From: an uncultured Spartobacteria bacterium
Lineage (GTDB): Bacteria; Verrucomicrobiota; Verrucomicrobiia; Chthoniobacterales; Chthoniobacteraceae
Length of the DNA: 41,230 nt
Assembly: GCA_903933715.1 (NCBI GenBank)
Contig: CAIZLD010000029.1
Coordinates: 80,696-121,925, forward strand
Reading direction: 5' to 3'
The notes under the pieces are model-generated. The model searched no databases and was not told where the DNA came from. It worked only from the letters and a program-made list of their open reading frames with translations. The translations under genes and the position numbers were made by a program. Each line of letters opens with the position of its first letter. Position 1 is the stretch's first letter. Shown here in pieces: positions 1-41,230 of the stretch.

Positions 1-980
1 AAAATCGGGCTCAGATTGTCGGCTTCCCGCTTGTTCAAGTAATGGAGTTCAGTGCGGACCCTCAGCAGGAAGTCGTAAGCGCGGTCGAGTTTGCGCCGCT
101 CGACTTCCGGGAGCAGTTTGAGTTCCACCAACTTGCTGGTGCTGCCCGCCCGGTTGGTGAAAATCGAGACCCAGATCAGATTTTGGTAATCGCGCAGCGA
201 ACCGCACCCGCTCTTGATATTGGGCTCCTGCATGGTGACCTTGGAGCCGTATTTTAGGTGCCGCTCTTTTTGGTTCTCCAGCCGTTGTGCAAGATATTCC
301 TTTTCATGGCCGACGATGCACTTTTTCTCGAACTCGGTCTTGAACTTCTCGAAAAGATTGTGGTCTCCGCCCACGAAGCGTGCTTCCAAAAGCGCCGTCT
401 TGGAGAGCATATCGACATTCGCCTGTTGCACGGCTCCTTCGATGGAGCGGGTCGAGTGGCCCACCTTAAACCCGACGTCCCACAGGGTGCGCAGAATGAT
501 TTCGATCAGGTCGCCAATGCGTTTAGGAACGGCCGGGCAGTTCTCATGCAGAAACATCAAATCGACATCGCTATAGGGGCACAATTCGCCCCGGCCAAAT
601 CCGCCGATCGCAACCAATGCAATGCCGCACCCTTCTTTTTGCGGGTCGATCCCTTTGGTGGCTGCCTGGTACATATGGCGGAGGACGATATCGACCACCA
701 CGGCCCGTTGTTGGGCAATTTCGCGTCCGCCGCCGCCTGCCTGATGTTTGAGCCGCAGGCGGTGATTTTCGATTCGCAGAAATTTTTTATAAAGCGTGAG
801 AAGCTCTGCCTCGTCATCCATTCCCTGCGAGGCCAACTCCTGCTCGGCATGGGCCAACACCAGCTCCCGGTGCCGGGCCAAACGCTTGGCCAACGGGGAA
901 AACGGGGTATTCTCTTCAGGAAAAGCCGCAACTTTGGGGGGAAGAGCGGCTATTTTTTTATTTTGTAAAAAGGATCTCAC
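1..980 (-). CDS. glnD: GlnD-like [protein-PII] uridylyltransferase, N-terminal part (runs off left edge)
   Basis: About 326 codons are visible with no in-frame stop down to base 1. The nucleotidyltransferase signature GGFGRGELCPYSDVDLMF lies near residues 128-145, with the G-G...SD.DL metal/nucleotide-binding pattern of the GlnD/DUF294 group. Further on come the PII-uridylyltransferase hallmarks TMQEPNIKSGCGSLRDYQNL and FLLRVRTELHYL...R.AD. Known family role: GlnD uridylylates PII proteins in response to glutamine; the HD and ACT domains would lie outside the window. I chose the GTG at 980-978 because its bases overlap the TGA (979-977) of a duplicated regulator 3' end in a GTGA arrangement, the kind of overlap seen in coupled operons. 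No ATG lies in frame near the N terminus. A DUF294-type homologue is the main alternative because the C terminus is unseen. Confidence 0.88.
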   Translation of the reverse strand, partial: MRSFLQNKKIAALPPKVAAFPEENTPFSPLAKRLARHRELVLAHAEQELASQGMDDEAELLTLYKKFLRIENHRLRLKHQAGGGGREIAQQRAVVVDIVLRHMYQAATKGIDPQKEGCGIALVAIGGFGRGELCPYSDVDLMFLHENCPAVPKRIGDLIEIILRTLWDVGFKVGHSTRSIEGAVQQANVDMLSKTALLEARFVGGDHNLFEKFKTEFEKKCIVGHEKEYLAQRLENQKERHLKYGSKVTMQEPNIKSGCGSLRDYQNLIWVSIFTNRAGSTSKLVELKLLPEVERRKLDRAYDFLLRVRTELHYLNKREADNLSPI

Positions 981-1057
981 AGTTCGATGCGGTGACGCTT
1001 CATCATGCTGTAAAGGGTTGGGCGATGAATGCCAAGCAGTTGCGCAGCTTTCTTTTT
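977..1057 (-). repeat. Duplicated 3' end of the NtrC-family regulator gene, copy next to glnD
   Basis: These 81 bases match 1770-1850 with only two differences. Read on the minus strand they encode the last 26 residues of the regulator's Fis-type helix-turn-helix (KKKAAQLLGIHRPTLYS, then MMKRHRIEL and TGA). One difference is silent (CAC/GCC boundary, Arg retained) and one changes Lys to Met. The similarity stops sharply at 1057/1058, so this is a partial duplication and not a second regulator gene. The copy sits directly against the glnD start. Confidence 0.92.
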
Positions 1058-1233
1058 GAAGTTTCTTGCCGTCGCTGTTTATAAAATAGACCTGTATTAT
1101 AACCGCAGTTACAAGCTCGTTCAATAAGACTCTTGGAGTTATGCCGCCCGACGAACCGGGCCTGCTCGGTAAGACGTTCGGCGCAAAATTCGGAGCCCTT
1201 GCAAACCAGCTTGCCTCGGGGTAAGATTTGTTC

Positions 1234-1467
1234 ATGCCATTACGAGTTGAAGAACTTACAGATGAGGCTCTCGCCCTTCCGAGTGAAGCCCGCGCCATGT
1301 TGGCGGATCGACTTGTAGAGAGTCTCGATCCCGCGGAGGATGGGGTGATTCATCAACTTTGGGCTCTGGAAGGTCAGAGGCGCTTGAGTGAACTGCGATC
1401 CGGCACAGTAGAATTGATTCCCGGAGATGATTCCATCGAGCGGCTCCGGGCAAAATATGCCCGATGA
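1234..1467 (+). CDS. Type II antitoxin, addiction-module component (TIGR02574-like)
   Basis: A 77-residue acidic protein starting MPLRVEELTDEALALPSEAR, followed by a LADRLVESLD segment, a W-A-E-rich helix and a C-terminal RLRAKYAR. This is the typical layout of the 'putative addiction module component' family that pairs with RelE/ParE toxins. I start at ATG 1234 instead of the in-frame TTG at 1228 because the N terminus then matches the family. The stop TGA overlaps the toxin ATG (ATGA at 1464-1467), so the pair is translationally coupled. Family knowledge: the antitoxin neutralises the toxin and often represses its own promoter. Both genes run opposite to the surrounding operon. Confidence 0.85.
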   Translation: MPLRVEELTDEALALPSEARAMLADRLVESLDPAEDGVIHQLWALEGQRRLSELRSGTVELIPGDDSIERLRAKYAR

Positions 1468-1757
1468 GATACGCCTTTCATCCCGAGGCGCTCGCTGAAT
1501 TTGAAGCTGCCGCTGATTTCTACTCCGAACGCCAAGCCGGATTGGAAATTCGTTTTATCGATGCCGTTCAAAGTGCAATCCGCCGCATCTGTGGCTCGCC
1601 GGAAAGATGGTCTATTTTTGACGGAGAAATTCGCCGCATTCTGGTTCACGTTTTTCCTTATGCGGTTCTTTATGTCGCAGAGCCGGGTTGCATCTATATC
1701 ATCGCCATAATGCACTGCAGTCGCCAGCCTGGATATTGGAAGACCAGAGGCAAATAA
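1464..1757 (+). CDS. Type II RelE/ParE-family toxin
   Basis: A 97-residue protein opening MRYAFHPEALAEFEAAADFY and ending in the family hallmark AIMHCSRQPGYWKTR. Between them are the basic IRRILVHVFPYAVLYV strands of the RelE/ParE fold. It overlaps the antitoxin stop by 4 bases. ParE relatives poison gyrase and RelE relatives cleave mRNA on the ribosome; the sequence alone does not say which. Length is normal and no frameshift is visible, so the toxin appears intact. It ends 12 bases before the 3' end of the regulator gene that converges on it. Confidence 0.88.
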   Translation: MRYAFHPEALAEFEAAADFYSERQAGLEIRFIDAVQSAIRRICGSPERWSIFDGEIRRILVHVFPYAVLYVAEPGCIYIIAIMHCSRQPGYWKTRGK

Positions 1758-1769
1758 GCGTTACGCGAT

Positions 1770-1850
1770 TCACAGTTCGATGCGGTGGCGCTTCATCTTG
1801 CTGTAAAGGGTTGGGCGATGAATGCCAAGCAGTTGCGCAGCTTTCTTTTT
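1770..1850 (-). repeat. 3' end of the regulator gene, source copy of the direct repeat
   Basis: This is the second arm of the 81-bp direct repeat (79/81 identical to 977-1057) and is in frame with the full regulator gene. The two arms are 793 bases apart and enclose the toxin-antitoxin genes. Recombination between them would remove one arm plus the cassette and leave an intact regulator followed by glnD with a GTGA overlap. Confidence 0.92.
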
Positions 1851-3185
1851 ATTTCCCGATGCTTTTGACAACGCCAAAATCAATGTTTCCCGCTCTCGTG
1901 ACTCCAAATTAAGCATTTCGGGTTCCCTGGGGCGGCCCTCGAAGCCGACGCGCAGATCCGGTGCCAAACTTAGCTCTTTGGGCAGTTCCTTCTCTGTAAT
2001 CCGGTTTTCGTGAGCCAGAACCACCCCGTATTCGATGGCGTTTTGCAGTTCCCGGATGTTGCCCGGCCAATCATAGGCCATGAGTCGTGCAAACGCTTCG
2101 GGCGTGATTTGCGGCTCCGGCTTCCCCAGCCGACAGGCAAACTGCTTCAAAAACGTCGTCACCAACGAAGGTAAATCTTCTTTGCGCTCGCGCAATGGCG
2201 GGATTTCGATCTGGAAGGTGTTGATCCGGTAATAGAGATCGCGCCGGAGTTTTCCCTCCTTGAGTGCCGTTGCCAGCGGCCGGTTGGTCGCCGCGATCAG
2301 CCGGAAATCGGCTTGAAGGGTATGCATGCTGCCCAGCGGCCGAAACTCCCTTTCCTGAATTGCGCGTAGAAATCGCGTCTGCAATTCGACCGGCATTTCG
2401 GCGATCTCGTCCAGGAAAAGGGTTCCCCCCTCGGCCTGCGCGATCATGCCGGGGAAATCGCTCACCGCCCCGGTGAATGCCCCTTTGACGTAGCCGAAAA
2501 GTTCCCCTTCGATGAGGCTTTCGGGGAACGCGGCGCAATTAAGTCTCACCATAGGGGCTTCGGCGCGGCGGCTCAAACGGTGAATTCGATTGGCCATGAC
2601 CTCCTTGCCGACCCCGCTTTCGCCCAATAGAAAAACATTGGCATCGGTGGGAGCCACGCGGCCAATGAGCCCTTCGATCTCCTTCATTTTCGCGCTGGGA
2701 AAACAAAGGCCGAGTTGTTGCTGGGCCACTTCCAGGCGTCTGGAAAGCAACTCGGCATGGCTGCGAAGCTGGAGCGTTTCCCTCTCCAATGCCCGCTTTT
2801 CAGCCGCCCGCCGGATCAGCGATAACAATTCCTCCGGGACATACGGTTTACTGATAAAATGAAACGCGCCGCGTTTGATCGACTCAATGGCATTGTCGAG
2901 CGAATCTTGGGCGGTGACAATAATGACAGCGGTGCCGGGTTGGCTGAAACGAATTTTCTCCAGCGTCCCCAGGCCGTCCGCGTCCGGGAGACCCAAGTCG
3001 AGCAAAACGACATCCGGTTCCTCACGGCTTAAAGCGGAAAGCCCCGCCGTTGCGGTAGAGGCTGACGAGACCACATAACCGTGACGCTCCAGCCACCCCC
3101 GCGTGGTGATCAGGACCGCCCGGTCGTCATCGATGATGAGTACCTTGCGGCCTTCTCCCTCAGCATGTCTCTGAATCCCCAGCAT
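1770..3185 (-). CDS. NtrC-family sigma54-dependent response regulator
   Basis: The 471-residue protein has the three usual domains. A receiver domain covers residues 14-125, with acidic pocket D19-D21, phospho-acceptor D63, T91 and K113. The AAA+ domain has Walker A GESGVGKE at 188-195 and the sigma54 loop GAFTGA at 235-240, followed by GGTLFLDEIAE (Walker B) and the PPLRERKEDLP segment. A Fis-type helix-turn-helix occupies about 430-471. The intact GAFTGA means it should activate sigma54 promoters when phosphorylated, presumably by the kinase encoded 33 bases upstream. The run pgi-kinase-regulator-glnD suggests a nitrogen or carbon/nitrogen role, but no target promoter could be identified. 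Confidence 0.95.
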   Translation of the reverse strand: MLGIQRHAEGEGRKVLIIDDDRAVLITTRGWLERHGYVVSSASTATAGLSALSREEPDVVLLDLGLPDADGLGTLEKIRFSQPGTAVIIVTAQDSLDNAIESIKRGAFHFISKPYVPEELLSLIRRAAEKRALERETLQLRSHAELLSRRLEVAQQQLGLCFPSAKMKEIEGLIGRVAPTDANVFLLGESGVGKEVMANRIHRLSRRAEAPMVRLNCAAFPESLIEGELFGYVKGAFTGAVSDFPGMIAQAEGGTLFLDEIAEMPVELQTRFLRAIQEREFRPLGSMHTLQADFRLIAATNRPLATALKEGKLRRDLYYRINTFQIEIPPLRERKEDLPSLVTTFLKQFACRLGKPEPQITPEAFARLMAYDWPGNIRELQNAIEYGVVLAHENRITEKELPKELSLAPDLRVGFEGRPREPEMLNLESRERETLILALSKASGNKKKAAQLLGIHRPTLYSKMKRHRIEL

Positions 3186-3218
3186 GGAGTCCTCTTTCCC
3201 CTCTCCACTCGTTTCTTT

Positions 3219-3920
3219 TTACATGGGAGCTTTCGGTTTGGGCAATGTGAGCCGCGTAACCAGTTCGTTCCCGATCACTCGGATTTCCAGTTTGCTGCCT
3301 TGCGCCAGGGCAATTTTACGGGCCAGGAAAAGACCCAGACCGTAACCGCCTGGGCGCGTTGAATAAAGAGGCTCGGTCCCCCAGAGTCCGGGAGGCAGAT
3401 CGCTGACCTTATCCGGTTTGGGTTCGTGGATTTCAATAATGGCTTCCTCGGCTTGGAGAATCCCTTTCACTGAAACGCGCCCGCCTTCCTTCATCCATTC
3501 GAGGGCATTTTGCAAAACCAATGTGATAACGGCCAGCGTTTGCTCAAGGTCGATCTCAACGATCTCTTTTTCGAAATCATCCACGATTTGGATGGCAGAG
3601 AATTGTTCGGGAAACTCGGTTTCGATCCGATTCTGCAACTCCCTAACCAGCGTTTTGGCTTCCCATTGAATGGGATGGACCGCGGCTGGTTGAAAGTATT
3701 GTGAAACCCGTCGCAACATTTTCGCGGTATCGGAGATCATCTCCCGCAGTTTGCGGAGTTCGGAGAGGACTTCCTCATCGGTCGATATTTCTTCAATAAA
3801 GGCCGCCTCAAGGTCCGCCGCGCTCAAGCCGTTGCGGACATCGTGGGTGAGTTGGCGAATAAACTTCGCCACCCTCTCCAAAGGGATTTGGATTTCCTCC
3901 TGGATCGGTGGCGTGTTCAT
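3219..3920 (-). CDS. Soluble sensor histidine kinase, partner of the sigma54 regulator
   Basis: A 233-residue protein. It has an H-box RQLTHDVRNGL with phospho-acceptor H26, an N-box around LQNALEWM and a G-box GGYGLGLFLARKIA near the C terminus. There is no transmembrane segment and hardly any sequence before the H-box, so no sensor domain is fused; the signal must come from a partner protein or a cytosolic ligand. I start at ATG 3920, four bases after the pgi TAA. An alternative ATG at 3947 would add nine residues and overlap pgi by 23 bases; neither has a convincing ribosome binding site. It lies directly upstream of the NtrC-family regulator. Confidence 0.85.
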   Translation of the reverse strand: MNTPPIQEEIQIPLERVAKFIRQLTHDVRNGLSAADLEAAFIEEISTDEEVLSELRKLREMISDTAKMLRRVSQYFQPAAVHPIQWEAKTLVRELQNRIETEFPEQFSAIQIVDDFEKEIVEIDLEQTLAVITLVLQNALEWMKEGGRVSVKGILQAEEAIIEIHEPKPDKVSDLPPGLWGTEPLYSTRPGGYGLGLFLARKIALAQGSKLEIRVIGNELVTRLTLPKPKAPM

Positions 3921-3924
3921 AAAA

Positions 3925-5496
3925 TTATTGGATGCTAAATCGGTCATCCCCGGCCCGTGCGCCCACCGCCCGCTTCACCTTGCCGCAATTGGCCGCCAAA
4001 TGCGTGAGTACGTGGTAGACCGACTCCGGATCTGCCTCAACGGCGCGTGCGATCTCCCCGGCGGTTTGCGGCTCGGGCTTGATCGCCTCGCGGACTCGTC
4101 CTTGCAGGGCGAGCACGGCGGTGGCGGCCTTTTTGCCAGCTTCCACTCCCGGTTGATGATAAGCGTTGATGTTCACTAGGCTTGCGTAAAAACCGACGGC
4201 TCGCTCGAAGAGGGCGACCAGGATGCCGATCTGGAACGCATTGACTTCGGGAATCGAGATCGTAAGAGAATCGCGTCCGCCTTCATACAAGGCCGTGCGG
4301 GTTCCGCGCAGGAATCCTTGCAGGTAATCCGCACTGGTCACACCGGGTTCCACCTGCATGGTTTTCCCATCCCGGCCTTTGCGGACTTCCACAAACGCGA
4401 CAAAGATATTGGGAACGCCGTCCCGAAGCTGCTGCACATAGGCGTGTTGGTCGGTCGAGCCTTTGTTGCCATAAACCGTGAGCCCCTGGTGGACCTCGTT
4501 GCCGTCCAGATCGAGCTTCTTGCCGATCGATTCCATGATGAGCTGCTGGAGGTATTTGGAAAAGAGCACGAGGCGATCTTTGTAAGGCAGGACCACCATA
4601 TCTTTTTCGCCCCGCCCATTGCTGGCGTAATACCAGATGAGAGCGAGCTTCATCGCGGCGTTCTCTTGAATGCTCGGAACCCGAGTTTTGGCGTCCATTG
4701 CCGAAGCCCCGGCCAGGAACGCGTCGATATCCAGCCCTTGCAACGCCATCGGCAACAGCCCGACCGCGCTCATCACCGAAGTCCGTCCGCCCACCCAGTC
4801 CCACATCGGGAACCGCTTGAGCCAACCATTCCCCTGCGCAACCTGGTCGAGTTCACTCCCCTCGCCCGTAACGGCCACGGCGTGTTTGGGGAAGTCGAGC
4901 CCGCGCTGCTCAAAGGCCGCCTGCGTTTCGACCATTCCGTTGCGGGTCTCCTTGGTGCCGCCACTTTTCGAGATAACGACCACGAGGGTGGTGCTCAACC
5001 GGTCGCTGAGCTGGTCGAAGATGCGATCGAACCCGTCGGGATCGGTATTGTCGAGGAAATGAATTTCGAGCGGGTCTGCCGTGGAACCGAGCGCGTCGGC
5101 CACGAATTGAGGCCCGAGCGCCGAACCGCCAATGCCGACCACCAGCACGTCCGTGAATTTCTTGCCGCCCGGAGCTCCTATGCTGCCCGAGTGAACGGCG
5201 GCGGCGAATAACTCGACCGCCGCTTTGGTCTCCTCGATCACCATGCAAAGCTCTTTGTTCGGAGCCAGGACCGGGGTGCGCAACCAGTAGTGGCCCACCA
5301 TGCGCCCTTCGTCGGGATTGGCGATCGCTCCCGCCTCCAACTCCTTCATCTCCGCGAACGCCTTGGAAGCCTTTGCGGACATCGTGTCAAAAAAATCGTC
5401 GGCAAAACGGATGCGGGAGATGTCCAGGGTAAAGCCGAGGTCTTCGTAACGGAGAAGGTTCGCTTGATAGCGATCCCAGAGCGAGGGTGCGTTCAT
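3925..5496 (-). CDS. pgi: Glucose-6-phosphate isomerase
   Basis: A 523-residue sugar isomerase that interconverts glucose 6-phosphate and fructose 6-phosphate in glycolysis and gluconeogenesis. Visible family motifs are [14 protein letters not shown] (phosphosugar-binding SIS fold), [18 protein letters not shown], the [18 protein letters not shown] stretch and [18 protein letters not shown]. The last carries the histidine region of the long-form enzyme. The C-terminal 70 residues (after [15 protein letters not shown]) look like a small helical domain. ATG at 5496. It is the first gene of the minus-strand run leading into the two-component genes, and the stop is only four bases from the kinase start. 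Confidence 0.95.
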
Positions 5497-5667
5497 ATGT
5501 GGAAAAGGATCGAAGTAAAAAATCGGCCAAAAGAGAAGCCGAAATTACCTTCAAACCTCAACATCAGGAAACCCATTACCCTCCCCCTCCCGGGGCGCTC
5601 CTTAAGTGCGGTTCGATTGCATCCGGCGCTTGCACCCGGGCGATTTGTCGGCTTAGATGATGTGCTT

Positions 5668-6837
5668 ATGAAGGCCGTTTTTCCCCCCACCCTTATTTGT
5701 GCTGGTTTTTTCCTGAGCATCGTATCCGGTTTTGCCGACACCGTGACGCTCAAAACCGGTGAAATCTTGAATGGAACCGTCCTCAGCGAAAACGACAAGG
5801 AGATCGTGATGGATGTGACCTTTGCCTCCGGGATCACCGATCAGAAGACGGTCGCCAAAGCCGATGTGCAGACGGTCAGCAAAACGACTGTGGATCAAGC
5901 CGCTTTTGAACCGATCAAAGATCTGGCGGTGGGGCCGCGCTCCCTCGCGCTCGCCGGTTACGATCCGATCATCAAGTCGCTCGAAGCCTTCGTTGCCAAA
6001 TACCCGCAGAGCGCGCATGCCGCAGACGTCAAGACCCGCATCGAGGATTTCAAAAAAGACCAGGCGCAAGTCAAAACAGGCGCTTTGAAATGGGCGAACC
6101 GTTGGTATAAACGCGAAGAGATCGAGAAGAACAAAGAATTTCTGAGCTCGCAAATGTTGCTGGCCACCATGAAGGAGCAGGCCGCCCGGCGCGATTTCGT
6201 CGGGGCTCTGAACACCTTTGCCGCGATCGAAAAATCGTATGCTGCCACGCGCGCTTACCCGGAAGCCGTGGAACTGGCTCAAAACCAGATGCGCGTGGCC
6301 GCCATTGATATGGAACGGATGCGGGTAACCGCCAAAGTGCAGGAAGATCAGTTCAACAGCGGGGTGCAACTGGCCGGTGAACCGCAAAAAAGCCAGATGA
6401 TCGCCGCCCGCCAGGCTCAGATCGCCGCATCCGACGCGGCCATCGCCGCCGTCTCCTCCCAGGTGAAATGGAAGCCGCTTTTGCCCCTCTCCAAAAAGAG
6501 TTTCGACGCCTTGAAAACGACGCTGGGTTCCGAAGCGCCTCGAATCAACAAAATCCCGTTTGCCGATATGCGCCAGAGCTTGGAAATTTCCGATGCCGCC
6601 GAGATTGCCATTCAAGCCAAGAACATGGACGAAGCCGAGGCAAAGATCAAAGAGGCTCAAGCCCTTTGGAAGGAAAACCCGCAACTCGCCGCGCTGGTTG
6701 CCAAAATCAAGTCGCTCAAGGATGAGCTTAAGCGCAAAGCCCCCGCGACTTCCGGGACGGCAGCCCGAGCCTCGGCTCCCGCCGCAACCCCTTCGGCGAC
6801 TCCCACCCCGACGCCCAAGCATTGGTATGGATTTTAA
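5668..6837 (+). CDS. Exported protein of unknown function with beta N-domain and long helical region
   Basis: 389 residues. A signal peptide (MKAVFPPTLICAGFFLSIVS..FA) ends near residue 23. It is followed by a strand-rich segment of the type DTVTLKTGEILNGTVLSE...V.TVSK, seen in many PVC-group exported proteins. The central part is long and helical: one TPR-like stretch (FVAKYPQSAHAADVKTRIE), then WANRWYKREEIEK and several A/E/K-rich helices. The tail is Ala/Pro/Thr-rich (PSATPTPTPKHWYGF). I use ATG 5668 because everything before it in the longer frame is non-secretory. hisB starts 23 bases downstream on the same strand. I do not recognise a specific function. Confidence 0.8.
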   Translation: MKAVFPPTLICAGFFLSIVSGFADTVTLKTGEILNGTVLSENDKEIVMDVTFASGITDQKTVAKADVQTVSKTTVDQAAFEPIKDLAVGPRSLALAGYDPIIKSLEAFVAKYPQSAHAADVKTRIEDFKKDQAQVKTGALKWANRWYKREEIEKNKEFLSSQMLLATMKEQAARRDFVGALNTFAAIEKSYAATRAYPEAVELAQNQMRVAAIDMERMRVTAKVQEDQFNSGVQLAGEPQKSQMIAARQAQIAASDAAIAAVSSQVKWKPLLPLSKKSFDALKTTLGSEAPRINKIPFADMRQSLEISDAAEIAIQAKNMDEAEAKIKEAQALWKENPQLAALVAKIKSLKDELKRKAPATSGTAARASAPAATPSATPTPTPKHWYGF

Positions 6838-6860
6838 AAGTTAACCCGTCCCCGCACATC

Positions 6861-7448
6861 ATGTCCCGAACCTCCACAATCGAACGCAATACCGCTGAAA
6901 CCCGCATTTCCGTCCAACTCACCGTGGACGGCAACGGAACGAGTCATGTCTCAACGAAAATTCCGTTTTTCGACCACATGCTCATCCTCTTTGCGCGCCA
7001 CAGCCTGGTGAACCTTGAGGTGCTCGCGGATGGCGATATCGAAATCGATTACCATCACACCGTCGAAGATGTTGGGATCAGCCTGGGACGCGCTTTTACA
7101 GAAGCTCTGGGAGAGAAGGCCGGTATCCGGCGCTATGGCTGGGCCTATCTGCCGATGGACGAAACGCTCGCCCGGGTAGTCGTTGATTTCAGTGGCCGCC
7201 CTTATCTGGAATACCGCGCCCCGCAAAATGTCGATCCGATCGGCAAATTCCCGTTCCAGTTGGTTGAGGAATTCCTGCGCGCATTTGCCGTGCACGCCGG
7301 GATCAATCTCCATGTCGAGGTGCTTTATGGGCGCGATGCCCACCACATGTCCGAGGCGATTTTCAAAGCCCTCGCCAAAGCCATTGATCAGGCATGCCAG
7401 CTCGATCCGCGTGTCCAAGGCATCCCCAGCACCAAGGGAACCCTCTAG
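6861..7448 (+). CDS. hisB: Imidazoleglycerol-phosphate dehydratase
   Basis: 195 residues, the normal length of monofunctional HisB, which carries out the sixth step of histidine synthesis (IGP to imidazole-acetol phosphate). Metal-binding and catalytic motifs are present: FFDHMLILFARHSL, IDYHHTVEDVGISLG, and GRDAHHMSEAIFKALAKA near the C terminus. Start at ATG 6861 (MSRTSTIERNT), the usual HisB N terminus. The in-frame upstream start at 6822 would overlap the preceding gene. hisH follows after five bases. The other his genes are not in the window. Confidence 0.97.
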   Translation: MSRTSTIERNTAETRISVQLTVDGNGTSHVSTKIPFFDHMLILFARHSLVNLEVLADGDIEIDYHHTVEDVGISLGRAFTEALGEKAGIRRYGWAYLPMDETLARVVVDFSGRPYLEYRAPQNVDPIGKFPFQLVEEFLRAFAVHAGINLHVEVLYGRDAHHMSEAIFKALAKAIDQACQLDPRVQGIPSTKGTL

Positions 7449-7453
7449 TCGCG

Positions 7454-8074
7454 ATGATTGCTCTTATCGACTACGGCAGCGGGAATATCCGGAGCGTTTT
7501 CAAGGCGTTGCAACACGAAGGGGCCGAGGTTCAACTCGTCGGCACCCCCGAGGGGCTTGCCAACGCCGATGCCGTCGTATTGCCCGGAGTGGGCGCTTTT
7601 GGCGACTGCGTGCGCGGTATTCAGTCGCGCGGAATGTGGGAGCCGATCCAGGCATGGCTTGAAAGCGGACGCCCATTCCTGGGGATCTGCGTCGGCTATC
7701 AACTTCTTTTTGAGACGAGCGAGGAAGCGCAGGACGGCGCGCGCGGATTTGGCTTTTTTGCCGGAAAAGTGAAGCGGTTCACGACGCCGGGGATCAAAGT
7801 GCCGCAGATCGGCTGGAACAGCCTGGAGTTCACCCCTCCCGATCACTGGCTCTGGCGCGGGCTGCCCCCCCAACCACACGTTTTCTTCGTCCACTCCTAT
7901 TACCCCGAACCGGCGAATCCGGACGAAACCATCGGGATCACCGATTACGGCGAGAGGTTTGCCGCTGCCGCCGCTCGGGGCGATGTCGCGGGGACGCAAT
8001 TTCACCCTGAGAAAAGCCAGAAGGTCGGGCTGCATATCTTGCGCAATTTCATCGACCGGGTAAAAGCGAAATAG
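7454..8074 (+). CDS. hisH: Imidazole glycerol phosphate synthase glutaminase subunit
   Basis: 206 residues, class I glutamine amidotransferase. It shows the N-terminal IDYGSGNIRSV, the nucleophile elbow FLGICVGYQLLFE with the catalytic Cys, and the His-Glu pair in AGTQFHPEKSQ. It hydrolyses glutamine and channels ammonia to HisF in the cyclase complex. Start at ATG 7454, which gives the canonical MIALIDYGSGN; a longer in-frame start at 7394 lies inside hisB. It forms a hisB-hisH pair and is followed by a strong hairpin. Confidence 0.97.
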   Translation: MIALIDYGSGNIRSVFKALQHEGAEVQLVGTPEGLANADAVVLPGVGAFGDCVRGIQSRGMWEPIQAWLESGRPFLGICVGYQLLFETSEEAQDGARGFGFFAGKVKRFTTPGIKVPQIGWNSLEFTPPDHWLWRGLPPQPHVFFVHSYYPEPANPDETIGITDYGERFAAAAARGDVAGTQFHPEKSQKVGLHILRNFIDRVKAK

Positions 8075-8082
8075 TCTAAAGC

Positions 8083-8112
8083 GGCAAGGGCGGACTTTCT
8101 TCCGCCCCTGCC
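8083..8112. terminator. Hairpin between convergent hisH and lipoprotein genes
   Basis: GGCAAGGGCGGA / TCCGCCCCTGCC forms a 12-bp stem with a single mismatch and a six-base loop CTTTCT. It starts 9 bases after the hisH stop and lies before the stop of the converging lipoprotein gene, so it could serve both strands. There is no long T-run, so it may stop transcription poorly or act as an mRNA end-stabilising hairpin. Confidence 0.6.
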
Positions 8113-8144
8113 CTCAATGGGAATACGCGCCCTGCGTTCTAGAC

Positions 8145-8531
8145 CTAATAATTGCAGGTCAGCCCGCAAGAACCCCATGGCCAGGGCCGCTCAAAGCTCC
8201 GGCTTTCAATATCGTAACAGCGGTCATCGCTGGGACGCACTTTGACGAACACCATTTTCGTGCGCGAACAGTCGTTGCGGACGACGGTAATCTCGCCCAC
8301 CGGAGGCAAACTTGGGCACGCATCCTCGGTGCGAATCACCGTGATCGTCTGCTTCGTCTTAACCGGCGCACAGCTCGTTCTGGAAACATCATACACCGTG
8401 CGGGTTTCCACCCGTTCCCTCACGGGCGGCGTGCATTGACATCCCGTCAGCGCCACCGCTCCCACCGTTGCGGCCATACCTGCCGCCACCCTCCATTTCC
8501 CCATTTGTTTTTGCATAAAGTTTTTCACCAT
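8145..8531 (-). CDS. Small Cys-rich lipoprotein, unknown function
   Basis: About 128 residues from ATG 8531 (MVKNFMQKQMGKWR...). An alternative ATG at 8516 gives a tighter signal peptide. The N terminus has basic residues, a hydrophobic AAGMAATVGAVA stretch and the lipobox LTGC, so it should be lipidated and membrane-anchored. The mature part carries repeated short V-R-T/C-P units and several cysteines (SRTSCAPVKT, EDACPSLP, RNDCSRTK) and ends WPWGSCGLTCNY. The start overlaps the stop of the next lipoprotein by 7 bases, so the two are probably co-translated. No family is recognised. Confidence 0.7.
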   Translation of the reverse strand: MVKNFMQKQMGKWRVAAGMAATVGAVALTGCQCTPPVRERVETRTVYDVSRTSCAPVKTKQTITVIRTEDACPSLPPVGEITVVRNDCSRTKMVFVKVRPSDDRCYDIESRSFERPWPWGSCGLTCNY

Positions 8532-8710
8532 CCATCCAGACCGATATTGGTCGGCGCGGGGACACATGGAACGTCACACGGTTCGACGACCGTTATGCAT
8601 TCCTCCAGTTTCTCTCGAACTACCACCGGGTGTTTTCCGCACGGCCCACACGGCGTCGCGCATCCCCCGAGCAGCACGGCCAATCCGATTGCGAATCCCA
8701 TTCTCTTCAT
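8525..8710 (-). CDS. Very small Cys-rich lipoprotein
   Basis: 61 residues from ATG 8710, which is preceded by a good ribosome site (GGAGGGAGATGGT), a clearer one than at most genes here. MKRMGFAIGLAVLLGGCATP is a standard lipoprotein signal with lipobox LGGC. The mature 43 residues contain five more cysteines (CGPCGKHP, EECITVVEPCDVPC). It overlaps the following lipoprotein gene, and the two products share a V.VRE.LE/C-rich character. Function unknown. Confidence 0.7.
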   Translation of the reverse strand: MKRMGFAIGLAVLLGGCATPCGPCGKHPVVVREKLEECITVVEPCDVPCVPAPTNIGLDGW

Positions 8711-8797
8711 ACCATCTCCCTCCATCGAACCGTTCGGGGCAATGGGAAAATCTGGCCGTGCGGGAAAAAAATTCCGGGGGAGGCTACGAAGCGACAA

Positions 8798-9565
8798 TTA
8801 TGCTTTGCCGGTCCCCCAGCGCCGATGCAGCAGGCGCTCGATGGGCGAAAACAGCACTTTATCGACCACCAGGCCGATGATCACGATGACCAGCATGACG
8901 CCAATCACCTGGTCCATTGCGTTGAGGTCGCGCCCGTATTGAAGGACTTGCCCCAAGCCGAACCCGGTCAGAATGGGAACGAAAATTTCCGCGGCCATCA
9001 GCGAGCGCCAGGCAAAGGCCCACCCTTGCTTCATCCCGGAAAGGATGAACGGGGCCGAAGCCGGGAGAATCACACGGGTCCAGGTGTAGAACTGCTTGGC
9101 TCCCATCGTCCGCGCCGCCCGCGCAAAGATGGGGGGCACATTGCGAATCCCGTTATCGGTCGAAATGGTGACCGACCAAAGGGAGCCCATGATGACCACA
9201 AACAGCATGGTGGCCTCGGTTTGCCCGAACCACATGATGCCCAGCGGAACCCAGCAGACGCTCGGCAACGTTTGCAGTCCCAAAGCCAGAACGCCCACGG
9301 TGTCTTCGATAAACCGGAACTTGGCCGTAAGCATACCGAGCGGAATCCCCAATATAATCCCGATGCCGTAGCCGGTGAAGAGCCTCCATAGGGTCACCTT
9401 GGAGGCTTGAAAAATCGTGCCATCCATCAAAGAGGCTTTCAGGTATTCTCCAACCGCAAACGGATCGGGAAGGAGAACCCTTGGTTTCCAGCCGGTCAAG
9501 ACGACGAAATGCCAGATCGCGACGAGCGCCACAAAAAAGATGATGGAAGATAAGACGCGTTTCAT
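8798..9565 (-). CDS. ABC transporter permease, SsuC/TauC/NrtB family
   Basis: 255 residues with about six transmembrane segments and the binding-protein-dependent transport signature around ARTMGAKQFYTWTRVILPASAPFI (EAA loop that contacts the ATPase). Family members carry aliphatic sulfonates, taurine, nitrate or pyrimidine precursors. The start ATG overlaps the ATPase stop (ATGA at 9562-9565). It is the last gene of a four-gene operon led by an Rrf2 regulator. That context favours a sulfur source (sulfonate) as substrate, by analogy with CymR-type Rrf2 control; this is inference. Confidence 0.9.
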   Translation of the reverse strand: MKRVLSSIIFFVALVAIWHFVVLTGWKPRVLLPDPFAVGEYLKASLMDGTIFQASKVTLWRLFTGYGIGIILGIPLGMLTAKFRFIEDTVGVLALGLQTLPSVCWVPLGIMWFGQTEATMLFVVIMGSLWSVTISTDNGIRNVPPIFARAARTMGAKQFYTWTRVILPASAPFILSGMKQGWAFAWRSLMAAEIFVPILTGFGLGQVLQYGRDLNAMDQVIGVMLVIVIIGLVVDKVLFSPIERLLHRRWGTGKA

Positions 9566-10374
9566 TCGGCCATTTCTGTTCCCGGAGAATTTTCATAACC
9601 TTTGAGCGCCCGGGTGATGCGGCTTGCGTATTTTGCCAATTCCACGGAGTTGATGTCCCGCGGATGCGGCAGATCGATCCGAAATTCTTCCCGGACGCGG
9701 CCCGGATGCGGCGAGAACAAGACGACCCGGTTCCCAAGGCAAGCCGCCTCACGGACGTTATGGGTGACAAAGACGATGGTCTTTTTGCGCTCGGCCCAGA
9801 TCCGTTGAATATCTCCGTAGAGTTGCTCGCGAGTTAGGGCATCGAGCGCGGCGAACGGTTCGTCCATCAAGAGAACGCGCGGATTGGGCGCGAGGCATCG
9901 CGCCAGGGCCGCCCGTTGTTTCATGCCGCCCGAAAGTTCGTGGATGTTGGCATGGGCAAATTCTTCCAGGCCCACCAATCGGAGATAAAATTGGGCCACT
10001 TCCCGCCGCTCTTTGTTGTTGAGATTGGGCTTGAGTTTTAATCCAAAGAGGACGTTTTTGAGCACGTCGAGCCAGGGAAAAAGCGCTGGTTCCTGAAACA
10101 TCACCATCCGCTCGCGGCCCGGCCCGGTTACCGGTTTGCCATCCATCAAGGTCTCGCCTGAATCCGGTTTTTCGAGCCCGGCAATAATGTTCAGCAGGGT
10201 CGATTTGCCGCATCCGCTCGGTCCAACCAGGCAGATGAAATCCCCCTCATTGATTTTCAAAGAGATTTGATCAAGCGCCTGCAAAGTCCCGCTGCGGGTT
10301 GCGAAACTCTTGCTCACCCGGTCAATGCGCAGCTTGGCCGGGGGGACAAAATAGAGCTCTTCTTTGATGGGCAT
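9562..10374 (-). CDS. ABC transporter ATP-binding protein, SsuB/TauB/NrtD family
   Basis: 270 residues. Walker A GPSGCGKST at 51-59, Q-loop FQEPALFPWLDV, signature LSGGMKQRAALARCLA, Walker B VLLMDEPFAALD and switch His in FVTHNVREA. The QEPALFPW wording and the DEPFAALD form are typical of the nitrate/sulfonate/taurine subgroup. It energises the permease encoded immediately downstream and starts 12 bases after the binding-protein gene. Confidence 0.93.
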   Translation of the reverse strand: MPIKEELYFVPPAKLRIDRVSKSFATRSGTLQALDQISLKINEGDFICLVGPSGCGKSTLLNIIAGLEKPDSGETLMDGKPVTGPGRERMVMFQEPALFPWLDVLKNVLFGLKLKPNLNNKERREVAQFYLRLVGLEEFAHANIHELSGGMKQRAALARCLAPNPRVLLMDEPFAALDALTREQLYGDIQRIWAERKKTIVFVTHNVREAACLGNRVVLFSPHPGRVREEFRIDLPHPRDINSVELAKYASRITRALKGYENSPGTEMAE

Positions 10375-10386
10375 GAGGCGTTTGGC

Positions 10387-11340
10387 TCAAGGATTCACAA
10401 TCAGCGATTCCAGCGGCGGCACTTGTTTGAGAAATCCCGCTTTTTGAGCATTGGCGACAAAACTTTGCAAAGCTCCCAGCGAGATGGCATCGGTCAGGTC
10501 GATCCGCTTCCAGGCGGCAGCGACCAGGTCCGGCGAGATTTTGGTTCGCGTCTCAGCGGTCAATTCTTCCACCACCATTTGCTGTGATTCCGCGGGATGA
10601 TCCTTGATCCACCGGGTTAATTCCCGGTGGGCCGCCGTGATTTTGCGGAGCAGTTCCGGCTGCTCTTTCTGGAATTTCACACTGGAGACCAGCACCGTCG
10701 TGACGGAATCTTTTTCCTCCAGGAAAACCACCCCGCCCGCTTCCCGTTCCAAACGCGACACCCACGGCTCCACCGTCCAGACCGCATCGAGCTTTTTCAT
10801 AATGAAGAGGGAAAGTTGGTCCGGGTTGGGCGTCGGCAATACTTTCGCATCTCCTCCCCATTGCGTGATTTTGAGCCCTTGGGCGCTTAACCAGGCGCGG
10901 CACGCGACATCCTGAGTGTTCCCGAGTTGCGGGGTGGCGATCCGTTTGCCCCGGAAATCAGCCCCGGTCTTGATCCCGGAATCGGGCTGAATCACAAGCG
11001 CCGCTCCGCCGTTGGCCGCCCCCGAGACGATCCGCACTTCGGTCCCGTTGGATTTGGTGTAGGCATTGATCGCCGGGCTCGGGCCCACGTAGGTCACGTC
11101 GATGCTGTTGGCGAAGATTCCCTCCATCGCGCTCGGTCCGGCGTTGTAAATGTACCATTCGATTTTGATGCCGGGCCCCAGGCGCTCCTCGAACCAGCCT
11201 TTGCCTTGCCGGGATAGATGATGGGCCACCAACGCCTGAATATGGGTGACGTTGGGGAAATGGCCAAACCGGACGACGCTCCCGGCGTGCATCGGGGAGT
11301 TCCAGGAGAAAAACAGAATAGCCAGCAGCAGAAATCTCAT
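10387..11340 (-). CDS. ABC transporter substrate-binding protein, SsuA/NrtA-like
   Basis: 317 residues with a cleavable signal peptide (MRFLLLAILFFSWNSPMHA, cut near residue 19). The mature protein begins VVRFGHFPNVTHIQAL and has the two-lobed NMT1/SsuA features: WYIYNAGPSAMEGIFANSI, DVTYVGPSPAINAY, GKRIATPQLGNTQDVA and AVWTVEPWVSRLE. It captures the periplasmic substrate for the transporter. The ATG overlaps the Rrf2 stop (ATGA at 11337-11340), so the regulator and binding protein are translationally coupled. The substrate (sulfonate versus nitrate or similar) cannot be read from sequence alone. Confidence 0.9.
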   Translation of the reverse strand: MRFLLLAILFFSWNSPMHAGSVVRFGHFPNVTHIQALVAHHLSRQGKGWFEERLGPGIKIEWYIYNAGPSAMEGIFANSIDVTYVGPSPAINAYTKSNGTEVRIVSGAANGGAALVIQPDSGIKTGADFRGKRIATPQLGNTQDVACRAWLSAQGLKITQWGGDAKVLPTPNPDQLSLFIMKKLDAVWTVEPWVSRLEREAGGVVFLEEKDSVTTVLVSSVKFQKEQPELLRKITAAHRELTRWIKDHPAESQQMVVEELTAETRTKISPDLVAAAWKRIDLTDAISLGALQSFVANAQKAGFLKQVPPLESLIVNP

Positions 11341-11948
11341 AGGTTTGTTTTGCTACGCTTTTGCTTTGGGTTTAGGACGGCGCGTTTTTTCGCGATTGAG
11401 CCTGTTTTTTTCCGCGGTGGCCGCACGGTTTTCTCTTTTGGAGCCGGGCGGCGCGGTTTTTTGTGCGGACGGCGGCTGACCATCTCGACGATTGGAATTT
11501 TCACCCGGTTTCGGCGGACTTTTCGCAAAGTGGACCTGACGGTGTCCGCCAAAGTTGTGTGATCCAAAATGCCCGTGACAGCCCGGTGGACTTCCGCCAT
11601 CACGGCTCGCAACCCGCAGCAGCTTTCGTCCTCGCAGGTACAGCGCTCATACTCTGTGCGGCTGACGCATTGGATCGGCGCGAGAGAACCGTCCAAAAGC
11701 CGGATCACCTCGCCGAGTGTGATCTCGGATGCCGCCACGGCCAAAAAATAGCCACCTTGTTTTCCGCGTTTGCTCTCAACAAAGCCCGCTCCCTTGAGCT
11801 GAACGAAAATCTGTTCCAGAAATTTGATGGGCAGGTTTTCCTTCGCGGCGAGATCCCCCAAACGCAGCAAGGCGCGTCCTGATGCCTGGGCGATTCCCAT
11901 ATCGATCAGAGCCCGCAGAGCGTATTGGCATCGTTTGGAAACCTTCAT
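11337..11948 (-). CDS. Rrf2-family transcriptional regulator with basic C-terminal tail
   Basis: 203 residues. N-terminal winged helix MKVSKRCQYALRALIDMG, recognition region PIKFLEQIFVQLKGAGFVES and the KRGKQGGYFLA wing. A Cys-rich segment follows (CVSRTEYERCTC, then CC seven residues after the first CTC cysteine), where Fe-S-binding Rrf2 proteins such as IscR hold their cluster. The last ~55 residues are an unusual Arg/Lys/Pro-rich tail (RRPHKKPRRPAPKEK, RPPRKKTGSIAKKRA), beyond the usual ~150-residue Rrf2 length. It leads the ABC operon and most likely controls it; CymR-type sulfur control is the best parallel, IscR/NsrR-type sensing an alternative. Confidence 0.9.
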   Translation of the reverse strand: MKVSKRCQYALRALIDMGIAQASGRALLRLGDLAAKENLPIKFLEQIFVQLKGAGFVESKRGKQGGYFLAVAASEITLGEVIRLLDGSLAPIQCVSRTEYERCTCEDESCCGLRAVMAEVHRAVTGILDHTTLADTVRSTLRKVRRNRVKIPIVEMVSRRPHKKPRRPAPKEKTVRPPRKKTGSIAKKRAVLNPKQKRSKTNL

Positions 11949-11966
11949 GTCGACCTCGCAAGTAGG

Positions 11967-11995
11967 GTTATCTCACGAGTCGGCGTCCAAATCAA
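11967..11995 (-). promoter_or_regulatory. Possible sigma70 promoter of the Rrf2-ABC operon
   Basis: Minus-strand TTGATT (11995-11990), 17-base spacer, GATAAC (11972-11967), about 18 bases before the Rrf2 ATG. It overlaps the stop codon of the upstream lipoprotein gene. Each hexamer matches consensus at four of six positions, so this is only a candidate. Confidence 0.35.
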
Positions 11996-12801
11996 TTCCG
12001 GAGTTGGACTTCCAATCCGTAAAGTTTCCAGAACGGAAATTCGTGAATAAACCGCAGCCGGAACGTGGTCGCGTAAGGTTTGGTATCGTAATGACCAAGG
12101 AGCACAAGCAACCCTTCGGAATTAATTTCCGGCGGCTTATCAAATATTGGTTTGGACGATTTAATATCAATCGTCACCTTCGCATCAATGAACGGCTGGA
12201 AGGCGCTTTTGAGCTGCTTTTCGGTGAGCTGGTTTTGCCAGGCCTGTGAAACATTGGTATAAAATTCATGGAAGTTCTGCGTATGGATGGCGTTGCCAAA
12301 AAGCGTCAACGAACGCTCGACCATTTCTTGAAGTCTCTCTTCGTTGGGCACTTCTTGATTTACCGAACGAATAAAAGCGTCTCCCTTTCCCATTAGGGAA
12401 AAACGGTCCTCCTCTTTTTTTCCGCTCTCGTTTGGCGTGAGCAGGGAAAAAACCCGCCAGGCACCCCGCTCCTCAATAAAAGTGACGGAAACGGCGATTC
12501 CCGTTCCGCTGGCAGTCATCACCTCACCGGTTAATTTGACGTCATTATCTTTGATCTCCTCCTTGGTCCAATTGCAGGCAACAGTTCCCGTCGCCAACCC
12601 GAGTTCCTTGGCAATCGCCTGGAAATTTTTGAAGCTCGACCGGGCCCGGAATGAAAACGCGGTGCTCTCGTAGGCTTCATCCAAACGGTTCTCGCCGATT
12701 TCCAGAAAAAACTCATCGGCCGCCTGACGCACCGACGGAAGGCGCCGTGAACCGCAAGCAGCCATCCAGAGGCAGAGGAACAGCGCGAGAACGATTTTCA
12801 T
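11992..12801 (-). CDS. Lipoprotein of unknown function, two NTF2-like-looking halves
   Basis: 269 residues. Start at ATG 12801, which overlaps the nadA stop (TAATG) and has GGAG eight bases upstream; a 5' start at 12813 lies inside nadA and lacks this. MKIVLALFLCLWMAACGS is a lipoprotein signal with lipobox MAAC. Two similar halves are suggested: SVRQAADEFFLEIGENRLDEAY...RARSSFKNF and MVERSLTLFGNAIHTQNFHEFY...NQLTEKQLKSAF. Both follow the pattern 'helix, short excursion, Y..S...W...', resembling bacterial lipoproteins that predict substrate- or partner-binding cone folds. No specific function is recognised. Co-transcription with nadA is likely. Confidence 0.75.
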   Translation of the reverse strand: MKIVLALFLCLWMAACGSRRLPSVRQAADEFFLEIGENRLDEAYESTAFSFRARSSFKNFQAIAKELGLATGTVACNWTKEEIKDNDVKLTGEVMTASGTGIAVSVTFIEERGAWRVFSLLTPNESGKKEEDRFSLMGKGDAFIRSVNQEVPNEERLQEMVERSLTLFGNAIHTQNFHEFYTNVSQAWQNQLTEKQLKSAFQPFIDAKVTIDIKSSKPIFDKPPEINSEGLLVLLGHYDTKPYATTFRLRFIHEFPFWKLYGLEVQLRN

Positions 12802-13748
12802 TATTTGCTCCATTCCATCATCCGGCGCAATGGCAGTTCGGCCCGGGCGCGCACCGGTTCAGGAAGGATGATTTCAGGTTGTAAGGTCGAAAGGCAATGG
12901 TGAAGCTTCTCCAGCGTATTGAGCTTCATAAAACGGCACTCGGCACAGGCGCACGCGGGGGTGGGCCCGGCGATAAACGTTTTGCCGGGAATCTCGCGCC
13001 GCAACCGGTGGAGCATCCCTTCCTCGGTGACGATGATGAAACTGCTGGCCGGATGATCGCGGCAGAAGCCGATCATTTTTTCGGTGGAACAAACTTCGTC
13101 AGCGAGTAAGCGCACGGCTTTGCGGCATTCGGGGTGCGCAATCACGGGGGCTCCGGGATATTGCTCGCGGATTTTGTCGATAGCAGCGGCGGTAAACTCC
13201 ACGTGAACGTAACAGCTCCCTTTCCAGAGGGTCATGGGGCGTCCGGTTTGTTCCATGACCCAGGAACCGAGGTTCTCATCCGGGACAAAGAGCAAATTGC
13301 GGTCGGCCGGGGCGTTGTCGACGATTTTGACGGCATTGCCGCTGGTGCAGATGACATCGGAGAGGGCTTTTACGGCCGCGCTGCAATTGATGTAGGCGAT
13401 AACGTAATAATTCTTGTCGGCGTGAGCCTTCAAATACGCTTCCAACTGTTCGGCGGGACACGACTCCGCCAGCGAGCAACCGGCTTCCACGTCAGGCAAA
13501 ATGACCGTTTTGGAAGGATTCACGATTTTGGCGGTCTCGGCCATGAAATGCACGCCACAGAACACAATGACATCGGCGTTGGTTGCGGCGGCCTGGTAGC
13601 TCAGCCCCAGCGAATCTCCCACGAAGTCGGCGATTTCCTGGATTTCCTTGATCTGGTAATTGTGGGCAAGAATCACCGCATTACGCTGGCGTTTAAGGGC
13701 CAGGATATCTTGCACAAGATCGACTCCTTTGGCGGGCGGGATGGGCAT
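12801..13748 (-). CDS. nadA: Quinolinate synthase A
   Basis: 315 residues. It condenses iminoaspartate with dihydroxyacetone phosphate to quinolinate in NAD synthesis, using a [4Fe-4S] cluster. Family motifs: ILAHNYQIKEIQEIADFVGDS, GVHFMAETAKI, DVEAGCSLAESCP (first cluster Cys), VIAHPECRKAV (second) and CACAECRFMKLNTLEKL (third). nadB and nadC are not next to it. Its stop overlaps the start of the downstream lipoprotein. Confidence 0.97.
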   Translation of the reverse strand: MPIPPAKGVDLVQDILALKRQRNAVILAHNYQIKEIQEIADFVGDSLGLSYQAAATNADVIVFCGVHFMAETAKIVNPSKTVILPDVEAGCSLAESCPAEQLEAYLKAHADKNYYVIAYINCSAAVKALSDVICTSGNAVKIVDNAPADRNLLFVPDENLGSWVMEQTGRPMTLWKGSCYVHVEFTAAAIDKIREQYPGAPVIAHPECRKAVRLLADEVCSTEKMIGFCRDHPASSFIIVTEEGMLHRLRREIPGKTFIAGPTPACACAECRFMKLNTLEKLHHCLSTLQPEIILPEPVRARAELPLRRMMEWSK

Positions 13749-13789
13749 ATTGTTAATCTAAAGGAAACTGAAGCATTGCCCAACGGTTT

Positions 13790-14479
13790 TCAAGCGCGGT
13801 TTCGCCATTCCCGGGCGGTCAATCCGCGCACCAGGAACGCCATCTCCCCCTTGGGCGGATGCGCGGTGTAATGGGCGAGCAGTTCCGTACTCGTTCCGAT
13901 CCGGTATTCCTCAAAAGTCTTGGTCAACTCCCGTGCGACGCAAACCGGACGTTCTCCCAACGCGGCAACGGCGGCTTCGAGCGTTTTGAGGAGCCGGTGC
14001 GGGCTTTCGTAAAAAACGCTCGTTTCCTGGCGTTGGGCGGCAGCTTCGAGTTCCCGTTGGCGGCCGCCGCTTTTGGGCGGCAGGAATCCCCCGTAATAAA
14101 AGGCATCGGCGGGAAAGCCGGACCCGATGATTGCGGTAATCAAGGCGCTCGGCCCCGGCAGGACGGTGTAAGGCAGCGCCGCGTCAATACAAGCCGAGAG
14201 GAGGCGCGCTCCGGGGTCGGAGATTCCGGGCATCCCGGCATCGGAGATGATGGCGACGTTTTCCCCTCGCTTGAGCCGTTCCATGAGCTCCTGGGTGCGC
14301 CGCGCCTCGTTGTGCTCGTGGTAGGAGACGAGCGGCTTTTCGATCCCAAAATGCCGCAGCAAATGGCCGGAATGGCGGGTGTCCTCGGCGCCGATCACGT
14401 CGGCACTTTTGAGCACCTCCAATGCGCGCAACGTCATATCGCCCAGATTGCCGATGGGAGTTGGAACCAGAAACAGCAT
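13790..14479 (-). CDS. rsmI: 16S rRNA 2'-O-ribose C1402 methyltransferase
   Basis: 229 residues from ATG 14479, which gives the usual opening MLFLVPTPIGNLGDMTLRAL; an upstream in-frame GTG at 14506 would add nine unrelated residues. SAM-binding tetrapyrrole-methylase fold motifs: IGAEDTRHSGHLLRHF, SYHEHNE, VAIISDAGMPGISDPG, VLPGPSALITAIIGSG and FYESPHRLLKTLE. It methylates C1402 in the ribosomal decoding centre. The order rsmI-nadA-lipoprotein on the minus strand could be one transcript, with a 41-base gap to nadA. Confidence 0.96.
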   Translation of the reverse strand: MLFLVPTPIGNLGDMTLRALEVLKSADVIGAEDTRHSGHLLRHFGIEKPLVSYHEHNEARRTQELMERLKRGENVAIISDAGMPGISDPGARLLSACIDAALPYTVLPGPSALITAIIGSGFPADAFYYGGFLPPKSGGRQRELEAAAQRQETSVFYESPHRLLKTLEAAVAALGERPVCVARELTKTFEEYRIGTSTELLAHYTAHPPKGEMAFLVRGLTAREWRNRA

Positions 14480-14616
14480 GGAGCGAAGCCTAGGGGGAAT
14501 TTTCACGGGAAGAAAGATTTTCTGAAGGTGGAGCGCGATTACGCCCTCCCAAATTGCCGATTGAGCAAACTTGCTTTGATTGCCCAGCTCCCCTAGGTTT
14601 TTGCCTCATCAATCCC

Positions 14617-15528
14617 ATGAGCCGTTCCACTCTCACCCGCTACGCCTGGCTTTCAATTGCGACCGCCGTGGCGACCATGGCCCTAAAGGCGGGGGCTTAT
14701 TGGCTGACCGGATCGGTCGGTCTCCTCTCCGATGCCGTCGAATCGGTCGTGAACCTTGTCGGCGGTATCATGGCATTGGCGATGTTGACGGTCGCGGCGA
14801 TTCCCGCCGACGAAAATCATCCCCACGGCCACAGCAAGGCGGAATATTTTTCGAGCGTGGTCGAGGGGACACTCATTCTTTTTGCAGCCCTCAGCATCGG
14901 ATTTGCGTCGATAGAGCGGTTGATCACCCCCAAACCGCTGGAGCAAATTGGCCTCGGCTTGGGGATCTCGGTATTGGCTTCGGCGATCAATCTGGCGGTA
15001 TCGATCCTCTTGATGCGGGTAGGCAAACGCCACAATTCGATCACCCTGGAAGCCAATGCTCAACATTTGCTGACCGATGTCTGGACTTCCGTGGGGGTGA
15101 TCGGCGGCGTGGGAGCCGTGGCCTTCACCGGTTGGCAACGGCTGGACCCGATCGTGGCTATTTTGGTGGCGGCGAATATCGTCTGGGCTGGCTTGAGCAT
15201 CGTGAGGCGGTCAATCTCCGGGCTGATGGATGCGGCGCTCGACCCGGCGGATCTGGCCGCGGTAAAAACCGTTCTTGAAGCCCATGAAGCCGAAGGGATT
15301 CAGTTCCACGCCTTGCGCAGCCGGCAGGCCGGGGCTCGCAAATTCATTACAGTGCATGTCCTGGCGCCGGGAGACTGGACGATTCAACGCGGGCACCAGC
15401 TTTTGGATCGGATCGAAAGCGAAATCCGTTCGGCGGTTCCCGATGCGGTGGTCACGACCCATCTCGAACCGCTCGAAGACGCCGCCTCGTGGGAGGACGA
15501 GCCGCTCGAACGGCCGCCTTGTGCATAG
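14617..15528 (+). CDS. Cation diffusion facilitator (CDF) metal exporter
   Basis: 303 residues from ATG 14617 (MSRSTLTRYAWLSIATAV). Six-helix CDF layout with metal-site motifs GSVGLLSDAVESVVNLVGG in TM2 and NAQHLLTDVWTSVGVI in TM5, and the loop ENHPHGHSKAEYFSSVVEG. A C-terminal ferredoxin-like cytoplasmic domain carries ITVHVLAPGDWTIQRGH and VTTHLEPLED. Members export Zn, Fe, Co or Mn against protons; the D-x3-E site in TM2 does not settle which. It is divergent from rsmI. Confidence 0.93.
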   Translation: MSRSTLTRYAWLSIATAVATMALKAGAYWLTGSVGLLSDAVESVVNLVGGIMALAMLTVAAIPADENHPHGHSKAEYFSSVVEGTLILFAALSIGFASIERLITPKPLEQIGLGLGISVLASAINLAVSILLMRVGKRHNSITLEANAQHLLTDVWTSVGVIGGVGAVAFTGWQRLDPIVAILVAANIVWAGLSIVRRSISGLMDAALDPADLAAVKTVLEAHEAEGIQFHALRSRQAGARKFITVHVLAPGDWTIQRGHQLLDRIESEIRSAVPDAVVTTHLEPLEDAASWEDEPLERPPCA

Positions 15529-15580
15529 ATCCGCTTTGCCGGTGCGCTCAAGCCGGAGCTCGCAGTCGTTTTCTTTTTGT

Positions 15581-15859
15581 ATGAGCACTCTTTTACAATC
15601 AGATAAACTCACTGACAAAATGGAGGAAGTCTCCGAAAAGGCGGCGAAGTTCTCCCCGTCCAGGGATGCCCTGTACACCGCATCAGATGTCGCCGTGGGG
15701 TTGGGTTTTGCTTCCATTGCGGCCTCCATCGTCACCTGGTTCCTCAATAAACCCAAAGACCCTGCGCATTCCGAGAGGTTTGGCATATTTATTGGCCTTT
15801 GGGTCCCGAGCTTCTTTATTTTGGCCAACTACCTGGCGCATCGGGCAGATTCCAAATAG
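15581..15859 (+). CDS. Small two-helix membrane protein
   Basis: 92 residues from ATG 15581. A charged N terminus (MSTLLQSDKLTDKMEEVSEK) is followed by two hydrophobic segments (VAVGLGFASIAASIVTWFL and FGIFIGLWVPSFFILANYL) and a short tail. It lies 52 bases after the CDF gene on the same strand and converges on sbcC. The coding frame is hydrophobic-periodic and intact; function is unknown. Confidence 0.65.
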   Translation: MSTLLQSDKLTDKMEEVSEKAAKFSPSRDALYTASDVAVGLGFASIAASIVTWFLNKPKDPAHSERFGIFIGLWVPSFFILANYLAHRADSK

Positions 15860-15877
15860 GCGCCCCTTTGCATCGGA

Positions 15878-18800
15878 TCACGCGGCCGAGGGGATATGGA
15901 GAACGCTGACGCCCCCGGCCTGCTTTTCGATACGGATCTGGACCGGGATGCGTTCTTTGAGCAGATCGACGTGCGAAATAATGCCGACGGTCTTGTGGCT
16001 TAGCCGCAACGATTCGAGCGCCGCCACGGCCACGTCCAGCGTGGCGGCGTCGAGTGATCCAAACCCTTCGTCGATGAAAAGCGAATCGATTCGCACGTTG
16101 CGCCCGGCCAAATCGGAGAGGCCCAGCGCCAGGGCGAGGCTCGCGAGAAAGCTCTCGCCGCCCGAAAGGCTTTGCATCGGCCGGACGGCGTCGGCCTGGT
16201 GGCGGTCGACGATTTCCAGTGTCAACTCCCCGCTTTCCACGCGCCGGAGGCGGTAACGGTCGCTCAACCGGGCCAAATGACGATTGGCGTGACGCACGAG
16301 CAAATCGAGCGAGAGCCCTTGGGCGAATTGCTGAAAAACGGAGCCGTCGGCAGAACCGATCAGCCGCCGCAGACGTTCCCAGACGGCAACCTCTGCGCTA
16401 TCCTTTTCCCATTGCGCGAGTTCATCGGCCAGCGAACGGCGGCTCTGCTCGTCTCGGGCGAGATCGCTGCCCAGAAGCGCGCGCCGCTCGGTGGCGTTGG
16501 CGCTCCCCTCCTCCAAAGTTTTGAGCCGGGCCTCAAAGCCCGCCAACGCCTCGCCTTCGGGCGCTTGGCGCTCCCGTAAACCGCGAATTTGTTCCCGGAC
16601 ATGGCCGAGTTGACCCGCCAGCGCTTGAGCCCGGGTTGAGAGTTCATCTTTCAACGCAACGATCTGGGCGGCTTCGGCCTCGTCCAGTCTGGCGGAACGG
16701 AGGTTCGCGACAGTTGCAAACGCAGAGCCTTTCATTTGCTTTTCCAACTCGACGGATTGAGTCGTCGCCGCTTTTTGGAGCCCGGCGAGATTTTGGCGGG
16801 ACGCTTCAGCTTTCGCTTCCGCCTGAACCACGGCAGCCCGGAGCGGTTCGAGGCCCGCGCGAACGGTATCGAGGGTGGTCCATTGCGCCTGAAACCGGGC
16901 CGTGAGATCCGGATCGGCGTTGGTGGAATAAAGCTCCACGGATGGCGGGGGCAGTTGCGCCTGCCGACAAAGTTCTTCGTGATCCCGTTTTAAATTTTCG
17001 AGCCGCATCGCAAGTTGAGCCCGCTCATGTTCCAGGCGGGTGCGAGCCGCCGTTTGCTGGGCGAATTGCTGGCGGCGCTCCTCCAGTTGACGCCGAAGCG
17101 CCATTTCAGCTCCCGGCTCTGGTAAAACGCCGCCAAACGCGGCCAGCGCGGTTTGCAATTTGACGGCCTGCGCATCCGATCCGGGGCATTCGAGTTGCGC
17201 GGCAACGGCGGCGATTCGACTCTCCAAATCGGCAATGGTTTTCTGTTCCGCGGCCCGCTTTTCGTCCACGGTGGCCAGCCGCTTTTCCTGCGCGAGCAAC
17301 GCTTTTTCGGCCGCGTGCAGGCGTTCCCCGGCTTGCCGATAGGCCTGGAGCCATTCCTGATGGGCGGCAATCGCTTTCTCCAGTTCGGAAAAAACTTCGT
17401 CGATCGCTTCCGGGGTGAACAGACGCACGGAGCGGGCAAGCTGCTCGAAGGCTTCATGCCCCGCCGTTTGCTGCTGCCGCAGTTCGCCCCGCCGCCGTTG
17501 CAGTCCGACGAGCCGTTCTTCGGCCCGCGTCAATGCCTGTGCCGCCAGAATCGCTTCCTTGTCGGCGCTTTCACTGGCGGTTTTGGCCGCTTTCAGATTG
17601 CGATGGGCCTCTTCGATCGAAGCGGAAAAATGAGGCTGGGCATAGGGGTGTTCCAGAGCGCCGCACAACGGGCAAGGCTGCCCTTCTTCAAGCCGGGCCC
17701 GCTGATCGGCCATGCCCGCCATGCGCTCCTGGAGCTCGACTTCAACCCGGGCCGATTCCAACAGGGCACGTTGGGTTTCGGCTTCCTGCCCGGCGGCGAT
17801 TTTTTCCTGCCGCGCGGTTTCGATCTCCTCGACAAAATGGGCTTCCTCGTCGGCCAGCTTTGCGGCTTCGGCGGCGGCGGCATCTCGTTTTTCCAAAGCG
17901 GTGCGGAGGCGAACCAGAGCGTCCCGTTTGGGACCGAGCTTTGAAAATTCCTCGTCAATAGCCTCACGGCTCCGCCCTTGAAGCAGTTTCGCAACGGCTG
18001 CCGCTGCGATTTGAACTTCCGAATCCGCAGCCTTTCGGCCCGCCTCGGCCTGCCTTTGCTCTTCCTGCAAGGCTGCAAAACGGCGGCAGCTTTCCTCGCG
18101 CTGAGCGGTGAGTCGGGCCCGTTCTTTTTGAAGCGCGGCTGCCTGGCGGCGGCTTTCAGCGAGTTGGTTGATCCGGTCGGCGAGTTCGGCAAAAGCGGCG
18201 TCCAGCTTCGCATCTTGCGCGTGGGCTTCCAGCCAGAGCCCGGTTTCTTTCCAGGCTTTCTCAACCCCCGTTTTCTGCGATTGTGCGGCTTCGATCTCGC
18301 GACGGGCGGCTTCGATGAGCTTTGAGGTCACCGCCCCGGCCGCCTTTAACCCCGAAGCCAGCCGGACACGGGATTGCGCGACGCTGGCCCGCGCCTCGTC
18401 GTAACGCGACGACTCGATGGCCACCTGCGCTTCCATCGCGTCCAAAATTTGAAGCAACCCGAGGAACGGCTGCGCGCTCTGGTGGGTTTGAAGCCGTTCC
18501 AGGCGCGGGGCCGCTTGCGCGGTTTCCTGGAGCAACGCTGTTTGCCGGGCCAGAATCGCAGATTCCTCGCTGATCCGGGCAAGCAGTTGGCGGCCTTCTT
18601 CGATCCGTCCGGACGCGGTCTGGCGTTCCTGTTTTAAAGCTTCAAATTCCAGTCCAAGCCGCTCGATTTCAGCGGTGCGCGCGGCCCGTTCCTCTTCGGT
18701 AAGCAAAACGACGCGGCCCAAGGCTTCCCGGCGGGAATTGAGCTCTTCTTCGCGGCGGGTTGCTTCCCGATAGGCCAGTTCGCCCAAACGCGAGTAGATC

Positions 18801-19333
18801 ACGGTCCCGGTGAGGCTCTCCAGCAACCCGGCCCGCTCGGACGGCTTTGCCTTGAGAAACCGGGTGAACTCTCCCTGCGCGAGCAGCACCGACCGCCGAA
18901 AGCGTTCGTAATCCAGCCCGGTTAATTGCTCAATGAGCTGGTCTGCCTCATCGATTTTCGCCGCCAGCACCGTTCCGCTCCCATCCTCGGTGACGGTGCG
19001 CTTGGCGGGCTGGATTTTCCCCTCCGCTTTTCCCCGGGCGCGTCGGCGTTCCCACCGGGCCTGGTAGCGGCCGCCCGGCACTTCGAAAACGACTTCCGCC
19101 AGGCATGATCCGGTGTGGCGGCTCATCATGTTCTCCGGGTTGGGCTCGGTCTCGTACCGGGCGGCCCGGCCATAGAGCGCCAGGGTGATGGCATCCAGGA
19201 GCGTCGATTTCCCCGCGCCGGTCGGCCCGGTGATCGCAAAAATCCCGGCGCTTGCCAGCGGCCCATGCTCCAGGTCGATATCGCCGGAAGGGAGCGAGTT
19301 TAGGTTTTCAAATTTGATCCGAAGAATTCGCAT
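15878..19333 (-). CDS. sbcC: Exonuclease subunit SbcC (Rad50-like)
   Basis: 1151 residues from ATG 19333 (MRILRIKFENLNSLPSGDID), the typical SMC/Rad50 opening; the longer frame from 19390 adds residues unlike the family. Walker A GPTGAGKSTLLDAI begins near residue 36. Long coiled coils surround a zinc hook CPLCGALEHPY around residue 553. ABC signature SLSGGESFLASLALALGLS and Walker B SLFIDEGFGSLD lie in the C-terminal lobe. With SbcD it opens DNA ends and cleaves hairpins and cruciforms. That is notable in a genome segment with several large palindromic repeats. Confidence 0.96.
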   Translation of the reverse strand: MRILRIKFENLNSLPSGDIDLEHGPLASAGIFAITGPTGAGKSTLLDAITLALYGRAARYETEPNPENMMSRHTGSCLAEVVFEVPGGRYQARWERRRARGKAEGKIQPAKRTVTEDGSGTVLAAKIDEADQLIEQLTGLDYERFRRSVLLAQGEFTRFLKAKPSERAGLLESLTGTVIYSRLGELAYREATRREEELNSRREALGRVVLLTEEERAARTAEIERLGLEFEALKQERQTASGRIEEGRQLLARISEESAILARQTALLQETAQAAPRLERLQTHQSAQPFLGLLQILDAMEAQVAIESSRYDEARASVAQSRVRLASGLKAAGAVTSKLIEAARREIEAAQSQKTGVEKAWKETGLWLEAHAQDAKLDAAFAELADRINQLAESRRQAAALQKERARLTAQREESCRRFAALQEEQRQAEAGRKAADSEVQIAAAAVAKLLQGRSREAIDEEFSKLGPKRDALVRLRTALEKRDAAAAEAAKLADEEAHFVEEIETARQEKIAAGQEAETQRALLESARVEVELQERMAGMADQRARLEEGQPCPLCGALEHPYAQPHFSASIEEAHRNLKAAKTASESADKEAILAAQALTRAEERLVGLQRRRGELRQQQTAGHEAFEQLARSVRLFTPEAIDEVFSELEKAIAAHQEWLQAYRQAGERLHAAEKALLAQEKRLATVDEKRAAEQKTIADLESRIAAVAAQLECPGSDAQAVKLQTALAAFGGVLPEPGAEMALRRQLEERRQQFAQQTAARTRLEHERAQLAMRLENLKRDHEELCRQAQLPPPSVELYSTNADPDLTARFQAQWTTLDTVRAGLEPLRAAVVQAEAKAEASRQNLAGLQKAATTQSVELEKQMKGSAFATVANLRSARLDEAEAAQIVALKDELSTRAQALAGQLGHVREQIRGLRERQAPEGEALAGFEARLKTLEEGSANATERRALLGSDLARDEQSRRSLADELAQWEKDSAEVAVWERLRRLIGSADGSVFQQFAQGLSLDLLVRHANRHLARLSDRYRLRRVESGELTLEIVDRHQADAVRPMQSLSGGESFLASLALALGLSDLAGRNVRIDSLFIDEGFGSLDAATLDVAVAALESLRLSHKTVGIISHVDLLKERIPVQIRIEKQAGGVSVLHIPSAA

Positions 19334-19420
19334 CCAAGGGGAAGTATGGCGGCAAGTCGGAAATTTCGATCCGGAACGGAGGAAACACAAGCCCCAAAAA
19401 AGCCGGGTTTCTGAATTGCT

Positions 19421-20713
19421 CTACAATGGCCCTTCCTCGAAATAGCGATCGCAAAGCCGGGCAAATGCCGTTTCAAGCTCCGCGCGATCTTCCGGTTGCA
19501 GGTTGGGTTCCCGATCGAGCCGCCTTAAAAAAACGGCTTTCGGGTCGGCCAAAAGGTTTTCAGCCTCTTCCCGGGCTGACGCATCGTCGAGTTCCAAAGC
19601 TGCTTTTTCGCCCGTCCGCAGCGCGGTGACTTTGACGACCTGGAACGGGCGGCCAGCCACCGCTTTTTGAACGGCCTCATACACGTCGATGGTCCCGGTG
19701 GTTTCTTCGACGATGACCTCCACCCATGGCGGAAGTTCCGAAGCGGGCGGTTCAAACTGGCGCAAGCCGGGTTCCAAATCGGCTTCAGGCAACCGCAGTT
19801 GAACCAACCGGCGAAAGGACGGGATCGGGACCGGCAGGTTGGTTGCGAGTTGGCCGTCTTTGAAATCCAAGAGACGCAGTTCTTTGAGATCCCCGGCCTC
19901 CCCAAAGCTCAACGCAATCGGCGACCCGGAATAACGGATTTGCTCGCATCCCCCCACGGCTTGAGGCCGGTGAAGGTGCCCCAGCGCAACATAGGCAAAC
20001 GCCTTGGGAAAAGCGTCCGCGCCGATTTTTCCCAAGCCGCCAACATGGATCAGCCGCTCATCGGCCGTCGTGAATGCCCCGAGAGCCGTCAGATGGCCCA
20101 TGGCCAAAACCGGCACGCCCCGCTCGATCCACGGGCGGGCCGCCTCGGCGACCTCCGCATAGCGGCTCCGCAAACCGTCCCGCAAATCGGCCTCAATCTC
20201 GGAGGCCTCCTGCCCCATCCGTCCGGTTCGCAAATCGCGCTCCCGTAAAAACGGGACGGCGGCAACGACCAGTTGGGGAGCCTCCGGCGTCGGGAGCGGA
20301 ATGAGCATCTCCGAACGGGCTTCCGACAAAACCGCGACAATATGGGTTCTCAAGACGCTCAGCAAATCGCGGGGGGATTCCAGGTGCGAGGGAGAATCAT
20401 GGTTGCCCGCCGTGACCACCGCCACGCACCCCGTTCGCGAGTAGAGCGCGGCGAGAAAATCAAAGTAAAGGCGCACGGCGGATTGCGGGGGCGTGGCGCA
20501 ATCAAAAATATCCCCGGCGATAACGAGGGCATCTGTTCCGGTGGCCGTCACCGTTTCGAGCAGGAAATCGAGGAACCGGCGGGTCTCCTCCATCCGGTCG
20601 AGTTCCCCCAGCGATTTGCCCAAATGCCAATCTGAAGTATGGAGGAGGCGGAAAGCGCCTTGGGGTTTGGGAAAAGCTCCCGGGAGCAAATGGGTTATCA
20701 GGGGGGAAATCAT
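19421..20713 (-). CDS. sbcD: Exonuclease subunit SbcD (Mre11-like nuclease)
   Basis: About 430 residues from ATG 20713; an in-frame ATG at 20737 is possible and neither has a clear ribosome site. The calcineurin-type phosphoesterase motifs appear in order: LLHTSDWHLGKSLGE, LVIAGDIFDCATPPQSA, VTAGNHDSPSHL, VLAMGHLTALG and YVALGHLHRPQAVG. They bind two Mn ions. The N terminus carries a ~20-residue extension before HTSDWH compared with the usual form. It is encoded upstream of sbcC with an 87-base gap, the usual gene order. Confidence 0.95.
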   Translation of the reverse strand: MISPLITHLLPGAFPKPQGAFRLLHTSDWHLGKSLGELDRMEETRRFLDFLLETVTATGTDALVIAGDIFDCATPPQSAVRLYFDFLAALYSRTGCVAVVTAGNHDSPSHLESPRDLLSVLRTHIVAVLSEARSEMLIPLPTPEAPQLVVAAVPFLRERDLRTGRMGQEASEIEADLRDGLRSRYAEVAEAARPWIERGVPVLAMGHLTALGAFTTADERLIHVGGLGKIGADAFPKAFAYVALGHLHRPQAVGGCEQIRYSGSPIALSFGEAGDLKELRLLDFKDGQLATNLPVPIPSFRRLVQLRLPEADLEPGLRQFEPPASELPPWVEVIVEETTGTIDVYEAVQKAVAGRPFQVVKVTALRTGEKAALELDDASAREEAENLLADPKAVFLRRLDREPNLQPEDRAELETAFARLCDRYFEEGPL

Positions 20714-20767
20714 GGATGAGGGTCGAACCTTATCCATTAACAGCGCAAATGCCAGCGCGGACCCAGG

Positions 20768-20953
20768 CTAGCAGCTTTGAGAATCGCCTTTTTCGCCGTC
20801 AAGGCAAGGGAGTGCGCTTTTTTCCGCATCGGCCGCGATCAAATCGGCAACATAGTTGGAAAAATTGCGCCGCCGTCTCTTGGCGAGACGCCGTCCCTCT
20901 TTTAATAATGTTTCTGGTAAGGAAATCGAAGTCCGTCTAGTTGAAACGCCCAT
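20768..20953 (-). CDS. Orphan ribbon-helix-helix DNA-binding protein (CopG/ParD type)
   Basis: 61 residues: TRRTSISLPETLLKEGRRLA (beta strand and helix 1), then RRRNFSNYVADLIAAD (turn and helix 2), the classic ribbon-helix-helix order. The C-terminal 20 residues are acidic/cysteine-ended. No toxin gene adjoins it; sbcD lies directly downstream on the same strand. A divergent ribbon-helix-helix gene sits across a 225-base AT-rich spacer. It could be an orphan antitoxin or a small local regulator. Confidence 0.7.
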   Translation of the reverse strand: MGVSTRRTSISLPETLLKEGRRLAKRRRRNFSNYVADLIAADAEKSALPCLDGEKGDSQSC

Positions 20954-21178
20954 AAATACGATATTCCGTAATACCCAATTTATGGGATTTGCGCAAGCGT
21001 TTCCAAAAAAAAGGCCTAATTTTTTTCACTGGACGACTGTCTCACTTCGTAATATTGTATTCTGTAATTGCACGTTTCATTGAGAAACGAACCTGATAAA
21101 TCCATTAAAAAAGCATTTTCCTACATCCAAAAGGAGAACTGCCACGTTTATTGAGCAAAATCTAACGAGGAACTTCCT
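20954..21178. promoter_or_regulatory. AT-rich divergent control region between two ribbon-helix-helix genes
   Basis: This spacer is strikingly AT-rich compared with its surroundings. It holds two related AT motifs, ATATTCCGTAATAC near 20961 and GTATTCTGTAATTG near 21057, about 96 bases apart. It also has a small perfect hairpin CGTTTC-ATTGA-GAAACG (21072-21088) and two purine-rich ribosome-site-like stretches (AAGGAG near 21130, CGAGGAA near 21166). The repeated motif is a candidate operator for one or both flanking regulators. Confidence 0.4.
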
Positions 21179-21400
21179 ATCAAACGCACCAGCATCACAT
21201 TAGAAGACCCTGTTTATGAAACGGGTCAGCAAATCGCAGCGAAACGCGGCTTCGGACAATCGTTTTCGGCCTATATCGCTTGGTTGATCCAGCGCGATGC
21301 CGAAGGTGGCGTCACCCGTGAAGATGCTTCTCTCCCCAGCCCCGGTAAAACACCCGGCAAGGGGGCAAAGAAAGGCGTCAAGCGTGCGACCCGTCGGTAG
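21179..21400 (+). CDS. Second ribbon-helix-helix protein; reading frame lacks a canonical start (ATC)
   Basis: The frame IKRTSITLEDPVYETGQQIA, then AAKRGFGQSFSAYIAWLIQRD, is a clear ribbon-helix-helix domain with a basic Gly/Lys-rich tail ending KRATRR and TAG. No ATG, GTG or TTG precedes the fold: the frame is closed upstream by TGA at 21152. The only well-placed start is ATC at 21179-21181, seven bases after GAGGA, in the position an ATG would hold. So either it starts at AUC (rare, weak), or the ATG was lost and the gene is decaying, or the base is an assembly error. A hairpin terminator follows about 90 bases downstream. Confidence 0.6.
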   Translation: MKRTSITLEDPVYETGQQIAAKRGFGQSFSAYIAWLIQRDAEGGVTREDASLPSPGKTPGKGAKKGVKRATRR

Positions 21401-21489
21401 CCCGAAATCCAACACCAGAGGCCGCGACATGGTTTTGTCTCATGCGGCTGGTTTGGATACCCCCCTGATTTCGAGTTGAGCCATTGCAC

Positions 21490-21518
21490 TCCCCTTTTTC
21501 AAAGGGGATTGCTTTTTT
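21490..21518 (+). terminator. Rho-independent terminator after the second ribbon-helix-helix gene
   Basis: TCCCCTTT-TTC-AAAGGGGA, an 8-bp perfect stem with a three-base loop at 21490-21508, followed by TTGCTTTTTT. It suggests the plus-strand ribbon-helix-helix gene is, or was, transcribed as its own unit and keeps that transcript from running into mbfA. Confidence 0.75.
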
Positions 21519-21594
21519 GCGATACGGATGAGGCCAGTCAAAAACGACCTGGCGTAATTTAACATTTCAAGGTGGCGCTTGCGCTTGAACTTCG

Positions 21595-21619
21595 ACATAA
21601 TCGGGTAAATTTTATCCGA
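21595..21619 (+). promoter_or_regulatory. Palindromic operator and -10-like box at the mbfA start
   Basis: TCGGGTAAATTTTATCCGA at 21601-21619 is a 19-base palindrome (9-base arms, one mismatch) ending two bases before the mbfA ATG. A CATAAT box at 21595-21600 lies directly before it, so a repressor bound here would cover the transcription start and ribosome site. A metal- or iron-responsive repressor is the likely ligand because mbfA homologues are iron-regulated. The palindrome does not clearly match the Fur, DtxR or Irr consensus. Confidence 0.55.
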
Positions 21620-21621
21620 CT

Positions 21622-22581
21622 ATGGCTAAGAACTTTAAAGAGCTTTCAGAACCTGAAATCCTGGCATTGGCCATTTCCCTCGAGGAAACCGATGGCCGTA
21701 TTTACAGCGATTTTGCGGAAGGGTTAAAAGCCGATTTTCCCGCTACCTCCTGCATTTTCAAAAAGATGGAGGCCGAGGAAGGCCAGCACCGCCGGTTCCT
21801 CATTGACGAATTCCGCCGTCGCTTTGGAGATCACATTCCGTTGATCCGGCGCGAAGATGTGCGCGGATTCGTCACCCACAAACCAGTCTGGCTGGTGCGC
21901 CCGTTGGGGATCAGCACGGTTCGCAAGCAGGCGGAAATCATGGAGACGGAGACCCGGCGTTTTTACGAGCGCGCCATGCAAACGGTCACGGACGCCTCCA
22001 CCCGGAAGCTCTTGGGAGACTTGGCCGAAGCCGAGCGCGGCCACGAAGTTCTGGCCGGAAGCATCGAGGAGGAACATCTCACTCCCGATGTCAAAGCCGA
22101 GGAAGAACGCGCCAACCGCCGCTTGTTTGTGCTCCAGATTGTGCAACCCGGTTTGGCTGGCCTGATGGATGGCTCGGTTTCCACGCTGGCCCCGGTTTTT
22201 GCCGCCGCGTTCGCCACACAAAACACCCACGATGCGTTCCTCGTCGGCATGGCAGCCAGTGTCGGCGCGGGCATTTCGATGGGGTTCGCCGAAGCGCTTT
22301 CCGACGATGGAAGCATGACCGGGCGGGGCAAACCGTACTTGCGCGGATTTATCTGCGGTTTAATGACGATAGCCGGGGGGATCGGCCATACCGTCCCGTA
22401 TCTGATCTCCGATTTCCATTTTGCCACGGTCGTCGCTGTCGCGGTCGTGATCATTGAATTGCTGGCCATCAGCTTCATTCGCAAGCGTTACATGGACACC
22501 CCGTTCCTAGCGGCCGCGTTCCAGGTGATTGTGGGTGGCATTCTGGTGTTCGCCGCCGGGATCCTGATCGGCAGCGCCTAG
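21622..22581 (+). CDS. mbfA: Membrane-bound ferritin / VIT1-domain iron exporter
   Basis: 319 residues in two parts. The N-terminal ~155 residues form a ferritin-like (erythrin) four-helix domain with di-iron ligand patterns [43 protein letters not shown] and [10 protein letters not shown]. The C-terminal ~160 residues form a VIT1/CCC1-type membrane domain ([43 protein letters not shown], then several hydrophobic helices). In the MbfA family the ferritin domain senses or binds Fe2+ and the membrane domain exports it, protecting against iron and peroxide stress. A palindromic operator sits at the start. It is followed by repeat element A1. Confidence 0.92.
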
Positions 22582-22595
22582 CGGCTAAGGCACTA

Positions 22596-22857
22596 CGCTG
22601 AATCGACATGCAGATCGAGCCAAACCCAAAGGATTTGAAGCCCATAGCCGGTGGTTGAGCGTCAGCGACACCACCGGTTCAATGCAAGACCGCGCCTCAC
22701 CCCAAGGGGGTGGCAGAAAACGAGGTGATGGTCTCTGCCACCCCCTTTGGGGTGAATTCTTTCAAACATCTCATCCGGTGGTGTCGCTAACGCTCAACCA
22801 CCGGCTATTCGCTGGCAACCCTCTGGGTTGCGGCGGCTTTTGAATGTCGATTCAGCG
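22596..22857. repeat. Family A palindromic element, copy 1 (inverted core orientation)
   Basis: 262 bases with 14-base perfect terminal inverted repeats (CGCTGAATCGACAT / ATGTCGATTCAGCG). Inside is a second, ~34-base inverted repeat (AGCCGGTGGTTGAGCG...CACCACCGG and its complement). The 97-base core (22678-22774) carries a third imperfect ~21-bp stem (TCACCCCAAGGGGGTGGCAG). Compared with copy 2 (35305-35566) the outer arms are co-linear but the core is reversed. It ends five bases before the stop codon of the giant glucan synthase gene, so its stem may serve as the 3' end of that mRNA. Confidence 0.93.
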
Positions 22858-22862
22858 TCGTT

Positions 22863-25800
22863 TTATAGAATGACGCGAACGGTGTGAGGCTGACGGTCGT
22901 CGGTTAAGGAAATCACGGGAACCGGCGTGCCGTCGAGTTCCAACCGGGTGACGCCGTGCCCGGTCTGGCGCGGGTTTTCAATCACGATCTCGTATTCCGT
23001 GGCCCGGTAGCGATAGCGCAACCGCACCTCCGGCCAGCTTTTGGGCAGCGCGGGGTCAAAAGAGAGTTGTTTCCCATTCATGAGGCGGAATCCGAACACG
23101 GCTTCCAGCCAGACGCGGTAAATCCATCCGGATGCGCCGGTGTACCAGGTCCATCCTCCCCGCCCTTTACGGCCTTCGAGTGTGTAAATATCAGCGGCGA
23201 CGGCGTACGGTTCCGTTTTATAACGTTGCACCCATCCGGCATCGCGGGCGTGCTCGGCGGGACTGAGCATTTGGAGCAATTGGACGGCCCGATCCCCGTC
23301 CCCACGCCGGGCAAAAGCGAGCGCCACCCAGACGGCGGCATGCGTGTATTGCCCTCCGTTTTCGCGAACCCCCGGCGGATAGGCCTGGATGTACCCGACG
23401 TCCCGTTGGGAATACTCAAATGGCGGCGTAAAAAGCAGGACCATCTTCTCCTCTTCGCAAACCAACTGTTCGTTGACAGCCTGGAGCGCCTGCGCGACGC
23501 GTTCGCTGTTGGCGACCCCGGCAATGGCGGCCCACGACTGAGGCAGGGAGTCGATGCGCGCCTCCTCGTTTTCGCTGGACCCCAGCGGGACGCCGTTGTC
23601 GTCATACGCCCGCCGATACCAGGCGCCGTCCCAGGCTTCGTCCTCGATCGATTTCGTCACCTTTTGCGCCAACACGCGGCATCCCCTGGCTTCAGCCGTT
23701 TCCCCTTGCGTCTCCAGCAAATCGGAAAAATCGTGGAGCACGCAAATCAGGAACCACGCCAGCCAGACGCTTTCTCCTTTGCCGTGGACGCCGACCCGGT
23801 TCATGCCATCGTTCCAGTCCCCGCTGCCCATCAGCGGCAACCCGTGGTCCCCCATCGTAATCGCGCGCGCAATGGCCCGGCGGCAATGTTCGAGCAATGT
23901 TCCGCTTTCGGACGAAACTTGCGGGACCGAGAAGCTCTCAACTTCCCCCTCTTCCAAAAGCTTGCCTTCGATGAATGGGATGGTTTCGTTCAGAATCGAC
24001 GCATCCCCGGTGATCCGCAGGTAATGAGCCGTGGCGAAAGGCAGCCACAGGAGATCGTCGGTCATGCGGGTGCGCACGCCGCCGCCGGATGGCGGGTGCC
24101 ACCAATGTTGGACGTCTCCCTCCACAAATTGCCGCGAGGCGGAACGCACAATTTGTTCCCGGGTGATTTGAGGCGCGGCAACCGCCAGCGACATCACATC
24201 CTGGAGTTGATCGCGGAAGCCGAACGCGCCGCCGGATTGGTAAAACGCGGAACGCCCCCAGATCCGGCAGCTCAAGGTTTGATAAAGCAGCCAACGGTTG
24301 AAAAGCCAGTTCGCGGAATTTTCCGGAGTCTGGATTTGAACGGTCTCCAGCAAATCATCCCACCAACGGCGCGTCTCCTGGAGAGCCTGGTCCACGTTGG
24401 CCGGATCGCGGAATCTCTCGATGAGCGCTTGCGCCTGCGCTCTCCCGACCGTTTGGCCCAAAATAAACGTGACCTCGGTTTCCTGTCCCGGCGGCAGTTC
24501 AACCGTTGTTTGAACCGCCGCGCAGGGATCAAGCCCGGCCCGTGCCACTCCCGAAAGGCGTATCCCTTCCATTGCCAGCGGGGAACTTAAGGAACGGTTT
24601 CGCCCGATAAACGCGCTCCGGTCGCCGGTGAAGGAAGTCGGCGCGGGGCTCGAGGTAAGAAAGGTGGTGCCATCCCGGAAGTCGGTATGAAAGACATTGC
24701 GGGCAAAGAGACTGGCGGTTTTAAGATCCCACTTGGTCGCGATGTGAAGCTGCGTCTCTTCGCGGTCGCCTCCCAATACCAGAGTTGCGTAAGAGGTAAC
24801 CGAAAGCAGCCGCCGACGCGACGAAACATTGCGGAGCCGCAAGCGCTGGATGCGAACCGGGTATCCCCCTTTCGCGTTCATCGGCACAAACACCGTTAAC
24901 TCCTGCTCGATGGCGTGGCTGTTGTGCTCGAAGATGGAATACCCTTGGCCGTGTCGGCAACGGTAAGGGTCCAGTTCGCGGATCGGCAGCGGCGTGGGCG
25001 ACCAGAAAACACCGATCTCCTCGTCGCGCAAATAGATGACCGAGTCTGCCGGGTCGGCGACCGGATCGTTGGACCACGGCGTCAATCGGCCGCTTTGGCT
25101 GTTGCCGACCCAGCTAAAGCCGGAGCCGGATTCCGAGATCATCGTGCCGAAGCCCGGGTTGGCCATGATGTTGACCCACGGCAACGGCGTTTGCATTTGC
25201 GAGCCAAGATAGATGGCGTATTCCCTGCCGTCCTGGGTGAACCCGCCCAAGCCGTTGAAATATTGCAATTCCATGAACGGAAGCGGCGTGGACGGCTCCT
25301 CCTCCATTCCGTGAACCGGGATGAGCGTGGGCGGAATCGGATTGACCGGCACCGCGAGAGCCAACTGCTGACGCAACGAGCCGCGCGCAGCCACCAACAC
25401 CGCCCGGGCGGAAGCCAGGATGGCCGTCAATTCCTCGGGCGGCATTTTGCGGGCCGAGCGAAGATATATCCCGCCCGGCACATCGAGCCCGGTGATCTGC
25501 GCGTAAGCTTCGACAATGCGGCGTAGATAGTCGGCGAGCGGTTCCTCATAACCTTCCGCCTCTTCGCTAAAAATAAGAAGGTCCACGCGCAGCCCCCGTA
25601 AATGCCAGAAGGTATGGGCGGTGAGCGCTTGCCGGACCAACTCGACATCGCCACGGTCCCCAATGGTCACGGCGACAATCGGCAGATCCCCCGAGATCCC
25701 CTGCCCCCAAAGCGCGCGTTGTCCGTCAACACCGCGCCCCAGCCGCGCATACGGCGGACGGAGCTGAGTTTGCGGATAAAGCACATGCGCGGCCAACTGC

Positions 25801-28800
25801 TGAAAGAGTTGGGCGTCGCCCGGATGAATGTGCAAACGCCGCATCTCCAATTGCGCATGGGTCCAGGCGGTATCAAAAACGCGGGCGGCAGCGCGGAACT
25901 CCGAATAACGCTGTACCAGGGCCAGCAGCGCCTCCCGGGATTCGGCCGCCAGCGTGATAAGTGAGAATTGCACCCGCTCGTTGCGGGCGATGGTGACTCG
26001 GCGGCGAAGGCTCAAAATGGGGTCGAGCACATAACCGGTCGTTTGGGAGAGATCCCGTTCGAGAGCCTGCGGATTCCCGGTCGTGCGCCCCCGGCCCAGA
26101 AATAACGCGCGGTCAGTTTCAAACTGCGGCGCCTCGGAAAAACGCGACTGCCCCACCATCAAATGCGCGATCCAGACCGGCTGATCTTCCGTGGAGCGAG
26201 GCCGCCGCCGTGCAATCAAAGCCTCATACTCCGGCACCCATTGCGTCTCGATGAACAGCTTGCTAAAGACCGGATGCCCCCGGTCGGCGTTGTGCGGGGC
26301 GAGCGCGAGCTCGGCGTAACTCGTCACCTCGATCCGGCATGATTGCCGTGAGTGATTGACCAGCGTCACGCGCCGGATCTCTGCGTCGTCCTCGGCGGAA
26401 ACCGCAATGTCCAGGAACGTATCGCACGGACCGCTCCGCCGCCGGAATTCGGCTTTTTCGGGCGTGAAAGTCCAGGCATAATGCTGCTCCTCGGAGTGAA
26501 TCGGCTGATGGGTGGCGCTCCAGACAAATCCGGTTCCGAGATCCTTGAAATAGCAAGCCGCCCCGGCAAGATCCCTGGTCGTATCGGCGCGCCAGCGGGT
26601 CAGATCGAGCCCGCGCCAGCGGGAGCAACCCCCGCCCGCATGGGTGACCATCACCGAATAATTTCCATTGGATAGCAGTTGAACCTTGGGCGTCAAAGTA
26701 TCCGGTTTGTGGGAGTGTTCAGCCGCGATTCCGGTGATCGGAACGGCATGAGGGCGAGGCCGTTCCTCACGCACTTCACCCACGCTAGGGGAGACGCTTT
26801 GCGGAACGTGCTCGTGAAGCAGCGCTTCGGTGGCGCGAATACGGGGATCGGCGTGAAAACGCCGTTGCATCGAGCCGTCGTGCAACACGTTTCCAAAAGC
26901 CAGGAACGACATTCCCTGGTGGTGCACCATGAAGCAATGGACAACGATGCCCGGTTCGCTGCGGGGCGTGCGTTGGCGGGAATAATCGATCGCCTCATAA
27001 AACCCGTAATGGCCCATGAGACCCCCGCTTTCCAATGCGCTCAGGCGGCGAAGATTGCCCATCGCCTCCGCCGGAGCGACCAGTAAAGCGAGCGCCGAAG
27101 CATACGGCGCAATGACGAGATCGCGATCCAGACCCCGCTTTAATCCCAAGGCCGGAACTCCGAAAGCCCGGTATTGGTAAATGTGGTGGCGATCAAGCGC
27201 ACTGAACGCCGATTCGGAAATCCCCCACGGCACCCCGCGCTTTTTGCCATAAGCCGCCTGGCATATCACCGCATCGCGGCACGCGCCGCCCAGTAATGAG
27301 TTATCGCAAATCCGCGTCAGCAATATCGGCATCAAATATTCAAACATCGTCCCGGTCCACGAGAGCAGCGGCCGCCGCCCGTTTGCTGCTCCGAAGGGGC
27401 GCCCGAGCGCCCACCAGTGTTCGACCGGCACATCTCCCCGCGCAATCGAGACGAGACTGGCCAGGCGCGATTCGCTGGCGAGCAAATCGTAAAACGAGTT
27501 GTCCAAACAACGCTCGCCCACACGATACCCAATGGCAAATAGGCGGCGCTGAGCATCATACAAAAAGCGCATGTCCATCCCGTCGGCAAGCGAGCGCAGG
27601 CGGTCTAAAATCTGTTGCGCCAGCGCCATCTGCTCCGCGGCATGTTGCCGGGCGCGTGCGAACGACTGCGCCAACTCGTCGAGCCACGCACCGACCGGCG
27701 CGGGCAGGTTCAACTCCGTCACACGAGCCTGATACGAAAGCAGGAGCGACAGGCGCGGGATATCGCCCGCCGTGAGACTGGCCAGCGAGAACGGCGCTCC
27801 CAAAGCCTTGCGCCTCCAGGCATGGGCGTCCCCATGAATCGACAAAACCTGGGCCGGTGGCTTCGCCAGCATTTCCAGCGGCAGCAAATAATCATCGATG
27901 ACCTTGTTCCAAAGGCGAACCTCTTTCTGGATTTTCTGCGCCCAATAATGGCGTGGGTCATCGGAGTCCACCGCCTCCGCCAATTCCTTGGCCGGAGAAG
28001 CCGCCGAGCGAATCCGGTAAATGATGTCCTCGGTATCCATCGGCTCCACGGAAACCAGTGTCTCCAGCGCGCTCAACGCCGATCTGACCGCCGCCGGACC
28101 GGACTCCGATTGTTGACGCACGATCGCGACCGCATCGGCGATTCCCCGCAAAGCGGAAGGCCCAAGGATCGGCTCCGAGAGCAACTCACGATAGCCTGAT
28201 TCCAGCGTCCACAGGCAGGCCAGCAAATTGCCGCTATCCACCGTCGAGACATAGCGGGGTCTTAGCGAAGAGAGGTCGCTGATATCGTACCAGTTGAGCA
28301 AGTGCCCTTCGAAACGCTCCAGTTTTTCAAGCGTCTCCAAGGTGGCCAAATGGCGGCGCAGCAACTCGTCAACACAAAGATAACCGAAATCGCGGGCTGT
28401 CAACCCGGCCAACAACCACAGGCCGATATTCGTTGGCGAGGTTCGCATAAAGACCTCTTTTTTATGGGTCTCCTGGTAGTTGTCCGGCGGAAGCCAATGC
28501 GTCTGCGGCCCCACGAAATCATCAAAGTAGCGCCACGTCAGCCGCGCCGTATGGCGCAGGAAACGGCGGTCTTCCGGCGTAAGAAGCCGCTCGTGTACGC
28601 TCGGCACGGGGAGGTCAATCAGCGGGACAAATAGTGGAGAGAACACCCAAAGCACGGCAAAAGGAGCGATCGCTCCAACGGCTCCCGCCGGCAAATAAAC
28701 CAGCGCCATTCCCAGCAGAAACAAGCTGAATACAGGAATCCACATCATTCCCAAAAGGAATTTGCGCTGGCGGCCATTGCGGCGGCGCTGGGCGTCGTGG

Positions 28801-31800
28801 GCGGTCTCCCATTCCAACAGCAACCGCCCGGACACCCGGCGACGATAGATCACCCGCAGCATGGCATCCAAAGCCAGCAAAGCCTGGTCGGGCAGAAATG
28901 CCGTCCAGACAAGAGAACGCAACACGCTGCTGAAAGCATCATAACCCGGCAATGCGCTCCGGGTCAGAAGCACCGCCAGTTGGGTCAATGCAGGCCAAAA
29001 CAGAACCACAGCGGCCACGAGGCTCCACAACCCGGGCGTGGGCGTAAACATCCAGCCTGCGACAAGCATGCCAACGGTCGCTGCCGGAACCAGGCTGCGG
29101 CGCAGGTTATCAAAGATTTTCCACCGGCTCATGGCGGAAAGCGGGTTGGGAGCCCGTCCGCCATCTTCGGTCGGAACCCGGCTTTTGAGCCAATCCATAA
29201 TCTGCCAGTCGCCGCGAATCCACCGATGTTGACGCCCGCCCCACGTGATGTAACTGCTCGGAAAAACATCCAGCAATTCGATATCGCTCGCCAGACCGAC
29301 GCGCCCGTGAACTCCCTCAATCAAATCATGACTTAAAAGGTGGGATTTCGGAAAACGCCGCGAGAGCAGCCGGTGGAAAGCCTGCAAATCGTAGATCCCT
29401 TTTCCGTGATAACACCCCTCGCCCGTCAAATCCTGGTACACGTCGGAAACCGCATGCGAATACGGGTCCAGCCCGCACGGATCGGCGAAAATGCGGGAAA
29501 ACCAGGTGGCAATCGCGCTCGGCAGCGTGGTGCTGACCCGCGGTTGGATAATGGTGTAGCCGCGTAGAATGCACCGGCCATCAGGCGAGAAACGAGGCTC
29601 GTTGAGCGGATGCGAAAGCGTTTCAATGAGCCGCCGGGCGCTATCCCGCAGGAGTTGCGTATCGGCATCCAGCGTGATGACATATCGGATGCCGTTAAGA
29701 AGATCGCGATTTCCAATGAACAGCAGGTCCGCGATTTCGGGGGCGCTCTCCCCCATCAAATAACGGTTGAGCTGCTCCAGTTTGCCACGCTTGCGTTCCC
29801 AGCCCATCCAGCATTTCTCGCTCTCGTTCCAGACGCGCTGCCGATGAAACAAAAAAAAGCGGCCGAAGCCGTGCTTTCGATTGAGCGCCTCGATTCCTTG
29901 CGTTGCGATCTCCAGGAACTCCGCATCCTCCGGCATGTGCTGGCGCGGGGCATCTGCAAAATCGCTCAATAACGCGAAGCGGATTTGCGGGTCGGAGTTG
30001 CCCAGGAACCGAATCTCCAGGCGCTCGACTTCATGGCGGATCGCGTCGGGCGTGGTCAACAGCATCGGCACCACCACGAGCGTGCGGCACTCCTTGGGAA
30101 TCCCATCTTTTTCAAAAGACATCTTCGGGAGCGTCCGCGGAGGCAGGCAACGCGTGACCCCATAGTTGACGATTTGCACCGCCAGTTCGCTGAGTGGCAA
30201 CCCAAGCAACAAGCCAAGCAAAATCAACCATCCCGGATTGGCGCCGCCTTCGGCAGCCATCGCGAGCACGCCTGCAGTCAAGCCAAGCGTCACCAGGCAA
30301 ATGGCCCCTATGTAAACCGGGGGCGCATGATTCCTCAGGCCGCGCCGAAAGCGTTCCAATCGCGGAACGCGACAGCCGAGTTGTTTTTCAAGGCCAAGCC
30401 GCCCTTCATCGACCAGATAATATCCCACATGCCCGCCGACATCATCCCGTTTCCCCAGCGCCAACTCCATGATTTTCCGGATCACCTCCAGTTCCTCGCT
30501 CCCGCTCTCTTTGGCAAGCTCCTCGACCGCGCCCCGGTATTCATTACGGGTTTCAAAGTCCATGTAGGGATAAATTTCAGCGGGATCCTGGCTCAACTCC
30601 GAGTGGGCGCGACTGACCGATTCCACCAAACCACGCCACTCGATTTGAAGAAGACGCCGGCAACTGGTGATCGCATTGGCAAGGGACGTCTGCTCAATCG
30701 CTTTGCGGTGTTCCTCTTCCTGAATAAGCTCTTGGAGCGGCGCCCCGAGCGTGCGCTCCAGCCAGTCGGAAACCATCGGTAATGCCGCTTCCTCGTTGTA
30801 CAGATGGGCGACCAGTTCGCTGGCAAAATGGAGCGTCGGCTCCGGCTGATCCCGGACCAGTTCGGCCATCATCTGCGCCAACTCCGCCGGAGCGCTGCGC
30901 AACACGGTGATCAACCGGTTGGCCCAGAAATCCGCCGTCTCGCTTTGCCGCTGCGAACGTTCCACTTGAAGAGCAAGCATCCTCAAGCACTCAATCAGCC
31001 GCAAACGGAGCATCGCGGGGAGAGCCCACAATTCGCCAATATTAAGCGGCGTCACGGTCTGGAAACCGTCGAGGAAATCGCGGATCGTGACGGCATCCAG
31101 GACCGCATCCGCCCCGGCCACCATTTCCGCCGCGACCTGATAAATCCTGGGTTCTCCCGTATAAGGCCCGGCGGCAATCGCGGGCAATTCGTTGCAATAG
31201 CGTTGCGGGAGATTGCGGCGGATGTTCTCGAATTGCGCTCGGACCAGGTAATCGTTATCAAGGAGCCATTCCGCGGAAATCCCCGCGGATTGGCGAGCTT
31301 CAGTCAGGATGGAAAGATTTCGATCGGTCCATTGCAAAATCGCCCGGCTCTCGCCCAACCTTTCCAACAAGTAAGCACAATTGTTGGCGATCCCCTTTTC
31401 TGTACGCAGAGATTGGGCCAGTTGCATCCCCGCCCGAACCATGCGTTCGCTATGGGGCGGTTCATGTCGGAGCAGCCGCGATTCCGGTTCAGAATCAAAA
31501 GCGCGACCGCGCAAAAAAACATAAGCTGCCGGAGACTCGCTCTGGTTTTCCCGCAATAGCCCCAGCACGCGCTCGCTATGTCGGGGGGGCGTTTCGATGA
31601 GGAGCACGGTCTCATTGCGCAGCACCCATTTGCCGAACCGGGCAATGACGTCATCACTCACCCGGTAATCGAGCCGATTCAAAATGAATGCGCTCAAACC
31701 GGCGGTCAAGAAAGTCAGAAAAGCCAGCCACCCCGCAGATAAAATTCCAAAAACAATCCCCAGCAACAGCCCTACGATCCCAATAAGCAGCCCGCCCCAA

Positions 31801-31976
31801 AATGCGGAAACCCCGTGAGCGTGAATCGTGATTGCGCCCTCATCCGAACAACTGAGCCCCACCGAGCGCCGGAATCCTTTGCCCCGAAGCTCCCGTAAAA
31901 CCGCCAACGCGGTCTCCGGAGTTTGAAAAAATCCCGCCACCAGTGCGCGGTCTGCCGTTCTCCGTAGGAACTTCAT
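22863..31976 (-). CDS. Cyclic beta-1,2-glucan synthase-like giant membrane enzyme (NdvB/Cgs type)
   Basis: 3037 residues, even longer than Brucella Cgs. The core follows the GT84-glycoamylase-GH94 plan. A glycosyltransferase has VITLDADTQLL near residue 768 and GGRQHRWIRGDWQI near 919, framed by membrane helices (~555-610, ~955-1000, ~1070-1125). A glycoamylase-like domain runs from SPTNIGLWLLAGLTARDFG (~1183) to YHQGMSFLAFGNVL (~1690). GH94 phosphorylase-like domains follow, with MGSGDWNDGMNRVG near 2721 (Asp general acid) and TWYTGASGWIYRVW near 2950. It should polymerise UDP-glucose into beta-1,2-glucan, set length and cyclise. Extra at the N terminus: an YflT/GSP17M-like segment (GFFQTPETALAVLRELRGKG) plus two membrane helices at ~57-98. 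The reading frame is intact throughout. Confidence 0.93.
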   Translation of the reverse strand: MKFLRRTADRALVAGFFQTPETALAVLRELRGKGFRRSVGLSCSDEGAITIHAHGVSAFWGGLLIGIVGLLLGIVFGILSAGWLAFLTFLTAGLSAFILNRLDYRVSDDVIARFGKWVLRNETVLLIETPPRHSERVLGLLRENQSESPAAYVFLRGRAFDSEPESRLLRHEPPHSERMVRAGMQLAQSLRTEKGIANNCAYLLERLGESRAILQWTDRNLSILTEARQSAGISAEWLLDNDYLVRAQFENIRRNLPQRYCNELPAIAAGPYTGEPRIYQVAAEMVAGADAVLDAVTIRDFLDGFQTVTPLNIGELWALPAMLRLRLIECLRMLALQVERSQRQSETADFWANRLITVLRSAPAELAQMMAELVRDQPEPTLHFASELVAHLYNEEAALPMVSDWLERTLGAPLQELIQEEEHRKAIEQTSLANAITSCRRLLQIEWRGLVESVSRAHSELSQDPAEIYPYMDFETRNEYRGAVEELAKESGSEELEVIRKIMELALGKRDDVGGHVGYYLVDEGRLGLEKQLGCRVPRLERFRRGLRNHAPPVYIGAICLVTLGLTAGVLAMAAEGGANPGWLILLGLLLGLPLSELAVQIVNYGVTRCLPPRTLPKMSFEKDGIPKECRTLVVVPMLLTTPDAIRHEVERLEIRFLGNSDPQIRFALLSDFADAPRQHMPEDAEFLEIATQGIEALNRKHGFGRFFLFHRQRVWNESEKCWMGWERKRGKLEQLNRYLMGESAPEIADLLFIGNRDLLNGIRYVITLDADTQLLRDSARRLIETLSHPLNEPRFSPDGRCILRGYTIIQPRVSTTLPSAIATWFSRIFADPCGLDPYSHAVSDVYQDLTGEGCYHGKGIYDLQAFHRLLSRRFPKSHLLSHDLIEGVHGRVGLASDIELLDVFPSSYITWGGRQHRWIRGDWQIMDWLKSRVPTEDGGRAPNPLSAMSRWKIFDNLRRSLVPAATVGMLVAGWMFTPTPGLWSLVAAVVLFWPALTQLAVLLTRSALPGYDAFSSVLRSLVWTAFLPDQALLALDAMLRVIYRRRVSGRLLLEWETAHDAQRRRNGRQRKFLLGMMWIPVFSLFLLGMALVYLPAGAVGAIAPFAVLWVFSPLFVPLIDLPVPSVHERLLTPEDRRFLRHTARLTWRYFDDFVGPQTHWLPPDNYQETHKKEVFMRTSPTNIGLWLLAGLTARDFGYLCVDELLRRHLATLETLEKLERFEGHLLNWYDISDLSSLRPRYVSTVDSGNLLACLWTLESGYRELLSEPILGPSALRGIADAVAIVRQQSESGPAAVRSALSALETLVSVEPMDTEDIIYRIRSAASPAKELAEAVDSDDPRHYWAQKIQKEVRLWNKVIDDYLLPLEMLAKPPAQVLSIHGDAHAWRRKALGAPFSLASLTAGDIPRLSLLLSYQARVTELNLPAPVGAWLDELAQSFARARQHAAEQMALAQQILDRLRSLADGMDMRFLYDAQRRLFAIGYRVGERCLDNSFYDLLASESRLASLVSIARGDVPVEHWWALGRPFGAANGRRPLLSWTGTMFEYLMPILLTRICDNSLLGGACRDAVICQAAYGKKRGVPWGISESAFSALDRHHIYQYRAFGVPALGLKRGLDRDLVIAPYASALALLVAPAEAMGNLRRLSALESGGLMGHYGFYEAIDYSRQRTPRSEPGIVVHCFMVHHQGMSFLAFGNVLHDGSMQRRFHADPRIRATEALLHEHVPQSVSPSVGEVREERPRPHAVPITGIAAEHSHKPDTLTPKVQLLSNGNYSVMVTHAGGGCSRWRGLDLTRWRADTTRDLAGAACYFKDLGTGFVWSATHQPIHSEEQHYAWTFTPEKAEFRRRSGPCDTFLDIAVSAEDDAEIRRVTLVNHSRQSCRIEVTSYAELALAPHNADRGHPVFSKLFIETQWVPEYEALIARRRPRSTEDQPVWIAHLMVGQSRFSEAPQFETDRALFLGRGRTTGNPQALERDLSQTTGYVLDPILSLRRRVTIARNERVQFSLITLAAESREALLALVQRYSEFRAAARVFDTAWTHAQLEMRRLHIHPGDAQLFQQLAAHVLYPQTQLRPPYARLGRGVDGQRALWGQGISGDLPIVAVTIGDRGDVELVRQALTAHTFWHLRGLRVDLLIFSEEAEGYEEPLADYLRRIVEAYAQITGLDVPGGIYLRSARKMPPEELTAILASARAVLVAARGSLRQQLALAVPVNPIPPTLIPVHGMEEEPSTPLPFMELQYFNGLGGFTQDGREYAIYLGSQMQTPLPWVNIMANPGFGTMISESGSGFSWVGNSQSGRLTPWSNDPVADPADSVIYLRDEEIGVFWSPTPLPIRELDPYRCRHGQGYSIFEHNSHAIEQELTVFVPMNAKGGYPVRIQRLRLRNVSSRRRLLSVTSYATLVLGGDREETQLHIATKWDLKTASLFARNVFHTDFRDGTTFLTSSPAPTSFTGDRSAFIGRNRSLSSPLAMEGIRLSGVARAGLDPCAAVQTTVELPPGQETEVTFILGQTVGRAQAQALIERFRDPANVDQALQETRRWWDDLLETVQIQTPENSANWLFNRWLLYQTLSCRIWGRSAFYQSGGAFGFRDQLQDVMSLAVAAPQITREQIVRSASRQFVEGDVQHWWHPPSGGGVRTRMTDDLLWLPFATAHYLRITGDASILNETIPFIEGKLLEEGEVESFSVPQVSSESGTLLEHCRRAIARAITMGDHGLPLMGSGDWNDGMNRVGVHGKGESVWLAWFLICVLHDFSDLLETQGETAEARGCRVLAQKVTKSIEDEAWDGAWYRRAYDDNGVPLGSSENEEARIDSLPQSWAAIAGVANSERVAQALQAVNEQLVCEEEKMVLLFTPPFEYSQRDVGYIQAYPPGVRENGGQYTHAAVWVALAFARRGDGDRAVQLLQMLSPAEHARDAGWVQRYKTEPYAVAADIYTLEGRKGRGGWTWYTGASGWIYRVWLEAVFGFRLMNGKQLSFDPALPKSWPEVRLRYRYRATEYEIVIENPRQTGHGVTRLELDGTPVPVISLTDDRQPHTVRVIL

Positions 31977-32003
31977 AGGGTTCTGCCGTTGGAAAATACG
32001 CGA

Positions 32004-32069
32004 TCATTCCACACGTCGTTCCACCTCGGTTTTTTGCAGATAAAAGTTCTCTGGCACGCGCTCGCTCAT
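32004..32069 (-). CDS. Possible 21-residue leader ORF ahead of the glucan synthase
   Basis: ATG at 32069 is preceded by AAGGAGATTGTCT, one of the best Shine-Dalgarno matches in the window. The frame (MSERVPENFYLQKTEVERR..) ends at TGA 32006-32004, 27 bases before the ATG of the giant synthase, which itself lacks a clear ribosome site. A translated leader could couple translation into the 9-kb gene or attenuate it. It is charged and has no signal or membrane segment. Coding status is not proven. Confidence 0.45.
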   Translation of the reverse strand: MSERVPENFYLQKTEVERRVE

Positions 32070-32177
32070 AGACAATCTCCTTCGTGAGAAAGGAATCGCA
32101 AATGAATCGGCAATCGGAGGGGGAAGAAACGCCCCTCTATCCGGTAGAAAATGCCCCAAGCTGCCCGCCCCTTGCGC

Positions 32178-32828
32178 CTAAACCGATTTGGAAACCAGCA
32201 TGAACCGGTAACGTTCGTCATAGCGCCCGCGATTGAATGCGCGGCAGCATTTCAGGCAAGCGACGGCCCGGCGAAATGGCCGGACGCGCCGGACTTCCGC
32301 CTGGCAATGGCGGCACCGGTAAAGCATTTTGCGCGGGAGACGACGCCGGGGCAGCGGTAAATCGTGGCACCGCTTTTCGCCATTCAATCCCAGATCGGCG
32401 CATGCCTGCCGCCACTCCGCCCCATGCGGTTGAACCCGGTGACGCCCCGCGCGATAGCGGGCCAGCAAATGGGCAAGTTCGTGACGCAACGTGCGATCGA
32501 CCTCCTCCATTCCGAATGCAACCAGGCGCGGGTTGAGCGAGATTTTCCAAAGCCGAAAATGGGCAAGACCTGCCGTGGTCCGCAACCGACGGTTCCAATT
32601 AACGGTGACCTGCCGTGCAAGCGCCGGGCAACCGGCTTCTTCCAAAAGCCGACGAGCCTGTTTTTGCAACGCTTCCTCGGTAAAATCACCCTTGGGGAAG
32701 GGGGACAGAGTGGCTACGGCTTTGGCTTCGGCGGGACTGACCCGGCGGGGATCGGCGGCCTCGCGGCAAAAAAGCGGGTGGACCATCCCCTCCATCACGC
32801 TGCGAACTAAATGCACCAGTCGCACCAT
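32178..32828 (-). CDS. SprT-like zinc metallopeptidase-fold protein
   Basis: 216 residues. Central metal site RTLRHELAHLLARYRAG...RVQPHGAEWRQAC gives the HExxH-type motif (HELAH) plus the third His of SprT-like proteins. A C-terminal zinc ribbon has YRCRHCQAE and CLKCCRAFN. It also has the SprT fold cue VNWNRRLRTTAGLAHF...ISLNPRLV. The family includes SprT and Spartan-type proteases acting on DNA-protein crosslinks, but many bacterial members are uncharacterised. The start (ATG 32828) overlaps the end of cysE by 22 bases; a later ATG at 32792 is possible. Confidence 0.85.
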   Translation of the reverse strand: MVRLVHLVRSVMEGMVHPLFCREAADPRRVSPAEAKAVATLSPFPKGDFTEEALQKQARRLLEEAGCPALARQVTVNWNRRLRTTAGLAHFRLWKISLNPRLVAFGMEEVDRTLRHELAHLLARYRAGRHRVQPHGAEWRQACADLGLNGEKRCHDLPLPRRRLPRKMLYRCRHCQAEVRRVRPFRRAVACLKCCRAFNRGRYDERYRFMLVSKSV

Positions 32829-33781
32829 TTGTCTATTCCTCCTTCAGGAATACCAATGTTGCCGTCCATAACCTCTGTTTTTCCGGGAATCGGGTGGGTT
32901 CCGCGGACCTTTTTGGGCACGATTTTGAGTTGCGTCTCCTCGTAATACGCCAGGGAGTTGGCCGGGACGCTGTGTTGCAGAAAGACGTTGCCTCCAATCG
33001 TTGAGTTCTCACCAATGACCGTTTCGCCTCCGAGCACCGTGCTGTTCGGGTAAATCGTGACATTATTTTCGACATTGGGGTGGCGCTTGCCGCCTTTAAG
33101 GATGCGGCCCTCGTCGTCCTTCTGAAAACTTTTCGCCCCGAGCGTCACTCCATGGTAGAGCTTCACGTGCGAACCGATGACACACGTCTCGCCAATGACC
33201 ACCCCGGTACCGTGGTCGATAAAGAAATGGGAGCCGATTTGCGCCCCTGGATGAATATCGATCCCGGTGCGGCTGTGGGCCCATTCGGTCATCATGCGCG
33301 GGATGAGCGGCACTTTTTTCCGATAAAGCAGGTGGGCGCACCGCTGGATCGAGATCGCTTCCAGGCACGGATAAGCGAGGATGATCTCGTCAAAGCTGAC
33401 AGAGGCCGGGTCGCCCTCAAAGGCGGCTTCCACATCCGTCCAAAGCAGTTCCCGGATGCCCGATGAGTTGCCCAGCAACTCCAGAACGATCGCTTCCGCT
33501 TCTCCTTCAGGGCAATCGGGCCGCACGAGGCGCAAGCTTTTTGAGACCTCGGCTTGCAAGCGTTGAAAGATGGAATCGACCCGGGCCCGGGTATTCTGCT
33601 CCAGAATGTCTGAAGTGACGACGACCTCGTCGTAAAATCCCGGGAAAAGCAGTTGAAGCAAATCCAGGCACAAGACCGCGACCGCCCGTTTCGAGGGGAG
33701 ATTGGCCCCGTCGATATGGTTGATCCCGCCCACCGTGCGGTAGGAGTCGAGAAGTTCACTGACGATTTGCGTAGAGTCCAT
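32807..33781 (-). CDS. cysE: Serine O-acetyltransferase
   Basis: 324 residues from ATG 33781 (MDSTQIVSELLDSY); an upstream TTG at 33823 is less likely. It makes O-acetylserine from serine and acetyl-CoA, the first step of cysteine synthesis. The N-terminal helical domain is longer than in E. coli CysE, as in EpsC-type enzymes. The left-handed beta-helix carries GAQIGSHFFIDHGTGVVIGE, KLYHGVTLGAKSF and NNVTIYPNSTVLGGETVIGE, with the two catalytic His residues in IDHGTG and LYHGVTLG. The C terminus is IDKWCDWCI. It overlaps the SprT-like gene downstream. Confidence 0.93.
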   Translation of the reverse strand: MDSTQIVSELLDSYRTVGGINHIDGANLPSKRAVAVLCLDLLQLLFPGFYDEVVVTSDILEQNTRARVDSIFQRLQAEVSKSLRLVRPDCPEGEAEAIVLELLGNSSGIRELLWTDVEAAFEGDPASVSFDEIILAYPCLEAISIQRCAHLLYRKKVPLIPRMMTEWAHSRTGIDIHPGAQIGSHFFIDHGTGVVIGETCVIGSHVKLYHGVTLGAKSFQKDDEGRILKGGKRHPNVENNVTIYPNSTVLGGETVIGENSTIGGNVFLQHSVPANSLAYYEETQLKIVPKKVRGTHPIPGKTEVMDGNIGIPEGGIDKWCDWCI

Positions 33782-33849
33782 CGAAAAACACTTAACCACC
33801 CGTCGGGGCAGATTTCCAGACAACTCTTGCGCGATAAGAGGACGCCCTC

Positions 33850-34212
33850 CTATTTCCCCCTATAAGTGCAGCGGGCTCGGGGCGTTTCCTGGATGACGAT
33901 CTCGCAAAGTCCGGGGCAAACCGGGCTCAACCGGTTCCAAAGCCAGGCGGAAAGCATCTCCACGGTCGGGTTTTCCAACCCGGGAATCTCGTTGAGATAA
34001 TGGTGGTCCAGCTCGGCAATCACCGGGTTCATCGCTTCGCTGATCTGGGAATGGTCGTAAAGCCAGCCCATCTCGGGGTCGATCTCGCCCTCCACCGCAA
34101 TTTCCACCCGATAGCTGTGCCCGTGCATCCGGTGGCACGGATGATCGGGCGCTACTTTGGGCAACGTGTGGGCGGCTTCGAAGAAAAATTCTTTGGTGAG
34201 ACGGCAAACCAT
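33850..34212 (-). CDS. queD: 6-carboxy-5,6,7,8-tetrahydropterin synthase / 6-pyruvoyl-tetrahydropterin synthase family
   Basis: 120 residues from ATG 34212 (MVCRLTKEFFFEAAHTLP). Zinc-ligand His in FEAAHTLP and in CHRMHGHSYRVEI, with the catalytic Cys preceding HRMHGHS; DHSQISEAMNP, LDHHYLNEIPGLENPTVE and the C-terminal ETPRARCTY also fit QueD. It acts on dihydroneopterin triphosphate in the queuosine/preQ0 route. It is divergent from folE2, which makes that substrate from GTP, so the pair forms the entry to 7-deazaguanine synthesis. Confidence 0.93.
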   Translation of the reverse strand: MVCRLTKEFFFEAAHTLPKVAPDHPCHRMHGHSYRVEIAVEGEIDPEMGWLYDHSQISEAMNPVIAELDHHYLNEIPGLENPTVEMLSAWLWNRLSPVCPGLCEIVIQETPRARCTYRGK

Positions 34213-34295
34213 GATGTGTATCAACTTCGCGGTCCGACACCGTATGTGTCAAGATCGGGTTTAAGAGTTCCCCCGATCCATCCCCTTTCGCGGGT

Positions 34296-34324
34296 TTGCC
34301 TTTGGTCGGTTTTTGTGGTATTAA
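34296..34324 (+). promoter_or_regulatory. Probable sigma70 promoter of folE2
   Basis: TTGCCT at 34296-34301, exactly 17 bases, then TATTAA at 34319-34324, twelve bases before the folE2 ATG. The implied 5' leader is only about six bases, so the message would be almost leaderless; no Shine-Dalgarno is visible before this ATG. Confidence 0.5.
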
Positions 34325-34336
34325 CCTTGGGCTTCC

Positions 34337-35149
34337 ATGGAATTTCAGCCCATTCTCCATCTCAAAGACACGCAAAGCGAACCGGACTACCGGCAAATTT
34401 CCATTGACCGCGTCGGGGTCAAAAATTTGCGTTACCCGATCCAGGTCCGCGATAAGGCTCGCTCGACCCAGAGCACCGTGGCACAGGTCACGCTCACGGT
34501 CGATCTGCCGCATCAGTATAAGGGAACCCACATGAGCCGGTTTGTCGAGGTGCTCAATGAGCACGGGCCGGTGATCCATATCGACAACATCCGGGAGATT
34601 CTGGTCCGGTTGCGCAAAAAGCTCCATTCCGAGAAAGCGCATTTGGAATTTGAGTTCCCTTTTTTCCTCGAGAAAAAAGCTCCCGTGACCGGCGCCGTGG
34701 GGATGATGGATTATAACGTAAAATTCTCGGCCACAGCCGATGGAGAGATGCTGGATTTCGTGGCGACCGTCGTGGTCCCCGTCACCACCCTGTGCCCCTG
34801 CTCCAAGGCGATCAGCCAATATGGAGCCCACAATCAACGGGGGCAGGTCACTTACTCAGTCCGGTTCCAACGCCCCATCTGGCTTGAGGATTTGATCCAG
34901 CTGGTCGAAAGCTGTGCGAGTTGCGAACTGTATTCTCTTTTGAAGCGGCCCGACGAAAAAGCCGTCACCGAACGGGCTTACGAGAATCCCGTGTTTGTGG
35001 AGGACGTGGTGCGAAATGTCGCGGCCTGTTCCGACCGGGAACCGAATATCCGCTGGTACCGGGTGGAAGCCGAAAATTTCGAATCGATCCACAATCACAA
35101 CGCCTACGCAGTGATTGAAAAGCACAAGATGGAAAATGGTGCGAGCTGA
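34337..35149 (+). CDS. folE2: GTP cyclohydrolase FolE2 (type IB)
   Basis: 270 residues. It converts GTP to dihydroneopterin triphosphate for folate or 7-deazaguanine synthesis, using the metal-promiscuous FolE2 fold and not zinc-strict FolE. Motifs: IDRVGVKNLRYPIQVRDK, DLPHQYKGTHMSRFVEVL, VVPVTTLCPCSKAISQYGAH (catalytic Cys and metal site) and HNQRGQVTYSVRF. The last codons, ending GAS and TGA at 35147-35149, lie inside the tRNA-Val gene on the other strand (13 shared bases). It is divergent from queD. Confidence 0.95.
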   Translation: MEFQPILHLKDTQSEPDYRQISIDRVGVKNLRYPIQVRDKARSTQSTVAQVTLTVDLPHQYKGTHMSRFVEVLNEHGPVIHIDNIREILVRLRKKLHSEKAHLEFEFPFFLEKKAPVTGAVGMMDYNVKFSATADGEMLDFVATVVVPVTTLCPCSKAISQYGAHNQRGQVTYSVRFQRPIWLEDLIQLVESCASCELYSLLKRPDEKAVTERAYENPVFVEDVVRNVAACSDREPNIRWYRVEAENFESIHNHNAYAVIEKHKMENGAS

Positions 35150-35211
35150 GGGATTTGAACCCCCGACCAACAGAATGTAAATCTGCCGCTCTACCACTGA
35201 GCTAAGCTCGC
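35137..35211 (-). tRNA. tRNA-Val (anticodon TAC)
   Basis: Full cloverleaf on the minus strand. Acceptor stem GCGAGCT/AGCTCGC, D arm GCTC-AGTGGTA-GAGC, anticodon stem GCAGA/TCTGT with loop TTTACAT (anticodon TAC, complement at 35177-35179), T arm GGGGG-TTCAAAT-CCCTC, discriminator A and an encoded CCA at 35139-35137. The 3' end overlaps the stop end of convergent folE2. tRNA 3' ends are common integration sites; the A and B repeats begin about 94 bases upstream of its 5' end, not at the 3' end. Confidence 0.96.
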
Positions 35212-35304
35212 AAAAAACGAAGGGTCAAACTCTGCCTTTTCCCCTATCCCCTGCCAAGTCGAATTTTGAAGAAATTCCGCAAAGCAGCGATCCCCCCCCG
35301 GCTA

Positions 35305-35566
35305 GGCTGAATCGACATTCAGATCGAGTCCCAAACCCAAAGGGTTTGAAGCCCATAGCCGGTGGTTGAGCGGAGCGACACCACCGGATGAGGTGTTTGA
35401 AAGAATTCACCCCAAAGGGGTGGCAGAGATGATCGTCTCGTTTTCTGCCACCCCTTTGGGGTGAGGCGCGGTTTTGCATTGAACCGGTGGTGTCGCTAAC
35501 GCACAACCACCGGCTATTCGCTGGCAACCCTCCGGGTTGCGGCGGCTTTTGAATGTCGATTCAGCC
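35305..35566. repeat. Family A palindromic element, copy 2
   Basis: 262 bases, the same length as copy 1. Perfect 14-base ends GGCTGAATCGACAT / ATGTCGATTCAGCC extend to 17 with flanking CTA/TAG. The arms match copy 1 in direct orientation, while the 96-base core (35388-35483) matches the reverse complement of the copy 1 core at about 92%. It is followed without any spacer by element B1. Short ORFs crossing it on either strand are palindrome by-products. Confidence 0.93.
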
Positions 35567-35832
35567 TAGTGGGCTGTCACATGTTAAGCGATAGGTAAAG
35601 ACACAAGCCCAGCCTCGTTCCCAATCTCCGATTGGGAACGCAAGTGTCCGCGAAACTCTGTTTCGACAACGTGGATTGCGTAAAAAATCGAAGATGATCC
35701 AGAAGGCTTGATCTGTAAACTCGCGGTTTTCGAATCGGAGATTCACAGACAGCGGCGTTCCCAATCGGAGATTGGGAACGAGAGCAAGAGAGCAAATCCT
35801 CTACCATCGATTTCCCGCGTGACAACCCACTA
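35567..35832. repeat. Family B palindromic element, copy 1
   Basis: 266 bases with 14-base terminal inverted repeats TAGTGGGCTGTCAC / GTGACAACCCACTA (one mismatch). Inside, CGTTCCCAATCTCCGATTGGG (35628-) and its reverse complement near 35756 form a long internal stem, and each half is itself nearly palindromic. It starts at the base after element A2 ends. Its far end overlaps the last codon of the sugar-transferase gene, supplying the TAG. A second copy lies at 41058 in the same orientation. No ORF with coding character is inside. Confidence 0.9.
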
Positions 35833-37236
35833 GTGGGCGTTTTTGGAGGGAAAGAGCACCTTCCCCATCGTGCGGAAAATGATTTCGATGTCCAGCAGGA
35901 GCGACCAGTTTTCCATGTAGTCGATATCGCTGCGGACGCGCTCGATCACATCCTGGTCGGTATGGATTTCCCCTCGCAGATCGCGAACCTGCGCCAGTCC
36001 GGTAATGCCGGGCTTGATGAAGGTGCGCACTCCGTAGGAGATCATCTTCTGGCGGAACAGATCATCGTGCTGACGCATGTGGGGACGGGGGCCGACGACG
36101 CTCATCTCCCCCTTGAGCACATTCATAAACTGCGGCATTTCGTCGAGGCTCAATTTCCGCAGCCAACGTCCCGCCGGGAAAATTCGCTCGTCATGTTCCC
36201 GGGCTTGTTGCGCTTCATCCGGGTTATCGGGCCGCATGGTGCGGTACTTGTAGAGGGAAAAATCCTGCCCCTGCATTCCCGTGCGCAATTGGCGGAAAAA
36301 GAGCGGGCCGCGAGATTGGAAACGCTGGAAAATCCATACAATCAGGCTCAATACCGGAAGGATAATCACGACCACCGGCAGAGCGACTGTAATATCCAGC
36401 AGTCGCTTTAACGCGCGGCTGAATGGGGATTCAAGCGGCTCGCGAAGGAAGCTGATAAAATGGAGGCCGTCCTCTTCGACCATCGAAATGCGGCGCCCGA
36501 CCATCAGCGCAAAATCATTCGCAATCAGCAGACGAACCCCCAGCCGCTGGCAGGTGTTGGCCAGATGGTTGAAAACCACAGGCGAATGAGGCACGTCCAC
36601 GGCGATCACCTGTGTCGCGTTCACGCTTCGAATATGATCATCCAATTGCGCAATCGAGCCCAGCAATGGGAGAGAGCTCGTCGCCCCTGCCAAAAGCCCA
36701 TCCGTTACGGCCCCCACCAGATTGACTCCGTAATAGGCTTTCGGAGCGAGCCATTTGAAAAGACGCTCCACGCCGCGGTGCGATCCCAGCAGGATCGTGT
36801 TCTGCACATAGCTCCCCGAAAAAACAAGGCGCGCCAGATTTAGTGGGAAAAGCCGATTGGTAAGGAACATCAGCAGAAACAGAATCGGCACGAACCCGAA
36901 GAGCAGCGCGCGGGAAATATGCTGATCCTGGTAGGCGACCAGAAACATCAACAACACTCCCAGCACCGTCAAGCATTGCCGAAAACTGACGCGGCAATTT
37001 TCGGCGAATTTGATGTTCAGAAAATCGGTCCGATACTTGGCCTTGCGCAGATGATCGATCACCACGCCGCACCCGACCAACAGACCATATTCAAAATAGA
37101 GGCTTCCCAGGGCCGGATTGGTGGCGGCGACGAAATGGAAGAATGCGTAGGCCCACCCCCAAAAAACAAACGCGGCCGCGACTGCCTGAAAAATGCAGTG
37201 AAGAGCCTGAAGGCCACGAGCACGGTTGAGGAGCAT
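35830..37236 (-). CDS. Undecaprenyl-phosphate sugar phosphotransferase (WcaJ/PssY-type exopolysaccharide initiator)
   Basis: 468 residues. There are four N-terminal membrane helices (to ~residue 125), then a Rossmann-like CoA-binding-type domain (NTILLGSHRGVERLFKWL... VIAVDVPHSP). A fifth membrane helix and the bacterial sugar transferase domain follow, with KRLLDITVALPVVVIIL, FSLYKYRTMRPDN, LRKLSLDEMPQFMNVLKGEM, SVVGPRPHMRQHD and FIKPGITGLAQVRDL. It transfers a sugar phosphate to the lipid carrier to start exopolysaccharide repeat synthesis. No other capsule genes adjoin it. The C-terminal SKNAH-stop runs into element B1, whose end provides the stop. Confidence 0.93.
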   Translation of the reverse strand: MLLNRARGLQALHCIFQAVAAAFVFWGWAYAFFHFVAATNPALGSLYFEYGLLVGCGVVIDHLRKAKYRTDFLNIKFAENCRVSFRQCLTVLGVLLMFLVAYQDQHISRALLFGFVPILFLLMFLTNRLFPLNLARLVFSGSYVQNTILLGSHRGVERLFKWLAPKAYYGVNLVGAVTDGLLAGATSSLPLLGSIAQLDDHIRSVNATQVIAVDVPHSPVVFNHLANTCQRLGVRLLIANDFALMVGRRISMVEEDGLHFISFLREPLESPFSRALKRLLDITVALPVVVIILPVLSLIVWIFQRFQSRGPLFFRQLRTGMQGQDFSLYKYRTMRPDNPDEAQQAREHDERIFPAGRWLRKLSLDEMPQFMNVLKGEMSVVGPRPHMRQHDDLFRQKMISYGVRTFIKPGITGLAQVRDLRGEIHTDQDVIERVRSDIDYMENWSLLLDIEIIFRTMGKVLFPSKNAH

Positions 37237-37313
37237 GGCCCCGAGTTTAACGCATCCTTATGGCCCATGAAGCAATTTTTTCCGCAAGCGAAAACTTTTT
37301 TCAAAAACGGAAG

Positions 37314-38666
37314 CTATTCCTTTTTTGTTTTTTGCTGCTCGAAAAGACTGCGCCAATAGTCGAGCCGCTCTTTTACGCGCCTTTCGTGGCCGTTTTCGGT
37401 CGGCTGATAATAGACCTTCCCCTCCGGGAGGTAAGCTTGCGGAACGTAGCCGCCTTCGTAATCGTGGGCGTATTGGTATCCTTCGCCGTGGCCGAGTTTT
37501 TTGGACCCTTTGTAATGAGTGTCGCGCAGGTGCAGCGGCACGGGCAGCGTGACCCCTTCCTTCACATCGGCCAGCGCGGCATCGACCGCCAAGTAGGCTT
37601 TGTTGCTCTTGGGGGCAGTCGCCACGTAGATCGCCGCGTGCGCCAGCGGAATGCGCGCCTCGGGCATGCCGATAAATTCCACGGCTTGCTGGGCGGCAAC
37701 AGCCAGGATGAGCGCCTGGGGATCGGCCATGCCGACATCTTCGCTGGCACAGATGACGATCCGGCGTGCGATAAACCGGATGTCCTCGCCCGCATATAAC
37801 ATCTTGGCCAGCCAATAGACGGCGGCATCCGGATCGCTCCCCCGCATGCTCTTGATGAACGCGCTGATTGTATCGTAATGCTGGTCTCCTTCCGCGTCAT
37901 AAACGACCGCCTTGCGCTGGATGCTTTCCTCGGCTACGGCCATGGTGAGGTGGGTCGCTCCGTCTGCTTCCGGGGGCGTGGTCAGCACGCCGACTTCCAG
38001 CGCGTTGAGGCATTTGCGGGCATCCCCGTCGGCCGTTACGGCCAGGTGCATCAGCGCCGCATCCTCTGCGATCACCTTGTATTTTCCCAATCCGCGCACC
38101 GGGTCCGCCAACGCCCGGCGCATCAAAACGCAAAGAGCTTCGGGCGGGATTGGTTCCAGTTGGAAAATCTGCGAACGGGAGACGAGCGGGCTGTTGACGT
38201 AAAAAAACGGATTGTGCGTCGTCGCGCCAATGAGCCGGATGACGCCGCTTTCCACATCGGGCAGCAGCACATCTTGCTGGGCTTTGTTGAAGCGGTGGAT
38301 TTCATCGACAAAAAGGATCGTCCGCTGGCCGGAAGTCTCTTTGCGGTTGGCAGCGGCGGCCACCACGCGCCGGATATCCGCCACCGTGCTTTCCACACCG
38401 CTCAACCGTTCAAACTTCGAGCGTGTGGAAAGGGCGATCACCTGGGCCAAACTCGTCTTGCCGACTCCGGGCGGGCCGTAGAACAGAACGGACGCGATCC
38501 GGTCGGCTTCTATGGCTCGCCGCAACAGTTTGCCCGGCCCGAGAATATGCGTCTGGCCCACCACTTCGTCCAGGGTCGCCGGCCGCATCCGGGCGGCCAG
38601 CGGCGCGGACTCCGCAACCGGCTTGACGCCCGCGTTGGCATCGTCGCTCTCGAACAAATCGGGCAT
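37314..38666 (-). CDS. rarA: Replication-associated recombination protein A (MgsA/WRNIP1-type AAA+ ATPase)
   Basis: 450 residues. Clamp-loader-like AAA+ with Walker A YGPPGVGKTSLAQ (~64-71), sensor region RSKFERLSGVEST, Walker B ILFVDEIHRFNKAQQD and LIGATTHNPFFYVNSPLVSR. The C-terminal tetramerisation domain carries SEDVGMADPQALILAVAAQQ and YKGSKKLGHGEGYQYAHDY. It acts at stalled replication forks. It is encoded 22 bases after ilvD on the same strand. Confidence 0.96.
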   Translation of the reverse strand: MPDLFESDDANAGVKPVAESAPLAARMRPATLDEVVGQTHILGPGKLLRRAIEADRIASVLFYGPPGVGKTSLAQVIALSTRSKFERLSGVESTVADIRRVVAAAANRKETSGQRTILFVDEIHRFNKAQQDVLLPDVESGVIRLIGATTHNPFFYVNSPLVSRSQIFQLEPIPPEALCVLMRRALADPVRGLGKYKVIAEDAALMHLAVTADGDARKCLNALEVGVLTTPPEADGATHLTMAVAEESIQRKAVVYDAEGDQHYDTISAFIKSMRGSDPDAAVYWLAKMLYAGEDIRFIARRIVICASEDVGMADPQALILAVAAQQAVEFIGMPEARIPLAHAAIYVATAPKSNKAYLAVDAALADVKEGVTLPVPLHLRDTHYKGSKKLGHGEGYQYAHDYEGGYVPQAYLPEGKVYYQPTENGHERRVKERLDYWRSLFEQQKTKKE

Positions 38667-38688
38667 GGGCGGGGTTCGCGTTTCGCGG

Positions 38689-40947
38689 TTAGGAAAGCAC
38701 GGCTCCCTGGCTCGCGTTGGTCACGAGCTTTTGGTAACGGCAGAGCCAGCCGGTCAGCTTGCGCTCGACGGGCTGCCAGGTTTTCTTGCGCTCCGCGAGT
38801 TCGCATTCCGAAACCAGAATATCCATGCAGCGATTTGGGAAATCGATGCGCAGGCGGTCCCCCTCGCGCAGCAATCCGATCGGGCCGCCTTCCGCCGCTT
38901 CGGGCGAGACATGGCCGATGCATGCCCCCGCCGTGCCGCCGCTAAAGCGTCCGTCGGTGATGAGCACCACTTTATCCCCCAGCCCCATGCCGACAATGTA
39001 GCTGGTGGGCGAAAGCATTTCCTGCATGCCGGGGCCGCCGCGCGGCCCTTCGTTGCGGATGATCACCACGTCGCCGCCGCGCACTTTGCCCGCGAGGATT
39101 CCTTCGCAAGCGTCGTCCTGGCTCTCAAAGATCACGCATGGCCCTTCAAAGACGAAATCCGGTCCGCAATAAGCCTTGAAGCCGTCGCTGATCCCCGCGG
39201 TTTTCACCACGCTGCCCGCTGGGGCAAGCTGCCCGTAAAGAATCGCCAATCCACCATCGGGCGTGTACGCGGTTTCCTTCGTGCGGATGCACTCTCGCGG
39301 GTCAAAAAGGAAAGAGGAATCGTGCGGCATGAGGCCGCCGGGTTGAGCCGCGGCCACGGTGGCCGGGTCGAGCAGGATGCGTCCGCGGACCATTTGCCAG
39401 TTTTCAAGAGTGAGGATTTGGCACACGGCGACCACTTTCTTGGGCTGCCCCTTCACGTATTTCCAGACGACCAGCGCGGGGGCGTGATCCAGAGTTCCCA
39501 GTTCCTGCCGAAGCACCCCTTCGGAATTGGAACGAATATCTTTCAAATAACCGAGAATCGCTTCACGACCTTCCAGCAAGCCTTGCCCTTCGATCTCCAT
39601 CTTTGCATCGGGTGCGAACACGGCTTCGATCGCGTCCCAGTCCCCTGAGTTCCATGCGGCAGCTTTGCGCCAGAGGGTGATCGCCTTCGGATCCGCGGGG
39701 AAAAGCAGCATCGGTTTCGGCGCAAGATTGCCGCCCAGGGTGCGCCCGACATATCCTTGCGGGTCGGCGGGATCGACGACGATGGATGCCGCACCGGAAA
39801 CCCGGACAGCTTTGGCCCAATCGGTGCAAATGGCTGAGCGGATATCCCACGCGTCGATGTTTTCGCCCAGAGTCTGTCCGGTGACGGTCAGGCACGAACT
39901 GTTCAAAACGCCCATGCGCTTCAATTCGCCCAAAATCGTGTGGATGCCCCCCGCCCGGTGGACGTCCTGCATGTGGTATTTGGAGGAAGGGGAAACTTTG
40001 CACAGGCACGGTATGCGCCGGGAAATGCCGTCGATACGGGCGATATCATAGGGAACGCCCGCCTCGCGTGCGATCGCCAGCGTGTGCAGCACGGTGTTGG
40101 TGGAGCCGCCCATCGCCACGTCCAGCATGAAGGCGTTGTCGAAAGCTTCGACGGTCGCAATGTCGCGCGGTTTGATGCCGCGCTCGACGAGCTTCAAAAT
40201 GGTCCGGGCTGCCCGCTCATAAAGAGCTTCGCGCTCCTTGGATACGGCAAGAATGGTGCCGTTGCCGGGCAGGGCCATTCCAAGCGCCTCGCAAAGACAG
40301 TTCATTGAGTTCGCCGTGAACATCCCGGAGCAGGAGCCGCACGTCGGGCAGGCGGTCTGTTCGAGTTTCAAGAGATCGCTTTCGGAAATTTTGCCGCTTT
40401 GGAGCTCGCCAACCCCCTTGAAAACGGAGATCAGGTCCGAGGTTTCCGTTGCGGGCAAAAGGTGCGCAGGGAGCTCTCCCGACGCTTGAGCCGCCACGCC
40501 CGTGGCCATCGGGCCGCCGCTAACGAAAACGGTCGGGATGTTCACGCGCATCGCCGCCATCAGCATTCCCGGGACGATCTTATCGCAATTGGGAATACAG
40601 ATCATCCCGTCAAAACAGTGCGCCATGAGCATCGTTTCGACGCTGTCGGCAATCAGTTCGCGCGACGGGAGCGAGAATTTCATGCCGCCGTGACCCATCG
40701 CGATCCCGTCGTCAACGCCGATGGTATTGAAAATGAAAGGAACGCCACCCGCCTCGCGCACCAGCCGTTTGACAAGCGCACCGACCTCGTTCAAATGCGC
40801 GTGGCCGGGGATGCAGTCGATATAGCTGTTCGCTATGGCGATGAACGGTTTATTAAAATCGTCGTCGGATTCAATGCAGCCGGTCGCACGAAGCAAACTG
40901 CGGTGCGGGGCACGTTCTGGGCCTCTTTTGATGGTATCGGAGCGCAT
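38689..40947 (-). CDS. ilvD: Dihydroxy-acid dehydratase with an inserted SnoaL/NTF2-like domain
   Basis: 752 residues, against about 555-620 for normal IlvD. It makes the 2-keto acids for valine, leucine and isoleucine with an Fe-S cluster. The IlvD halves are complete: [72 protein letters not shown] and [12 protein letters not shown] (to ~365). The second half resumes at [15 protein letters not shown] (~562) and continues with [19 protein letters not shown]. Between them lie about 195 residues where ~25-30 are usual. The stretch at ~416-524 ([63 protein letters not shown]) reads as a SnoaL-like fold. The frame is unbroken. Confidence 0.95.
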
Positions 40948-40962
40948 AATTTTGGAGAAGTC

Positions 40963-40990
40963 AGTCTAATTCAGCCCGCCGCAATGTCAC
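40963..40990 (-). promoter_or_regulatory. Candidate sigma70 promoter of ilvD
   Basis: Minus-strand GTGACA (40990-40985), 16-base spacer, TAGACT (40968-40963), 15 bases before the ilvD ATG. The leader would be about nine bases with no Shine-Dalgarno, like the folE2 promoter. No branched-chain amino-acid attenuator or leader peptide is visible between here and element B2. Confidence 0.35.
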
Positions 40991-41057
40991 GCATTTCCCC
41001 TGAGACTTAAAAGGAAAGTGATCGCACCTTTATCCGATGAAATCGGAAAAAGTCTCC

Positions 41058-41230
41058 TAGTGGGCTGTCACACGTTAAGCGATGGATAAAGCCTCGTTCC
41101 CAATCTCCGATTGGGAACGCAAGTGTCTGCGAAACTCTGTTTCGACAATCGTGGATTGCGTAAAAAATCGAAAATGATCCAGAAGGCTTGATCTGTAAAC
41201 TCGCGGTTTTTGAATCGGAGATTCACAGAC
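41058..41230. repeat. Family B palindromic element, copy 2 (cut by the window end)
   Basis: Starts TAGTGGGCTGTCAC like B1 and follows it base for base apart from a 12-base deletion near 41090 and a few substitutions, up to the last base of the window. It carries the same CGTTCCCAATCTCCGATTGGG stem. Same orientation as B1, so the two copies bracket the sugar transferase, rarA and ilvD. It lies about 110 bases upstream of the ilvD start. Confidence 0.9.

Follow-up and report, generated by a model that had tools for sequence, protein, structure and literature searches.

A small gene for a ribbon-helix-helix (RHH)-like protein most probably begins at a real AUC start codon, replaced by AUU in two related species, behind a good Shine-Dalgarno (SD) sequence and with low expression; we assign this reading a probability of roughly 0.78. 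It rests on comparison of the locus in five species of one genus of uncultured Verrucomicrobia-type bacteria. ATC or ATT in the start position would imply low-level expression, and the comparison points to a deliberate translational brake, as opposed to gene decay or an error in the sequence. The gene lies in a window of 41,230 nucleotides, which is the whole stretch of DNA analysed, and has the following surroundings.

15878–19390, minus strand: sbcC, after sbcD in the window
19421–20737, minus strand: sbcD, downstream of the RHH-like paralogue
20768–20953, minus strand: divergent RHH-like paralogue of 61 amino acids with an ATG start
21027–21055, plus strand: conserved block CACTGGACGACTGTCTCACTTCGTAATAT, a likely promoter/operator with TAATAT as -10
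21116–21132, plus strand: conserved leader block TTTTCCTACATCCAAAA, from the leader alignment
21163–21171, plus strand: SD sequence TAACGAGGA, with 7 nt between GAGGA and ATC
21168–21178, plus strand: candidate hairpin of 4 bp, AGGA-nnn-UCCU, that would cover the SD, from the consensus fold
21179–21400, plus strand: RHH-like open reading frame (ORF) of 73 amino acids, first codon ATC (21179–21181), stop codon TAG (21398–21400)
21490–21518, plus strand: terminator-like hairpin (21490–21508) with T tail, about 90 nt after the stop codon

The gene with ATC in the start position, its product and its neighbours

The preliminary description of this DNA had noted an ATC first codon at a correct distance from the SD and the lack of any ATG, GTG or TTG between it and the preceding stop, and both statements were borne out. 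An in-frame TGA is located at codon -9, none of the 8 codons from there to the ATC is a canonical start, and the earliest canonical start within the ORF is a TTG at codon 36. The dedicated terminator that had been claimed to follow is plausible because of the hairpin with T tail downstream of the stop codon; a scan of positions 20700–21650 returned four terminator-like sites, two of which are this same 21490 hairpin, compared to a mean of 1.4 in shuffled sequence.

The product is likely a DNA-binding protein, putatively of the RHH type. The ORF is as described; the fold, which had been called complete, is weakly supported, with matches of the window protein to RHH_4 (E = 0.0073) and RHH_5 (E = 0.084) that are both under the curated Pfam cut-offs. 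All five orthologues matched these two models at E up to 1, with best E-values of 0.005 and 0.023, respectively. The AlphaFold model has helices at residues 11–22 and 29–43 and no assigned strand, with a pLDDT of about 80 for residues 11–40, a mean of 62.6 and a pTM of 0.38. Foldseek returned a single match (E 8.9), and three more came from searching PDB sequences with a profile (E 0.21–0.61); none of them was to an RHH chain. The first 48 residues are near-invariant among the orthologues and precede a basic, Lys/Arg-rich tail. This C-terminal part (21326–21397) is rich in Lys, Arg, Ala and Pro and varies in length among the orthologues, being longest in genome G004; we take these tails to resemble those of the histone H1 type.

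The divergent paralogue was not mentioned in the earlier item on the ATC-started gene. Its ATG, separated from the ATC by 225 bp, is positioned five codons before an RRTSIS motif in all five genomes, and its frame is open further, with more upstream starts, in G002 and G004. Relatedness to the ATC-started gene is indicated by 40% identity (E 4.1e-4; E 1.5e-5 in G001 in the family search), and the two members scanned matched RHH_5 weakly (E 0.0064 and 0.15). The paralogue probably belongs to the same unit as the ATC-started gene. Both RHH genes are present in all five genus genomes and sbcD was found in four; the G003 assembly has no sbcD match, though the RHH pair is kept. The pair therefore probably does more than regulate sbcCD. 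At about the place of sbcC, the G003 locus (L010, positions 1–1100) has an ORF on the minus strand (154–801) without a Pfam match at E 0.001. The pattern in G003 looks as if sbcDC were being lost, and the locus is at a contig end.

On the other side, positions 21622–22581 of the plus strand encode a protein in which a rubrerythrin domain is fused to one of the VIT1 family. Further along, an ORF of 3037 amino acids on the minus strand (22863–31976) contains GH94 and glucoamylase-type domains, a set that presumably resembles cyclic beta-1,2-glucan synthases.

The conserved intergenic region

The block at 21027–21055 is, from its position and conservation, a likely promoter/operator. Its consensus, ACTGGACnAnnGTCTCACTTyGTAATAT, is shared by all five genomes and ends in TAATAT, which could plausibly serve as a -10 and lies about 124 nt upstream of the ATC; a sigma-70 consensus scan of 20700–21650 did not report the block as a promoter, and the motif GGTAATAY is absent from the window. 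A second conserved intergenic block surrounds TTTTCCTACATCC. Each of the five genomes contains a single perfect copy of the 17-base core of the putative promoter block. With three mismatches allowed, 15 further matches were obtained over the five genomes vs. 8 for the reversed control, and four of the 15 represent one recurrent copy that, by eye, looks like the start of coding sequence on the opposite strand in three genomes. A regulon built on this core was rejected on these counts.

In the consensus fold of the leader, the 4-bp hairpin over the SD is accompanied by an outer stem and by two further hairpins, one A/T-rich and one within coding sequence. Of the 29 pairs in this fold, four have a sequence changed on both sides, all within the A/T-rich hairpin. 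The pairs of the SD hairpin are kept in all five genomes (one as G-U) with no change on both sides, in a count that tests only the inner hairpin fairly, and single-sequence folds of the leader were inconsistent. An RNA switch around the start was rejected for want of covariation in the SD element and for the inconsistency of the single folds. A leader peptide was likewise discounted: G001 and G002 have short ATG-started leader ORFs (at -94 and -112, respectively), but by eye the two translate the conserved TTCCTACATCC block in frames that differ, and G000 has no ATG there.

Conservation of the start triplet and competing readings

The genus sample consists of draft assemblies of five species, of which the four with named records are metagenome-assembled genomes (MAGs) and G000 is the window genome. 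Orthologues were recovered from all five (5 of 57 genomes in the broader comparison) and from none of the 52 other genomes compared. A search of 40 family genomes gave strong E-values in the same five alone; with matches as weak as E 1 included, 21 of the 40 gave a hit, and there was no strong match in the 35 family genomes outside the genus, where the best reached E 0.0097. In 286 genomes of the class the window's own gene was the sole match, in a search that did not report the other genus members either. Four of the five (G001–G004) were also recovered from a named collection, as Chthoniobacteraceae bacterium STA_34, Verrucomicrobia bacterium LacPavin MAG, Spartobacteria bacterium UBA695 and an uncultured Spartobacteria bin, and the viral contigs searched contained no relative. 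Ten frames from less closely related RHH genes within the order were also inspected: seven have ATG directly or at most two codons before the matched stretch, one has it nine codons before (L023) and one about eleven before (L025), and L026 has no ATG in the 20 codons shown upstream.

Alignment of the homologues, proposed earlier as a check, showed that ATC or ATT is kept in all five genus members, more than chance would be expected to give. The start triplet is ATC in G000, G003 and G004 and ATT in G001 and G002, and a canonical triplet is found in none of the five. In the infC tree, G001 (ATT) is the sister of G003 (ATC) and G002 (ATT) groups with G004 (ATC) with a support of 77; the tree of RHH codons is weaker (supports of 48 and 70) and differs in topology. 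Both trees imply at least two C/T changes at the third base (parsimony, counted by hand), and G occurs there in no genome. The triplet follows a conserved SD of consensus TAA[CG]GAGGA, with GAGGA 7 nt from the start in all five genomes and the variant TAAGGAGGA (also given as TAAGGAGG) in G001 and G003. Over codons 2–48, pS was 0.24–0.81 vs. a pN of 0.009–0.032 in the ten pairwise comparisons, which indicates strong purifying selection on the RHH-like protein. Deliberate low-level expression, one of the two options offered by the preliminary description, fits the constancy of ATC/ATT, the retained SD and this selection.

Under this reading, initiator tRNA would start inefficiently at AUC or AUU and initiation factor IF3 would discriminate against such a start, so that the RHH protein would stay scarce relative to its divergent, ATG-started paralogue. 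The likely purpose, as position and conservation suggest, would be autoregulation, with the proportion of the two RHH proteins being set at the intergenic region that they share. Output would be tied to the level of IF3, as for infC and sigR, and by analogy the protein may be both kept scarce and IF3-sensitive. We regard as rather doubtful the more specific proposal that the locus is an IF3 gauge in a two-gene switch, composed of divergent RHH paralogues with one operator region and with AUG and AUC/AUU starts, respectively. If it were true, a change in IF3 or in initiation fidelity would shift the paralogue ratio and flip transcription of the locus.

A less regulated version of the same explanation, and a sub-case of it that does not exclude the rest, is that the start is a relic fixed in the ancestor of the genus, with little protein needed and no sensing of IF3. 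We consider this possible, if not favoured. One ancestral event could account for all five genomes; the C/T changes that never arrive at G hint instead at selection against AUG, although two events are few.

A separate question is whether the triplet is the start at all. The comparative evidence that ATH (ATC or ATT) is the start is strong, but the alternation between C and T is also synonymous for an internal isoleucine codon, as would be expected if the protein were longer and in truth began upstream, by way of a frameshift or another near-cognate codon. In three of the five genomes the frame is indeed open for 112–119 codons, and G002 carries a GTG in frame at -72. A short N-terminal extension would not be structurally absurd, since the paralogue begins four residues further upstream in the alignment (by eye). 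The longer protein is nevertheless unlikely. Upstream stops occur in frame at codon -9 in G000 and at codon -8 in G003, which leaves 8 and 7 codons, and among these no near-cognate codon is common to the two genomes (codon -5 is AAG in G003 and AAC in G000). Amino acids are invariant in codons 1–14, the residues just upstream vary, and the sole invariant codon from -5 to -1 is GAG, within the SD; the leader alignment also contains single-base gaps. Homologues with the N terminus elsewhere had been named in the earlier description as grounds for rejection; in the five genomes, protein conservation begins at the ATC/ATT codon. In 230 nt upstream and in three frames, no ORF started by ATG, GTG or TTG reads into the gene in all genomes (ORFs of at least 4 amino acids ending after -25 were listed, with no row for G003 and G004), and no other start or frame common to the genomes was found. 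Only G002 adds an out-of-frame ATG at -26, and its in-frame GTG, 72 nt upstream, is the one exception to a pattern of five start triplets without 3' G and without a canonical in-frame alternative.

An antitoxin role for the RHH protein, as one half of a toxin-antitoxin pair, is very unlikely. Antitoxins commonly have RHH folds, and two of the five orthologues match VAPB_antitox weakly (best E 0.041); however, the neighbour on the conserved side is the second RHH-like protein, followed by sbcD in four genomes, and the downstream neighbour in the window is the rubrerythrin/VIT1 protein. No toxin gene is adjacent among the window neighbours (the RHH-like paralogue, sbcD and the rubrerythrin/VIT1 protein), which were the ones classified; in the other genomes the downstream side was read at the level of ORFs. 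Finally, a pseudogene that has lost its ATG, the second option of the preliminary description, or a base-call error can be dismissed: draft assemblies can contain errors and AUC is a very poor start codon, but all five separate assemblies show ATC or ATT, pN is much smaller than pS, and both the SD and the promoter block are conserved.

Relation to known non-canonical starts

Canonical start codons have a 3' G in common and escape discrimination by IF3, while AUU, AUC and AUA do not, according to PMC4611024. Few bacterial start codons beyond ATG, GTG and TTG have been characterised experimentally and start prediction leans on those three, as stated in PMC5472188; the present locus is a reminder that annotation may miss small regulators. 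In the literature searched, we found no earlier report of an RHH gene with an AUU, AUC or AUA start and nothing that links RHH proteins with sbcCD or Verrucomicrobia with a non-canonical start codon. The type of translational control is known, and this instance of it appears to be new. The ATG-started paralogue alongside is a built-in control, and the locus would permit a clean test of whether such start codons serve to set regulator ratios.

The start class is shared with infC, whose start is ATT in E. coli and ATC in Streptomyces (PMC5472188). In each of the five genus genomes, ATT preceded by AAGGAG occupies the start position of infC (L012–L016), and the genus therefore has the usual non-canonical infC start. 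The two differ in that infC controls itself via its product, IF3, whereas the RHH gene does not encode an initiation factor.

Closer in kind is Streptomyces sigR, where 32 of the 34 species have GTC and the other two GTT; the gene has an extensive SD and is repressed by IF3 (PMC5472188). Both are regulator genes with a conserved start without 3' G, a third-base C/T difference between species and an extensive SD, and both have a partner, the ratio to which matters for sigR. They differ in that sigR encodes a sigma factor with GTC/GTT starts and shown IF3 repression, whereas here the gene is RHH-like with ATC/ATT, the partner is a divergent paralogue and the evidence is sequence.

Low output from such starts has been recorded in B. 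subtilis and S. aureus. Mutation of the B. subtilis rny start to AUC made reporter expression much lower (PMC10303841). S. aureus ccpN (AUA) and cvfC1 (AUU) have extended SDs and give, in poor medium, about 10% of the reporter output obtained with AUG (PMC13009471). The ccpN genes of S. aureus and B. subtilis (AUA) and staphylococcal cvfC1 (AUU) resemble the RHH gene in combining a conserved non-canonical start, a (putative) transcription regulator and an extended SD, and the conserved SD of the RHH gene matches the extended SDs at S. aureus non-canonical starts (PMC13009471). Those genes belong to other protein families and another phylum, and in S. aureus initiation was mapped and measured.
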